From the NCBI GenBank assembly GCA_947490265.1, contig CANLGQ010000004.1, forward strand, positions 1-41,333: a stretch of 41,333 nt of DNA. Reading direction: 5' to 3'. The translations under genes were made by a program, and so were the position numbers. Of this stretch, positions 1 to 41,333 are shown piece after piece. A model generated the notes under the pieces. The model was not told where the DNA came from, made no database searches, and saw nothing but the letters and a program-made list of their open reading frames with translations. The DNA is from Pseudomonadota bacterium. GTDB lineage: Bacteria; Myxococcota_A; UBA796; GCA-2862545. Each line of letters starts with the position of its first letter. Positions within the stretch are counted from its first letter, which is position 1.

Positions 1-1050
1 GAACGCGGGCTCCTCCCGCCACACCCGAACCACCTCGAGCGCGCCCCCGCGCGACCGCGCCTCGAGCCGACCGACCAGCCGATCCCGGTGGAGCAGCGGG
101 ACCACGTACCAGCCCCAGCGCCGTTGCGCGGCCGGCTTGTAGACCTCCCAGAGGTATTCGAAGTCGAACGCCACCCGCACGAGCGACCGGTCCCACAGGA
201 TCGGGTCGAGCGGCCCGAGGATCCGCATCCGACCGTCGTCCTCCGGAAACGAGGCCTCGAGGAGCTCGGGGGGCGCCAGCCACGTCCGCGCGGACCCGGC
301 GACGCGCACCGGAATCGCGGCGCCCGATCTCACCCCGTCGGCGCAGAGGGCCGCGCGGGACTGCGACAGCATCGACCACTGAGGTCCGGCGTTGGGTGAC
401 AGGAGCCCGGCCGCCCGCAACCGCTCTCCAAAGGCCCAGGTACCGAATCCGCCGCCGGTCTCGACCCCCGCATCGGGCAGCGCGCGCTCCGGGACATCGT
501 ACAGCTTGTCGCGCCCAACGCGCCCGGCGACCACCACCCGGCACTGAGTCCACAGCACCTCGATCGCGAGGGTAGCCGCCTTCGACGTCCCCTTCCAACC
601 GTTCCAGTCGAGCGGCGCCACCCGCCCGCGGTCGGCCAACGCCCCAGCGCGCACCGGCCCCCGCTCCCGCACCTCGGCCTCGACCTCGTCGAGAAGCGAG
701 AGGGGAATTCGCCGCATTCTCTCGCTGGTTCGCCACCACGGCGTCTCGATCGCCTGCCCTCGGTACCAGGGAAAGGCCCGGGCCGGGAGCAGGCACCGCT
801 CCTTGGCAAAGTGCTCGAAGGCAAAACCGGGAAGGACTGCGCGATACACGTCGCCCTTCCCGATCGCGTCGACCCGGGCCAACGCCACGAGATCGGCGTT
901 CGAGCCGAGCGGTTCGAGCGGGTCGAGCTGGATGGCGCCGAGCCCCTCCAGCGCCGCGCGCACCCCGTCGAACCCGCGCCCCCGCACCCGGTGCAGCAGC
1001 CAGCCGCACAGGCGAAGGCGCGCTTCCGCCTGGCTCCAGGTGACCGTCAC
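1..1050 (-). CDS. YcaQ/AlkZ-type winged-helix DNA glycosylase (3' end outside window)
   Basis: The protein belongs to the HTH_42 (YcaQ/AlkZ) family of DNA glycosylases, which in characterised members unhook interstrand crosslinks or remove alkylated bases. 350 codons are present without a stop. Visible are AIQLDPLEP near residues 39-47, whose Q41-x-D43 fits the catalytic QxD of E. coli YcaQ (AlkZ has QxQ), and a C-terminal block with LGPLDPILWDR, FDFEYLWEVYKPAAQRRWG and DRLVGRLEARSRGG, typical of the family's last third. Little more than the extreme C-terminus should be missing. The GTG at 1050 overlaps the TGA of the upstream aminotransferase gene (GTGA), which decides the start and suggests translational coupling. 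The family call is firm; substrate specificity is inferred from the QxD motif only. Confidence 0.85.
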   Translation of the reverse strand, partial: MTVTWSQAEARLRLCGWLLHRVRGRGFDGVRAALEGLGAIQLDPLEPLGSNADLVALARVDAIGKGDVYRAVLPGFAFEHFAKERCLLPARAFPWYRGQAIETPWWRTSERMRRIPLSLLDEVEAEVRERGPVRAGALADRGRVAPLDWNGWKGTSKAATLAIEVLWTQCRVVVAGRVGRDKLYDVPERALPDAGVETGGGFGTWAFGERLRAAGLLSPNAGPQWSMLSQSRAALCADGVRSGAAIPVRVAGSARTWLAPPELLEASFPEDDGRMRILGPLDPILWDRSLVRVAFDFEYLWEVYKPAAQRRWGWYVVPLLHRDRLVGRLEARSRGGALEVVRVWREEPAF

Positions 1051-2330
1051 GCCCGGAGCGCGCGCCCGATCCCGGCGACGGCGGCCTGACATTGCGCCAC
1101 CGACACGGCCCCCACCGACAGGCGCATCCACCCGTCGTCGTCCGGGTAGCCGAACGCCTGGAAGGGGACCACGGCCACCCCCGCCTCGCGCAGGAGAAAC
1201 CGGCGCACCGCCTCGTTCGTCTCCCCAGGCCGCACGACCCGCGCCGAGAGATAGATGGCGCCCCGCGGCGCGATCGCGTCGATCGGAAGTCCCTCGGCTT
1301 TCAGCGCCATGAACCCGTCATAGAGCACGTCGAGACGGGCCTGCACGGCGGCGCGCATCCCCCCGAGCCAGTCCGACACCGCCCCCGCGTCGGCCAGCAG
1401 CAACGCCGACGCCCGCTGCTCCGCCTTCGGGGCCCACGCGCCCACGTGTCCGAGCAGGTCGCGCATCCGCGCCGACACCGCGGGCGGGGCACAGCTCCAC
1501 CCGACGCGCAGGCCAGTCGCCGCAAACGCCTTGGACAAGCCGTCGATCAGGATGGTCCAGGGGGCGGCCTCCGGCACGAGGCGGACCGGATCGACGTGCG
1601 CGGTCCCCCGGGCGGTCAGCGTCCAGTAGACTTGGTCGTAGACTAGGAACAAGGCGCGCTCCCCGGTGGTCCGGCGGCGGATGTTCTCGTCGACCACCGC
1701 GCGGGCGATCGCGGTGAGGGCTTCCGGCTCGAACGCCGTTCCCGTAGGATTGAGCGGGCTATTCAGCACGAGCAGGCGGGCGTCGCGAAGGTGCGGGACG
1801 AGCTCGGACGGGAGCGGCAGGAACGCGTTCTCGGGACGACACCGGACCGGCACGCCGACCGCCCCGGCGAGGTGCACGTAGTGGTTGTTGTTCCAGGATG
1901 GAACGGGATAAACTACCCTATCGCCCGGATCGAGGACCGCGCGGTAGGCCGCGTACAGCAGCGGACGGGCCCCGCCGGCGATGAGGATGCACGACACCGG
2001 ATAGCGGATCCCCTGCTCGCGGGCGAGGAACGAGGAAACCGCCTCCCGAAGCTCGGGGAGGCCGTCCGACGGCGGGTAATTCGTGTGCCCCTCTGCAAGA
2101 GCAGCCACGATCCCCGCCTCGAGCTTGTTCGGGATCCGAAACTCCGACGCCGAGAAGTCACCGACCGTCAGGTTGACGATGGGCTGCCCCTCAGCCTGGA
2201 GCGCGCGGATCTCCGCCGCGATCTTGAGGATTTCGGAGCCCACAAGACCGAGCGCCATGCGGGAGAGCCCGCGCTGGGCATCGGCCTCACCGGTGGGGGA
2301 GAGCGTCGCGCCGACATCGAGTGGTTGCAT
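1047..2330 (-). CDS. class I/II PLP-dependent aminotransferase
   Basis: A fold-type I pyridoxal-phosphate aminotransferase of 427 residues, the usual length for the AspC-like family. Seen in order: VNLTVGDF near the N-terminus, NYPPSDGLPELREAV, the NSPLNPTGTAF loop, LVYDQVYWTL (Asp and Tyr contacting the cofactor), DGLSKAFAATGLRVGW with the PLP-binding Lys in SK, and a C-terminal domain ending PDDDGWMRLSVG with the substrate-carboxylate Arg. The reading frame stays open upstream, but homology begins just after the ATG at 2330, so that start is chosen. It overlaps the glycosylase gene by 4 bases. The amino donor and acceptor cannot be told from sequence; aspartate- or alanine-type transamination are the likely options. 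It is divergent from the FG-GAP gene at 2428. Confidence 0.85.
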   Translation of the reverse strand: MQPLDVGATLSPTGEADAQRGLSRMALGLVGSEILKIAAEIRALQAEGQPIVNLTVGDFSASEFRIPNKLEAGIVAALAEGHTNYPPSDGLPELREAVSSFLAREQGIRYPVSCILIAGGARPLLYAAYRAVLDPGDRVVYPVPSWNNNHYVHLAGAVGVPVRCRPENAFLPLPSELVPHLRDARLLVLNSPLNPTGTAFEPEALTAIARAVVDENIRRRTTGERALFLVYDQVYWTLTARGTAHVDPVRLVPEAAPWTILIDGLSKAFAATGLRVGWSCAPPAVSARMRDLLGHVGAWAPKAEQRASALLLADAGAVSDWLGGMRAAVQARLDVLYDGFMALKAEGLPIDAIAPRGAIYLSARVVRPGETNEAVRRFLLREAGVAVVPFQAFGYPDDDGWMRLSVGAVSVAQCQAAVAGIGRALRA

Positions 2331-2377
2331 GCCCCGCACGTACCCCTTCCGCGTGGGACCGGCCGCTCTGACGGAAT

Positions 2378-2410
2378 TTGCACAACATGGACGGGCCAGG
2401 ACGCTATGAT
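2378..2410 (+). promoter_or_regulatory. possible promoter for the FG-GAP gene
   Basis: A TATGAT hexamer at 2405-2410 is a near-consensus sigma70-type -10 box in an otherwise very GC-rich gap between divergent genes. TTGCAC at 2378-2383 could be a -35 box, but the 21-base spacer is too long for a standard promoter. The ATG at 2428 has a GAGGGG ribosome site just before it. This is suggestive only. Confidence 0.3.
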
Positions 2411-2427
2411 CGCGGGGTGAGGGGCGA

Positions 2428-3852
2428 ATGGGCGTCTGGGGCAAGCGGTGGGGCACGCTAGTGGTTCTTGGCGTTGCTTGCGGCGACCCGGATGGAACCC
2501 CCGGCACGAACAGCAGCAACGACGGCACCGGTCCCACCGGAGACTCGACCGACGGCGACCCCGACACCGGCAGCGACACCCCCGCCGGAATTCAGGGACC
2601 GCACGGCGAACAGTTCGTCGAGGACGCGTCGGGCACGATCTATGGGGCGGACGCCTACGAAGGGGCGGGCGCCGCCTTGCTGTGGGTCGACGCCGACGGC
2701 GACGGCGACGACGACCTGCTGGCGCTCGCGGACCAGGAGACCGACCCGGAGGACGGGCCGCCGTACATCGGGGTTTGGACCGAGCTCCCCACCGGGGTCA
2801 GCACGTTCGTCAACGCCGCGTGGACGGTCAACAACGACCTCAGCACCGAACAGTCTCGGATCCGCTGGATGAGCGCCGGAGACCTGTCGGGCGACGGGCA
2901 ACAGGACCTGCTGGTCGAGCGAACGCTCCAAAGCGGTGGAGCGGAGACGGTGCTTCTCGCCGGACCGCTCAACGCGATCCGCTCGCTCGCGCAGTCCGAT
3001 GCCCATCTGGTGTTCGAGACCGGCGGAGAGGACCTCAGATGGGCCACGGTGCCCGACATCACCGGCGATGGCCTCGACGACCTGGTCGCCGGAGATCCCC
3101 GCTCGGACGAGCTGGTGCAGGAAGGCGGAGAAGCCTGGGTCTTCGCCGGCCCGCTGCTCGGGCGCCGCGAGCCGGACCTCGCCTTTGCTCAGGTCCGCGG
3201 CTCGATCCTCCGGGAGGCGATCGGGGGGGCGATGGCGGCGGAGGACGTGGACGGCGACGGCATCGGCGACATGGTGCTCGCCGCGTCGATCGAGCACGTC
3301 TACATCCTCGAGGGGCCGATCCAGGGCTCCCCGACCGTTCAATCCGCGTATAGCGCCCGATGGACCTATGATCCGCTCGACGAGGAGGCCACGAGTGTCT
3401 ACACGTCGCCGGTCTGGGTGGGCGACGCCACCGGCGATGGGAAAGCGGACATGCTGTTCGGCAGCCAGGACCTACGCCTGGTGGCCGGGCCGCTGACCGG
3501 GGAGCTCTCGGAAGCAAGCGTAGAGGCGACCTTCCCTGGTGCGACCGACTTTTCGGTGGGCGACGTGAACGGCGATCGGATCCCCGACCTGCTGGTCGGC
3601 GACGGCGTCTACAATCCCGGAGTGAGCGCCGAGGAAGGCATCGCGTTCCTGTACTACGGGCCGATGTCCGGGGTCCAGGGGGCCTCCGACGCCACGTTCG
3701 CCCCGACGAACGCGCTCGATGGGTTGGGCTCGGCGGTCGGGCTCGGCGACGGCGACGGCGACGGCTTCGACGACGTGGCGATCGGGGTCCCGGGGCTCGA
3801 TGCGGGCGGGGTCACCGCGGGAGCCGTGCTCCTCTTCCGCGGCGGGGCGTAG
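2428..3852 (+). CDS. FG-GAP/VCBS repeat exported protein
   Basis: A 474-residue protein made mostly of calcium-binding-like FG-GAP/VCBS repeats. It opens with a basic n-region (GKRW), a hydrophobic core and VLGVACGD, so Cys18 may be a lipobox cysteine; the -3 position is Gly rather than Leu, which makes lipidation uncertain. A linker rich in Asp, Gly, Thr and Ser follows (about residues 19-52), a common anchor-to-domain spacer in myxobacterial lipoproteins. At least seven repeat cores are visible: DADGDGDDDLLALAD, GDLSGDGQQDLLV, DITGDGLDDLVAGD, DVDGDGIGDMVLA, GDATGDGKADMLFG, GDVNGDRIPDLLVGD and GDGDGDGFDDVAIGVPG. Together they should form one integrin-alpha-like beta-propeller on the cell surface or in the periplasm. 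Its ligand is unknown. It ends 10 bases from the end of the convergent mutS2. Confidence 0.85.
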   Translation: MGVWGKRWGTLVVLGVACGDPDGTPGTNSSNDGTGPTGDSTDGDPDTGSDTPAGIQGPHGEQFVEDASGTIYGADAYEGAGAALLWVDADGDGDDDLLALADQETDPEDGPPYIGVWTELPTGVSTFVNAAWTVNNDLSTEQSRIRWMSAGDLSGDGQQDLLVERTLQSGGAETVLLAGPLNAIRSLAQSDAHLVFETGGEDLRWATVPDITGDGLDDLVAGDPRSDELVQEGGEAWVFAGPLLGRREPDLAFAQVRGSILREAIGGAMAAEDVDGDGIGDMVLAASIEHVYILEGPIQGSPTVQSAYSARWTYDPLDEEATSVYTSPVWVGDATGDGKADMLFGSQDLRLVAGPLTGELSEASVEATFPGATDFSVGDVNGDRIPDLLVGDGVYNPGVSAEEGIAFLYYGPMSGVQGASDATFAPTNALDGLGSAVGLGDGDGDGFDDVAIGVPGLDAGGVTAGAVLLFRGGA

Positions 3853-3862
3853 CGGTCAGGGA

Positions 3863-5500
3863 TCAGACCCGCTCCACCTGCTCGGGCCGCGTGTTCACCG
3901 TGATCGCCCCGGCGCGCACCCGCAGCCCTCCGTCGCCCACGGACACCACCTCGCCAACGAGATCGTACTCCCGCAGGCGCACGCGGTCGCCAATCACGAA
4001 TGCGGTCGTCGGTCCTGGGTTTTCTGGCGCGGGACGCGCCGGTACGATCCCCCGGAAGGCGCCCACCGACGCCTTGGCGAGCGCGGCCTCAAGGGCGTCC
4101 GGCGCAGCCTCCAACCGCGAAACGATCGCGTCGATCGCCTTCTCCGCGGCCCGGACCCGCTGAAGGAACACCCGCGCGGCCTCGAACTCGATCCGCCGCG
4201 CGCGGAGGGCGATCTCCGCCTCCCGGGCGGCGACCGCCGCCTCCCGTTCGACCAAGCCCCGCGTCAATCGCTCGGACTCGTCGGCGGACCGCTGCCAGCG
4301 CGCGCGCTCGGCCTCGAGCTGCTCCACCGTGGCGGAGACCGACCGCTCCCCCTCGCCGACCAGCGCCGCCGCGCGCGCGATCACCGGCGTGTCGATCCCC
4401 ACCCGAGCGGCGATCCCCAGCGCGTGCGACTCCCCCGTGACCCCGACGACGACCCGCCATGTCGGTCGGCCCTCGTAGTACTGCATCGCAGCCGAGACGA
4501 ACCGAGCATCCGCCGTTCCCAGCCGTTTGAGCGGACCGAAGTGGGTCGTGACCACGACCCGGGCCCCGCGGTCCACGAGCGCCTCCAGGATCGCCTGGCC
4601 GAGCGCCGCTCCTTGGGCGGGATCCGTCCCCGCGGCGATCTCGTCCAGCAGCACCAACGCCGCGTCGCCGGCGGTCTCGAGCGTCGCCCGCAGGAGCACG
4701 AGATGCGCCGAGAACGAGGACAGGTCCTCGGCGACGGCCTGCTGGTCCCCGATGATCGCGACCAGGGTGGCGAAGCGGTCGACCCGGCTGGATTCGCCAG
4801 CCGGTACCAGGCATCCGTGCCGCACGAGCTGGGCGCACAGGCCGATGGTCTTCAGGGCCACCGTCTTTCCGCCGGCGTTGGGCCCCGAGATCACCAGCGC
4901 CGGCTGCGCGGGACGGAGATCGAGGTCGTTCGGCACCACCGCGACCCCCCGGAGCACGAGCAGGGGGTGCCGGGCCTGCCGCAGCGCGATCACCCCCTCC
5001 TCCCCGACGATCGGTCGGGTCGCACCGAGACGAAGCCCGAGCTGAGCCCGCGCACAGACCGCATCGAGCCGGATCGCCGCCCCGACTCCCCGATCGATCG
5101 CTCCCGAGGCCGTGCCGAGCTCGCGGGAGAGCGCAGCGCGGATCCGCCATTCCTCGGCGGTGAGCTCCCCCTCCGCGAGCCGGAGCCGGTTGTTCAGCGC
5201 GATGACGACGTGGGGCTCGACGAAGACCGTGTGGCCCGACCCGCTGGTGCCGTGAACGATCCCGTGGTCCATCCGCTTCGCGTGGGCCTTGATCGGCAGG
5301 ACGTAGCGGTTCTCGCGGAGCGTCCAGAACCGATCCTGGAGGAGCTCGGCGAAGGTGTCGCCGTGGACCAACCGGTCGAGCGTGCCGCGGATCTCGGTGT
5401 GGAGCGCGGCGATCCGCTGGCGCAGCTCGGCCAGCAGGGGGAACCGGATCGCGGACAGCCCGCCGGCGGCGTCGAATGCGTCGGCCAGCGACAGCCGCAC
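3863..5500 (-). CDS. mutS2: MutS2 core and ATPase region, downstream part of an amber-interrupted gene
   Basis: This carries most of a MutS2-type ABC ATPase: the core block YVLPIKAHAKR and HGTSGSGHTVFVEP, Walker A SGPNAGGKTVALKT, Walker B ALVLLDEIAAGTDP, the switch TTHFGPLKRLG, a long Glu/Arg/Ala-rich coiled coil, and a final KOW-like segment (VIGDRVRLREYDLVGEV). MutS2 proteins act on recombination intermediates or, in Bacillus, on collided ribosomes. The frame is open upstream to a TAG at 5576-5578 and joins in the same frame to the MutS2 N-terminus at 5579-5890. Joined, the protein would be about 675 residues. It stops right after the KOW-like part, so the C-terminal Smr nuclease domain of most MutS2 proteins is absent. 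The GTG at 5500 is the first available start after the TAG but has no Shine-Dalgarno match, so independent translation is doubtful. Confidence 0.75.
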   Translation of the reverse strand: MRLSLADAFDAAGGLSAIRFPLLAELRQRIAALHTEIRGTLDRLVHGDTFAELLQDRFWTLRENRYVLPIKAHAKRMDHGIVHGTSGSGHTVFVEPHVVIALNNRLRLAEGELTAEEWRIRAALSRELGTASGAIDRGVGAAIRLDAVCARAQLGLRLGATRPIVGEEGVIALRQARHPLLVLRGVAVVPNDLDLRPAQPALVISGPNAGGKTVALKTIGLCAQLVRHGCLVPAGESSRVDRFATLVAIIGDQQAVAEDLSSFSAHLVLLRATLETAGDAALVLLDEIAAGTDPAQGAALGQAILEALVDRGARVVVTTHFGPLKRLGTADARFVSAAMQYYEGRPTWRVVVGVTGESHALGIAARVGIDTPVIARAAALVGEGERSVSATVEQLEAERARWQRSADESERLTRGLVEREAAVAAREAEIALRARRIEFEAARVFLQRVRAAEKAIDAIVSRLEAAPDALEAALAKASVGAFRGIVPARPAPENPGPTTAFVIGDRVRLREYDLVGEVVSVGDGGLRVRAGAITVNTRPEQVERV

Positions 5501-5575
5501 GTCGGGCGAATCGACGAGGTCGGCACCCCACCGGGCGAGGGTCGGGATCTCGGCGCCGTGGCGTTGGAGGACCCG

Positions 5576-5890
5576 CTACAGGAGGTGCAGCGCGTCGAGC
5601 GCGATCCCGCCCCGTTGGATCGACGGCAGATCCAGCACCTCCCCGAGAAATGCGCGGCGGGCCTCGGACCGCGCGTCCACCACCCCGCCGACCGGCAGAT
5701 ACGTACGCGCGTCTTCCAACGCGCGAAGCTCGGCGATCGCGTCGTACATCTCCTCGATCGCGGCGACGTCGGCGAGCGGACGAGCAGACCGAACGGCGGC
5801 GGCCCCCATCGGGGTGCGCGCCCCTTCGGCCAGGGCGTCCTGCAGGGCCGGCCAGTCGAGGCCGTCGAGGGTCAGCAGGTCGAGGTCCAT
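5576..5890 (-). pseudogene. mutS2: MutS2 N-terminal part, ends at an in-frame TAG
   Basis: 104 residues starting MDLDLLTLDGLDWPALQDAL and continuing with the small helical N-terminal domain seen in MutS2 (SARPLADVAAIEEMYDAI, LRALEDARTYLPVGG). It stops at TAG (5578-5576), yet the next codons in the same frame (RVLQRHGAEIPTLARWGADL) continue the MutS2 alignment without loss or gain of bases. A single C-to-T change of a CAG codon would explain the break. The gene lies 32 bases after the lipoprotein gene and is the last gene of the salvage operon. It could be a recent pseudogene, a sequencing error or, less likely, a read-through site. TAG is used as an ordinary stop by several other genes in this window, so general recoding is unlikely. 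Confidence 0.7.
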
Positions 5891-5922
5891 GGTCAGCCGG
5901 TTATCGCACCGCCGAGGGCCGG

Positions 5923-6438
5923 CTACTCGCGATCCACCGGATCGGGCCACGCGATCGGTTGCTCCACGGGGGGCGCGGGGCGCTCCGGGCAGGTCCAGTG
6001 GATCGCCCCTTCGTCGGAGACCCACTCCACGCAGGGCCGCGCCAGGTCGTCCCACCAGGTGATCGCCAGCTCCTCGTCCTTCCAGCCCAACGAAGCTGCG
6101 ATTCGGCGCTCGGCGTCGAGCGGCACCGGGCGCACGGCCAGGACCTCGACGGGAGCGCCGGCCCACAGGCGAACCGCCGCGACACGAGGGGTTTCCCCTT
6201 GGAAGAGGAGGAGCGCGCCCCGACCGCTCGGCCCCTCCATCCACGGACAGCGGGCCCCGGCTCCGCCCCGCACCAGCCGATCCGAGAGCTCGTGGACCGC
6301 GGCGGACCGCGCGGGCGCCACCGCGGCCAGGACCGCGTCAGGCACCGGGGGGCACGCAGGAACCTCCAAAGGGGCTGGCAGGGGGACCGAGGGCGGCGGC
6401 GGTGGCTCCACCGCGCAACCGGCCAGGAACCACACCAC
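5923..6438 (-). CDS. small Pro-rich lipoprotein, unknown function
   Basis: 171 residues starting at GTG 6438 inside the ridA stop (TAGTG), so translation is probably coupled to ridA. The N-terminus is V-V-W-F-L-A-G-C: a perfect LAGC lipobox but only seven residues before the Cys and no basic n-region. In-frame codons upstream would add many Arg residues, but no start codon is available there. After the Cys come VEPPPPP, then a compact globular part with WKDEELAITWWDDLARPCVEW and a C-terminal PVEQPIAWPDP. No family is recognised. Its conserved place between ridA and mutS2 suggests co-expression but no function. Confidence 0.6.
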   Translation of the reverse strand: MVWFLAGCAVEPPPPPSVPLPAPLEVPACPPVPDAVLAAVAPARSAAVHELSDRLVRGGAGARCPWMEGPSGRGALLLFQGETPRVAAVRLWAGAPVEVLAVRPVPLDAERRIAASLGWKDEELAITWWDDLARPCVEWVSDEGAIHWTCPERPAPPVEQPIAWPDPVDRE

Positions 6439-6812
6439 TAGAGGACGGCGATCGCGTCGATCTCGACCGCGACGTCGCGCGGCAGCCGAGAGACCTCGAC
6501 CGTCGCGCGGGCGGGGCGGTTGCTGCCGAACGTCTCGGAATAAACCTGGTTCATCGCAGCAAAATCAGCCATCGACTTCAGATACACCGTGCACTTCACC
6601 ACCCGCGAGAGAGAGGACCCGGCCGCCTCGAGCACCGCGGACAAATTCGCCAGCACTCGGCGGGTTTGCGCCGCAGCGTCGCCATCGACGACCTGGCCCG
6701 AGTGCGGGTCGAGCGCGATCTGTCCGGAACAAAACACCAGGTTGCCGGTGATCACGGCCTGGGAATAGGGCCCGATCGCCGCAGGCGCTCCGGTCGTCTC
6801 CACAGTTTTCAC
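6438..6812 (-). CDS. ridA: RidA family enamine/imine deaminase
   Basis: A 124-residue Rid (YjgF/YER057c/UK114) protein at the usual family length. RidA hydrolyses reactive 2-aminoacrylate-type enamines released by PLP enzymes. Diagnostic parts are [13 protein letters not shown] near residues 8-20, [12 protein letters not shown], the [14 protein letters not shown] and NQVYSETFG blocks, and the C-terminal [20 protein letters not shown], whose first-block Arg corresponds to the catalytic Arg105 of E. coli RidA. It starts 7 bases after the uracil phosphoribosyltransferase gene and its stop overlaps the lipoprotein start, placing it in the salvage operon. Confidence 0.92.
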
Positions 6813-6819
6813 GGTGGCC

Positions 6820-7587
6820 TCAATAGCAGTTGTTGATGAGCTCCCCGAGGCCCCCGGCCCCCGGGACGATGTAGTCGTGTTCGTCGAGTCCGCGCTCCTC
6901 CGACCAGCGCTCCCCCGGCGGGCGGGCGAGCACGGCGGGCGGGGAGAAGCCGCGATCGAGGCGCAGGGCGAATACGTGGACCTCCGGATGATCGGCCGCC
7001 ATCCGGGCGAGGTACTCGGGGGTCACGATGAGGTGGAGGACCAAGATGCGGGCCGGGACGCCGAGGGTCCGCTTGTACATCGAGAGGGCCGCCGAGACGC
7101 TGCTGCCGGTGGCACCCATCGGATCGGGAAGCAGCAGCGTGGTGCCCGCCACCGAACCGCCGATCTTGCTGCCCGCGGTCGCGACGCCGTCGACCCGGCC
7201 GTCGGCCCCGGCCGTGCGCTGCATGTAGATGTGATCGACGCGGACCGAGAGCGGATCGAGGAGCAGGAGCAGCTCCGCCTGCAGGGTGTGGGACGGCAGC
7301 ATCCCCGCGCGCGCGAGGTCGACCAGCACGACCTGCTGCGGGGCCAGCACCCGCGCCTGCAGGCGAACATCAGCGTGCTTCTCCGACATCCGGGTGGGGA
7401 CCGAGACATCGACGGTCGGCAACCACTCGGCGGCGGCGTAGAAGAGCCGCTGGAAACAACGCGTGAGGAGCGCGTGGAACACCGGATCGGCAGCCCCCGG
7501 CGCCGAGAGCCGCGCGACGGCCGACGCGGACCAGGCGTCCCCGATCAAGTGGACGTTCGGCCCGTACCCATGCTCAGCCAAAGACAT
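6820..7587 (-). CDS. uracil phosphoribosyltransferase family protein
   Basis: 255 residues. UPRTases make UMP from uracil and PRPP. The PRPP loop is [18 protein letters not shown] (usual form DPMLATGGS, so the Met-Gly pair deviates), and the C-terminal uracil-binding region is [19 protein letters not shown], close to the family's YIVPGLGDAGDR. The N-terminal dimerisation region is divergent and about 40 residues longer than in E. coli Upp. The gene overlaps the purine nucleoside phosphorylase gene by 14 bases. With that neighbour the role in nucleobase salvage is likely, but given the divergent active-site loop the exact base is not proven. Confidence 0.8.
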
Positions 7588-8389
7588 CGAGCGCTCCCTC
7601 CAAGGTGGCGGCCAAACCGTGCGCGGCGATCTGGGCGGCAGCGGTGACTTCTTCGTGGGTCAACGGGTTGCCGGTCAGGCCGGCCGCCCGGTTCGACACC
7701 ACCGCCAGAACGGCGCACGGAAGCCCGATCTCCGCAGCGGCGACCACTTCCGGGACGGTGGACATCCCCACGATGTCGGCCCCGAGCGTGCGCAACATCC
7801 GGATCTCGGCCGGCGTCTCGTAGGCCGGCCCCGGCATGGCGGCGAGGACGCCGTCGCGAAGCGAGAGTCCCGCCCGGGCGCCGGACGCCCGCAGCACGGA
7901 CCGGATCGCGGCGTCGTGCGCCCCCGAGAGGTCGGGGAAGCGCACGCCGTAGGCGGGGCCGGTCAGCGGGTTGGCGCCCTGGAAATTCAGGTGGTCGGTC
8001 ACCAACACCAGGGTTCCCGGCTCGAGCCCGTCGGTGATCCCCCCCACCGAGCAGGTGAGGATCAGGCGCTTCACCCCCCACTTGGCGAGGGCGCGCACCC
8101 CGCGCACCAGGACCGGCGGAGGATGACCTTCGTACAGGTGGACGCGGCCGGACAGCAGCGCGACCCGGTGGCGCTGGAGGCGGCCCACGACGACCCGGCC
8201 GGCGTGGCCCGGCACCGTCGACCCGGGGAGCCCGAGTTCGGGGAAGGGAGCGACCACCGGATCGAGCACCCGGTCGACCACCGGACCCAGCCCGGAGCCA
8301 AGGACAATTGCAGTGGCCGGGGCCGCGCCGAACCGCGCTGCGAGCCGATCGGCGGCCTCGCCGACCGGTCCGTCTTCGGGATGCGACAC
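7574..8389 (-). CDS. purine nucleoside phosphorylase (trimeric PNP type)
   Basis: 271 residues from GTG 8389, the same length as Bacillus PunA. It splits purine nucleosides into base plus ribose 1-phosphate. Motifs: TAIVLGSGLGPVVDR (phosphate loop), PGSTVPGHAGRVVVG, LLSGRVHLYEGH, LILTCSVGGI, TDHLNFQGANPLTGP, PGPAYETPAEIRML with the Tyr/Glu base-site segment, and VGMSTVPEVVAA. The ATG at 8419 is possible, but GTG 8389 is preceded by GGAGG at a 5-base spacing, so it is preferred. It is first in the run PNP, UPRTase, RidA, lipoprotein, mutS2, all minus and tightly spaced. It is divergent from RNase D; the gap 8390-8495 should hold both promoters. Confidence 0.88.
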   Translation of the reverse strand: MSHPEDGPVGEAADRLAARFGAAPATAIVLGSGLGPVVDRVLDPVVAPFPELGLPGSTVPGHAGRVVVGRLQRHRVALLSGRVHLYEGHPPPVLVRGVRALAKWGVKRLILTCSVGGITDGLEPGTLVLVTDHLNFQGANPLTGPAYGVRFPDLSGAHDAAIRSVLRASGARAGLSLRDGVLAAMPGPAYETPAEIRMLRTLGADIVGMSTVPEVVAAAEIGLPCAVLAVVSNRAAGLTGNPLTHEEVTAAAQIAAHGLAATLEGALDVFG

Positions 8390-8495
8390 GACTCCCTCCG
8401 CGCGCGGAGCCTGACACATCGCGCGCGGAAACGCCACCACGGGTGGAAGGACGGCCGTGCCCCCGATACAGTTCGCCCCGTCCGCAGAAGGTGCG

Positions 8496-9674
8496 ATGTT
8501 CGGATCGTTTCCCCTGGTGCTCGTCAATAACCGTCACGAACTCGAAAACGTGGCGGACAAGCTCTCGAAGTGCAAGGCCATCGGGGTCGACACCGAGAGC
8601 GACTCGTTTTATCACTACCAGGAGAAGGTCTGCCTCCTCCAGTTGTCGGACGCCGAGGCGGACTACGTCATCGACCCCCTCGCGCTGGACCAGGACCTCT
8701 CCGCGCTGTCGCCGATCCTCGCCGACCCCTCGATCACCAAGATCTTCCACGGCGCCGACTATGACGTCGTCTGCCTGAAGCGCGACTTCGGGGTGGAGAT
8801 CCACGGGATCTTCGACACCCTGGTCGCCACCCAGCTCCTCGGCCGCACCCGGTTCGGCCTCGCCGACCTGATCGAGCGCTACTTCGGACACGAGGTCGAC
8901 AAGTCGCTCCAGCGCCACAATTGGGCCCAGCGGCCGCTCGAAGACGAGCACCTGTACTACGCCCGCGGCGACACCCACTTCCTCCGCGCGCTCCGCGAGA
9001 TCCTGCTCCGCGACCTGAACAAGGCCAATCGCCTCCGCCGCTTCGAGGAGGAGTGCCGGCTCCTCGAGCGGCGCCAGTGGCAGGGCCGGGGGTTCGACCC
9101 CGACGGGTGGCTCAAAGCCAAGGGCACGCTCAACCTCGACGACGCCGGAAAGCGGGTGCTCCGTCGGGCGTGGGCCTACCGCGACGAGCAGGCGCGGGAG
9201 ATGGATCGCCCGCAATTCAAGGTCATGCCCGACGACGTGTTGGTCGCGCTGGCCGAGATCCGACCCACCAGCGAGGCGGCGCTCGACCGGGTGATCAGCC
9301 CGCGATCGGGCCTCCGACGCCGGCACGGCAAGCGGTTGCTCCGGGTCGTCGAAGAGGGGCTCGAGGACAAGAGCCCACTGGCCACGGGGACAAAAGACCG
9401 CACCGCACCGCGCGGACCGAAGCCGCGCCTGACCGGCCGGGCGGCCGAAAAGGTGATGGCCGATCTGCGCATCTGGCGGAACAGGACCGGAAAGGACGTT
9501 GCGACCGCCGCGTTCACCATCGCGTCGAACGGCACACTGAAGGCGATCGCCGCCCACCGGCCGATGACCCTCGAGGAACTGGCCGCGGTACCCGAAGTCC
9601 GCGCCTGGCAGGTGGAGGAGTTCGGCAACGAGATCCTCGAGGCTCTGCAAAAGTCCGATCCGCGCAGCCGGTGA
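8496..9674 (+). CDS. rnd: ribonuclease D (DEDDy 3'-5' exonuclease with HRDC domain)
   Basis: 392 residues from ATG 8496, which has AGAAGG close upstream; a longer start at GTG 8457 is not needed for homology. RNase D trims the 3' ends of tRNA and other stable RNA precursors. The DEDDy exonuclease residues are visible: AIGVDTESDSFYHY (Exo I D and E), FHGADYDVVCLKRDFG (Exo II D), and HLYYARGDTHFLRAL (Exo III Y-x3-D). The second half contains an HRDC-like helical region (RRAWAYRDEQAREMDRPQFK and LAEIRPTSEAALDRV) and ends with another HRDC-like segment. crcB follows at 4 bases. Confidence 0.92.
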   Translation: MFGSFPLVLVNNRHELENVADKLSKCKAIGVDTESDSFYHYQEKVCLLQLSDAEADYVIDPLALDQDLSALSPILADPSITKIFHGADYDVVCLKRDFGVEIHGIFDTLVATQLLGRTRFGLADLIERYFGHEVDKSLQRHNWAQRPLEDEHLYYARGDTHFLRALREILLRDLNKANRLRRFEEECRLLERRQWQGRGFDPDGWLKAKGTLNLDDAGKRVLRRAWAYRDEQAREMDRPQFKVMPDDVLVALAEIRPTSEAALDRVISPRSGLRRRHGKRLLRVVEEGLEDKSPLATGTKDRTAPRGPKPRLTGRAAEKVMADLRIWRNRTGKDVATAAFTIASNGTLKAIAAHRPMTLEELAAVPEVRAWQVEEFGNEILEALQKSDPRSR

Positions 9675-9678
9675 CGCG

Positions 9679-10050
9679 ATGGGTCAACTCGCCTGGGTGA
9701 TGCTCGGCGGGGCTGCAGGGAGCGGCGCCCGCTATCTGGTAGGGATCGTGGTGACGCAACGCGTCGGAACGAGCTTTCCCTGGGGAACCCTCGGCATCAA
9801 CCTCGTGGGTTCCCTGCTCCTCGGGCTGCTGTGGTCGTGGTGCGACCGCGGGGTGCTCTCCCCCACGAGCCGCACGGCACTCGGGACCGGGGTGCTCGGC
9901 GGGTTCACCACCTACTCCACGTTCTCCGCCGAGGCGGCGATGCTCCTGTCGAGCGGGGCGACCGGCCGGGCCGCCGCCTACCTCCTCGCGACGGTGATCG
10001 GCGGCCTGGCGGCCTCGTTCCTCGGGCTCTGGCTCGGCCGGGGGGCGTGA
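9679..10050 (+). CDS. crcB: CrcB/Fluc fluoride channel
   Basis: 123 residues, four transmembrane helices, the size of the Fluc subunit that forms dual-topology dimers exporting fluoride. Family motifs are GGAAGSGARYLVG near the N-terminus, WGTLGINLVGSLLLG, and GVLGGFTTYSTFSAEA, matching the GxxGGxTTFSTF pore segment with its TM3 break. There is a single copy, consistent with a homodimer. It lies 4 bases after rnd and so has no room for its own leader or fluoride riboswitch. It ends 22 bases from the convergent flavoprotein gene. Confidence 0.93.
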   Translation: MGQLAWVMLGGAAGSGARYLVGIVVTQRVGTSFPWGTLGINLVGSLLLGLLWSWCDRGVLSPTSRTALGTGVLGGFTTYSTFSAEAAMLLSSGATGRAAAYLLATVIGGLAASFLGLWLGRGA

Positions 10051-10072
10051 GCGGGCCCTTCGCCTCGGCGGG

Positions 10073-11407
10073 CTACCCGAGGCCGAGTCGGCGGTGCCAC
10101 GGTCCGAGCAGACGTCCTCCAGGATCCATCTCCCGCCGAAAGACCTCGAACGCCTGGAACTCAGGGCCGACGCGCTCTGCGATCCCGCTCGGGTCGAAAG
10201 CCTTCCCCCAGTGGGGTCGGCCCCCCAGGCTCCCCAGGATGTCGGCCGCAAAGGCAAGGCTCTCCGGCCAGCGATGGGGGGTGGTCTGGTAGAGGCTCAC
10301 CCAGCACACGTCTCGCTCGCGGGCCGCGGAGAGCGGGATGCCGTCGGCCCGAGCGGTGCGCAGCTCCTGGAGAAAATCTGCGGGAATACCGTGTTTCTGG
10401 ATGCCGAGGCGCATCGCTCGCCACGCCTCGGGCGCGGCCTCGATCGGGATCGCCCACTCGGTCTCTTCGTGCCGCGGGATCCCGTGCTCGTTGATCCGCT
10501 CGAACATCCTCCCCGTTCGGGGCTCCGCCCAGTTCTTGAAGTGCAGCCGGTCGGCCAACCGGAAGATGCCGGGCGTGAGCGCCGGAAACCGGCCGCAGAC
10601 CCCCAGCAGCGCAGCGAACAGCCATTCCCCGAGGAGCTTCCCCTCGAGCCGCTGAGCGAAGCCGAGGCGATCGAACGGCTCGGGCAGCACCGCCGGGGGG
10701 GCCACCGCGGCGAACGCCTGGACCCGGGTCCGACGCCCATGAGGGAACCAGGAGAAGCGATGGCGCAAGCCGCTGTCTCGCTCCCCCTGCACCAGCTCCT
10801 GAAGCGCGGCGGGGCCCTCCTGCACCGGGAGGGTGAACTGCCGCTCGGCGATGTAGAACAGCGGCACGGTTTGGATCCGGAGGCCGGTGATCACGCCCAG
10901 ACAACCGAGTGACAGGCGGAGGTACCCCATTTCGACGGGATGGGCCTCGTTGGTGTACTCGCGCCGCTCGCCGGCCATCGTCACGAGGCGCACGCCGCTG
11001 ACGGCGGCCGACAGGCAGGGATGAAGGCGGCCCGTCCCGTGGGTGCCCGTCGCGGTGAGCCCGGCCACGGTCTGCGCCGAGATCGACCCGAGGTTCGCCA
11101 AGGAGCGCCCGACCCGGGCGAGGAGCGCGTGGAGGCGGAGCACGGTCGTCGCCGCGCCGACCCAGACCCGCCCGGAATCGTCTACCGGACCGTGAAGCCC
11201 CTCGAACGCGGCGCCCCGAAGCGCGATCTGGGCGTACCCGGGGTCGGCCAGTCCGAGGGGGGCCCACGAGTGGCTGCTCCCCATCGCCCGCACCGGGCCC
11301 CGACCGGCCGCCAATGCGCGCGCCAAATCCTCAGCATCGGCCGGCTCCAGGCTACTTCCCGGCGTACACCGATGCGCCCCGCTCCAGTTCCGCCATGGCG
11401 GCGTCAG
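10073..11407 (-). CDS. FAD-linked aldonolactone-oxidase-like protein, probable CTG start
   Basis: About 444 residues of the VAO/ALO family (L-gulono- or D-arabinono-1,4-lactone oxidase-like). N-terminal FAD domain: TPPWRNWSGAHRCTPGSS, then RAMGSSHSWAPLGL with His46 at the place of the covalent FAD-linking His, and TVAGLTATGTHGTG. C-terminal ALO part: RHEETEWAIPIE and GGRPHWGKAFDP, the HWGK motif of lactone oxidases. Homology begins at the first codons after 11407, but no ATG, GTG or TTG lies in frame within reach. CTG 11407-11405 overlaps the patatin stop as CTGA and is preceded by CGGAG at a 5-base spacing, so CTG is the most likely start. The substrate is an oxidisable sugar lactone or alcohol; which one is not known. 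Confidence 0.8.
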   Translation of the reverse strand: MTPPWRNWSGAHRCTPGSSLEPADAEDLARALAAGRGPVRAMGSSHSWAPLGLADPGYAQIALRGAAFEGLHGPVDDSGRVWVGAATTVLRLHALLARVGRSLANLGSISAQTVAGLTATGTHGTGRLHPCLSAAVSGVRLVTMAGERREYTNEAHPVEMGYLRLSLGCLGVITGLRIQTVPLFYIAERQFTLPVQEGPAALQELVQGERDSGLRHRFSWFPHGRRTRVQAFAAVAPPAVLPEPFDRLGFAQRLEGKLLGEWLFAALLGVCGRFPALTPGIFRLADRLHFKNWAEPRTGRMFERINEHGIPRHEETEWAIPIEAAPEAWRAMRLGIQKHGIPADFLQELRTARADGIPLSAARERDVCWVSLYQTTPHRWPESLAFAADILGSLGGRPHWGKAFDPSGIAERVGPEFQAFEVFRREMDPGGRLLGPWHRRLGLG

Positions 11408-12537
11408 GCGGGCTCCGGGCGGGTGAACAGGCTGGCGAGTTCCTCGCCCCGCGCCGCAGCGTCGCAGAAGCCCAGCTCCTCGATGGGCGCGGTGAACGCC
11501 CGGTCGAAGAACAGGTAGCTCATCAGGTCGGCCTCCTGGGTATTTTCCCCCATGATCCCGAGCAACCGACGGGTGGCCCACGGCAGCCGCTCGGCCGCGC
11601 TCTCGAAGACCGCTGCGGCGATCCGCCCGAGATCCTCCGAAGGGCGCAAGAACACGTAGCGGATGACCCGGTACGGCTTGAACTCGGCGGCGACCCGCTC
11701 GAGAAAGTCCGGGTAGGCGCTCTGTCCCCATTCGAGGAAGCCGTTCAGCGCGTCGATCCGCCGGATGTTCTCCTCGATCGGATCGAGCATCAGCGCATTG
11801 AGCGCTTTACCCGCCAGGAACATCGGGGTTGGCGACGCGTTGGGCGCCTCCTCTTCGCCGCGCAGGCGCTTGACGCCGACCACGAGCGCCCGATCGACCC
11901 CGGCCTCGACTGCCGGCGATAGCGGCGTGTTTTGCCGCAGCGCCCCGTCGAGATAGTGGCGGCCGCCGATCTCGATCGCCGGGAACACGAACGGGATCGC
12001 CGCGCTCGCCAGGCAGTGCTCGGCCGCAATCCGGGTTCGAACCGCGGTCGACGTCGCGGCCCGGCGCAGCGGCACGTCCCCCTCGGTGAAGATCTTGGTC
12101 TTCCCGCTCCCGACATCGGTCGCCGAGACCATCATCGCCTTGATGTGGCCGGCGTCGATCCGCTGGTGGAGCCGATCCCACGGCACCCGGTCGCGCATCA
12201 GCCGGTACAGGGGCGATGGGTCGAACAGCCCGACGCCCTGGCCGAGCTCGGTGGTGCGCTCGAGCCACCGCGACGGTCGGCGGGCCAGATCGGTCCACGA
12301 GAACGAAAACACCTGGTCGATGCTCACGTTCTGCCAGAATTCCCACACAGCCCGGGCCCCGTCGGCGCCATCGGCCGCCACCCACGCCCCGTTCAACGCC
12401 CCGACGCTCGTTCCCGAGATGAGGTCGGGGTCGGGGACGATCCCGAAGCGCTTGGGCAGCGCGGTGTACACATAGCGGAGCACGCCCGCCTCGTAGGCCC
12501 CTCGGGCACCCCCTCCCGCCAGGATGAACCCGAGCAT
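11404..12537 (-). CDS. patatin-like phospholipase
   Basis: 377 residues. Patatin-like enzymes hydrolyse acyl esters of phospholipids with a Ser-Asp dyad. Seen: LAGGGARGAYEAGVLRY (oxyanion hole, residues about 6-22), LISGTSVGALNGAW with the nucleophile Ser in GTSVG, and GGRHYLDGALRQNTPLSPA with the catalytic Asp in DGA. The C-terminal third (LEWGQSAYPDFLERVAAEF and YRVIRYVFLRPSEDLG) resembles the extension of bacterial patatins. No signal peptide is visible. ATG 12537 shares one base with the TGA of the small upstream gene (TGATG), and the gene's own stop overlaps the flavoprotein start. With the MBOAT enzyme upstream, an envelope-lipid role is plausible. Confidence 0.88.
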   Translation of the reverse strand: MLGFILAGGGARGAYEAGVLRYVYTALPKRFGIVPDPDLISGTSVGALNGAWVAADGADGARAVWEFWQNVSIDQVFSFSWTDLARRPSRWLERTTELGQGVGLFDPSPLYRLMRDRVPWDRLHQRIDAGHIKAMMVSATDVGSGKTKIFTEGDVPLRRAATSTAVRTRIAAEHCLASAAIPFVFPAIEIGGRHYLDGALRQNTPLSPAVEAGVDRALVVGVKRLRGEEEAPNASPTPMFLAGKALNALMLDPIEENIRRIDALNGFLEWGQSAYPDFLERVAAEFKPYRVIRYVFLRPSEDLGRIAAAVFESAAERLPWATRRLLGIMGENTQEADLMSYLFFDRAFTAPIEELGFCDAAARGEELASLFTRPEPA

Positions 12538-12794
12538 CAGCTCGGCCCCGTCGGGGCCGACCGCGCCCGCAGGACCGCGGCGAAGAGCTGCTCCCGGGTA
12601 AACGGTTTTCCCAGGATCTCCCCGGGCCGCAGCCCCCGGGCCCGGGCCGCGAGTTCCACGTCGTTCACCGACGTCTGAGGCAGCCCGTTCTCGACGTCCC
12701 ATCGCGCGAACCCGAAGCGACTCAGCGCGGGTCCCTCGCCGGGCGGCTCGAACCGGGTTGCCAACGCAATTGCAGCGAGCAGCGCAGTGATCAC
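12537..12794 (-). CDS. small exported protein, unknown function
   Basis: 85 residues: a hydrophobic N-terminus (MITALLAAIALATRF) that could be a short signal peptide, then a polar, charged globular part with WDVENGLPQTSVND and GEILGKPFTREQLFAAVLRA. No family is recognised. Support for reality is the TGATG junction with the patatin gene, the position inside a co-directional run and a plausible hydropathy pattern. The last segment loosely recalls the end of response-regulator receiver domains (KPF), but the rest of such a domain is absent. Confidence 0.5.
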   Translation of the reverse strand: MITALLAAIALATRFEPPGEGPALSRFGFARWDVENGLPQTSVNDVELAARARGLRPGEILGKPFTREQLFAAVLRARSAPTGPS

Positions 12795-12838
12795 GACAGC
12801 ATCGGCGGCATCCGAGCGATCCTAACACCGAAGCCCGA

Positions 12839-14248
12839 TCAAAACTGGAAGTAGACGAAATCCTGGGCGGTCACCCGCCAGAACAGCCACAGCGCCAGCG
12901 CGTAGACCACCCAGGCGCTCGTCCGCACGGGGAAATAGGCCTCCCGCTGGGCGAAGCGCGGGGTCACCCACCGGTCCCAGGCCCAACCGAGGATCAGCGG
13001 CACCGTCGCGAGCGTCGTCACCGATGCGACGACCGTAGTGACCACCCACTCGTCCTCCGATGCTGAGAACGGACTTTTCGAGAGATGCTGGCCGATTCGC
13101 GTCAGCGAGTGCTCCCGGAAGAACAGCGAGCCCACCAACCCCACGCCGAGGAGCTGAAAACCAATCGCCGGCACCTGCCACCCCGGGATCCGGGTCAGGC
13201 GCCCCGCCGGCCGGGCAACAACACCCTGCACCACCGTCCAGAACCCGTGGTACAGACCGAACAAGGCGAAATTCCACGACGGCCCGTGCCAGAACCCGAT
13301 GAGGAGGAAGGTCACGAGCGTCGCGGCGGCGAACCGAAGCCGGCCCGGGTGCGGACCGAGCAGCGGCCCCAGCAAGTAGTCCCGGATCCAGCTCGACAGT
13401 GAGATGTGCCAGCGCTGCCAGAACTCGCTCACCGAGGTCGCCAGGAACGGCTGCCGGAAGTTCTCGACCAGCTCGAACCCAAGCAGGCGGGCGGTTCCCC
13501 GCGCGATGTCGGTGTACCCTGAGAAGTCGGCGAAGATCTGGATCATAAACGCGGCGGTGGCCGTCCAGATGAGGGGGCCGGCTGGATCGCGCAACGCGAA
13601 GACCTTGTCGACGTAGGGCGCGATGCTGTCGGCGATGACGACCTTCTTGACCGCGCCCCACAACATCAGGGTGATCCCGGTTTCGAGGCCGCGCGACGAC
13701 CAGGTTCGCGGGCGTTCGAATTGGGGCAGCAACCGACCCGCGCGCTCGATGGGCCCCGCGACCAGCTGTGGGAAGAAGCTCACATAGGCGAGGTAGGTGA
13801 GAAAGTCGTTTCGCGGCCGGAGCTCGCCGCGCCAGACGTCGACGACGTAGCCCAGCGTCTGGAACGTGTAGAACGAGATGCCGACCGGGAGCAGGATCCC
13901 GAGCCCGGCCGGGTGGACCTCGAGGCCGAGGGCGGTGAGGAGCGCTCCGACGTTGGCGACAAAGAAGTCGAAGTACTTGAAAAACCCCAGCAAGGTGAGG
14001 TTCGAGCCGACGGACAGCACGAGGAACAGGTTGCGGCGGCGCGGGAACGTCACCATGAGATTCGTGGCCGCAAAGTCCACGATCGAAGCGGAGTAGAGCA
14101 GGACGACGAACCACGGGTGGACCCAGCCGTAGAAGACCGCACTCGCCACCAGGAGCAGCGCGTTCTGCCGGCGAAGGGTGCCGAGCAGCCAGTAGGCAGC
14201 GTAGACGGCTGCGAAGAACGCGGCGAACTCGATCTGGACGAAGTTCAT
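12839..14248 (-). CDS. MBOAT family O-acyltransferase (AlgI-like)
   Basis: 469 residues with about ten or more hydrophobic segments. AlgI/DltB-like MBOAT proteins pass acyl groups across the inner membrane to exopolysaccharide, teichoic acid or other cell-surface acceptors. The diagnostic block is ATSVSEFWQRWHISLSSWIR (His281) followed by LIGFWHGPSWNF with the family's invariant His321. Further AlgI-like pieces are GISFYTFQTLGYVVDVWRGE, SFFPQLVAGPIERA and FSGYTDIARGTARLLG. The usual SGNH-type partner (AlgJ/AlgX-like) is not next to it, so the acceptor is unknown. It starts 10 bases after the lipoprotein gene. Confidence 0.9.
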   Translation of the reverse strand: MNFVQIEFAAFFAAVYAAYWLLGTLRRQNALLLVASAVFYGWVHPWFVVLLYSASIVDFAATNLMVTFPRRRNLFLVLSVGSNLTLLGFFKYFDFFVANVGALLTALGLEVHPAGLGILLPVGISFYTFQTLGYVVDVWRGELRPRNDFLTYLAYVSFFPQLVAGPIERAGRLLPQFERPRTWSSRGLETGITLMLWGAVKKVVIADSIAPYVDKVFALRDPAGPLIWTATAAFMIQIFADFSGYTDIARGTARLLGFELVENFRQPFLATSVSEFWQRWHISLSSWIRDYLLGPLLGPHPGRLRFAAATLVTFLLIGFWHGPSWNFALFGLYHGFWTVVQGVVARPAGRLTRIPGWQVPAIGFQLLGVGLVGSLFFREHSLTRIGQHLSKSPFSASEDEWVVTTVVASVTTLATVPLILGWAWDRWVTPRFAQREAYFPVRTSAWVVYALALWLFWRVTAQDFVYFQF

Positions 14249-14258
14249 CCGCGTCCCG

Positions 14259-14819
14259 TCACGGGAGAAGGAGCGCGCGGACCGTCTGGTGGGCCGAGCC
14301 CGCGATCTCGTCGCGCGCTCGGTCGGAGAGGGGGCCCTCGAGGGCCGTTCCGGCCACCCGGATGGCCACCTCCTCGGGCATGCGATCGAGCAGATTCACC
14401 GCGAGAAGTCCCAGCCCGGCGAGCTCGGGATCCAGCACCCACCGCATCAGCGCGGCCTCGATCAGCGGATCGGCCGACCGCTCGATCGCACACGTCGCCG
14501 CGCGCATTCCCGCCCAGGGGGGCGAGACGACCTGCTCGGCGATCTTCACCAGCGACGGGCCGGGCTGCGACAGGCCGGCCTCCACCTCGGCGCACGTCGG
14601 CTCCGGATCGCGGGGAAGGAGACGCTGTACCGCGGCGGACTCCTCGCGATCCAACGGTCGAGGGGGGTTCGGGGCCGGTACGGCGCGCGGCGCGGCCCGG
14701 TCGACGGCGACCGCGGCGGCGGGCGGCGCAGGGTGTGCGCAACCCCACAAGGCGAACAGCAGGATCGCGGTCAAACCAACTCCCGCGAGCGACGTAGCCG
14801 ATCGACGGGCGCGGGCCAA
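14259..14819 (-). CDS. lipoprotein, unknown function
   Basis: 186 residues if started at TTG 14819, the only start codon that gives a normal signal peptide: MARARRSAT, a hydrophobic stretch (LAGVGLTAILLFALWG) and then Cys, a good type II signal. The mature part starts with an Ala/Pro-rich linker and then a helical domain (EVEAGLSQPGPSLVKIAEQV and IEAALMRWVLDPELAGLGLL) that looks like HEAT-type helices but is too short to be sure. The start codon is only 33 bases from the divergent gene at 14853. It precedes the MBOAT gene by 10 bases and probably shares its transcript. Confidence 0.65.
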   Translation of the reverse strand: MARARRSATSLAGVGLTAILLFALWGCAHPAPPAAAVAVDRAAPRAVPAPNPPRPLDREESAAVQRLLPRDPEPTCAEVEAGLSQPGPSLVKIAEQVVSPPWAGMRAATCAIERSADPLIEAALMRWVLDPELAGLGLLAVNLLDRMPEEVAIRVAGTALEGPLSDRARDEIAGSAHQTVRALLLP

Positions 14820-14852
14820 GCGAGATAGGGGCCCCGCCGTCTGGGAGGCTCC

Positions 14853-15806
14853 GTGGTCGAAGTCGTCACCCCGCTCATGTGGCAGCTCGCCGCCCTGGTC
14901 GGCTTCACCCTCACCTCTGCCGACGGGCGGGCGATCGTCGAGTGGCACGACGGCAAGGGCCGGATCTGCCCGATGGAGCTGGCACCGGGGGCCCCGGTCC
15001 CGCCCCCCCCGCCGCCGGTCGACCCCGCGGCCCCTCCCGCGCCCCCGCCCCCGGCGTGGCCCCCAGCCCCGGCGTGCCTCGACTTCGGCGTGGACAACAC
15101 CCGGATCGGCGGAGCGGTCTGGCGGGTGGTCGACCTCACGGATACCCGGCTCGAGAAGCCCCCCATCGCCGAGATCACCTGGACCGACGCGATCCACGCG
15201 ACCGTGGTGCTGTTCGTGCCGCCCCCGCCCCGCGGCTTCCGCGTCCCGGGTGACTTTGTACCCCCGCCGAACACCGAGATCGCGGTCGGCCTGGCCGACG
15301 TCGCGCGTCCGCCGTCCCCCCACCTCGAGGTGGTCTCGGCGGACACCCACTGGAAGTTCCTGCCGACGGGCGTGGTGCAGGCCGAGCTGCCGCTGGTCCC
15401 CGGAGCCGGCGTCCTCCCGGTGGTTCCGGCACCCGAAGCCCCGAAGCCCGCGCCGAAGCCGAAGCCGGGCGAACCGCCGCCCACCGAGCTCGTGGCCACC
15501 CCGGTGCCCGGCTACTGGGAACCGGCGGCCCTCGACTGCGATCGCGCCGCGTTCACGTGGGTTTTCGAGCCCCTGGTCGAAGCGATCCCGGTCCCAGACC
15601 CGAACCCGCCAAAGCCCGCGCCGAAGCCGAAGCCGAAGCCGGGCGAGGTGGTGCCGCCGCCACCGCCACCGCCCGAACCCGTGGTGTGGATGGTCCGGCT
15701 CGCCCCTTCCCCAGCCTGGACCACCGGGAACCCCGTGGCCTGCGGCGACGCCGACAACGGCCACTGGAACGGGGTGAAGGTCGCTCCCCCCGCGCCGGCC
15801 CCCTAG
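14853..15806 (+). CDS. proline-rich exported protein, unknown function
   Basis: 317 residues from GTG 14853, which has GGGAGG 4 bases upstream. The first 30 residues (MWQLAALVGFTLTSADG) may be a poor signal sequence. Several proline tracts separate globular parts: PVPPPPPPVDP near 50, APKPAPKPKPGEPPP near 195 and NPPKPAPKPKPKPGEVVPPPPPP near 260. Between them lie ordinary sequence stretches (ACLDFGVDNTRIGGAVWRVV, DAIHATVVLFVPPPP). There are six Cys. Pro/Lys-rich linkers like these usually span the periplasm. No domain is recognised. The gene ends on the same CTAG tetranucleotide as the convergent phosphatase gene. Confidence 0.65.
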   Translation: MVEVVTPLMWQLAALVGFTLTSADGRAIVEWHDGKGRICPMELAPGAPVPPPPPPVDPAAPPAPPPPAWPPAPACLDFGVDNTRIGGAVWRVVDLTDTRLEKPPIAEITWTDAIHATVVLFVPPPPRGFRVPGDFVPPPNTEIAVGLADVARPPSPHLEVVSADTHWKFLPTGVVQAELPLVPGAGVLPVVPAPEAPKPAPKPKPGEPPPTELVATPVPGYWEPAALDCDRAAFTWVFEPLVEAIPVPDPNPPKPAPKPKPKPGEVVPPPPPPPEPVVWMVRLAPSPAWTTGNPVACGDADNGHWNGVKVAPPAPAP

Positions 15807-16570
15807 CCGTCGTCGAACGCGAGCATCTCCATCAGCGCCTCGTGGAGCCAGCCGTTGCTCGCCAGCGGCTGGAGCTTGAGGTCGCGCGGCAGGGGCTCGC
15901 CCGCGTGCCCGGTGCATCGCCCGCCCGCCTCCTCGACGAGCAACCGCCCGGCGGCCACGTCCCACGGGGCGAGGCGGAATTCCCAAAAGCCGTCGAGGTG
16001 GCCGGCAGCCACCATCGCGAGATCGAGCGCGGCGGCCCCCGCTCGCCGGACCCCCTGGGTGCGTTCGAGCGCACGCTGCACGCGTCGCAGGTAGAACGCG
16101 GCATCGTGGCGGGCATCATACGGGAATCCGGTCCCGAGGAGCGCTTGCTCCAGGCTCCGGGTGGTCGACACCTGCATCCGGGCGCCGTTCGCGGTGGCCC
16201 CGCGACCGCGGGCCGCGGCGAAAACCAGGTCCCGGAGCGGATCGACGACGACACCGACCTCCAGCACCCCGTCGCGCTCCAACGCCACCGATACACAGAA
16301 AAACGGGAATCCGTGCACGAAATTCGTCGTCCCGTCGAGAGGATCGACGATCCACCGCGTCGTCGCCTGCTCGGCCCCGCCGCCCTCCTCGCCGAGCACG
16401 GGAACGTCGGGGGTGTGCTTGCCGAGCACCGCCCGAATCGCCGCTTCACAGGCCAGATCCACCTCGGTGACGAGGTCGATGGCTCCCTTGTGGTTCACCT
16501 GAGTCGGCCGCGACCGCTGCAGCGTCGCCGCCGCCTGCGCAGCCTCCAACGCCACCTCGAGCTCGGTCAT
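15803..16570 (-). CDS. inositol monophosphatase family phosphatase
   Basis: 255 residues of the FIG superfamily of Li+-sensitive, Mg2+-dependent phosphatases (inositol monophosphatase, SuhB, CysQ, HisN). Metal-binding motifs are in order: VLGEEGGG (Glu), WIVDPLDGTTNFVHG (the D-P-L-D-G-T signature near residue 76) and LAPWDVAAGRLLVEEAGG (WD...G near 200). The sequence GTTNFVHGFPFFCVSVAL is close to SuhB and plant-type IMPases, so inositol-1-phosphate is the first guess for substrate. ATG 16570 overlaps the stop of the D-aminoacyl-tRNA deacylase gene (ATGA), and the gene's own TAG shares CTAG with the convergent gene. Confidence 0.9.
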   Translation of the reverse strand: MTELEVALEAAQAAATLQRSRPTQVNHKGAIDLVTEVDLACEAAIRAVLGKHTPDVPVLGEEGGGAEQATTRWIVDPLDGTTNFVHGFPFFCVSVALERDGVLEVGVVVDPLRDLVFAAARGRGATANGARMQVSTTRSLEQALLGTGFPYDARHDAAFYLRRVQRALERTQGVRRAGAAALDLAMVAAGHLDGFWEFRLAPWDVAAGRLLVEEAGGRCTGHAGEPLPRDLKLQPLASNGWLHEALMEMLAFDDG

Positions 16571-17013
16571 GGCGTGTCGAGCACGAGGGTGACCGGCCCG
16601 TCGTTGCACAGGGAGACCTGCATGTCCGCTCCAAAAACGCCGGTTGCCACGGGATGGACGCCCTGCGCCCGCACAGCCTCCACCAAGCGCTCGAACCGCG
16701 GCGACGCCACGTCTCCCGGCGCAGCCCCGACGAAGCTCGGCCTTCTGCCTTTTCTCACGTCGGCATACAGCGTGAATTGACTCACCAGCAGCGCCCCGCG
16801 CCCCGCCTCGAGCAGCGAGCGGTTCATCTTTCCGCTCTCGTCGGCGAAGATGCGGGTCTGGGCGATCTTTGCGGCCATCCAGGCGATCTCCTCCGGCCCG
16901 TCGGTTGCGGCGATCGCGACGAGCACGAGCAGCCCCCCGTCGGGGATCGCCCCGACTTCTCTGCCGTCCACCTCAACCGCCGCCCGCGACACCCGCTGCA
17001 GGACTGCGCGCAC
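16567..17013 (-). CDS. dtd: D-aminoacyl-tRNA deacylase
   Basis: 148 residues, the standard DTD length. DTD hydrolyses D-amino acids (and Gly mischarged on tRNA-Ala) from tRNA. The start MRAVLQRVSRAAVEVDG is typical, as are LLVLVAIAATDG, the active-site LLVSQFTLYADVRKGRRPSF (S-Q-F-T motif) and the C-terminal NDGPVTLVLDT, corresponding to the cross-subunit Gly-cisPro NxGPVT motif. GTG 17013 directly follows the TAG of the pseudokinase gene without a spacer, so translation is probably coupled. Confidence 0.95.
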   Translation of the reverse strand: MRAVLQRVSRAAVEVDGREVGAIPDGGLLVLVAIAATDGPEEIAWMAAKIAQTRIFADESGKMNRSLLEAGRGALLVSQFTLYADVRKGRRPSFVGAAPGDVASPRFERLVEAVRAQGVHPVATGVFGADMQVSLCNDGPVTLVLDTP

Positions 17014-18870
17014 CTACTGCACGCGAAGCGGGTTGCAGGTGACCTCGGTCCCCACCTTGTCGCAGGTGACCGACCCCGTGCCATAGACCTGGAAAACGCC
17101 GCGAGCCCCGTCGATGTTGACGAGGCAGGTGACCGGGAGCTGGTAGCCCTCGAGCGCCACCGCGGTCGCCCCGTCGAATTGCTTCGTTGCCCCGGAGCAC
17201 GTGATGCTGCCCCGACCGCTGGAGCGGAAGCTGACCGTGACCGGCGCCCCGGGCTCGGGCACCGGGGCCGGGCGAACCGCCCCGCCCCCCGGGGCAGGCT
17301 TCGGTCGCGGCGCAACCGGCGCGGGTGCCGGAGTGGGCCGAGGGGCCGGCGCCGGGCGGGCCCCCGGAGCAGGCTTCGGCCCAGGCGAGGGTTTGACCCC
17401 GGGCTTCGGCGGCGGGGCCGGCGCGACCGGTTCGGGCTTCGGCGCGGGCTTGGGCGCCACGGGCTTCGGGGCCGGCGCCACGGCGACCGGCGCGACCTCT
17501 GGGCTCCCCGTGGAGTTGAACGCCACGAGCCCGCCAATCCCAAAAAAGCCGGCGCACCCCAAGCCCGCGACCAGCACCAGCGCCAGCACGCCGACCCCGA
17601 CCAACAGCCCCGTCTTGTTTGCGGCGGGCGCCGGTTCGTCCGCCACCGGCGGAGGCGGTGCCGGACGCGGGTCCGGGCGGGTCGGCGGGAGCGGCAGGGG
17701 GGGAAGGGGTTGTCGGACCGGCTGGGGGGTAGGACTGCGGTGCACCGGCGGGCCGGCGGGCGGGGCGAGTCCGCCCGGCACCGCGACCGGCGCGGGCTTC
17801 ATGGGCACCAGGCTGGGCGCGGGCACCGGCTGCGGCAGGCTGCTCGTCGTGGCTTGCGACGGCGGATTCAAACGGCCGGTGTCGCCCTCCATGGTGTCCG
17901 GGCGCACCGAGAAGCTCGTGCGGCCGTCTCCGCTCGTTCGCTTGGGGCGCGGCGCCTCGGCGGCCCCCGCTTTCATCGCCACCCGCTGGTCTTTCGACCA
18001 GAATTCCGTCGAACCGCCGACCGACGGTCGATAGCTCTTGTCCTCGACGTCGGCCTTGTCGAGCGCGGCCTTCATCGCATCGCGGGACCAAAACGCGGTG
18101 GCCTGACCCTTGGCGGCGCCCGCGTCGCCAAACGCGATGGCTCCGGCCACCAGCGGACCGCTCCCCTTCTGCACACCGCCGAGCTGTTCCTGATCGGAGG
18201 ACACGGCTGGTTTCAGCTGTTCCTTCCTCCGCTCTCCCTTCCCCTCGACCGCCGCCGCGCACCACGTCGCCAGGCTCGGCCCGGGCACCGCGTCGGCAAA
18301 CGCGATGAACGAGCGCCACACCTCGACCGCGGGCGGGCGCTCCTCCCGCTCGAAGGCCATCAACTTCGCGACGTACCATTGGATGTCGCCCTGGAGCTCC
18401 TCGTTCACCCCGCCGAGATCGACCTGCAGGATCGCGTCGATGACCGCGTCGTCATGCGCGTCGGCGTCGTCGGTCGTGAAGGTGGGAAGGGCCGTCGTGC
18501 AGAAGAGGCGGTACGCCACCATGCCGAGCGCGTAGAGGTCGCTCGGGCCGCCGCGCGGCTGGCCCTCGGGCGCCCGCGTTCGCGCGCGCTTGACGCCGAA
18601 CCCCTCGAGCGAGATCGCGCCCGTGTCGTCGATGAACACGAACCGCGGAGAGATGTCGCCGTGAACCTCGCCGTCTTCCTCGGCAATGTCCAAAATCTCG
18701 CACAGGCCGGCGACCATCTCCAGCGCGATCTTCCACGGCGGGAGACCTGCCCGGAGCAGGGTCTCGAGGTCGAGGCCGATGGCCGGGCCCTGACACGCAG
18801 CGACGCCGCCCTCGGCGCCGAGGGTGCGGACATAGTGGAATTCCTGGTTCTGACTGAGGGACGCGCTCAC
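17014..18870 (-). CDS. membrane-anchored Ser/Thr pseudokinase
   Basis: 618 residues. Residues 1-200 fold-match a protein kinase but look inactive: the N-lobe is shortened (the catalytic loop is at residue 70 instead of about 130) with no VAIK Lys or Gly-rich loop; the catalytic loop is HGDISPRFVFI, keeping Asp72 but replacing the Lys and Asn; DFG is GFG (SLEGFGVKR). The C-lobe is still clear in SDLYALGMVAYRLF. A linker follows with two FWS[R/K]D motifs (about 260 and 290), then a Pro-rich part, one transmembrane segment (about 420-451), a PKPAPKP-rich periplasm-spanning linker and a 75-residue C-terminal domain with paired cysteines (GSITCSG, VTCLVNI, GSVTCDK, VTCNPL). It probably acts as an envelope-sensing scaffold; this is inferred. 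Confidence 0.8.
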   Translation of the reverse strand: MSASLSQNQEFHYVRTLGAEGGVAACQGPAIGLDLETLLRAGLPPWKIALEMVAGLCEILDIAEEDGEVHGDISPRFVFIDDTGAISLEGFGVKRARTRAPEGQPRGGPSDLYALGMVAYRLFCTTALPTFTTDDADAHDDAVIDAILQVDLGGVNEELQGDIQWYVAKLMAFEREERPPAVEVWRSFIAFADAVPGPSLATWCAAAVEGKGERRKEQLKPAVSSDQEQLGGVQKGSGPLVAGAIAFGDAGAAKGQATAFWSRDAMKAALDKADVEDKSYRPSVGGSTEFWSKDQRVAMKAGAAEAPRPKRTSGDGRTSFSVRPDTMEGDTGRLNPPSQATTSSLPQPVPAPSLVPMKPAPVAVPGGLAPPAGPPVHRSPTPQPVRQPLPPLPLPPTRPDPRPAPPPPVADEPAPAANKTGLLVGVGVLALVLVAGLGCAGFFGIGGLVAFNSTGSPEVAPVAVAPAPKPVAPKPAPKPEPVAPAPPPKPGVKPSPGPKPAPGARPAPAPRPTPAPAPVAPRPKPAPGGGAVRPAPVPEPGAPVTVSFRSSGRGSITCSGATKQFDGATAVALEGYQLPVTCLVNIDGARGVFQVYGTGSVTCDKVGTEVTCNPLRVQ

Positions 18871-18987
18871 TCGCTCGAACTCTCCCGGCGGCGACGCGAT
18901 GGGGTGTCACCGCGCCGCCGCGCATGATGCCACAAACTCGGGGTCAGGTTCGGGGACCGCGATAGGAGGAGCGCCAGGGAGGACCCG

Positions 18988-20298
18988 ATGCCCGAAGTGT
19001 ATCTCGCAAAGGGAACCCGTGATTTCCTCCCGGCGCAAATGCGTCGCCGGTTGTCGGCGACCGACCAATTGCGCGAGGTGTTCACTCGCTTCGGCTTCGA
19101 GCCCCTGGATACCCCCGCCTTCGAGCGCATCGAGACCCTGACCGGAAAGTACGGCGACGAGGGACAACAGCTGCTGTTCAAGATCCAGAAGCGCGGTGAG
19201 GGCGCGCTGCGGGGGGAGGTCGACCAGGCCCTGCGCTATGACCTGACCGTGCCCCTGGCCCGGGTCGTGGCGATGAACCCGGCCTTGCGCCTGCCCTTCA
19301 AGCGCTGGCAGATCGCTCCGGTGTGGCGCGCCGATCGGCCGGCCCGGGGGCGGTACCGCGAGTTCGTCCAGTGCGACGTCGACATCGTGGGCACCGACTC
19401 GCTGCTCGCCGAGGCGGAGTGTCTGGCGGTGGCCAGCGCGGCCCTCACCGCGCTCGGCTTCGCGTCGTTCACCATCAAGCTCAACGATCGGCGGATCCTG
19501 GCCGCGATGGCTCAGGCCATCGGCGCCAGCGGCCAGGAGGGCCCGCTGCTCGTCGCGGTAGACAAGCTCGACAAGATCGGCCGCGACGGCGTCTCGGCCG
19601 AGCTGGCCTCGCGCGGCTTCGAACCGGCCCAGATCGACGCGCTGTGGCGCATCCTCGACGCGCCCGCCGGCAATGACGCGACGCTGGCCCACCTCGAGGC
19701 GCACCTCCCGGTGCCCGAGGCGGTGGGCGGCCTGCGGTCGCTGCTCGGCCTGGCCGAGAGCTTGGGGATCCCGGGCGATCGGCTGCGCATCGATCCGACC
19801 CTGGCCCGCGGCCTCGACTACTACACCGGCCCGGTCTACGAGATCGCCCTCGACGAGCCCGGGATGGGCTCCGTTGCCGGCGGCGGGCGGTACGACGGCT
19901 TGATCGGCATGTTTGCTGGCAAGCGCATCCCCGCGGTCGGCATCGCGCTCGGCCTGGAGCGCCTGCTGACCGTCCTCGAGGAGCGCCTTGGCGCCGCGGT
20001 GGAGCGACCTGCGGCCGCAGTGCTCGTCACCGTGTGGGACGAGGCGCGGCAGGCCGCCTCCCTGGCGGCGGTGCGCACCCTGCGAGACGCGGGAACGCCC
20101 GCCGACCTGTACCTCGGGGAGCTCGCGCTCAAGAACCAGTTGAAGTACGCCAACGGTCGCGGCTATCGGCACGTGGTGGTGATCGGGCCCGACGAAGGCG
20201 CAGCGGGCGTCGTATCGGTGAAGGATCTCGCCTCAGGGGCGCAGCGCACCCTCGCGCTGGCCGACCTCAGCGCGGCCCTTGGCACGGATCTTGCTTGA
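18988..20298 (+). CDS. hisS: histidyl-tRNA synthetase
   Basis: 436 residues, normal HisRS length; charges tRNA-His. Class II features: LAKGTRDFLPAQM at the N-terminus, motif 1 in FEPLDTPAFERIE, ALRYDLTVPLARVVAMN, motif 2 in FKRWQIAPVWRADRPARGRY followed by EFVQCDVDIVG, the HisA signature LARGLDYYTGPVYEI, GGGRYDGLIGMF, and motif 3 in IPAVGIALGLERLL. A Rossmann-like anticodon-binding domain closes the protein (AVLVTVWDEARQ to the end). GGGAGG lies 5 bases before the ATG. It is divergent from the pseudokinase; the gap 18871-18987 must hold promoters for both, but no clear boxes are seen. Confidence 0.97.
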   Translation: MPEVYLAKGTRDFLPAQMRRRLSATDQLREVFTRFGFEPLDTPAFERIETLTGKYGDEGQQLLFKIQKRGEGALRGEVDQALRYDLTVPLARVVAMNPALRLPFKRWQIAPVWRADRPARGRYREFVQCDVDIVGTDSLLAEAECLAVASAALTALGFASFTIKLNDRRILAAMAQAIGASGQEGPLLVAVDKLDKIGRDGVSAELASRGFEPAQIDALWRILDAPAGNDATLAHLEAHLPVPEAVGGLRSLLGLAESLGIPGDRLRIDPTLARGLDYYTGPVYEIALDEPGMGSVAGGGRYDGLIGMFAGKRIPAVGIALGLERLLTVLEERLGAAVERPAAAVLVTVWDEARQAASLAAVRTLRDAGTPADLYLGELALKNQLKYANGRGYRHVVVIGPDEGAAGVVSVKDLASGAQRTLALADLSAALGTDLA

Positions 20299-20346
20299 CG
20301 GCTGGCTGCGCACCCCCCGCAACCCCCGCCCGAGGCAAACCCCACC

Positions 20347-20517
20347 ATGGCCCGCTCCCTCACCGTCGCCCAAGAAGAAAACCCGCGTACCAGCCTCCTC
20401 CTGACCGGATTTCTCGTCCTCGCCGTCGGCTGGCTGGCGCTCTCCGCCGTCGCCGGCTTCGGCTCCGAAGCCTCGGCCACCTCGCTCGACTCGTCCGTCG
20501 CCGTTCCGAGCAAGTAG
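20347..20517 (+). CDS. 56-residue single-pass membrane peptide
   Basis: A short reading frame 48 bases after hisS. The product starts MARSLTVAQEENPRTS, continues with one strong hydrophobic helix (LLLTGFLVLAVGWLALSAVA) and ends in a Ser/Ala-rich tail (ATSLDSSVAVPSK). The layout (short charged N-terminus, one helix, small polar tail) fits a real membrane peptide, and codon use is GC-rich at third positions as in neighbours. No Shine-Dalgarno match is seen, so translation may depend on hisS. It matches no family known to me; an accidental frame remains possible. Confidence 0.5.
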   Translation: MARSLTVAQEENPRTSLLLTGFLVLAVGWLALSAVAGFGSEASATSLDSSVAVPSK

Positions 20518-20534
20518 GCTTAGGCACGCCGCTT

Positions 20535-20576
20535 TTACGTAATCTTCGATTCGTGTCGTCGATCTACGATTCGTAG
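20535..20576. repeat. 13-bp direct repeat with 20-base period, overlapping palindromes
   Basis: ATCTNCGATTCGT occurs at 20542-20554 and 20562-20574, one position differing (T or A), exactly 20 bases apart, i.e. about two helical turns. The second copy lies in the perfect palindrome CTACGA-T-TCGTAG (20564-20576), and TTACGTAA (20535-20542) is a further palindrome touching the first copy. The patch is AT-richer than its surroundings and lies between two convergent genes. It may be a protein-binding site or part of a termination region. Confidence 0.55.
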
Positions 20577-20577
20577 C

Positions 20578-21681
20578 TCACGCCGGCTTGGCGCGATGGG
20601 CCTTGACCCGCTCCAGCACGCCGGCGATCAAGAGGGGCCACGCCACCGTCGCGTCGCTCATCACCTCGGCATAGCGCCCGCCGTCGCTCACCGGCACGAA
20701 CTTGCCCCAGCTCACGCCCTCGCTGTAGGTGCAGCCCGAGAGGCCACCCCAATGCACGGGCTCTGGGCAGATGCGGATCCCGTATTGGAACCGGCGAAGC
20801 GGCATCTCGATCCCCGCGCGGCTCCCCAGCAGATCGAGGTACGGGCCGACCTGCTGCGCCCAATTCCGCGGTACGCCGCCGCCGATCGTGAAGATCCCCA
20901 GCTTCTTGGCGTTGGCGATGCGCTCGGTGTAGGCCTCGAGGTCGAGGAAGGGGTCGAAGGCAATGCGCTTCTTACCATTCTTTTCTCGGATTCGGTTGTG
21001 AATCGCCACGTCGAGCCCGAGCTCGCTGTCGGTGAACGCGGGGACGAACACCGGCACCCCGCGCCGAACCGCGGTAGGAAGAATCCCACGATCCGGAACG
21101 TTCGCGGCCAGGTAGTGGCCGATTCGCTCCAGGATCCGGTGGGAAGAAGCGATCTCGTGCTCGGGCCAGCTCGCCATGACGACCTGCATCAGATCGGACA
21201 GGTCGTTGAGGTTCTTCTCGAGCTCCAACGTGTCGTACACCCGGTCGAGACCCGCGTAGAACATCGCGCGATCGTCCATTCCAGGCGGAACCTTGAAGTG
21301 GGTGCGACCCGCCGCCTCGACGAGCCCGTGGGTCATCAGGGCGCCCGTGCTGATGATCACGTCGAGCAGCCCGTGGTCCATCATGTCGCAGATCAGCAGA
21401 CCCTGCTTCGCGACGGTCATCGCGCCGGAGAACGTGCCGACGATGAGGACATCCGGGTCGACCGCCATCTCGAACAGGATGTCGGCGGCTTCCCCCAGCG
21501 TGCGACCGCCGAACGCGGTGTGGGCCATCTCGGAGAGCAGGTCGGAGAACGACGTGACCCGCCCGAGATCCAGCGCATAGACCGGCTCGAGGTTGAGCTC
21601 GCTGCCGTCGGAGAGCTTCTCGCCCACCCGGTAGCCGCCGGTCGCCTCCGGATCGCCAGGATGCCCGTGCTTGCCCGCCAT
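20578..21681 (-). CDS. deoxyhypusine-synthase-like enzyme
   Basis: 367 residues, close to the length of eukaryotic deoxyhypusine synthase. Conserved blocks include VLIVGTFSGAMTVAKQGLL, DVIISTGALMTHGLVEA, PVFVPAFTDSELGLDVA, GIFTIGGGVPRNWAQQ and, near the end, SEGVSWGKFVPVSDG with Lys327 aligned to the enamine-forming Lys of human DHS (EAVSWGKI). The NAD and spermidine chemistry is therefore probably kept. Bacteria lack eIF5A, so the acceptor must differ; polyamine products such as homospermidine are the usual suggestion for bacterial DHS homologues. GGGAGG sits 6 bases before ATG 21681. It follows the Ser/Thr kinase gene after 70 bases that include a hairpin. No other polyamine gene is in the window. 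Confidence 0.85.
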   Translation of the reverse strand: MAGKHGHPGDPEATGGYRVGEKLSDGSELNLEPVYALDLGRVTSFSDLLSEMAHTAFGGRTLGEAADILFEMAVDPDVLIVGTFSGAMTVAKQGLLICDMMDHGLLDVIISTGALMTHGLVEAAGRTHFKVPPGMDDRAMFYAGLDRVYDTLELEKNLNDLSDLMQVVMASWPEHEIASSHRILERIGHYLAANVPDRGILPTAVRRGVPVFVPAFTDSELGLDVAIHNRIREKNGKKRIAFDPFLDLEAYTERIANAKKLGIFTIGGGVPRNWAQQVGPYLDLLGSRAGIEMPLRRFQYGIRICPEPVHWGGLSGCTYSEGVSWGKFVPVSDGGRYAEVMSDATVAWPLLIAGVLERVKAHRAKPA

Positions 21682-21704
21682 TTTTAGCCTCCCACCGCCC
21701 GGAT

Positions 21705-21724
21705 AACCCGGAACCGGTCGGGTT
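21705..21724 (-). other. short hairpin in the kinase to DHS-like spacer
   Basis: AACCCG (21705-21710) and CGGGTT (21719-21724) are perfect complements around an 8-base loop containing ACCGGT. There is no T tract, so it is not a standard intrinsic terminator. It could tune expression between the kinase gene and the downstream enzyme, or stabilise an mRNA end. Confidence 0.25.
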
Positions 21725-21751
21725 GCGTCGACGGCGCGACCGAACGGCGGG

Positions 21752-23047
21752 TCACTGGCCCGGGGTCGTGAACGCCCCGCCGACAACCGGCGCAAAGGTG
21801 CCCTGCCCGGCGAGTCGACGGGTGTCCCGCTCGAGCGCCACCACGGAGTCCACCGGGAGCAGACAGAAGGCTGCTTCACCCGGCTCCTTGGCGACGCCTG
21901 TCGCCCGGGTCACGGTCCAGGTCATCCCCCGGCGGAGGTTGCCCGAAAGGCGGACTTTTCCGGTGCGCGCCCAGCCGATCAGCTCGCCCTCCGCCGCGGT
22001 GCACACCGACAGGTCGGGAGCCGGCGCCTCCACCGGGTTGTCCTCGTCCTCGAGGACCTCCTCCTCGCTCGGCATCGGCGCGGCCAGCCACCACACGCCG
22101 ACGCCCACCGCTCCCGCCCCGATCAACCCGACGCCCAGGATCCCGGCAACCAGCGCGACCGCAGCGACGTAGCCGAACCAGCCGATCGTCGCCGCCTTCG
22201 GGCCGGGCGGGGCAGCGGGGATGGCCGCGCCCTCGAGCGCCGCCGACAGCGCCTCGACCGTGGGGAGGCGATCCGCGAGATCGGTCGCCATCGCGCCGCG
22301 GACCGCGGCCACGACCGCCGGGGGCAGATCCGGCCGTCGGACCTCGACCGGTGTGCACTCCCCAGCGGTGATCCGCACCCAGACTGTCATCACGTCCGGA
22401 CCGTCGAACGCCGACTCTCCGGTGAGCAGGCGATAGAGGATGCACCCGAGCGCGAACACGTCGGCCCGGCCGTCGACCGTCGAGGCATCGCGGATCTGCT
22501 CCGGAGCCATGAACGCCGGCGTCCCCAGCGCGAGGCCGGTCCGCGTCTTCACCAGCCCCTCTACGTCTCCCGCTTTCGCGAGCCCGAAGTCCGCGACCTT
22601 GGGCACCCAGCCGTTCGCGGTCCGCGCCATCAGGATGTTCGCGGGTTTCAGATCCCGGTGCACCCATCCCCGGGCATGGGCCGCGGCAACCCCTGCGCAG
22701 ATCCCACGAAACACCTGCAGCGACAGGTCGAGGTCGGGCTGCTCGCGAGCCATCCAGGCCTCGAGATCGGGCCCCTCGACGTAGTCCATCACCAGCGCCC
22801 GGTGTCCGTCCACCTCGAGCACGTCGTGGACCCGCACCACGTTCGGGTGGTCGAGCTGCCCCTGGGCCTGCCCCTCGCGGAGGAGTCGCTCGGCGACGCT
22901 CGAATGGGTGACGGTCAGGACCTTGAGGGCATACGGCGTCTGGAGCGCGGTATGGCGAACGAGCCACACCCTGGCCATCCCGCCTTCTCCGAGGAGCCGC
23001 TCCACCTCGAATCGCCCCGACACCACCTGCCCGGGCGCGAGTGTCAT
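21752..23047 (-). CDS. transmembrane Ser/Thr protein kinase (PknB/Hanks type)
   Basis: 431 residues. The kinase domain (about 10-275) has every catalytic element: LLGEGGMARVW Gly-rich loop, ALK with Lys42, VHRDLKPANIL with Asp132, VADFGLA (Asp153), activation segment GLALGTPAFMAPEQ, and the C-lobe DVFALGCILYRLLTGESAF. One or two hydrophobic helices follow (about 288-322), then an acidic linker (SEEEVLEDEDN) and an extracytoplasmic domain of about 100 residues with two Cys (LSVCTAAEGEL, AFCLLPVDSV). This is an active membrane kinase with an external sensor-like domain of unknown ligand. Its ATG overlaps the stop of the phosphatidylserine decarboxylase gene by 4 bases, an unusual pairing. Confidence 0.93.
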   Translation of the reverse strand: MTLAPGQVVSGRFEVERLLGEGGMARVWLVRHTALQTPYALKVLTVTHSSVAERLLREGQAQGQLDHPNVVRVHDVLEVDGHRALVMDYVEGPDLEAWMAREQPDLDLSLQVFRGICAGVAAAHARGWVHRDLKPANILMARTANGWVPKVADFGLAKAGDVEGLVKTRTGLALGTPAFMAPEQIRDASTVDGRADVFALGCILYRLLTGESAFDGPDVMTVWVRITAGECTPVEVRRPDLPPAVVAAVRGAMATDLADRLPTVEALSAALEGAAIPAAPPGPKAATIGWFGYVAAVALVAGILGVGLIGAGAVGVGVWWLAAPMPSEEEVLEDEDNPVEAPAPDLSVCTAAEGELIGWARTGKVRLSGNLRRGMTWTVTRATGVAKEPGEAAFCLLPVDSVVALERDTRRLAGQGTFAPVVGGAFTTPGQ

Positions 23048-23859
23048 CGGATCAACCGACCGATCGGCGCACCGTAGCGCACGACGTCACCCGCTGCGAC
23101 CGTCCAGCGCCACCGCTCCGGCTCGGCCGCGAGCACCACCGTGGAACCCAAATGGAAGGTGCCGAGCAGCGCCCCCCGCGCGAGCGACACCGGCGGCTCC
23201 AACGCCTCACCGGTGGCCCGACCGCCGGTGTTCGTCAGGATGTCGGCGAGTTCCAGGCTGATCCGCCCCACCCCGAAGGCCCCGACCAGCACGACATCGA
23301 GCCCGCCCCCGTCGGTCGTTACGTGGACGACCAGCCGCTCGTTGCGGGCGAACAGGTTGTCGACCCGACGCACGGCGGCCGGAAAGACCGGCCACAGGGT
23401 GCCGGGCTTGTAATTCCAGCTTCGAGCCATGCCTTCCCGCGGGACGTGGACCCGGTGGTAGTCCCGTGGGGAGAGGTAGAGGACCGCGACGTCGAGTTCG
23501 CCCGCGAAGCTGCGGCCGATCAGGGCCGCGAGGTCGAGGTGGCGACCCGGGGCGATCTCGATCCGGCCGCGAACGCTTCGCCCGGCGAAGGCACAGCGAC
23601 CGTCGACCGGCGACACCAGCGCGTCGGAGTCGGGGGCGATCGGGCGGACCTCAGGGCGCAGCGCGCGGGTGAACAGCGCCTCGAGCGTGGGGTAGCTGGA
23701 GAGCTCGCCGGTGGCCTCGGACAGGTCGACCCCGTAGGCGGCCACGAACGCCCGGGTGAGCAGGGACGAGGCCTTCGTGCGCGCAAACCAGCCCATTCCG
23801 CGCGCGCCGGTCTTGCGCGGGGCGATCGACAGCAACGAGACGAGCAGGGCGTCCTTCAC
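23044..23859 (-). CDS. psd: phosphatidylserine decarboxylase
   Basis: 271 residues from GTG 23859. The enzyme converts phosphatidylserine to phosphatidylethanolamine on the membrane and is made as a proenzyme that cuts itself at an LGST site. Here GTFHLGSTVVL places the pyruvoyl-forming Ser at about residue 239. Other family parts are PTLEALFTRALRPEVRP, ALVSPVDGRCAFAG (SPVDG near residue 83, the catalytic Asp of the triad), VLYLSPRDYHRVHVP with its His, and GAFGVGRISLEL. The helical start (KDALLVSLLSIAPRKTGAR) is the usual membrane-associating region. No phosphatidylserine synthase gene is nearby. Confidence 0.93.
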   Translation of the reverse strand: MKDALLVSLLSIAPRKTGARGMGWFARTKASSLLTRAFVAAYGVDLSEATGELSSYPTLEALFTRALRPEVRPIAPDSDALVSPVDGRCAFAGRSVRGRIEIAPGRHLDLAALIGRSFAGELDVAVLYLSPRDYHRVHVPREGMARSWNYKPGTLWPVFPAAVRRVDNLFARNERLVVHVTTDGGGLDVVLVGAFGVGRISLELADILTNTGGRATGEALEPPVSLARGALLGTFHLGSTVVLAAEPERWRWTVAAGDVVRYGAPIGRLIR

Positions 23860-23914
23860 CCGTGCGCTCTATCGCTGTAGGCTCGGCCATGCCGTCCCTT
23901 CCCACCCCGACGCG

Positions 23915-25027
23915 ATGAACACCTTCGGACGCGCCTTCCGGGTCACGACCTTCGGGGAGAGCCACGGTCCGGCGCTGGGCGTGGTGATCGATGGCTGTCC
24001 CCCCGGGATCCTGCTCGATTTCCCAGAGATTCAGGCCGATCTCGACCGCCGCCGCCCCGGCACGTCGAAGTGGGTATCGGCCCGGAAGGAAGCCGATCGG
24101 GTGGAGTGGCTCTCCGGGTTGCTCGACGGCCGCACCCTCGGCACGCCGATCGCGGGGATCGTCCGAACCGAGGACGCCGATCCAGCCGCGTATGATGACC
24201 TGAAAGACGCGTACCGCCCCAGCCACGCCGACTTCGCGTTCGACGCCAAGTATGGCCTGCGCGCGTGGGCCGGAGGCGGGCGGGCGAGCGCGCGGGAGAC
24301 GGTGTCGCGCGTCGCCGCGGGGGCGGTGGCCCGGCAGGTGCTGGCGACGCTCGGGCCGGTGGAGGTGGTGGCCTGGGTGGACCGGGTGGGCGACCTGGCC
24401 TCGGCAAACGTGGATCCGGCGCGGGTGACCGCCGCGGGGGTCGACGGGTCCCCAGTTCGATGCCCCGATCTCGCCGCGAGCGCGGCGTTCGAGGCGCGGA
24501 TCGCCGCGGCGAGGAAGGCCGGCGACACGGTGGGCGGGGTGATCCGGGCGGTCGCGCGCGGGGTGCCGGCCGGCCTCGGCGAGCCGGTGTTCGACAAGCT
24601 CGACGCCGACCTCGCCAAGGCGATGATCAGCCTTCCCGCTGCCAAAGGCTTCGAATCGGGCTCGGGGTACGCCGGGGCGCGCCTGACCGGCACCCAGCAC
24701 AACGACGCCTATGTGCCGGACGAAACGGCCGGGATCGCGCTGGCGACCAACCGGTCGGGCGGGATCCAGGGCGGGATCAGCGTGGGGGCCCCGATCGAGA
24801 TCTCGGTGGCCTTCAAGCCGGTCGCGACCGTATTCCACGATCAGGAAACGGTGGATTCCCATGGTCGTCCGACCGTTCTTCGGATGCGAGGGCGACACGA
24901 CCCGTGCGTTCTCCCTCGCGCAGTGCCTCTGGTGGAGGCCATGATGTGTCTGGTCCTGCTCGACCACTGGCTGCGCTGGCGCGGTCAGGTGGGGCGCCCG
25001 CCCCCCATTCCCCGGGAAACGACGTGA
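23915..25027 (+). CDS. aroC: chorismate synthase
   Basis: 370 residues, last step of the shikimate pathway (EPSP to chorismate, needs reduced FMN). The start MNTFGRAFRVTTFGESHGPA contains the FGESHG signature; further family blocks are RRRPGTSKWVSARKEADRV, TPIAGIVRTEDADP, YRPSHADFAFDAKYG, WAGGGRASARETVSRVAAGA, GSGYAGARLTGTQHND, RSGGIQGGISVGAPIEI and RGRHDPCVLPRAVPLVEAM. The frame is open further upstream, but homology begins at ATG 23915. No good ribosome site is visible. It is divergent from psd, with 55 bases between the starts, and its stop overlaps the next gene's GTG. Confidence 0.96.
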   Translation: MNTFGRAFRVTTFGESHGPALGVVIDGCPPGILLDFPEIQADLDRRRPGTSKWVSARKEADRVEWLSGLLDGRTLGTPIAGIVRTEDADPAAYDDLKDAYRPSHADFAFDAKYGLRAWAGGGRASARETVSRVAAGAVARQVLATLGPVEVVAWVDRVGDLASANVDPARVTAAGVDGSPVRCPDLAASAAFEARIAAARKAGDTVGGVIRAVARGVPAGLGEPVFDKLDADLAKAMISLPAAKGFESGSGYAGARLTGTQHNDAYVPDETAGIALATNRSGGIQGGISVGAPIEISVAFKPVATVFHDQETVDSHGRPTVLRMRGRHDPCVLPRAVPLVEAMMCLVLLDHWLRWRGQVGRPPPIPRETT

Positions 25028-25665
25028 TCCTCTGGTCTCTCCTCGCCTGCCGAAAGCCCGAGCCGGTGTTCATCCCGTCCCCCGACCTCCTGGCCCCGCT
25101 CGAGGAGGTGAACCTTGCCCCGGAAGTCCCCGCCGACGGGGACAACGGGCACCCGGAAGGCGTGACCTTCGCCAGCGGTCAATTCGAGGACGGGATCTAC
25201 TGGGCCCACGCCAAGGCCAACATCGCCGCCCCGGTCAGCACGGTCTGGACGTGTTTTCAAGACCCAGAAACGGTGGTGGATCGCCGCGAAGTGGACGAGT
25301 GGTCGGTGGACTTCGACGTCGAGCCCGAGTTCGATTTCAGCATGACGCTCCACCTGATCGTGGTCGACTTCGTCACGGTCGATTACGACTCGCTGTGGCT
25401 GGAAGAGGCGGTTGAGGGGCCAGAAACTGCCCCCACGCGGGTCGTGGTGACGTGGCAGAAGTCCGACGGGACGAATTTCATCAAGCTCCTCTCGGGATCG
25501 GCCGTCCTCACCGACGATGGCGACGACGTGACGCGCCTCGAGTTGATCGCGTGGCTCGAGGCGTCGTCGCGAGACGAGCAGACGCTGGTGTCCTACCTCG
25601 GCGACCTCGCGGCGAGCGTCACCGCGTGTGCGCACGGCGAGCCGCTGCCGGTCTATCCGCCGTAG
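25024..25665 (+). CDS. START/SRPBCC-like lipoprotein
   Basis: 213 residues from GTG 25024, which overlaps the aroC TGA (GTGA). The N-terminus MILWSLLACRKPEP has a good LLAC lipobox with Cys9, but no basic n-region and only eight residues before the Cys. The mature part looks like a helix-grip (START/SRPBCC) domain: YWAHAKANIAAPVSTVWTCF, FQDPETVVDRREVDEW, and alternating hydrophobic strands (MTLHLIVVDFVTVDYDSLW, TRVVVTWQKSDGTNF), ending in an amphipathic helix (QTLVSYLGDLAASVTACA). Such domains bind lipids or other hydrophobic ligands. The ligand here is unknown. It converges with the ABC exporter gene, overlapping it by 13 bases. Confidence 0.75.
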   Translation: MILWSLLACRKPEPVFIPSPDLLAPLEEVNLAPEVPADGDNGHPEGVTFASGQFEDGIYWAHAKANIAAPVSTVWTCFQDPETVVDRREVDEWSVDFDVEPEFDFSMTLHLIVVDFVTVDYDSLWLEEAVEGPETAPTRVVVTWQKSDGTNFIKLLSGSAVLTDDGDDVTRLELIAWLEASSRDEQTLVSYLGDLAASVTACAHGEPLPVYPP

Positions 25666-27302
25666 AGCTGGCGATACGCCGGATCGGCGAGGAGTTCGGC
25701 GTGGGTGCCGGCGCCGGCGACTCTCCCCCTGACCAGGAAGATCACCCGGTCCGCACGCGCCAGGACGCTCGGGCGGTGGGTCGCGACCACGATCGCCGCC
25801 TCGGGGTGGGCCTGCCCGACCGCCGCCCACAACCGGGCTTCGGTGTCGGCGTCGAGGGCGTTGGTCGCGTCGTCGACCACCAGCACCGCGGGCCGACCGG
25901 CGAGCGCGCGGGCGAGGGCGAGCCGCTGGGCCTGCCCACCCGAGAGCCGCTGCCCGCGATCCCCGGCTCGAACCTCCGGATCCATCGCGAGCTGGCTGGT
26001 CGCCAACGCCCCGTCGACGTCGACCGCGCGGCCGAGCGCCACGTTTTCCCTCAGGGTCACCGACAGGGTGATCGGATCCTGGGGTACATACGCCAGGGAT
26101 CGCCCGCGCTCGGCGTTCCCGAGCAGGGCGATCGGCACGCCCCCGAACCGGATCTCGCCCCGCGCGGCGCGCTGTCCCACCAGGGCCTGGACCAACGTGG
26201 TCTTCCCGCTCCCCACCGGCCCCGCGATCGCGAGCTTTTCCCCGGGCCGCACGCTGAGGTCGACCCCCTCGACGACCGACCGCCCGTCGCGGTCCACCCC
26301 GACGGCCACCGCGGTCAGCACCGGCGACCCCTGAAGGACCGCCGACCGCGGACGGTGCGGCGCCGCCAGCACCGCCTCGACCCGCGTGAGCGCGGCGGCG
26401 GCCAGCGGAGCGCGGGAGAGCAGGATCCCGAGGTCGAACATCGGGAAGACCAACGCCGCAAGCCAGCCCTCCACCGCGATCCAGCTCCCGAGGGAGAGCT
26501 CGCCGCGGATCACGGCCGCCCCGCCGAACGCGACCAGCCCCAGCATCGCCAACGTGGCGCCCGAGCCGAACAGCACCTGCACGCCCTGCTGTAGCAAGGC
26601 CAGCCGCACCTCCGCGGTTCGCTGGGCCGCCGACACCGCGAGGAAGGCCGCCGAACGGCTCGCCCCGAGTCCGCTCGCCGCGACGACCCGGATCGCCCCG
26701 AAGGTGGTCGCAATCTCCTCGTTCGAGCGGGAGATCGCAGCCTGAACCTCGGCGGCCGCGACCGCGAGTCGGCCCTGGGCGAACCACTGACCGAGCGCGA
26801 GCAGCGGCAGGGGGGCCAGCGCGACCGGGGCGAGCGTCGGCGCCACCCAGGCGATCCCGGCGGTCGCGGCAATCACCACTAAAACCGCCTCGAAGGCCCT
26901 GAACACACCGGAGCACAGCAGCCATGAGACCTTGTCGCCGGTGTCGTCGTGCAGGCGGGTGAGGAGATCGCCGATCGACCAGCCGGCGAGTTGCTCCGGC
27001 GTGAGGCCAGCGAGGTGCCGAACGAGGATCCGCCGGCAGATCTCGGAGAGTCGCGCGTTCGTCCAGGAGCGCGCCCCCTGCAGGAAGAAGTACGCGACAA
27101 CCTGGGCACCGCCCAGCGCGACCATCTCGAGCGCGGTCTGCGACAGGCTGCCCGGATCGGTGCGGATCGCGTCGATCAGCGCCCGCCAAAGGAGCGGTTG
27201 GGACACGAGGAGCGCGGTGGAGACGAACGACCACCCGACGATCCAGCCCAGCGCGAGCCGCTCCTCTCCGTACAGGCGCACGAGCCAGCGAAGCAGGATC
27301 AC
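25653..27302 (-). CDS. ABC exporter half-transporter with degenerate Walker B
   Basis: 549 residues: an N-terminal membrane domain with about six helices (1-310) and a C-terminal ATPase. Walker A is AGPVGSGKTT (Lys367), the Q loop is VPQDP, the signature LSGGQAQRLALARAL is intact (453-457), the switch His is in ATHRP (about 509). Walker B reads LVVDDAT: the catalytic Glu is replaced by Asp478. That substitution marks the non-catalytic subunit of heterodimeric type IV exporters such as TM287/288 or BmrCD. GTG 27302 overlaps the stop of the partner gene (GTGA). The substrate cannot be told; lipid or drug export are usual. Confidence 0.88.
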   Translation of the reverse strand: MILLRWLVRLYGEERLALGWIVGWSFVSTALLVSQPLLWRALIDAIRTDPGSLSQTALEMVALGGAQVVAYFFLQGARSWTNARLSEICRRILVRHLAGLTPEQLAGWSIGDLLTRLHDDTGDKVSWLLCSGVFRAFEAVLVVIAATAGIAWVAPTLAPVALAPLPLLALGQWFAQGRLAVAAAEVQAAISRSNEEIATTFGAIRVVAASGLGASRSAAFLAVSAAQRTAEVRLALLQQGVQVLFGSGATLAMLGLVAFGGAAVIRGELSLGSWIAVEGWLAALVFPMFDLGILLSRAPLAAAALTRVEAVLAAPHRPRSAVLQGSPVLTAVAVGVDRDGRSVVEGVDLSVRPGEKLAIAGPVGSGKTTLVQALVGQRAARGEIRFGGVPIALLGNAERGRSLAYVPQDPITLSVTLRENVALGRAVDVDGALATSQLAMDPEVRAGDRGQRLSGGQAQRLALARALAGRPAVLVVDDATNALDADTEARLWAAVGQAHPEAAIVVATHRPSVLARADRVIFLVRGRVAGAGTHAELLADPAYRQLYGG

Positions 27303-28924
27303 GGCGCGACCCGCCCGCCGGCGATCACCACCACCCGATCGGCGTGGGCCAGCGCGCCAGGCCGGTGGGCGATCGCCAAGGTGGTCCGCCCCCCGGCGAC
27401 CTCCTGCAACACCGCCGCCAACCGCGCCTCTGCCCCGGGATCCACCGCCGCGGTGGCCTCGTCGAGCACCAGGATCCGCGGATCGCCGACCAACGCCCGC
27501 GCCACGGTCAAGAGCTGCCGTTCCCCGCGGGACAACTCGGTCGCCGACCGATCGAGGGCGACCGGCAGACCCACCCGCACGAGCGCGCGGGCGGCCGCCT
27601 CCGCATCGCCCCCCAGGTTCTCGAGCACCGTCCCCGGAAAGACCACCACGTCCTGCGGCACGTAGCCCACGCTTCGCCGAAGATCGGCGAGCGCGAGCCG
27701 GTCGACCGGGCACCCGTCGATCGTCACCCGGCCCCGATCTGGGTCGCGAAACCGCAGCAGCAGGCTCGCGAGCGTGCTCTTCCCGGCCCCGGTCGCCCCG
27801 ACCACCCCGAGGCGCTCTCCCGGCGGCACGACGAGGTCGAGATCGGAAAACACCGGCTGGCCCGGCTCGTAGGCGAACGTCACGCCTTCGAAGCGGATCT
27901 CCCCGGCCCCGGCCGGCCACGGTGCCGGCACCAGGGGATCGCGGATGGTCGGGGTCCGGTCCAGCAGCTCGACCACCCGCGAAGCCGCCACCCGGGCGCG
28001 CTCGAGCGTGGACAGGTGGATCGAGAGCCGCTGGATCGGCGCGAAGAGCTGGCGCACGTAGCCGAGCCCCAGCACGATCATCCCCGGCGTCGCCTCCCCC
28101 CGGGCAACCGCCGCGGCCCCGAGGCCGAGCGTCGCCACCAGGCCGAGGGTGCGCACCGCGGTGAGCGCGTTGAAGTACCACACCGGCTGGAGCTCGGCGT
28201 ACGCGGCCCGCGACCGGACCTCGGCGGCGAGTGACTCCGATCGGTCGGCGGCCCAACCCGTCCGATCCGCGACCCACAGGACCGGCAGCGCGCGAACCAA
28301 CTCGGCGATCCATCCGGTCAGCTCGGCGTTCGCGGTGCGAACGGCCTCGAATCGCGGCGGAGCGAGGCGCCGAAACAGCCAGAGGAGCAGGAGCCACGGG
28401 GGGAGCACGGCGAGGACGACCGGGGCGATGGGCGGAGCTTCGATCGCGAGCACCGCGGCGGTGCCGAAGAGCAAGACGAGGTCGCCCGGAAGGGCCAGGA
28501 GGACCTCGGAGAACAGCACGCGAAGGGCCTCGGTGTCGCCCTGGATCCGCGAGACGAGCTTTCCGGCCGGGTTGTGGTCGTGCCAACCCGCCTCGAACGT
28601 CAACAGGCGATCGAAGAGCCGAACCCGCACGTCGGCCAGGGCGAGCTGGGCTGCGGTCTCGAGCTGAGCGCGCGCCACCCACGTCGCGAGCAGGCCCCCC
28701 AGGACCACCGCGAGGATCGCGATCGCCCGGCGCTCCAGCCCGGCGAGGTCCCCCGCCGGGACGTCGACGTCGATCGCCTGGGCCACGAGCCACGGCCCGG
28801 TCAGGGCCAGACCGCTGGCCAGGAGCGAGGCAGTCGCGCCGGTGATCACCCGGGGGAGGTGGGATCGGAACGCGGTGGCAAGACGGACCAGCGGAGACAC
28901 GGCTCCCTGGTAACCGAACCGCAC
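27299..28924 (-). CDS. ABC exporter half-transporter, catalytic partner
   Basis: 541 residues: six-helix membrane domain (about 1-320) and ATPase. Walker A is VGATGAGKSTL (Lys382), Walker B ILVLDEAT keeps the catalytic Glu489, the switch His is in AIAHRP (about 520). The signature is LSRGERQ instead of LSGGQ (464-468). In a heterodimer this altered signature would face the other subunit's Asp-containing Walker B, giving one degenerate and one good ATP site, the known asymmetric arrangement. The protein ends at GGRVAP, without the usual 20-30 residue GTHxELL tail. The start is GTG 28924, 16 bases after infA; GTG 28900 is a weaker alternative. Confidence 0.88.
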   Translation of the reverse strand: MRFGYQGAVSPLVRLATAFRSHLPRVITGATASLLASGLALTGPWLVAQAIDVDVPAGDLAGLERRAIAILAVVLGGLLATWVARAQLETAAQLALADVRVRLFDRLLTFEAGWHDHNPAGKLVSRIQGDTEALRVLFSEVLLALPGDLVLLFGTAAVLAIEAPPIAPVVLAVLPPWLLLLWLFRRLAPPRFEAVRTANAELTGWIAELVRALPVLWVADRTGWAADRSESLAAEVRSRAAYAELQPVWYFNALTAVRTLGLVATLGLGAAAVARGEATPGMIVLGLGYVRQLFAPIQRLSIHLSTLERARVAASRVVELLDRTPTIRDPLVPAPWPAGAGEIRFEGVTFAYEPGQPVFSDLDLVVPPGERLGVVGATGAGKSTLASLLLRFRDPDRGRVTIDGCPVDRLALADLRRSVGYVPQDVVVFPGTVLENLGGDAEAAARALVRVGLPVALDRSATELSRGERQLLTVARALVGDPRILVLDEATAAVDPGAEARLAAVLQEVAGGRTTLAIAHRPGALAHADRVVVIAGGRVAP

Positions 28925-28940
28925 CCCGGGCCGGAGCGCC

Positions 28941-29159
28941 CTACTTGTGGCGGAAGACGATTCGACCCTTCGTCAGGTCATACGGCGAGACCGCCACCGT
29001 CACCCGATCGCCGAGCACCACCCGGATCCGGTAGCGGCGCAGCTTGCCGGCGAGGTGGGCATGCACCTCGGTGCCCGCATCGGTTTGGACCAGGAAGTGC
29101 CCACCCGGGAACACCTCTTTGATGGCCCCCTCGATTTCGATCAGATCATCGGACGCCAC
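28941..29159 (-). CDS. infA: translation initiation factor IF-1
   Basis: 72 residues, exactly the length of E. coli IF-1, a one-domain OB-fold protein that occupies the ribosomal A site during initiation. Conserved parts are IEIEGAIKEVFPGGHFLVQ, VHAHLAGKLRRYRIRVVLGD and the near-invariant end VSPYDLTKGRIVFRHK. The GTG at 29159 has GGAGG 7 bases upstream and gives the right N-terminus; the gene overlaps tgt by 14 bases. IF-1 is normally found with ribosomal protein genes or alone, so its place between tgt and an ABC exporter is unusual. A second infA elsewhere in the genome cannot be excluded. Confidence 0.93.
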   Translation of the reverse strand: MASDDLIEIEGAIKEVFPGGHFLVQTDAGTEVHAHLAGKLRRYRIRVVLGDRVTVAVSPYDLTKGRIVFRHK

Positions 29160-30354
29160 GCGTGCCCCTCCGGGCCGACCGCTTAACCTCTTTCGGGGGT
29201 GCCGCCAGCATTGGGCCGGCTTCTCCCTCGTCCGGCGGCTCCTCCTCCACCGGCCCCGGCGGGTAGGCCTCGCGGACGCTCTGCCGGAAGGCCTCGAACG
29301 TCCCATCGAGGATCGACGCGCGCATCGCGGCCATGAACTGGTGGAACCAGGCGATGTTGTGGATCGAGGCGAGCGACGCCGCGAGGATCTCCCCCACCCG
29401 GAACAGGTGGTGCAGGTAGGCTCGAGTGAAGTTCTGGCAGGTGTAGCAGGTGCAGGCGGTGTCGATCGGGTACATATCCGAGCGAAAGCGCCGATCGGTG
29501 AGTCGGATCCGTCCCCGCCAGCCGTAGACCACCCCCGACCGGGCGTGGCGGGTCTGGATCACGCAGTCGAACATATCGATCCCGCGGGCGACCCCCTCGA
29601 CCAGATCGAGGGGCTTGCCGACCCCCATGAGATACCGCGGGTGGATTGCGGACATATGCGGGGTGGTCTGGTCGAGCACCTCGCACATCTTGTCGTGACC
29701 CTCCCCCACCGACAGGCCGCCGATGGCATAGCCGTCAAAACCGATCTCCTGGACGGCCTCCGCCGAGCGCTTTCGGAGGTCTCCCCAGAAGCCGCCCTGG
29801 ACAATGCCGAACAGGGCTTGGTCCGGCCGTTCGTGGGCGGCCTTGCTCCGCGCCTCCCAGCGGTGGGTGCGCGCGAGGGAGAGCTCAGCGGCGGCGCGGT
29901 CGACCCCGAACGGCAGGCACTCGTCGAACACCATGGCGATGTCGGCCCCGAGGGCCTGTTGGATCGCCATCGAGCGCTCGGGCGACAGGAAGGTCGGCTG
30001 GCCATCGACCTCGTAGGCGAACCGCACCCCCTCCTCGGTGACCTCTTTGTCGAGCGAGAACACCTGGAAGCCCCCGGAGTCGGTGAGCATCGGCATGTCG
30101 ACCGCCATGAAGCGGTGAAGCCCACCGTGCTTCTCGACGAGCTTCTCTCCGGGGCGTTGGCTCAAGTGGTAGGTGTTCGCGAGCAGGATCTGAGTCCCGG
30201 TCGCCGCCAAATGAAGCGGGCTGACCGAGCGGACCGCCCCCTGGGTGCCGACCGGCATGTACAGCGGCGTGCGCACCGTGCCGTGGGGCAGGGAAAACGT
30301 GGCGGCCCGGGCGGCCCCGACCGTAGCCTCGAGTTCGAACGAAACGGGGCGCAA
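29146..30354 (-). CDS. tgt: tRNA-guanine transglycosylase
   Basis: 402 residues. Exchanges G34 for preQ1 in tRNAs with GUN anticodons on the way to queuosine. Key residues are visible: TDSGGFQVFS (Asp92), MVFDECLPFG (substrate Asp and Cys), GLFGIVQGG-like ALFGIVQGGFWGDLR, GYAIGGLSVGE, the nucleophile Asp264 in MFDCVIQTRHARSG (usual form DCVxPTR; here IQTR), and the zinc site C301-x-C303-x2-C306 with His332 (DTACTCYTCQNF, SIHNIAWF). A Pro/Glu/Arg-rich 35-residue tail follows the normal end. The start is TTG at 30354, directly after the TGA of the upstream gene, with GGGAGG 4-5 bases before it. Confidence 0.94.
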   Translation of the reverse strand: MRPVSFELEATVGAARAATFSLPHGTVRTPLYMPVGTQGAVRSVSPLHLAATGTQILLANTYHLSQRPGEKLVEKHGGLHRFMAVDMPMLTDSGGFQVFSLDKEVTEEGVRFAYEVDGQPTFLSPERSMAIQQALGADIAMVFDECLPFGVDRAAAELSLARTHRWEARSKAAHERPDQALFGIVQGGFWGDLRKRSAEAVQEIGFDGYAIGGLSVGEGHDKMCEVLDQTTPHMSAIHPRYLMGVGKPLDLVEGVARGIDMFDCVIQTRHARSGVVYGWRGRIRLTDRRFRSDMYPIDTACTCYTCQNFTRAYLHHLFRVGEILAASLASIHNIAWFHQFMAAMRASILDGTFEAFRQSVREAYPPGPVEEEPPDEGEAGPMLAAPPKEVKRSARRGTRGVR

Positions 30355-31740
30355 TCAGCCTCCCTGACGAGTGAGAGCGAGGTTTTCCCACGCGCGCGCG
30401 AGTAGCCGGTCGGCCGTCGTCGCGCTGTCCGCCACCCCGAGCACCGCGCTGACCCCGGCCAGGCGGGGATCGGTGGACAACACGCCGTTCAAGCTCTCGA
30501 TGCCCCGCGTGACGCCGCTCCGCGCCTCGTCGGCCCGGCACTTCGGCAGCCCCACGACGTACAGCGATGGCGTGACCCGCCCCACGACATCGAGGCGGCG
30601 CACCATGCGCCGCAAGGCGGCGGCGGTCGCGCGATGGACGGCGGCCTCCGCGGCGAGACTGGACGACCCCGCGCGCAGATCCCCGAATCCGTCGAGGTGG
30701 ACGAGGCCCACCGACAGCGGCGTGTTGGTGCGGCGCCCCCAGGCCAGCCAGTCGTCGATGGCCCGCAAGGAAGCCGGACGATTTGCCAGTCCAGTAAGCG
30801 GGTCGTGATCCATGCTGACCGACCGGACCCGGTGGAGCCAAGACCGCAGCCGGCGGGTGATGAGGTCGAGCGGCGCGTCGGGGGGGAGGACCTGGTCGGC
30901 GCCGGCGACCGGCTCGTTCGACAGCGCCAACACCGCGGTGCGGTTCCAGCCCGGGTGGGCCCGGAGCGCCCGAAGCAGCCGAGCTGCGTCGCGCCCGGTT
31001 ACGACCGCGGCGTCGGGCGACCACGTCTCGACGAGCTCGGTGGGCGGGATCACCCGGATCCCGTCGGCGGCGAGCGCCGCCCCGAGGCCGTCCTCCTCGC
31101 CGAGCACCGCCGCCACCGGCGGTTCGGCCCGCTGCCAGGCCAACCAGCGCGCCTGGTCGAGCGCGGCCTCGAGGTCGAGCGGCCCGAGCAGGTAGGCCTG
31201 AGCCCCGGCCTCCACGGCGGCCGCACGCACCGCCCAGGAGTCGGACTCCCCCCACGCGATCACCGGGGCGCCCGCCCCACTCCAGTGCGCGATCGCCGCC
31301 GCATCCGACGCCGGCAGCACCACGACCGAGGGCACCTCCAGGCTGTCCCCGGCCTGTTCTGCGCTCGCAAAGCCGAGAACGCGCTCAGCGGTGTTCTGGG
31401 CGGCCGCCTCCAGCCCCTCGAGCAGCTTCGGAGGCACCACGACGAACGCGGGTCCGAACGGATCGGCCTCCGGCGACGCCCGCACGACCCGAGCGATGCC
31501 CTGCAGCGCCCGGCGCCAACCCGTCGCGGGCGCCAGGGCGATCGCCCGCCTCGCTTCGCCGGCCACGGCATCCAGGCCCAACCGCTCGGCGGTATCCCCC
31601 ATCCTTCGCAGCTCGAACGCCGCGGCCTCCGCGACGTCGGCGTCAGGGGTCTCGCCGACGAGGGCCAGGATCTCGCCGAGCTGCGGACCGATCTGCACCA
31701 GGAAACTGGCCCGGTGCCGGTTGGCCCTGTCGCGCCGCAT
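30355..31740 (-). CDS. degenerate HPt-REC-REC-GGDEF scaffold protein
   Basis: 461 residues, no membrane segment or signal peptide. The last 150 residues are a GGDEF domain by fold: DHDPLTGLANRPASLRAIDD and VGLVHLDGFGDLR are typical, but the active-site GGDEF loop reads VTPSLYVV, so no cyclase activity is expected. Before it lie two receiver-like halves (ending AGAQAYLLGPLD and GADQVLPPDAPLD) in which the phospho-accepting Asp and the conserved Lys are missing. The first 75 residues resemble an HPt helix bundle (AFELRRMGDTAERLGLDAVA) without the phospho-His. GGGAGG lies 7 bases before ATG 31740. It heads the run with tgt, infA and the ABC exporter. A binding or scaffold role is inferred. Confidence 0.75.
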   Translation of the reverse strand: MRRDRANRHRASFLVQIGPQLGEILALVGETPDADVAEAAAFELRRMGDTAERLGLDAVAGEARRAIALAPATGWRRALQGIARVVRASPEADPFGPAFVVVPPKLLEGLEAAAQNTAERVLGFASAEQAGDSLEVPSVVVLPASDAAAIAHWSGAGAPVIAWGESDSWAVRAAAVEAGAQAYLLGPLDLEAALDQARWLAWQRAEPPVAAVLGEEDGLGAALAADGIRVIPPTELVETWSPDAAVVTGRDAARLLRALRAHPGWNRTAVLALSNEPVAGADQVLPPDAPLDLITRRLRSWLHRVRSVSMDHDPLTGLANRPASLRAIDDWLAWGRRTNTPLSVGLVHLDGFGDLRAGSSSLAAEAAVHRATAAALRRMVRRLDVVGRVTPSLYVVGLPKCRADEARSGVTRGIESLNGVLSTDPRLAGVSAVLGVADSATTADRLLARAWENLALTRQGG

Positions 31741-31774
31741 CGGCCCGCCTCCCGGCCGAAGCTACCGCGGCCGG

Positions 31775-31794
31775 CCCCGGTCCGTCCACCGGGG
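31775..31794 (+). other. GC-rich hairpin in the divergent spacer
   Basis: CCCCGGT (31775-31781) and ACCGGGG (31788-31794) form a perfect 7-bp stem with a 6-base loop. It lies between the divergent starts of the scaffold gene and the thioesterase gene, 23 bases before the thioesterase GTG. It may affect mRNA start structure or bind a regulator; no T tract follows. Confidence 0.3.
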
Positions 31795-31817
31795 TACCGG
31801 GCAGGCAGGAGGTGTCG

Positions 31818-32240
31818 GTGTCGATCGAGCGTGACGCGCTGATTGCGTTCTTCCAGAATGGGATCCCGTTCAATGCCTGGCTGGGCATGAAGGTGGAGCG
31901 CTTGGAAGACGGCGAGTGCACGCTCCGCGTCCCCTTTCGCCCGGAGCTGGTGGGCGACCCGCTCCGCCCGGCGCTGCACGGGGGCGTCCTCTCCACGACC
32001 GCCGACGCCGCCGGAGGGCTCGCCGTCTTCAGCAAGGCCATGTCTCTGGAGACACGGGTTTCCACGGTTGATATTCGGGTCGACTACCTGCGGCCCGGCC
32101 GACTCACCGATCTGTGGTGCGACGCGCGCGTCATCCGGCTTGGAAACCGCGTCGCGGTCACGACGATGGTGGTCCGGCAGGAGGGCGACCACGTGGCCGC
32201 TGAGTGCCGGGGGGTCTACAACGTGGTGCGACCCGACTGA
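31818..32240 (+). CDS. hotdog-fold acyl-CoA thioesterase (PaaI-like)
   Basis: 140 residues. Two GTG codons compete for the start: AGGAGG (31807-31812) overlaps the first (31812) but stands 5 bases before the second (31818), so the second is chosen. The hotdog core shows FNAWLGMKVERLEDGECTLR, the catalytic-loop RPALHGGVLSTTADAAGGLA (HGG motif with the downstream Asp), and TVDIRVDYLRPGR, with AECRGVYNVV at the end. Proteins of this family cleave acyl- or aryl-CoA thioesters. The specific acyl group is unknown. It stands 166 bases before clpB and may or may not share its transcript. Confidence 0.85.
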   Translation: MSIERDALIAFFQNGIPFNAWLGMKVERLEDGECTLRVPFRPELVGDPLRPALHGGVLSTTADAAGGLAVFSKAMSLETRVSTVDIRVDYLRPGRLTDLWCDARVIRLGNRVAVTTMVVRQEGDHVAAECRGVYNVVRPD

Positions 32241-32253
32241 TCCGGCCCGCGTC

Positions 32254-32306
32254 CCCCACGTCGACGCTTGCCGATCCGCTCCGCGGTGACCACCCGTGGG
32301 GCAAGC
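32254..32306 (+). other. pair of alternative stems upstream of clpB
   Basis: CCCCACG (32254-32260) can pair with CGTGGGG (32295-32301), and GCTTGCC (32266-32272) with GGCAAGC (32300-32306). The two right arms overlap by two bases, so the stems compete. They follow the thioesterase stop by 14 bases and precede clpB by about 100 bases. They could be a terminator-like structure or a switchable leader; neither stem is followed by a T tract. Confidence 0.35.
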
Positions 32307-32327
32307 ACCGAACGGTTCTGCGCTTAT

Positions 32328-32356
32328 GTTGCGCCCACTGGCTGCAGACCCCATAC
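32328..32356 (+). promoter_or_regulatory. possible heat-shock-type promoter for clpB
   Basis: CCCCATAC at 32349-32356 resembles the sigma32 -10 box CCCCATnT, 50 bases before the clpB ATG. The matching upstream element (GTTGCG at 32328-32333, 15-base spacer) fits CTTGAA in only three of six positions. clpB is often sigma32-controlled, but the match here is weak. No CIRCE element (TTAGCACTC-N9-GAGTGCTAA) is present. Confidence 0.25.
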
Positions 32357-32406
32357 TCGCCGCTGCACTGCGCCACGCGTCCCGGGCCGCTCGATAGGAG
32401 TTCGCC

Positions 32407-35019
32407 ATGAAGTTCGAGAAGTTCACCGTCAAGGCCCGGGAAGCCATCTCCGACGCGCAGCAGATGGCCGGGCGGCTCGGCAACCCGGAAATCCGGCCCG
32501 GACACCTGATGGCCGCCATGTTGTCCCAGGACGGGAGCGTGGTCCCGTCGATCCTGGGCCACTGCGGCCTGTCGGTCGAGACCATCGAGAACGAGGTCGC
32601 CCAGATCGTCGACGGCTACAGCAAGGTCTCCGGTGGCGCAAAGGCCGGCCTCGCCCGCGACTTCGACAGCGTGCTGGCGACCGCGGAGACCGAGTCGAAG
32701 AAGCACGGCGACAGCCACGTCGCGACCGAGATGTTCCTGCTGGCCATCACCATGGGCACCAGCAAGACCGCGCAGATGCTCAAGCGCTATGGGCTGACGC
32801 GCGAGAAGGTGGCGGAAGCCATCGAGGTGGTACGCGGCGGCCAGAAGGTGACGAGCGAAGACCCGGAGTCGCAATACGAATCGCTCAAGAAGTACTCGCG
32901 GGACATGACCCAGGACGCGATGGACGGAAAGCTCGATCCGGTCATCGGCCGCGACGACGAGATCCGGCGCGCGCTGCAGGTTCTCTCGCGCCGCACCAAG
33001 AACAACCCGGTGCTCATCGGCGACCCCGGCGTCGGAAAGACGGCGATCGTGGAGGGTATCGCCCAGCGGATCGCCGACGGCGACGTGCCGGAGTCGCTGC
33101 TCGGAAAGAAGGTGCTGGCCCTGGATCTGCCGGCGTTGCTGGCCGGTGCCAAGTACCGCGGCGAGTTCGAGGAGCGGCTGAAGGCGGTGCTGAAGGAGGT
33201 GGAGAGCAGCGCCGGGCGGGTGATCCTGTTCATCGACGAGCTCCACACGCTTGTGGGAGCCGGCAAGACTGAAGGGAGTATGGACGCCGGGAATATGCTG
33301 AAGCCGGCGCTCGCCCGCGGCCAGCTGCGCTGTATCGGGGCCACGACGCTCGACGAATACCGCAAGCACCTTGAAAAAGACAAGGCGTTGGAGCGGCGGT
33401 TCCAGCCGGTGCTGGTCGAGGAGCCCTCCGTCGAAAACACCATCGCCATTCTGCGCGGGATCAAGGAGAAATACGAGGCGCACCACGGGATCCGAATCAC
33501 CGACGAGGCCTGCGTGGCCGCCGCCGTGTTCTCGGATCGGTACATCTCCGATCGCCAGCTCCCCGACAAGGCCATCGACCTCATCGACGAGGCGGCGAGT
33601 CGGATCAAGATGGAGATCGAGAGCAAGCCGCTACTCATCGACCAGCTCGAGCGAAAGATCGGCGGACTCAGGGTCGAACTCCTCTCGGTGAAGCGCGACC
33701 TCGTGGACAAGAGCGCCCGCGAGCGAGCCCGGCACATCGACGAGCAGGTCGCCGAGCTCACCCACGAGCTCGACGGACTCAACGCCCGATGGAAGCTCGA
33801 GCGCGACGCCATCGAGCGGATGGCGCAGATCAAGGAGGAGATCGACGGGCTCGCCTTCGAGGGGGAGAAGGCCCAGCGGGCGGGGGACTTCGAACGGGCC
33901 AGCCGCATCATCTATGGCGAGCTCCCGGCGAAGCGCGCAGAGCTCGACGAGCGGGCGAAAGCGTTGGGCGAGCTTCAGAAAGACGGCGCGATGCTCTCCG
34001 AGGAGGTCACCGAAGAGGACATCGCCAAGGTCGTGGCGCGTTGGACCGGGATCCCGGTCAGTCGCCTGAAGGAGAGCGAGCAGGCGAAGCTCATGAAGAT
34101 GGAGGAACGCCTCCACCAGCGGGTGGTGGGCCAGCACGACGCGGTCGTCGCCACGTGCGACGCCGTCCGCCGCTCCCGGGCGGGGCTCCAAGACCCGAAT
34201 CGGCCGATTGGAAGCTTCCTCTTCCTGGGACCGACCGGCGTCGGCAAGACTGAGCTGGCCAAGGCCCTGGCCGAGTTCCTGTTCGACGACGACTCGGCCA
34301 TGGTGCGGATCGATATGTCCGAGTACATGGAAAAACACTCGGTTGCCCGCCTCATCGGCGCGCCCCCCGGCTACATCGGCTACGACGAGGGAGGCCAGCT
34401 CACCGAAGCGGTTCGGCGGCGTCCCTACTCGGTGATCCTGCTCGACGAGATCGAGAAGGCGCACCCCGATGTGTTCAACACCCTGCTCCAGGTCCTCGAC
34501 GACGGACGGCTGACCGACGGCAAGGGACGGCTCGTCGATTTCAAGAACGCGGTCATCATCATGACGAGCAACGTCGCGAGCCAGAAGATCATGGAGGCGG
34601 GAGGGGACCGGAAGCGGGCAATCGAGGCGGTCAATGCCGAGCTCATGCGGTCGTTCCGGCCCGAGTTCCTGAACCGGATCGACGACAAGATCATCTTCGA
34701 TCCGCTCACCCGACCGGACATGGACCACATCCTCGACATCCAGCTCAAGCGGGCCGGCAGTCTGCTGAAAACCCGCGATCTGAAGCTCGAAGTCACGAGC
34801 GAGGCCCGCACCGCGCTGGCCGACCTGGGCTTCGACCCGGCGTTCGGAGCGCGGCCGCTCAAGCGGGCGATCACCCAGTACTTGATGAACCCGCTGTCCA
34901 AGGAAATTGTGGGCGGAAGTTATCAGCCGGGCGATACCATTCAGGTGACGCTCGAGGGCGAGAGCACCCTCGCGTTCGAGCGTGTCCCCGCGCCCGAGAG
35001 CGCAGAACCAGCGGCGTAA
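32407..35019 (+). CDS. clpB: ClpB disaggregase (Hsp100 AAA+ chaperone)
   Basis: 870 residues, full-length ClpB, which with DnaK pulls polypeptides out of aggregates. In order: Clp N domain (1-145), first AAA+ module with Walker [14 protein letters not shown] (Lys211), pore loop [13 protein letters not shown] (Tyr250), Walker [15 protein letters not shown] (Glu278) and LERRFQPV; the M-domain coiled coil (about 405-525) that separates ClpB from ClpA and ClpC; second module with Walker [15 protein letters not shown] (Lys614), pore loop GYIGYDEGG and Walker [15 protein letters not shown]. There is no IGF/L loop expected for ClpP binding. AGGAG precedes the ATG. The next gene follows at 4 bases, so clpB probably heads the operon reaching to 40165. 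Confidence 0.97.
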
Positions 35020-35023
35020 CCCG

Positions 35024-35899
35024 ATGATCTTCGCACTCTTCCTGGCCGTTCAGTCCCTCGCCCAGGACCCGACGGCCCCGGCCGGTCGGCCCGGCACGGT
35101 CGCGCCCGACTTCAAGTGGTGGGAGCTCGAGCTCCTCTACGACCAGGGCAAGCACCAGGAGGGCCTCGGCCGAGTGAAGGCCCTCCGCGCCGAAAACCCA
35201 CAAGACGCCGACCTCGCCTGGCTCCAGGTGCGGTTCATGTTCGAGATCGCCGAGGGCGTGGGCCGGCTCGACCCGTCGTTCGACAAGATCGGCTGGTACA
35301 GCGAGATGCTCCGGGTGGCGAACCAAGGTTTGATGCTGGCCCCCGGGCAGCCGCACTTGCTTTATGCGCGGGGCATCGCCGCGGGGCGCCTCGGGACCAC
35401 CAAGGGCGTGTTGGCCTCCCTCGGGAGCGCGAAGTCCATCGAATCCGACTGGCTTCGGGCGGCGAATTCCGGCTTTGCCTACTCCTCGATCGGCGGGCAG
35501 GAGATCCTGCCGTGCGACGCGCACCTCACGCTCGCGATCTTCTATCGGCTGGTTCCCGATTGGTGGATCGTGCAGGTGCTCGCGGGCACGCGCGGCGACC
35601 TGCCCAAGTCGGTGAAGTACGCGCTCGATGCCGACAAGTGCGCCCCAGGGCGGATCTTGACCGTCAAAGAGCTCGGCGTCAGCCAGCTTTGCCTCGGTCA
35701 GGACACCGACGACGAGGCCATGCAGGCCGCCGGCATGGCCACGCTCCGCCGCGCGCTGGCCCTCCCGGCCACCAGCGACCAGACCGACGCCATGGACAAG
35801 CAGCACACCCGGATGTTGCTCGCCGATCCGACCCTCGCGTGCGAATACTCGCGCGACGGGCAGCAAGACCTCGACGAAAGCAAACTGCCGCCGAAGTGA
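35024..35899 (+). CDS. exported TPR protein, RMDN-like
   Basis: 291 residues from ATG 35024, 4 bases after clpB. The N-terminus MIFALFLAVQSLAQDP is a short signal peptide with likely cleavage after SLAQ. The rest is helical with TPR-like repeats: WWELELLYDQGKHQEGLGRV, ADLAWLQVRFMFEIAEG, MLRVANQGLMLAPGQPHLLY, ARGIAAGRLGTTKGVLASLG and SVKYALDADKCAPG. The segment GRLGTTKGVLASLGSAKSI recalls the bacterial relatives of the regulator-of-microtubule-dynamics (RMDN) TPR family. Three Cys (about 165, 207, 223) could form a disulphide in the periplasm. Its stop overlaps the next start (GTGA). It probably serves as a protein-binding partner; its target is unknown. Confidence 0.7.
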   Translation: MIFALFLAVQSLAQDPTAPAGRPGTVAPDFKWWELELLYDQGKHQEGLGRVKALRAENPQDADLAWLQVRFMFEIAEGVGRLDPSFDKIGWYSEMLRVANQGLMLAPGQPHLLYARGIAAGRLGTTKGVLASLGSAKSIESDWLRAANSGFAYSSIGGQEILPCDAHLTLAIFYRLVPDWWIVQVLAGTRGDLPKSVKYALDADKCAPGRILTVKELGVSQLCLGQDTDDEAMQAAGMATLRRALALPATSDQTDAMDKQHTRMLLADPTLACEYSRDGQQDLDESKLPPK

Positions 35900-36930
35900 C
35901 CTCGGGCTTTCTCGTCTCCCCGCGGTGGGACGGCGCGTTCATCCTGGGACCGCCGCTCCTGTGTGCCGCGCTCTCGCTCGCCATCCCGCCGGGGGTCGAG
36001 GGCGGATTCGCCGCTTGGCTGCTCCTCGTCGTCGCGATCGATGTCGCCCACGTGTGGTCCACGCTGTACCGCACCTGGCTCGACCCCGTGGAGCGATCGT
36101 CCCGACAGACCCTCTTGATCGCCACCCCTTTGGTGGCTGCCGCCGGCTGCATCAGCCTGTCGGTCGCGGCGCCCACGTGGTTCTGGACCGCGCTGGCCTA
36201 CCTGGCGGTGTTCCACTTCCTCCGTCAGCCGATCGGCTTTGCCGCGCTCTATCGCCTCCGCGCCGGTCTTCCGCCCCGAGATGCGGAGGCCCGACTCGAG
36301 CGGGTGGCGCTGACCGCCCTCATGCTCGGTCCGGTGATCTGGTGGCACAGTCGCCTGCCTCGGCCCTTCGCATGGTTTACGGCCGATGACTTCCTGGTCG
36401 GCCTCCCGGCGCCAGTCGGCGACGCCGCGCTCGCGGTCGCGGCCGCGCTCGGGATCGCCTGGGCAGCCGCGCGTTGGCGCTCCCGCCGACGGAACCCGGG
36501 TGGCGACCTGTGGGTGTTGGGCACTGCAGCGACGTGGTGGATCGGCATCGTCTTCGCACGGTCTGACCTGGCGTTTACCCTAACGAACGTCGTCGCCCAC
36601 GGGATCCCGTACCTGGCACTCGTCGGGTGGGTCGGAGGGCGCCGGTGGGCCACGGTGCCCCCGGGACCCGCCCGCGCGGCCTGGTTTTCCGGGCCCGGCT
36701 GGCTCGCGTTCGCGATCGTCCCACTGGTCTTCGCGATCGGCGAGGAGTGGCTCTGGGAGGGCCTTGTGTGGGGCGAGAACGCCCTTTCCTCGACCTCCTT
36801 GCGCCTGGCGATCGGGTTCCTGGCCGTGCCCCAGGTCACCCACTACCTCCTCGACGGCTTCCTCTGGAAGCTCGGCCCGTCGAACCCGACGTTGCAGGCG
36901 GCAGTGTCCGGCGCTAGGGGGACCGGGTGA
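35896..36930 (+). CDS. polytopic membrane protein with conserved-looking His motifs
   Basis: 344 residues starting at GTG 35896, overlapping the previous stop. About eight or nine hydrophobic helices are visible. Histidines sit at helix ends in recurring contexts: AIDVAHVWSTLYRTWLDP, LAVFHFLRQPIGFAALYR, VIWWHSRLPRPFAWF, LTNVVAHGIPYLALVGW and VPQVTHYLLDGFLWK. Such a pattern recalls membrane metalloenzymes (desaturase- or Brp/Blh-like), but no family assignment is possible. The gene sits between an exported TPR protein and an exported TldD homologue, with overlapping stop and start codons on both sides, so it is likely part of the same envelope function. No signal peptide beyond the first membrane segment. 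Confidence 0.7.
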   Translation: MTSGFLVSPRWDGAFILGPPLLCAALSLAIPPGVEGGFAAWLLLVVAIDVAHVWSTLYRTWLDPVERSSRQTLLIATPLVAAAGCISLSVAAPTWFWTALAYLAVFHFLRQPIGFAALYRLRAGLPPRDAEARLERVALTALMLGPVIWWHSRLPRPFAWFTADDFLVGLPAPVGDAALAVAAALGIAWAAARWRSRRRNPGGDLWVLGTAATWWIGIVFARSDLAFTLTNVVAHGIPYLALVGWVGGRRWATVPPGPARAAWFSGPGWLAFAIVPLVFAIGEEWLWEGLVWGENALSSTSLRLAIGFLAVPQVTHYLLDGFLWKLGPSNPTLQAAVSGARGTG

Positions 36931-38579
36931 TGCTCCTTTTGACGACGCTGTGCTGGGCCGACGAGCCCGATCCCGTCCTCACCGCCGTCGTGGCCGAGCT
37001 CGACCGCGCCAGCGCTCAATTGGCCGGGATCGACCACCCGCCGTACTACCTCGGCATCGAGGTCACCGAGTCGGAGAGCCTGTCGCTCATGGCGGAAGAC
37101 GGCGCGCTGTACACCGTTCGACCGGGGCATTTCCGCCGGCTCGACGTCGACGCCCGGGTCGGCTCCCCGGCGCTGGACAGCACCCACGCCCTTCGCTCGA
37201 GCACCGACGACAACAACCGGAACGGCCGGAGCCTGACCCTCGGCGGCGACGTGCCGTCGCTCCAACGCGGGTTGTGGCGCGAGATCGACGATAGCGTGCG
37301 CGCGGCCCGGGCCCGGTGGGCCAAGGTGGAAGCCGATCGGCAGACCCTCGTCGCCGAAGACGCAGGGCCGGATCTCGCGCCGCTGACCAGCGTGCCGGTA
37401 TCCCTGGCGCCGCTCCAGCAGCTCGCGTTCGAGGCGGGTCCTTGGGAGGATCGCCTGCGGCGGGCGTCCGCCGTGCTCGCCACCCCGGCGGTCCGCGATG
37501 GGTCGGTCAGCTTGACCGCAGCCGTCGAGACCCGATGGCTCGCGAGCACCGAGGGAGTGCGGATCCGGGATCAAGCGGTCGAGTACCGGCTCGGGGTCAC
37601 CGCCGACACCCTCGCCGCCGACGGCACGGTCATCTCGCTCTACCGCAGCTGGCAAGGCCCCTCCCCGGCCGCCTTGCCCGACGAAGCCGAACTCCTCGCC
37701 GGGGCCCGCGCGCTCGCCGACCAGCTCGCCGCCCTCGACGCCGCCCCGGAGCAAGATCCGTACACCGGCCCCGTCGTCCTCTCAGACCGGGCGGCCGGGG
37801 TGTTCTTCCACGAGATCTTCGGTCATCGGATGGAGGGGCACCGGCTGAAGCGGGTCGACAACGCCCAGACGTTCAAGGACATGGTGGGAGTCGCCGTCCT
37901 CCCGACCTTCCTGTCGGTGGTCGACGACCCCACGCGCGCGGACTTCGCCGGCGTGCCCCTGCGCGGCCACTATCGGTTCGACGACGAGGGCGTGCCGGCC
38001 GAGGCCGTCCCCCTCGTCGACAGCGGGATCCTCAAGGGCTTCCTCCAGAGCCGGTCGCCCCACGAAACCGGCATCCCGAGCAATGGACACGGGCGTGGGG
38101 AACCCGGAAAGCGGGCGGTGGCCCGGCAGGGGAACCTGATCGTCACCGCGTCGCGCTCGGTGACCGAGCCGGCGCTCCGGGCCGCGCTGATCGAGGCGGT
38201 GCGTTCAGCAGGCCTCCCCTATGGCCTGTGGATCGACGAGATCCAGGGCGGGTTCACCTACACCGACCGGGGCATCCCCAACGCGTTTCAGGTCAACGTG
38301 CTCCTCGCCCGCCGGATCTGGGCCGATGGCCGGCCCGACGAGCTGGTGCGGGGGATCGACCTGATCGGGACCCCGCTCGTCGCCTTCTCGCGCATCGCGC
38401 TGGCCGGCCCCACGGCCGAGGTGTTCAACGGGTCGTGTGGCGCCGAGTCCGGGTGGGTGCCGGTGTCGGCCGTCGCCCCGGCCCTTCTGATCAGCCACGT
38501 CGAAACCCAGCGGAAGCGCAAGGGCCAGAACACGCCACCGGTCCTCCCCGGCCCGATCGCCGCCGAGAAAAACCCGTGA
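36930..38579 (+). CDS. TldD-type metalloprotease with signal peptide
   Basis: 549 residues from ATG 36930 (TGATG with the upstream stop); the adjacent GTG 36927 is also possible. TldD/PmbA proteins form heterodimeric zinc peptidases that degrade unfolded peptides and mature RiPPs or CcdA. The zinc site is complete: FFHEIFGHRMEGHRLKR gives HExxxH (His294, Glu295, His299), and NGSCGAESGWVPVS gives the third ligand Cys503, as in E. coli TldD. The N-terminus MLLLTTLCWADEPDP looks like a short cleavable signal peptide, unlike cytosolic TldD, and the first 270 residues are longer than usual with an inserted acidic/polar region. It is coupled with the TldE-like gene by GTGA. Extracytoplasmic location is inferred. 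Confidence 0.85.
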   Translation: MLLLTTLCWADEPDPVLTAVVAELDRASAQLAGIDHPPYYLGIEVTESESLSLMAEDGALYTVRPGHFRRLDVDARVGSPALDSTHALRSSTDDNNRNGRSLTLGGDVPSLQRGLWREIDDSVRAARARWAKVEADRQTLVAEDAGPDLAPLTSVPVSLAPLQQLAFEAGPWEDRLRRASAVLATPAVRDGSVSLTAAVETRWLASTEGVRIRDQAVEYRLGVTADTLAADGTVISLYRSWQGPSPAALPDEAELLAGARALADQLAALDAAPEQDPYTGPVVLSDRAAGVFFHEIFGHRMEGHRLKRVDNAQTFKDMVGVAVLPTFLSVVDDPTRADFAGVPLRGHYRFDDEGVPAEAVPLVDSGILKGFLQSRSPHETGIPSNGHGRGEPGKRAVARQGNLIVTASRSVTEPALRAALIEAVRSAGLPYGLWIDEIQGGFTYTDRGIPNAFQVNVLLARRIWADGRPDELVRGIDLIGTPLVAFSRIALAGPTAEVFNGSCGAESGWVPVSAVAPALLISHVETQRKRKGQNTPPVLPGPIAAEKNP

Positions 38580-40165
38580 TCGCGATCCTCTCGACGCTGG
38601 CCTGGGGGGGCGACGTCCTCCCCGAGCGCCTCGCCCACTGGGCGGAGATCGCCACCCACGACCTCGCGATCGACGAGATCCACCCCTATCGCGCGATCCT
38701 GCTCACCGACGACGTCGAGTCCTGGCGCGTCGAGGCCGAGTTCGGCTTCCTGATCTCCGAGGGCGGTGGCCGCAGCCGGCCCACCCGCGTCGAGGTGATC
38801 CTCGGCGACGACACCCTGTCGTCCGCCCGGTTTCGCGGGGGTCGCACGGTGGCGTCCCCCTCGCTCCCGATCGACGACCTGGCGCTGGCGATCGACCGCG
38901 ACCTGTGGCTCTCGACCGACGCAAGCTTCAAGGGCGCCGTCCAGCAGCTCGAGCTGAAGCGACAGGCGGTTGCTCAGCTCGGAAGCCCCTATCCACCGGA
39001 TCGCACTGCAGCCCTCCCGGTGGTTTCCGAGCCCGTCGTCCCGGTGGTCCCCCCCGACGCAGCGCTCCTGAGGCAGGTCGCCCTCGGGGGTTCGGCGCGC
39101 TTCGCCGCCCATCCCGGGCTGCGGGGTGGGCGCGTGGAGGCGTTCGCCAGCAGCGGGCGGGCGATCCTCGCGACCTCAGACGGCACGCGGGTGATCACCC
39201 CGCAGGGCTACGTCACGGTCTACGCGTGGTGCGATGTGCAGCGCGAAGACGGCGTCGCCCCGTACGCGTCTCGCCAGTGGGTGGCGCGAACCCCGGCCGA
39301 CCTCCCGTCGATCGCGGTGATCAACGCCGAGCTCGACGCGCTGGCCGAGAGCGTACTCCGGCGCGCCCAGGCGCCCATCGTGGACTACTACGAAGGTCCG
39401 GTTGTTTTCGAGGGTCAGGCCGCCGCGGCGCTGTTCCGGTCGCTGGTCGTCCCGGAGATCGCCGGAACCCCGCCGGAACCCGCCCCCGGCCGCACCTATG
39501 CCCAGCTCACCCGCACCGGACCGCGGGTCGGGCGCCAGCTCCTCCCGGCGGGCTGGCGGGTCGAGGACGATCCCGAGCGCTCGCCGTTCGCGCCCGACAC
39601 CGACCGGCAGGGGGTCCCGACCGGCCGGGTCTCCCTGATCGAGAATGGCAAGGTCGATCACCTGCTCATGAACGACGTCCCCCGAGCGGATCTCTCGGGT
39701 TCGACGGGCAATGCCCGCGGCTACTCCGGCGATGCGTGGAGCGCCCGCCCGTGGCATCTGGTGGTCGCGCCGGCGAAAGACCTGTCCGACCCGGCTTTCG
39801 ACAAAGCGGTGCACCGCGCCCAGGTCGCCGCAGGGCTCGACCGCGTGCTGATCGTCCGCCGGCTGACCCGCCAGGCCGGCGAAGGCGCGCTCCCCTCGGT
39901 GGCCGACGCCGTGTGGCGGCGCGCCGACGGGACGGAAGAGCCCGTCCTGACCCTGGAGTTCCAGGGGGCCGACCGCCGCTTGCTGCGGGACATCAGCGCC
40001 GCGAGCGGCACGCACACCGGGACCTGGCTGCAAGGGGTCAACGCCACCACGAACGGGCTCCCGACCGGGAGCACCACCCCCGAGCGGATCCTGGTCACCC
40101 AGTTGGAGGCCGTCTTCCCTGGAACCTCCTCAGAACCAGCGCTCTACCCCCCACCGACCCGCTAG
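38576..40165 (+). CDS. TldE/PmbA-like partner protein lacking zinc ligands, exported
   Basis: 529 residues from GTG 38576, overlapping the TldD gene stop. It aligns in layout with its neighbour: a signal-like start (MIAILSTLAWGGDVLPERL), a mixed N-terminal half, and a PmbA-like C-terminal half beginning at YYEGPVVFEGQAAAALFRSL. At the place of HExxxH the sequence is LFRSLVVPEIAG, without His, and no terminal Cys ligand is seen, as in TldE (PmbA), the non-catalytic subunit. GRVSLIENGKVDHLLMNDVP and GNARGYSGDAWSARP correspond to TldD-family C-terminal strands and the peptide-binding strip. It is most likely the partner of the preceding protein in a heterodimer. It ends 16 bases from the convergent hydratase gene. 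Confidence 0.78.
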   Translation: MIAILSTLAWGGDVLPERLAHWAEIATHDLAIDEIHPYRAILLTDDVESWRVEAEFGFLISEGGGRSRPTRVEVILGDDTLSSARFRGGRTVASPSLPIDDLALAIDRDLWLSTDASFKGAVQQLELKRQAVAQLGSPYPPDRTAALPVVSEPVVPVVPPDAALLRQVALGGSARFAAHPGLRGGRVEAFASSGRAILATSDGTRVITPQGYVTVYAWCDVQREDGVAPYASRQWVARTPADLPSIAVINAELDALAESVLRRAQAPIVDYYEGPVVFEGQAAAALFRSLVVPEIAGTPPEPAPGRTYAQLTRTGPRVGRQLLPAGWRVEDDPERSPFAPDTDRQGVPTGRVSLIENGKVDHLLMNDVPRADLSGSTGNARGYSGDAWSARPWHLVVAPAKDLSDPAFDKAVHRAQVAAGLDRVLIVRRLTRQAGEGALPSVADAVWRRADGTEEPVLTLEFQGADRRLLRDISAASGTHTGTWLQGVNATTNGLPTGSTTPERILVTQLEAVFPGTSSEPALYPPPTR

Positions 40166-40181
40166 GGGCGGCCGGTTCCCC

Positions 40182-40880
40182 TCACCGCCGGGTGAGAAAC
40201 CCGCGGATGCGATCCTTGATCGCCGCCGAGGTCCACACCGGCAGGACCTCGTCCACGAACCGGCGCTCCTCCGCCGCGGTGGGCTCGTAGCTCCGTAGAT
40301 CCCGTTTCGTGGCCGCATAGGCCTCGCGGGGATGCGCCGCCAGAGCGCCCAACCGCTCCCGAGCCCGGGCCACCGGATCGCCCGACAGCTCGTCCACGAA
40401 GCCCAAGCGGAGCGCCCCCGCCGGGTCGTGCAGCGCGCCACCGAGCACCACCTCGTCCAGGTGGGCGGGCGAGATCCGGGCCTGCACCAGCCGCAACAGG
40501 GCCGGCGGAAAGCGAAGGCCGAGCGCCACCTCGTTGAGCCCGATGCGCGCCCGCGGGTGGTCGGTCGCGACCCGCACGTCGCAGCACATGGCCACCAGGC
40601 AACCTCCGGCGATGGCGTGGCCGTTGACCGCCGCAGCGGTGGGGCCATCATGGAGGTACAACGCGCGCAAGAGCCCTTCCAAAGCGTGAAGGAACCCGAG
40701 CATGGCCTCGGTGTCGGCCGCGAGGACCTCCGCGAGGTTCAGACCGGCGGAGAACGCGTCTCCTTCGCCGGTGACGAGGAGCGGTTGGCCCGCGGCGGCC
40801 TGGATCTGGCGCGTGAGGTCGGCCATCAGCGCGACCCCGAGCGCGTTCTTTCCTGGCCCTGACAACCGGATCTCGACCAC
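40182..40880 (-). CDS. enoyl-CoA hydratase/isomerase family protein
   Basis: 232 residues of the crotonase fold. The oxyanion-hole elements are EGDAFSAGLNLAEVLA and AVNGHAIAGGCLVAMCCDVR; the acid/base positions appear kept in RIGLNEVALGLRFPP (Glu) and HLDEVVLGGALHDPAGALRL (Glu). The C-terminus AIKDRIRGFLTRR is the usual closing helix. Two GTG codons compete: GGAGG overlaps the first (40886) and stands 5 bases before the second (40880), so the second is used. Hydration of a 2-enoyl-CoA is possible, but crotonases also do isomerase, hydrolase and decarboxylase chemistry, and the context does not help. Confidence 0.85.
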   Translation of the reverse strand: MVEIRLSGPGKNALGVALMADLTRQIQAAAGQPLLVTGEGDAFSAGLNLAEVLAADTEAMLGFLHALEGLLRALYLHDGPTAAAVNGHAIAGGCLVAMCCDVRVATDHPRARIGLNEVALGLRFPPALLRLVQARISPAHLDEVVLGGALHDPAGALRLGFVDELSGDPVARARERLGALAAHPREAYAATKRDLRSYEPTAAEERRFVDEVLPVWTSAAIKDRIRGFLTRR

Positions 40881-40957
40881 GGACACCTCCGACAGCCGCC
40901 CTATCCGCCGTGCCGACGCCCCGCGCGCCGGGCTGGCAGGTTGGTTACGTCGATCTC

Positions 40958-41333
40958 GTGAAGGAGCCGATCGCCCGCCTCGACGATGTCTTGTCCGCGA
41001 CGCGACGCCGTCTGCGCCTGCGCGGGGCCCTCCGCGGCGGCGCCGCAGGCGCTTGGGTGGGCGCCGGCGCCGCCCTGCTGATTCCGCTCCTCGCGTGGAC
41101 CCTCCGAACCCCGATCTGGACGTCGCTCCTCGCGATCGGGGGGACGCTCGCCGTCGCGGTGGCGGCGGGGATCCTCCTCGGTCGGGCGCGCGCCCGGCTC
41201 TCCGACCGCGAGCTCGCCCTCCTGGCCGATCGGGCCCTCGGCACCGACGAGGTCTTCGTCACCGCCCAAGGCCTCGGGGAGACCGATCCCGCCCGAAAGG
41301 CGGTGCTGGACGCGGTCCTCCGCGCCACCAGCC
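40958..41333 (+). CDS. membrane protein, N-terminal part (continues outside window)
   Basis: 125 codons without a stop from GTG 40958 to the window end; GTG 40910 in the same frame is an alternative start, and neither has a clear ribosome site. The product begins with a basic helix (ARLDDVLSATRRRLRLRGAL), then two hydrophobic helices (AWVGAGAALLIPLLAWTLR and SLLAIGGTLAVAVAAGILLG) and a cytosolic helical part (RARARLSDRELALLADRALG, TDEVFVTAQGLGE). This layout resembles the start of DUF4175-type large membrane proteins, but too little is present to decide. It is divergent from the hydratase gene. Confidence 0.65.
   Translation, partial: MKEPIARLDDVLSATRRRLRLRGALRGGAAGAWVGAGAALLIPLLAWTLRTPIWTSLLAIGGTLAVAVAAGILLGRARARLSDRELALLADRALGTDEVFVTAQGLGETDPARKAVLDAVLRATS

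Follow-up and report, generated by a model that had tools for sequence, protein, structure and literature searches.

A putative exported TldD-fold zinc peptidase pair whose ligand-less subunit probably arose separately from TldE

Introduction

Two adjacent genes in a 41,333-nucleotide stretch of contig CANLGQ010000004.1 (hereafter the window) encode what we consider likely to be an exported, heterodimeric TldD-fold zinc peptidase that serves general clearance of periplasmic peptides and that arose by a duplication within an exported lineage. We call the zinc-bearing subunit D' and its ligand-less partner E'. The reference for such enzymes is E. coli TldD/E, a hollow heterodimeric shell with a single zinc site and a substrate cleft, in which Cys454 of TldD is a zinc ligand; the function of TldD/TldE has been called elusive despite wide conservation (PMC5810440). 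Our search of open-access papers found no published description of an exported TldD/TldE. Because signal-like N-termini on both proteins, an adjacent gene pair and a CGAESG motif in D' together set these proteins apart, we propose on the basis of their sequences that D'/E' is a distinct subfamily.

Gene pair, zinc site and fold

Both open reading frames were located where an earlier reading of the sequence alone had placed a TldD/TldE pair. The features of the locus are as follows.

36930..38579, + strand: D', putative exported TldD-like zinc metallopeptidase subunit, 549 aa (open reading frame, orthologues, AlphaFold2 model and fold match); an alternative GTG start at 36927 lies directly before the ATG
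36930..36959, + strand: signal-like segment of D', MLLLTTLCWA, short and charge-free, followed by DEPDP, with cleavage guessed before DEP
37770..38504, + strand: PmbA/TldD C-terminal domain of D', PF19289 (Pfam)
37809..37826, + strand: HEIFGH zinc-binding/catalytic motif of D', residues 294-299, with H294, E295 and H299 (alignment)
38436..38438, + strand: Cys503 of D', within the subfamily motif CGAESG (NGSCGAESG), third zinc ligand as judged from homology with Cys454 of E. coli TldD
38576..40165, + strand: E', putative exported ligand-less partner subunit, 529 aa (open reading frame, pairing, AlphaFold2 model and fold match); its GTG start overlaps the TGA stop of D'
38576..38608, + strand: signal-like segment of E', MIAILSTLAWG, short and charge-free, then GD; an OmpA-domain protein of the source genome has the comparable MIALLALTAFGQ
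39398..40009, + strand: PmbA/TldD C-terminal domain of E', PF19289 (Pfam)
39437..39454, + strand: where the zinc motif has been lost from E', RSLVVP replacing HExxxH (alignment with D')

Both proteins belong to the TldD/PmbA superfamily, as they have the two-domain TldD fold and match PF19289 above its curated cut-off of 22 bits (D', 96.3 bits, E 1.9e-27; E', 48.3 bits, E 8.9e-13). PF19289 was the only domain recognized by Pfam: the N-terminal domain PF01523 gave no match above cut-off in either protein, and D' and E' are therefore diverged members of the family. A search of NCBIfam likewise returned no equivalog above cut-off, NF008006 scoring 55.7 bits on D' against a cut-off of 513 and nothing being returned for E'. 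AlphaFold2, run on alignments of 36 D' and 28 E' sequences, gave models with pLDDT values of 88.5 and 90.5, respectively, with the first ten residues of both at low confidence (48 for residues 1-10 of D'). In Foldseek searches of the PDB, only TldD, TldE and PmbA entries were significant and the models matched them along their full length; the best match of D' was E. coli TldD (E 4e-32, TM 0.77 by target), and E' matched TldD, TldE and PmbA entries with E 1.5e-23.

The full TldD zinc site that had been assigned to the first protein was borne out by the alignment, in which HEIFGH and Cys503 supply the HExxxH and C-terminal Cys that characterize canonical TldD. H294, E295, G298 and H299 were invariant across 36 aligned D' proteins, as were all the zinc residues (H, E, H and C) in the aligned D' proteins. 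The second protein was also as described, with a TldD fold, RSLVVP in place of the motif and no Cys at the third-ligand position, and neither the zinc residues nor an active-site HExxxH occurred in any E'. Judged from the genes alone, E' thus resembles canonical TldE/PmbA in being without zinc ligands and encoded beside a zinc-bearing subunit. Mean column identity was 36% for E' versus 50% for D', so that a loose or different pairing is possible.

The surroundings of the zinc site differ between the two families. The motif of D' reads HE[IV]xGHRxEGHR...CGAESG, whereas that of TldD reads HEA[IV]GHGxE[AG]DF...CGK[DE]GQ. In E. coli TldD, Lys456 ties a clamp to Glu270 and Asp272 (PMC5810440); this tie is lost in D', where Ala takes the place of the Lys and His, in nearly all cases, that of the Asp. 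Arg300, Glu302 and Glu506 were invariant in the D' alignment. Separately, five other TldD-like proteins in our collection (L060, L075, L076, L068 and L079) carry HES motifs, and their alignment shows no Cys where the third ligand usually lies.

Putative N-terminal export signals

Both proteins begin, as had been noticed, with hydrophobic signal-like segments; these are only 10-11 residues long and contain no basic residue, which is unusual but does not look like chance. A rule-based scan that considered every candidate start codon found signal-like N-termini in 35/41 D and 27/34 E proteins of the exported type, compared with 5/24 D (four of them twin-arginine) and 0/13 E among canonical proteins. 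Of the D'/E' proteins missed, several were truncated, had no start codon in frame or had been given a late domain boundary. Among named relatives, almost all N-termini were Sec-, Tat- or lipoprotein-like, including a twin-arginine-like N-terminus on an Acidobacteriota E' (KLSRRRWLALLGG) and a lipobox on the Nannocystis D'. Orthologues lacking the hydrophobic N-termini would have spoken against export, and most relatives were found to keep them on both subunits. In addition, OmpA-domain proteins of the same genome start with the same kind of segment (MIALLALTAFGQDAA, MIASAMAAMAWAGPE). Because the segments are conserved across phyla, contrast with canonical proteins in the scan and resemble those of the OmpA-domain proteins, we infer that they are real export signals. 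Very short, charge-free signal-like N-termini were seen to recur in the genome, at 35027-35899 of the window and in L093 and L096 (MIFALFLAVQSLAQDP; MIALLALTAFGQ; MIASAMAAMAWAG).

A genome-wide search for a second, cytosolic pair recovered a canonical TldD/TldE without signals on contig 108. The proposed export of D' and E' is in keeping both with this separate leaderless pair and with signal-like or lipobox N-termini kept across phyla. The source genome, which is 77.5% complete, also holds a second pair of the exported type on contig 16; a further PF19289 protein on its contig 160 (L083) has no HExxxH and no obvious signal.

Alternatively, the hydrophobic stretches could be leaders that stay in the cytosol or could reflect wrongly assigned starts, in which case neither protein would be exported; the shortness of the window segments and their want of a basic residue are in favor of this reading. 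Across phyla, however, such segments are found on both subunits, whether of Sec, Tat-like or lipoprotein type; comparable ones occur on OmpA-family proteins of the source genome, and canonical TldE has none (0/13), so we regard a cytosolic location as quite unlikely.

Some canonical-type TldD proteins of related genomes (L053, L055, L068 and L076) resemble D' in being TldD-type with export-like, here twin-arginine, N-termini. Unlike D', they are recognized by PF01523 and, where placed in the tree, fall with canonical TldD. At least one partner, L077 beside L053, is signal-less, which would be consistent with export of the complex in folded form.

Origin of the ligand-less subunit

To place D' and E' we constructed an 84-sequence tree and then a careful tree of 49 sequences. 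The larger tree contained four groups (D', E', TldD and TldE), with D' and E' joined against the canonical pair, and the 49-sequence tree separated exported from canonical proteins at 100/100. The same split was obtained at 100 from each of the N-terminal and C-terminal halves. Forcing TldD and D' together in the 49-sequence tree lowered the log-likelihood by 72.9 and was rejected (AU p=2.5e-5), and this grouping was rejected again on the C-terminal domain without the ligand columns (AU p=1.1e-4). Profile comparison by hhalign gave scores of 688 for D'-E', 407 for TldD-TldE, 271 for D'-TldD, 167 for E'-TldD and 150 for E'-TldE. By phylogeny, then, D' falls outside canonical TldD and E' outside canonical TldE/PmbA, E' being the sister of D'. 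On the C-terminal domain, the exported clade attached, though not firmly, beside a zinc-bearing TldD (98/92; AU p 0.09), and long branches separate the four groups.

These sequence comparisons indicate that D' and E' are sisters of each other and not of TldD and TldE, respectively. Since, moreover, the TldD+D' grouping was rejected, the ligand-less partner probably arose twice, the simplest reading being that duplication happened twice independently and that one copy lost its zinc ligands each time. Of the claim that the window holds a TldD/TldE pair, the division into a zinc-bearing and a ligand-less subunit therefore stands, but the equation of E' with an exported TldE does not, because phylogeny and profiles join D' and E'. 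The comparison with solved structures leads to the same distinction: D'/E' share the fold of E. coli TldD/TldE (5NJ5-5NJF; PF01523/PF19290/PF19289) over their whole length, together with one subunit bearing HExxxH and a C-terminal Cys and a second one that is ligand-less, but they have signal-like N-termini, an N-terminal domain that PF01523 does not recognize and, in E', a partner of apparently separate origin. Similarly, PmbA/TldE proteins solved alone (1VL4, 3QTD, 3TV9, 1VPB and 6J6A) have the fold of E' and no zinc ligands, but E' groups with D' and is not their sister.

If the cytosolic TldD/TldE operon had simply been copied and fitted with signal peptides, making D' the exported form of TldD and E' that of TldE, the common gene order, the zinc-bearing/ligand-less division and the fold would be accounted for. 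This origin requires, however, that D' group with TldD and E' with TldE, and the two AU tests and the hhalign scores given above speak against this; we judged such a simple copy very unlikely.

Distribution and solo relatives

Among the genomes in the window's own set of relatives, 36/38 contained D'. In wider samples, D' or a solo relative occurred in 66/141 genomes drawn from the phylum and in 7/60 Acidobacteriota genomes. The subfamily occurs in Myxococcota (including Nannocystis), Planctomycetota, Acidobacteriota, Elusimicrobiota and Fibrobacterota. E' directly followed D' in 20/20 named relatives, one of which is a fusion (L021, 6722-10213, D' and E' as one open reading frame). Two planctomycete genomes have the exported pair only and no canonical pair. 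A record titled Klebsiella pneumoniae (L003) grouped with the window's genus, and its title looks wrong.

In 20 genomes of the phylum outside the window's order, we found solo zinc-bearing relatives with no E' adjacent or anywhere in the genome (L109, L110, L112, L114-L125, L127-L129, L131 and L132). They share with D' the zinc site, CGAESG, a mostly signal- or lipobox-bearing N-terminus and a place in the exported clade, and their motifs read HE[TAV]xGH and CGAESG; no signal was seen in L121 and L123. They differ from the D'/E' pair in that their genomes are without E' and in forming a third branch: twelve solo proteins placed in the tree made up a group beside D' and E' within the exported clade. 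A solo+D' grouping had support of 60 in a quick tree, and the arrangement with D' and E' together and the solo proteins outside had a likelihood 6.1 higher (p-AU 0.62). Judged from these sequences, the solo forms perhaps represent the state before duplication. Presumably they work without a pseudo-subunit, perhaps as homodimers.

Proposed function

The anatomy of D'/E' is the same as that of E. coli TldD/E and points to a peptidase that works on flexible peptides in the envelope; by this analogy a periplasmic or envelope zinc peptidase heterodimer that cuts such peptides is the most likely reading. In the scheme that we favor, each subunit would leave the cytosol by its own N-terminal signal, and the two would pair in the envelope into a hollow shell like that of TldD/TldE. 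D' would provide the only zinc site, formed by the two His of HExxxH and the Cys, and would cut flexible or unfolded peptides that enter the shell, with E' as a structural pseudo-subunit. The role would most likely be general clearance or trimming of periplasmic peptides rather than maturation of one RiPP; clearing of periplasmic peptides had been proposed from the sequence and remains plausible. As for its history, the family would go back to a zinc-bearing TldD-like protein; a duplication within the exported lineage, distinct from the one behind TldD and TldE, would have been followed by loss of the ligands in one copy.

The suggestion that the pair processes secreted RiPPs found no support. 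E. coli TldD/E removes the leader of the RiPP microcin B17 (PMC5810440), and a counterpart that removes leaders outside the cytosol is conceivable. Nevertheless, YcaO was present in only 1/36 relatives as against D' in 36/38; gene-neighborhood clustering detected no conserved partner outside the D'/E' pair, and a Pfam search of ten neighbors revealed unrelated functions, none of them RiPP-like. The near-absence of YcaO and the unconserved neighbors argue against azole-type RiPP maturation, and the lack of conserved neighbors also implies that no dedicated substrate gene lies next door. With YcaO and the immediate neighbors as the evidence examined, we consider a RiPP maturation protease highly improbable. 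PADLOC gave no match.

An extracellular or vesicle-borne digestive peptidase, used for nutrition or predation instead of periplasmic housekeeping, is a further candidate. One "peptidase U62" of Myxococcus xanthus (MXAN_2519) appears among the proteins enriched in outer-membrane vesicles and was also found in membrane fractions (PMC4158809), and the Nannocystis protein and many solo relatives have lipobox N-termini. MXAN_2519 is, however, only a possible member of the subfamily, and the occurrence of the family in Planctomycetota, Acidobacteriota and Elusimicrobiota points to a more general role. A digestive function thus seems unlikely to us, and we retain a periplasmic clearance peptidase as the preferred reading.

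Conclusion

On balance, we lean toward regarding D'/E' as a separate envelope system of the TldD fold. The heterodimer, one subunit active and one inactive, would have arisen independently of its cytosolic counterpart TldD/TldE; its ancestor would have been an exported zinc-bearing protein of the solo type, a form that survives in related families. The family and the fold were already known; the interest lies in the export that the N-termini suggest, in a ligand-less subunit that probably originated independently and in the occurrence of solo as well as paired forms. Since one phylum contains both forms, comparing them is a natural way to ask why ligand-less partners evolve. An envelope branch of TldD, if true, would open a second route to the substrates of these peptidases, one available in bacteria that can be cultured, Nannocystis among them. 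A periplasmic cousin of the cytosolic peptide-cutting cage may have gone unstudied.
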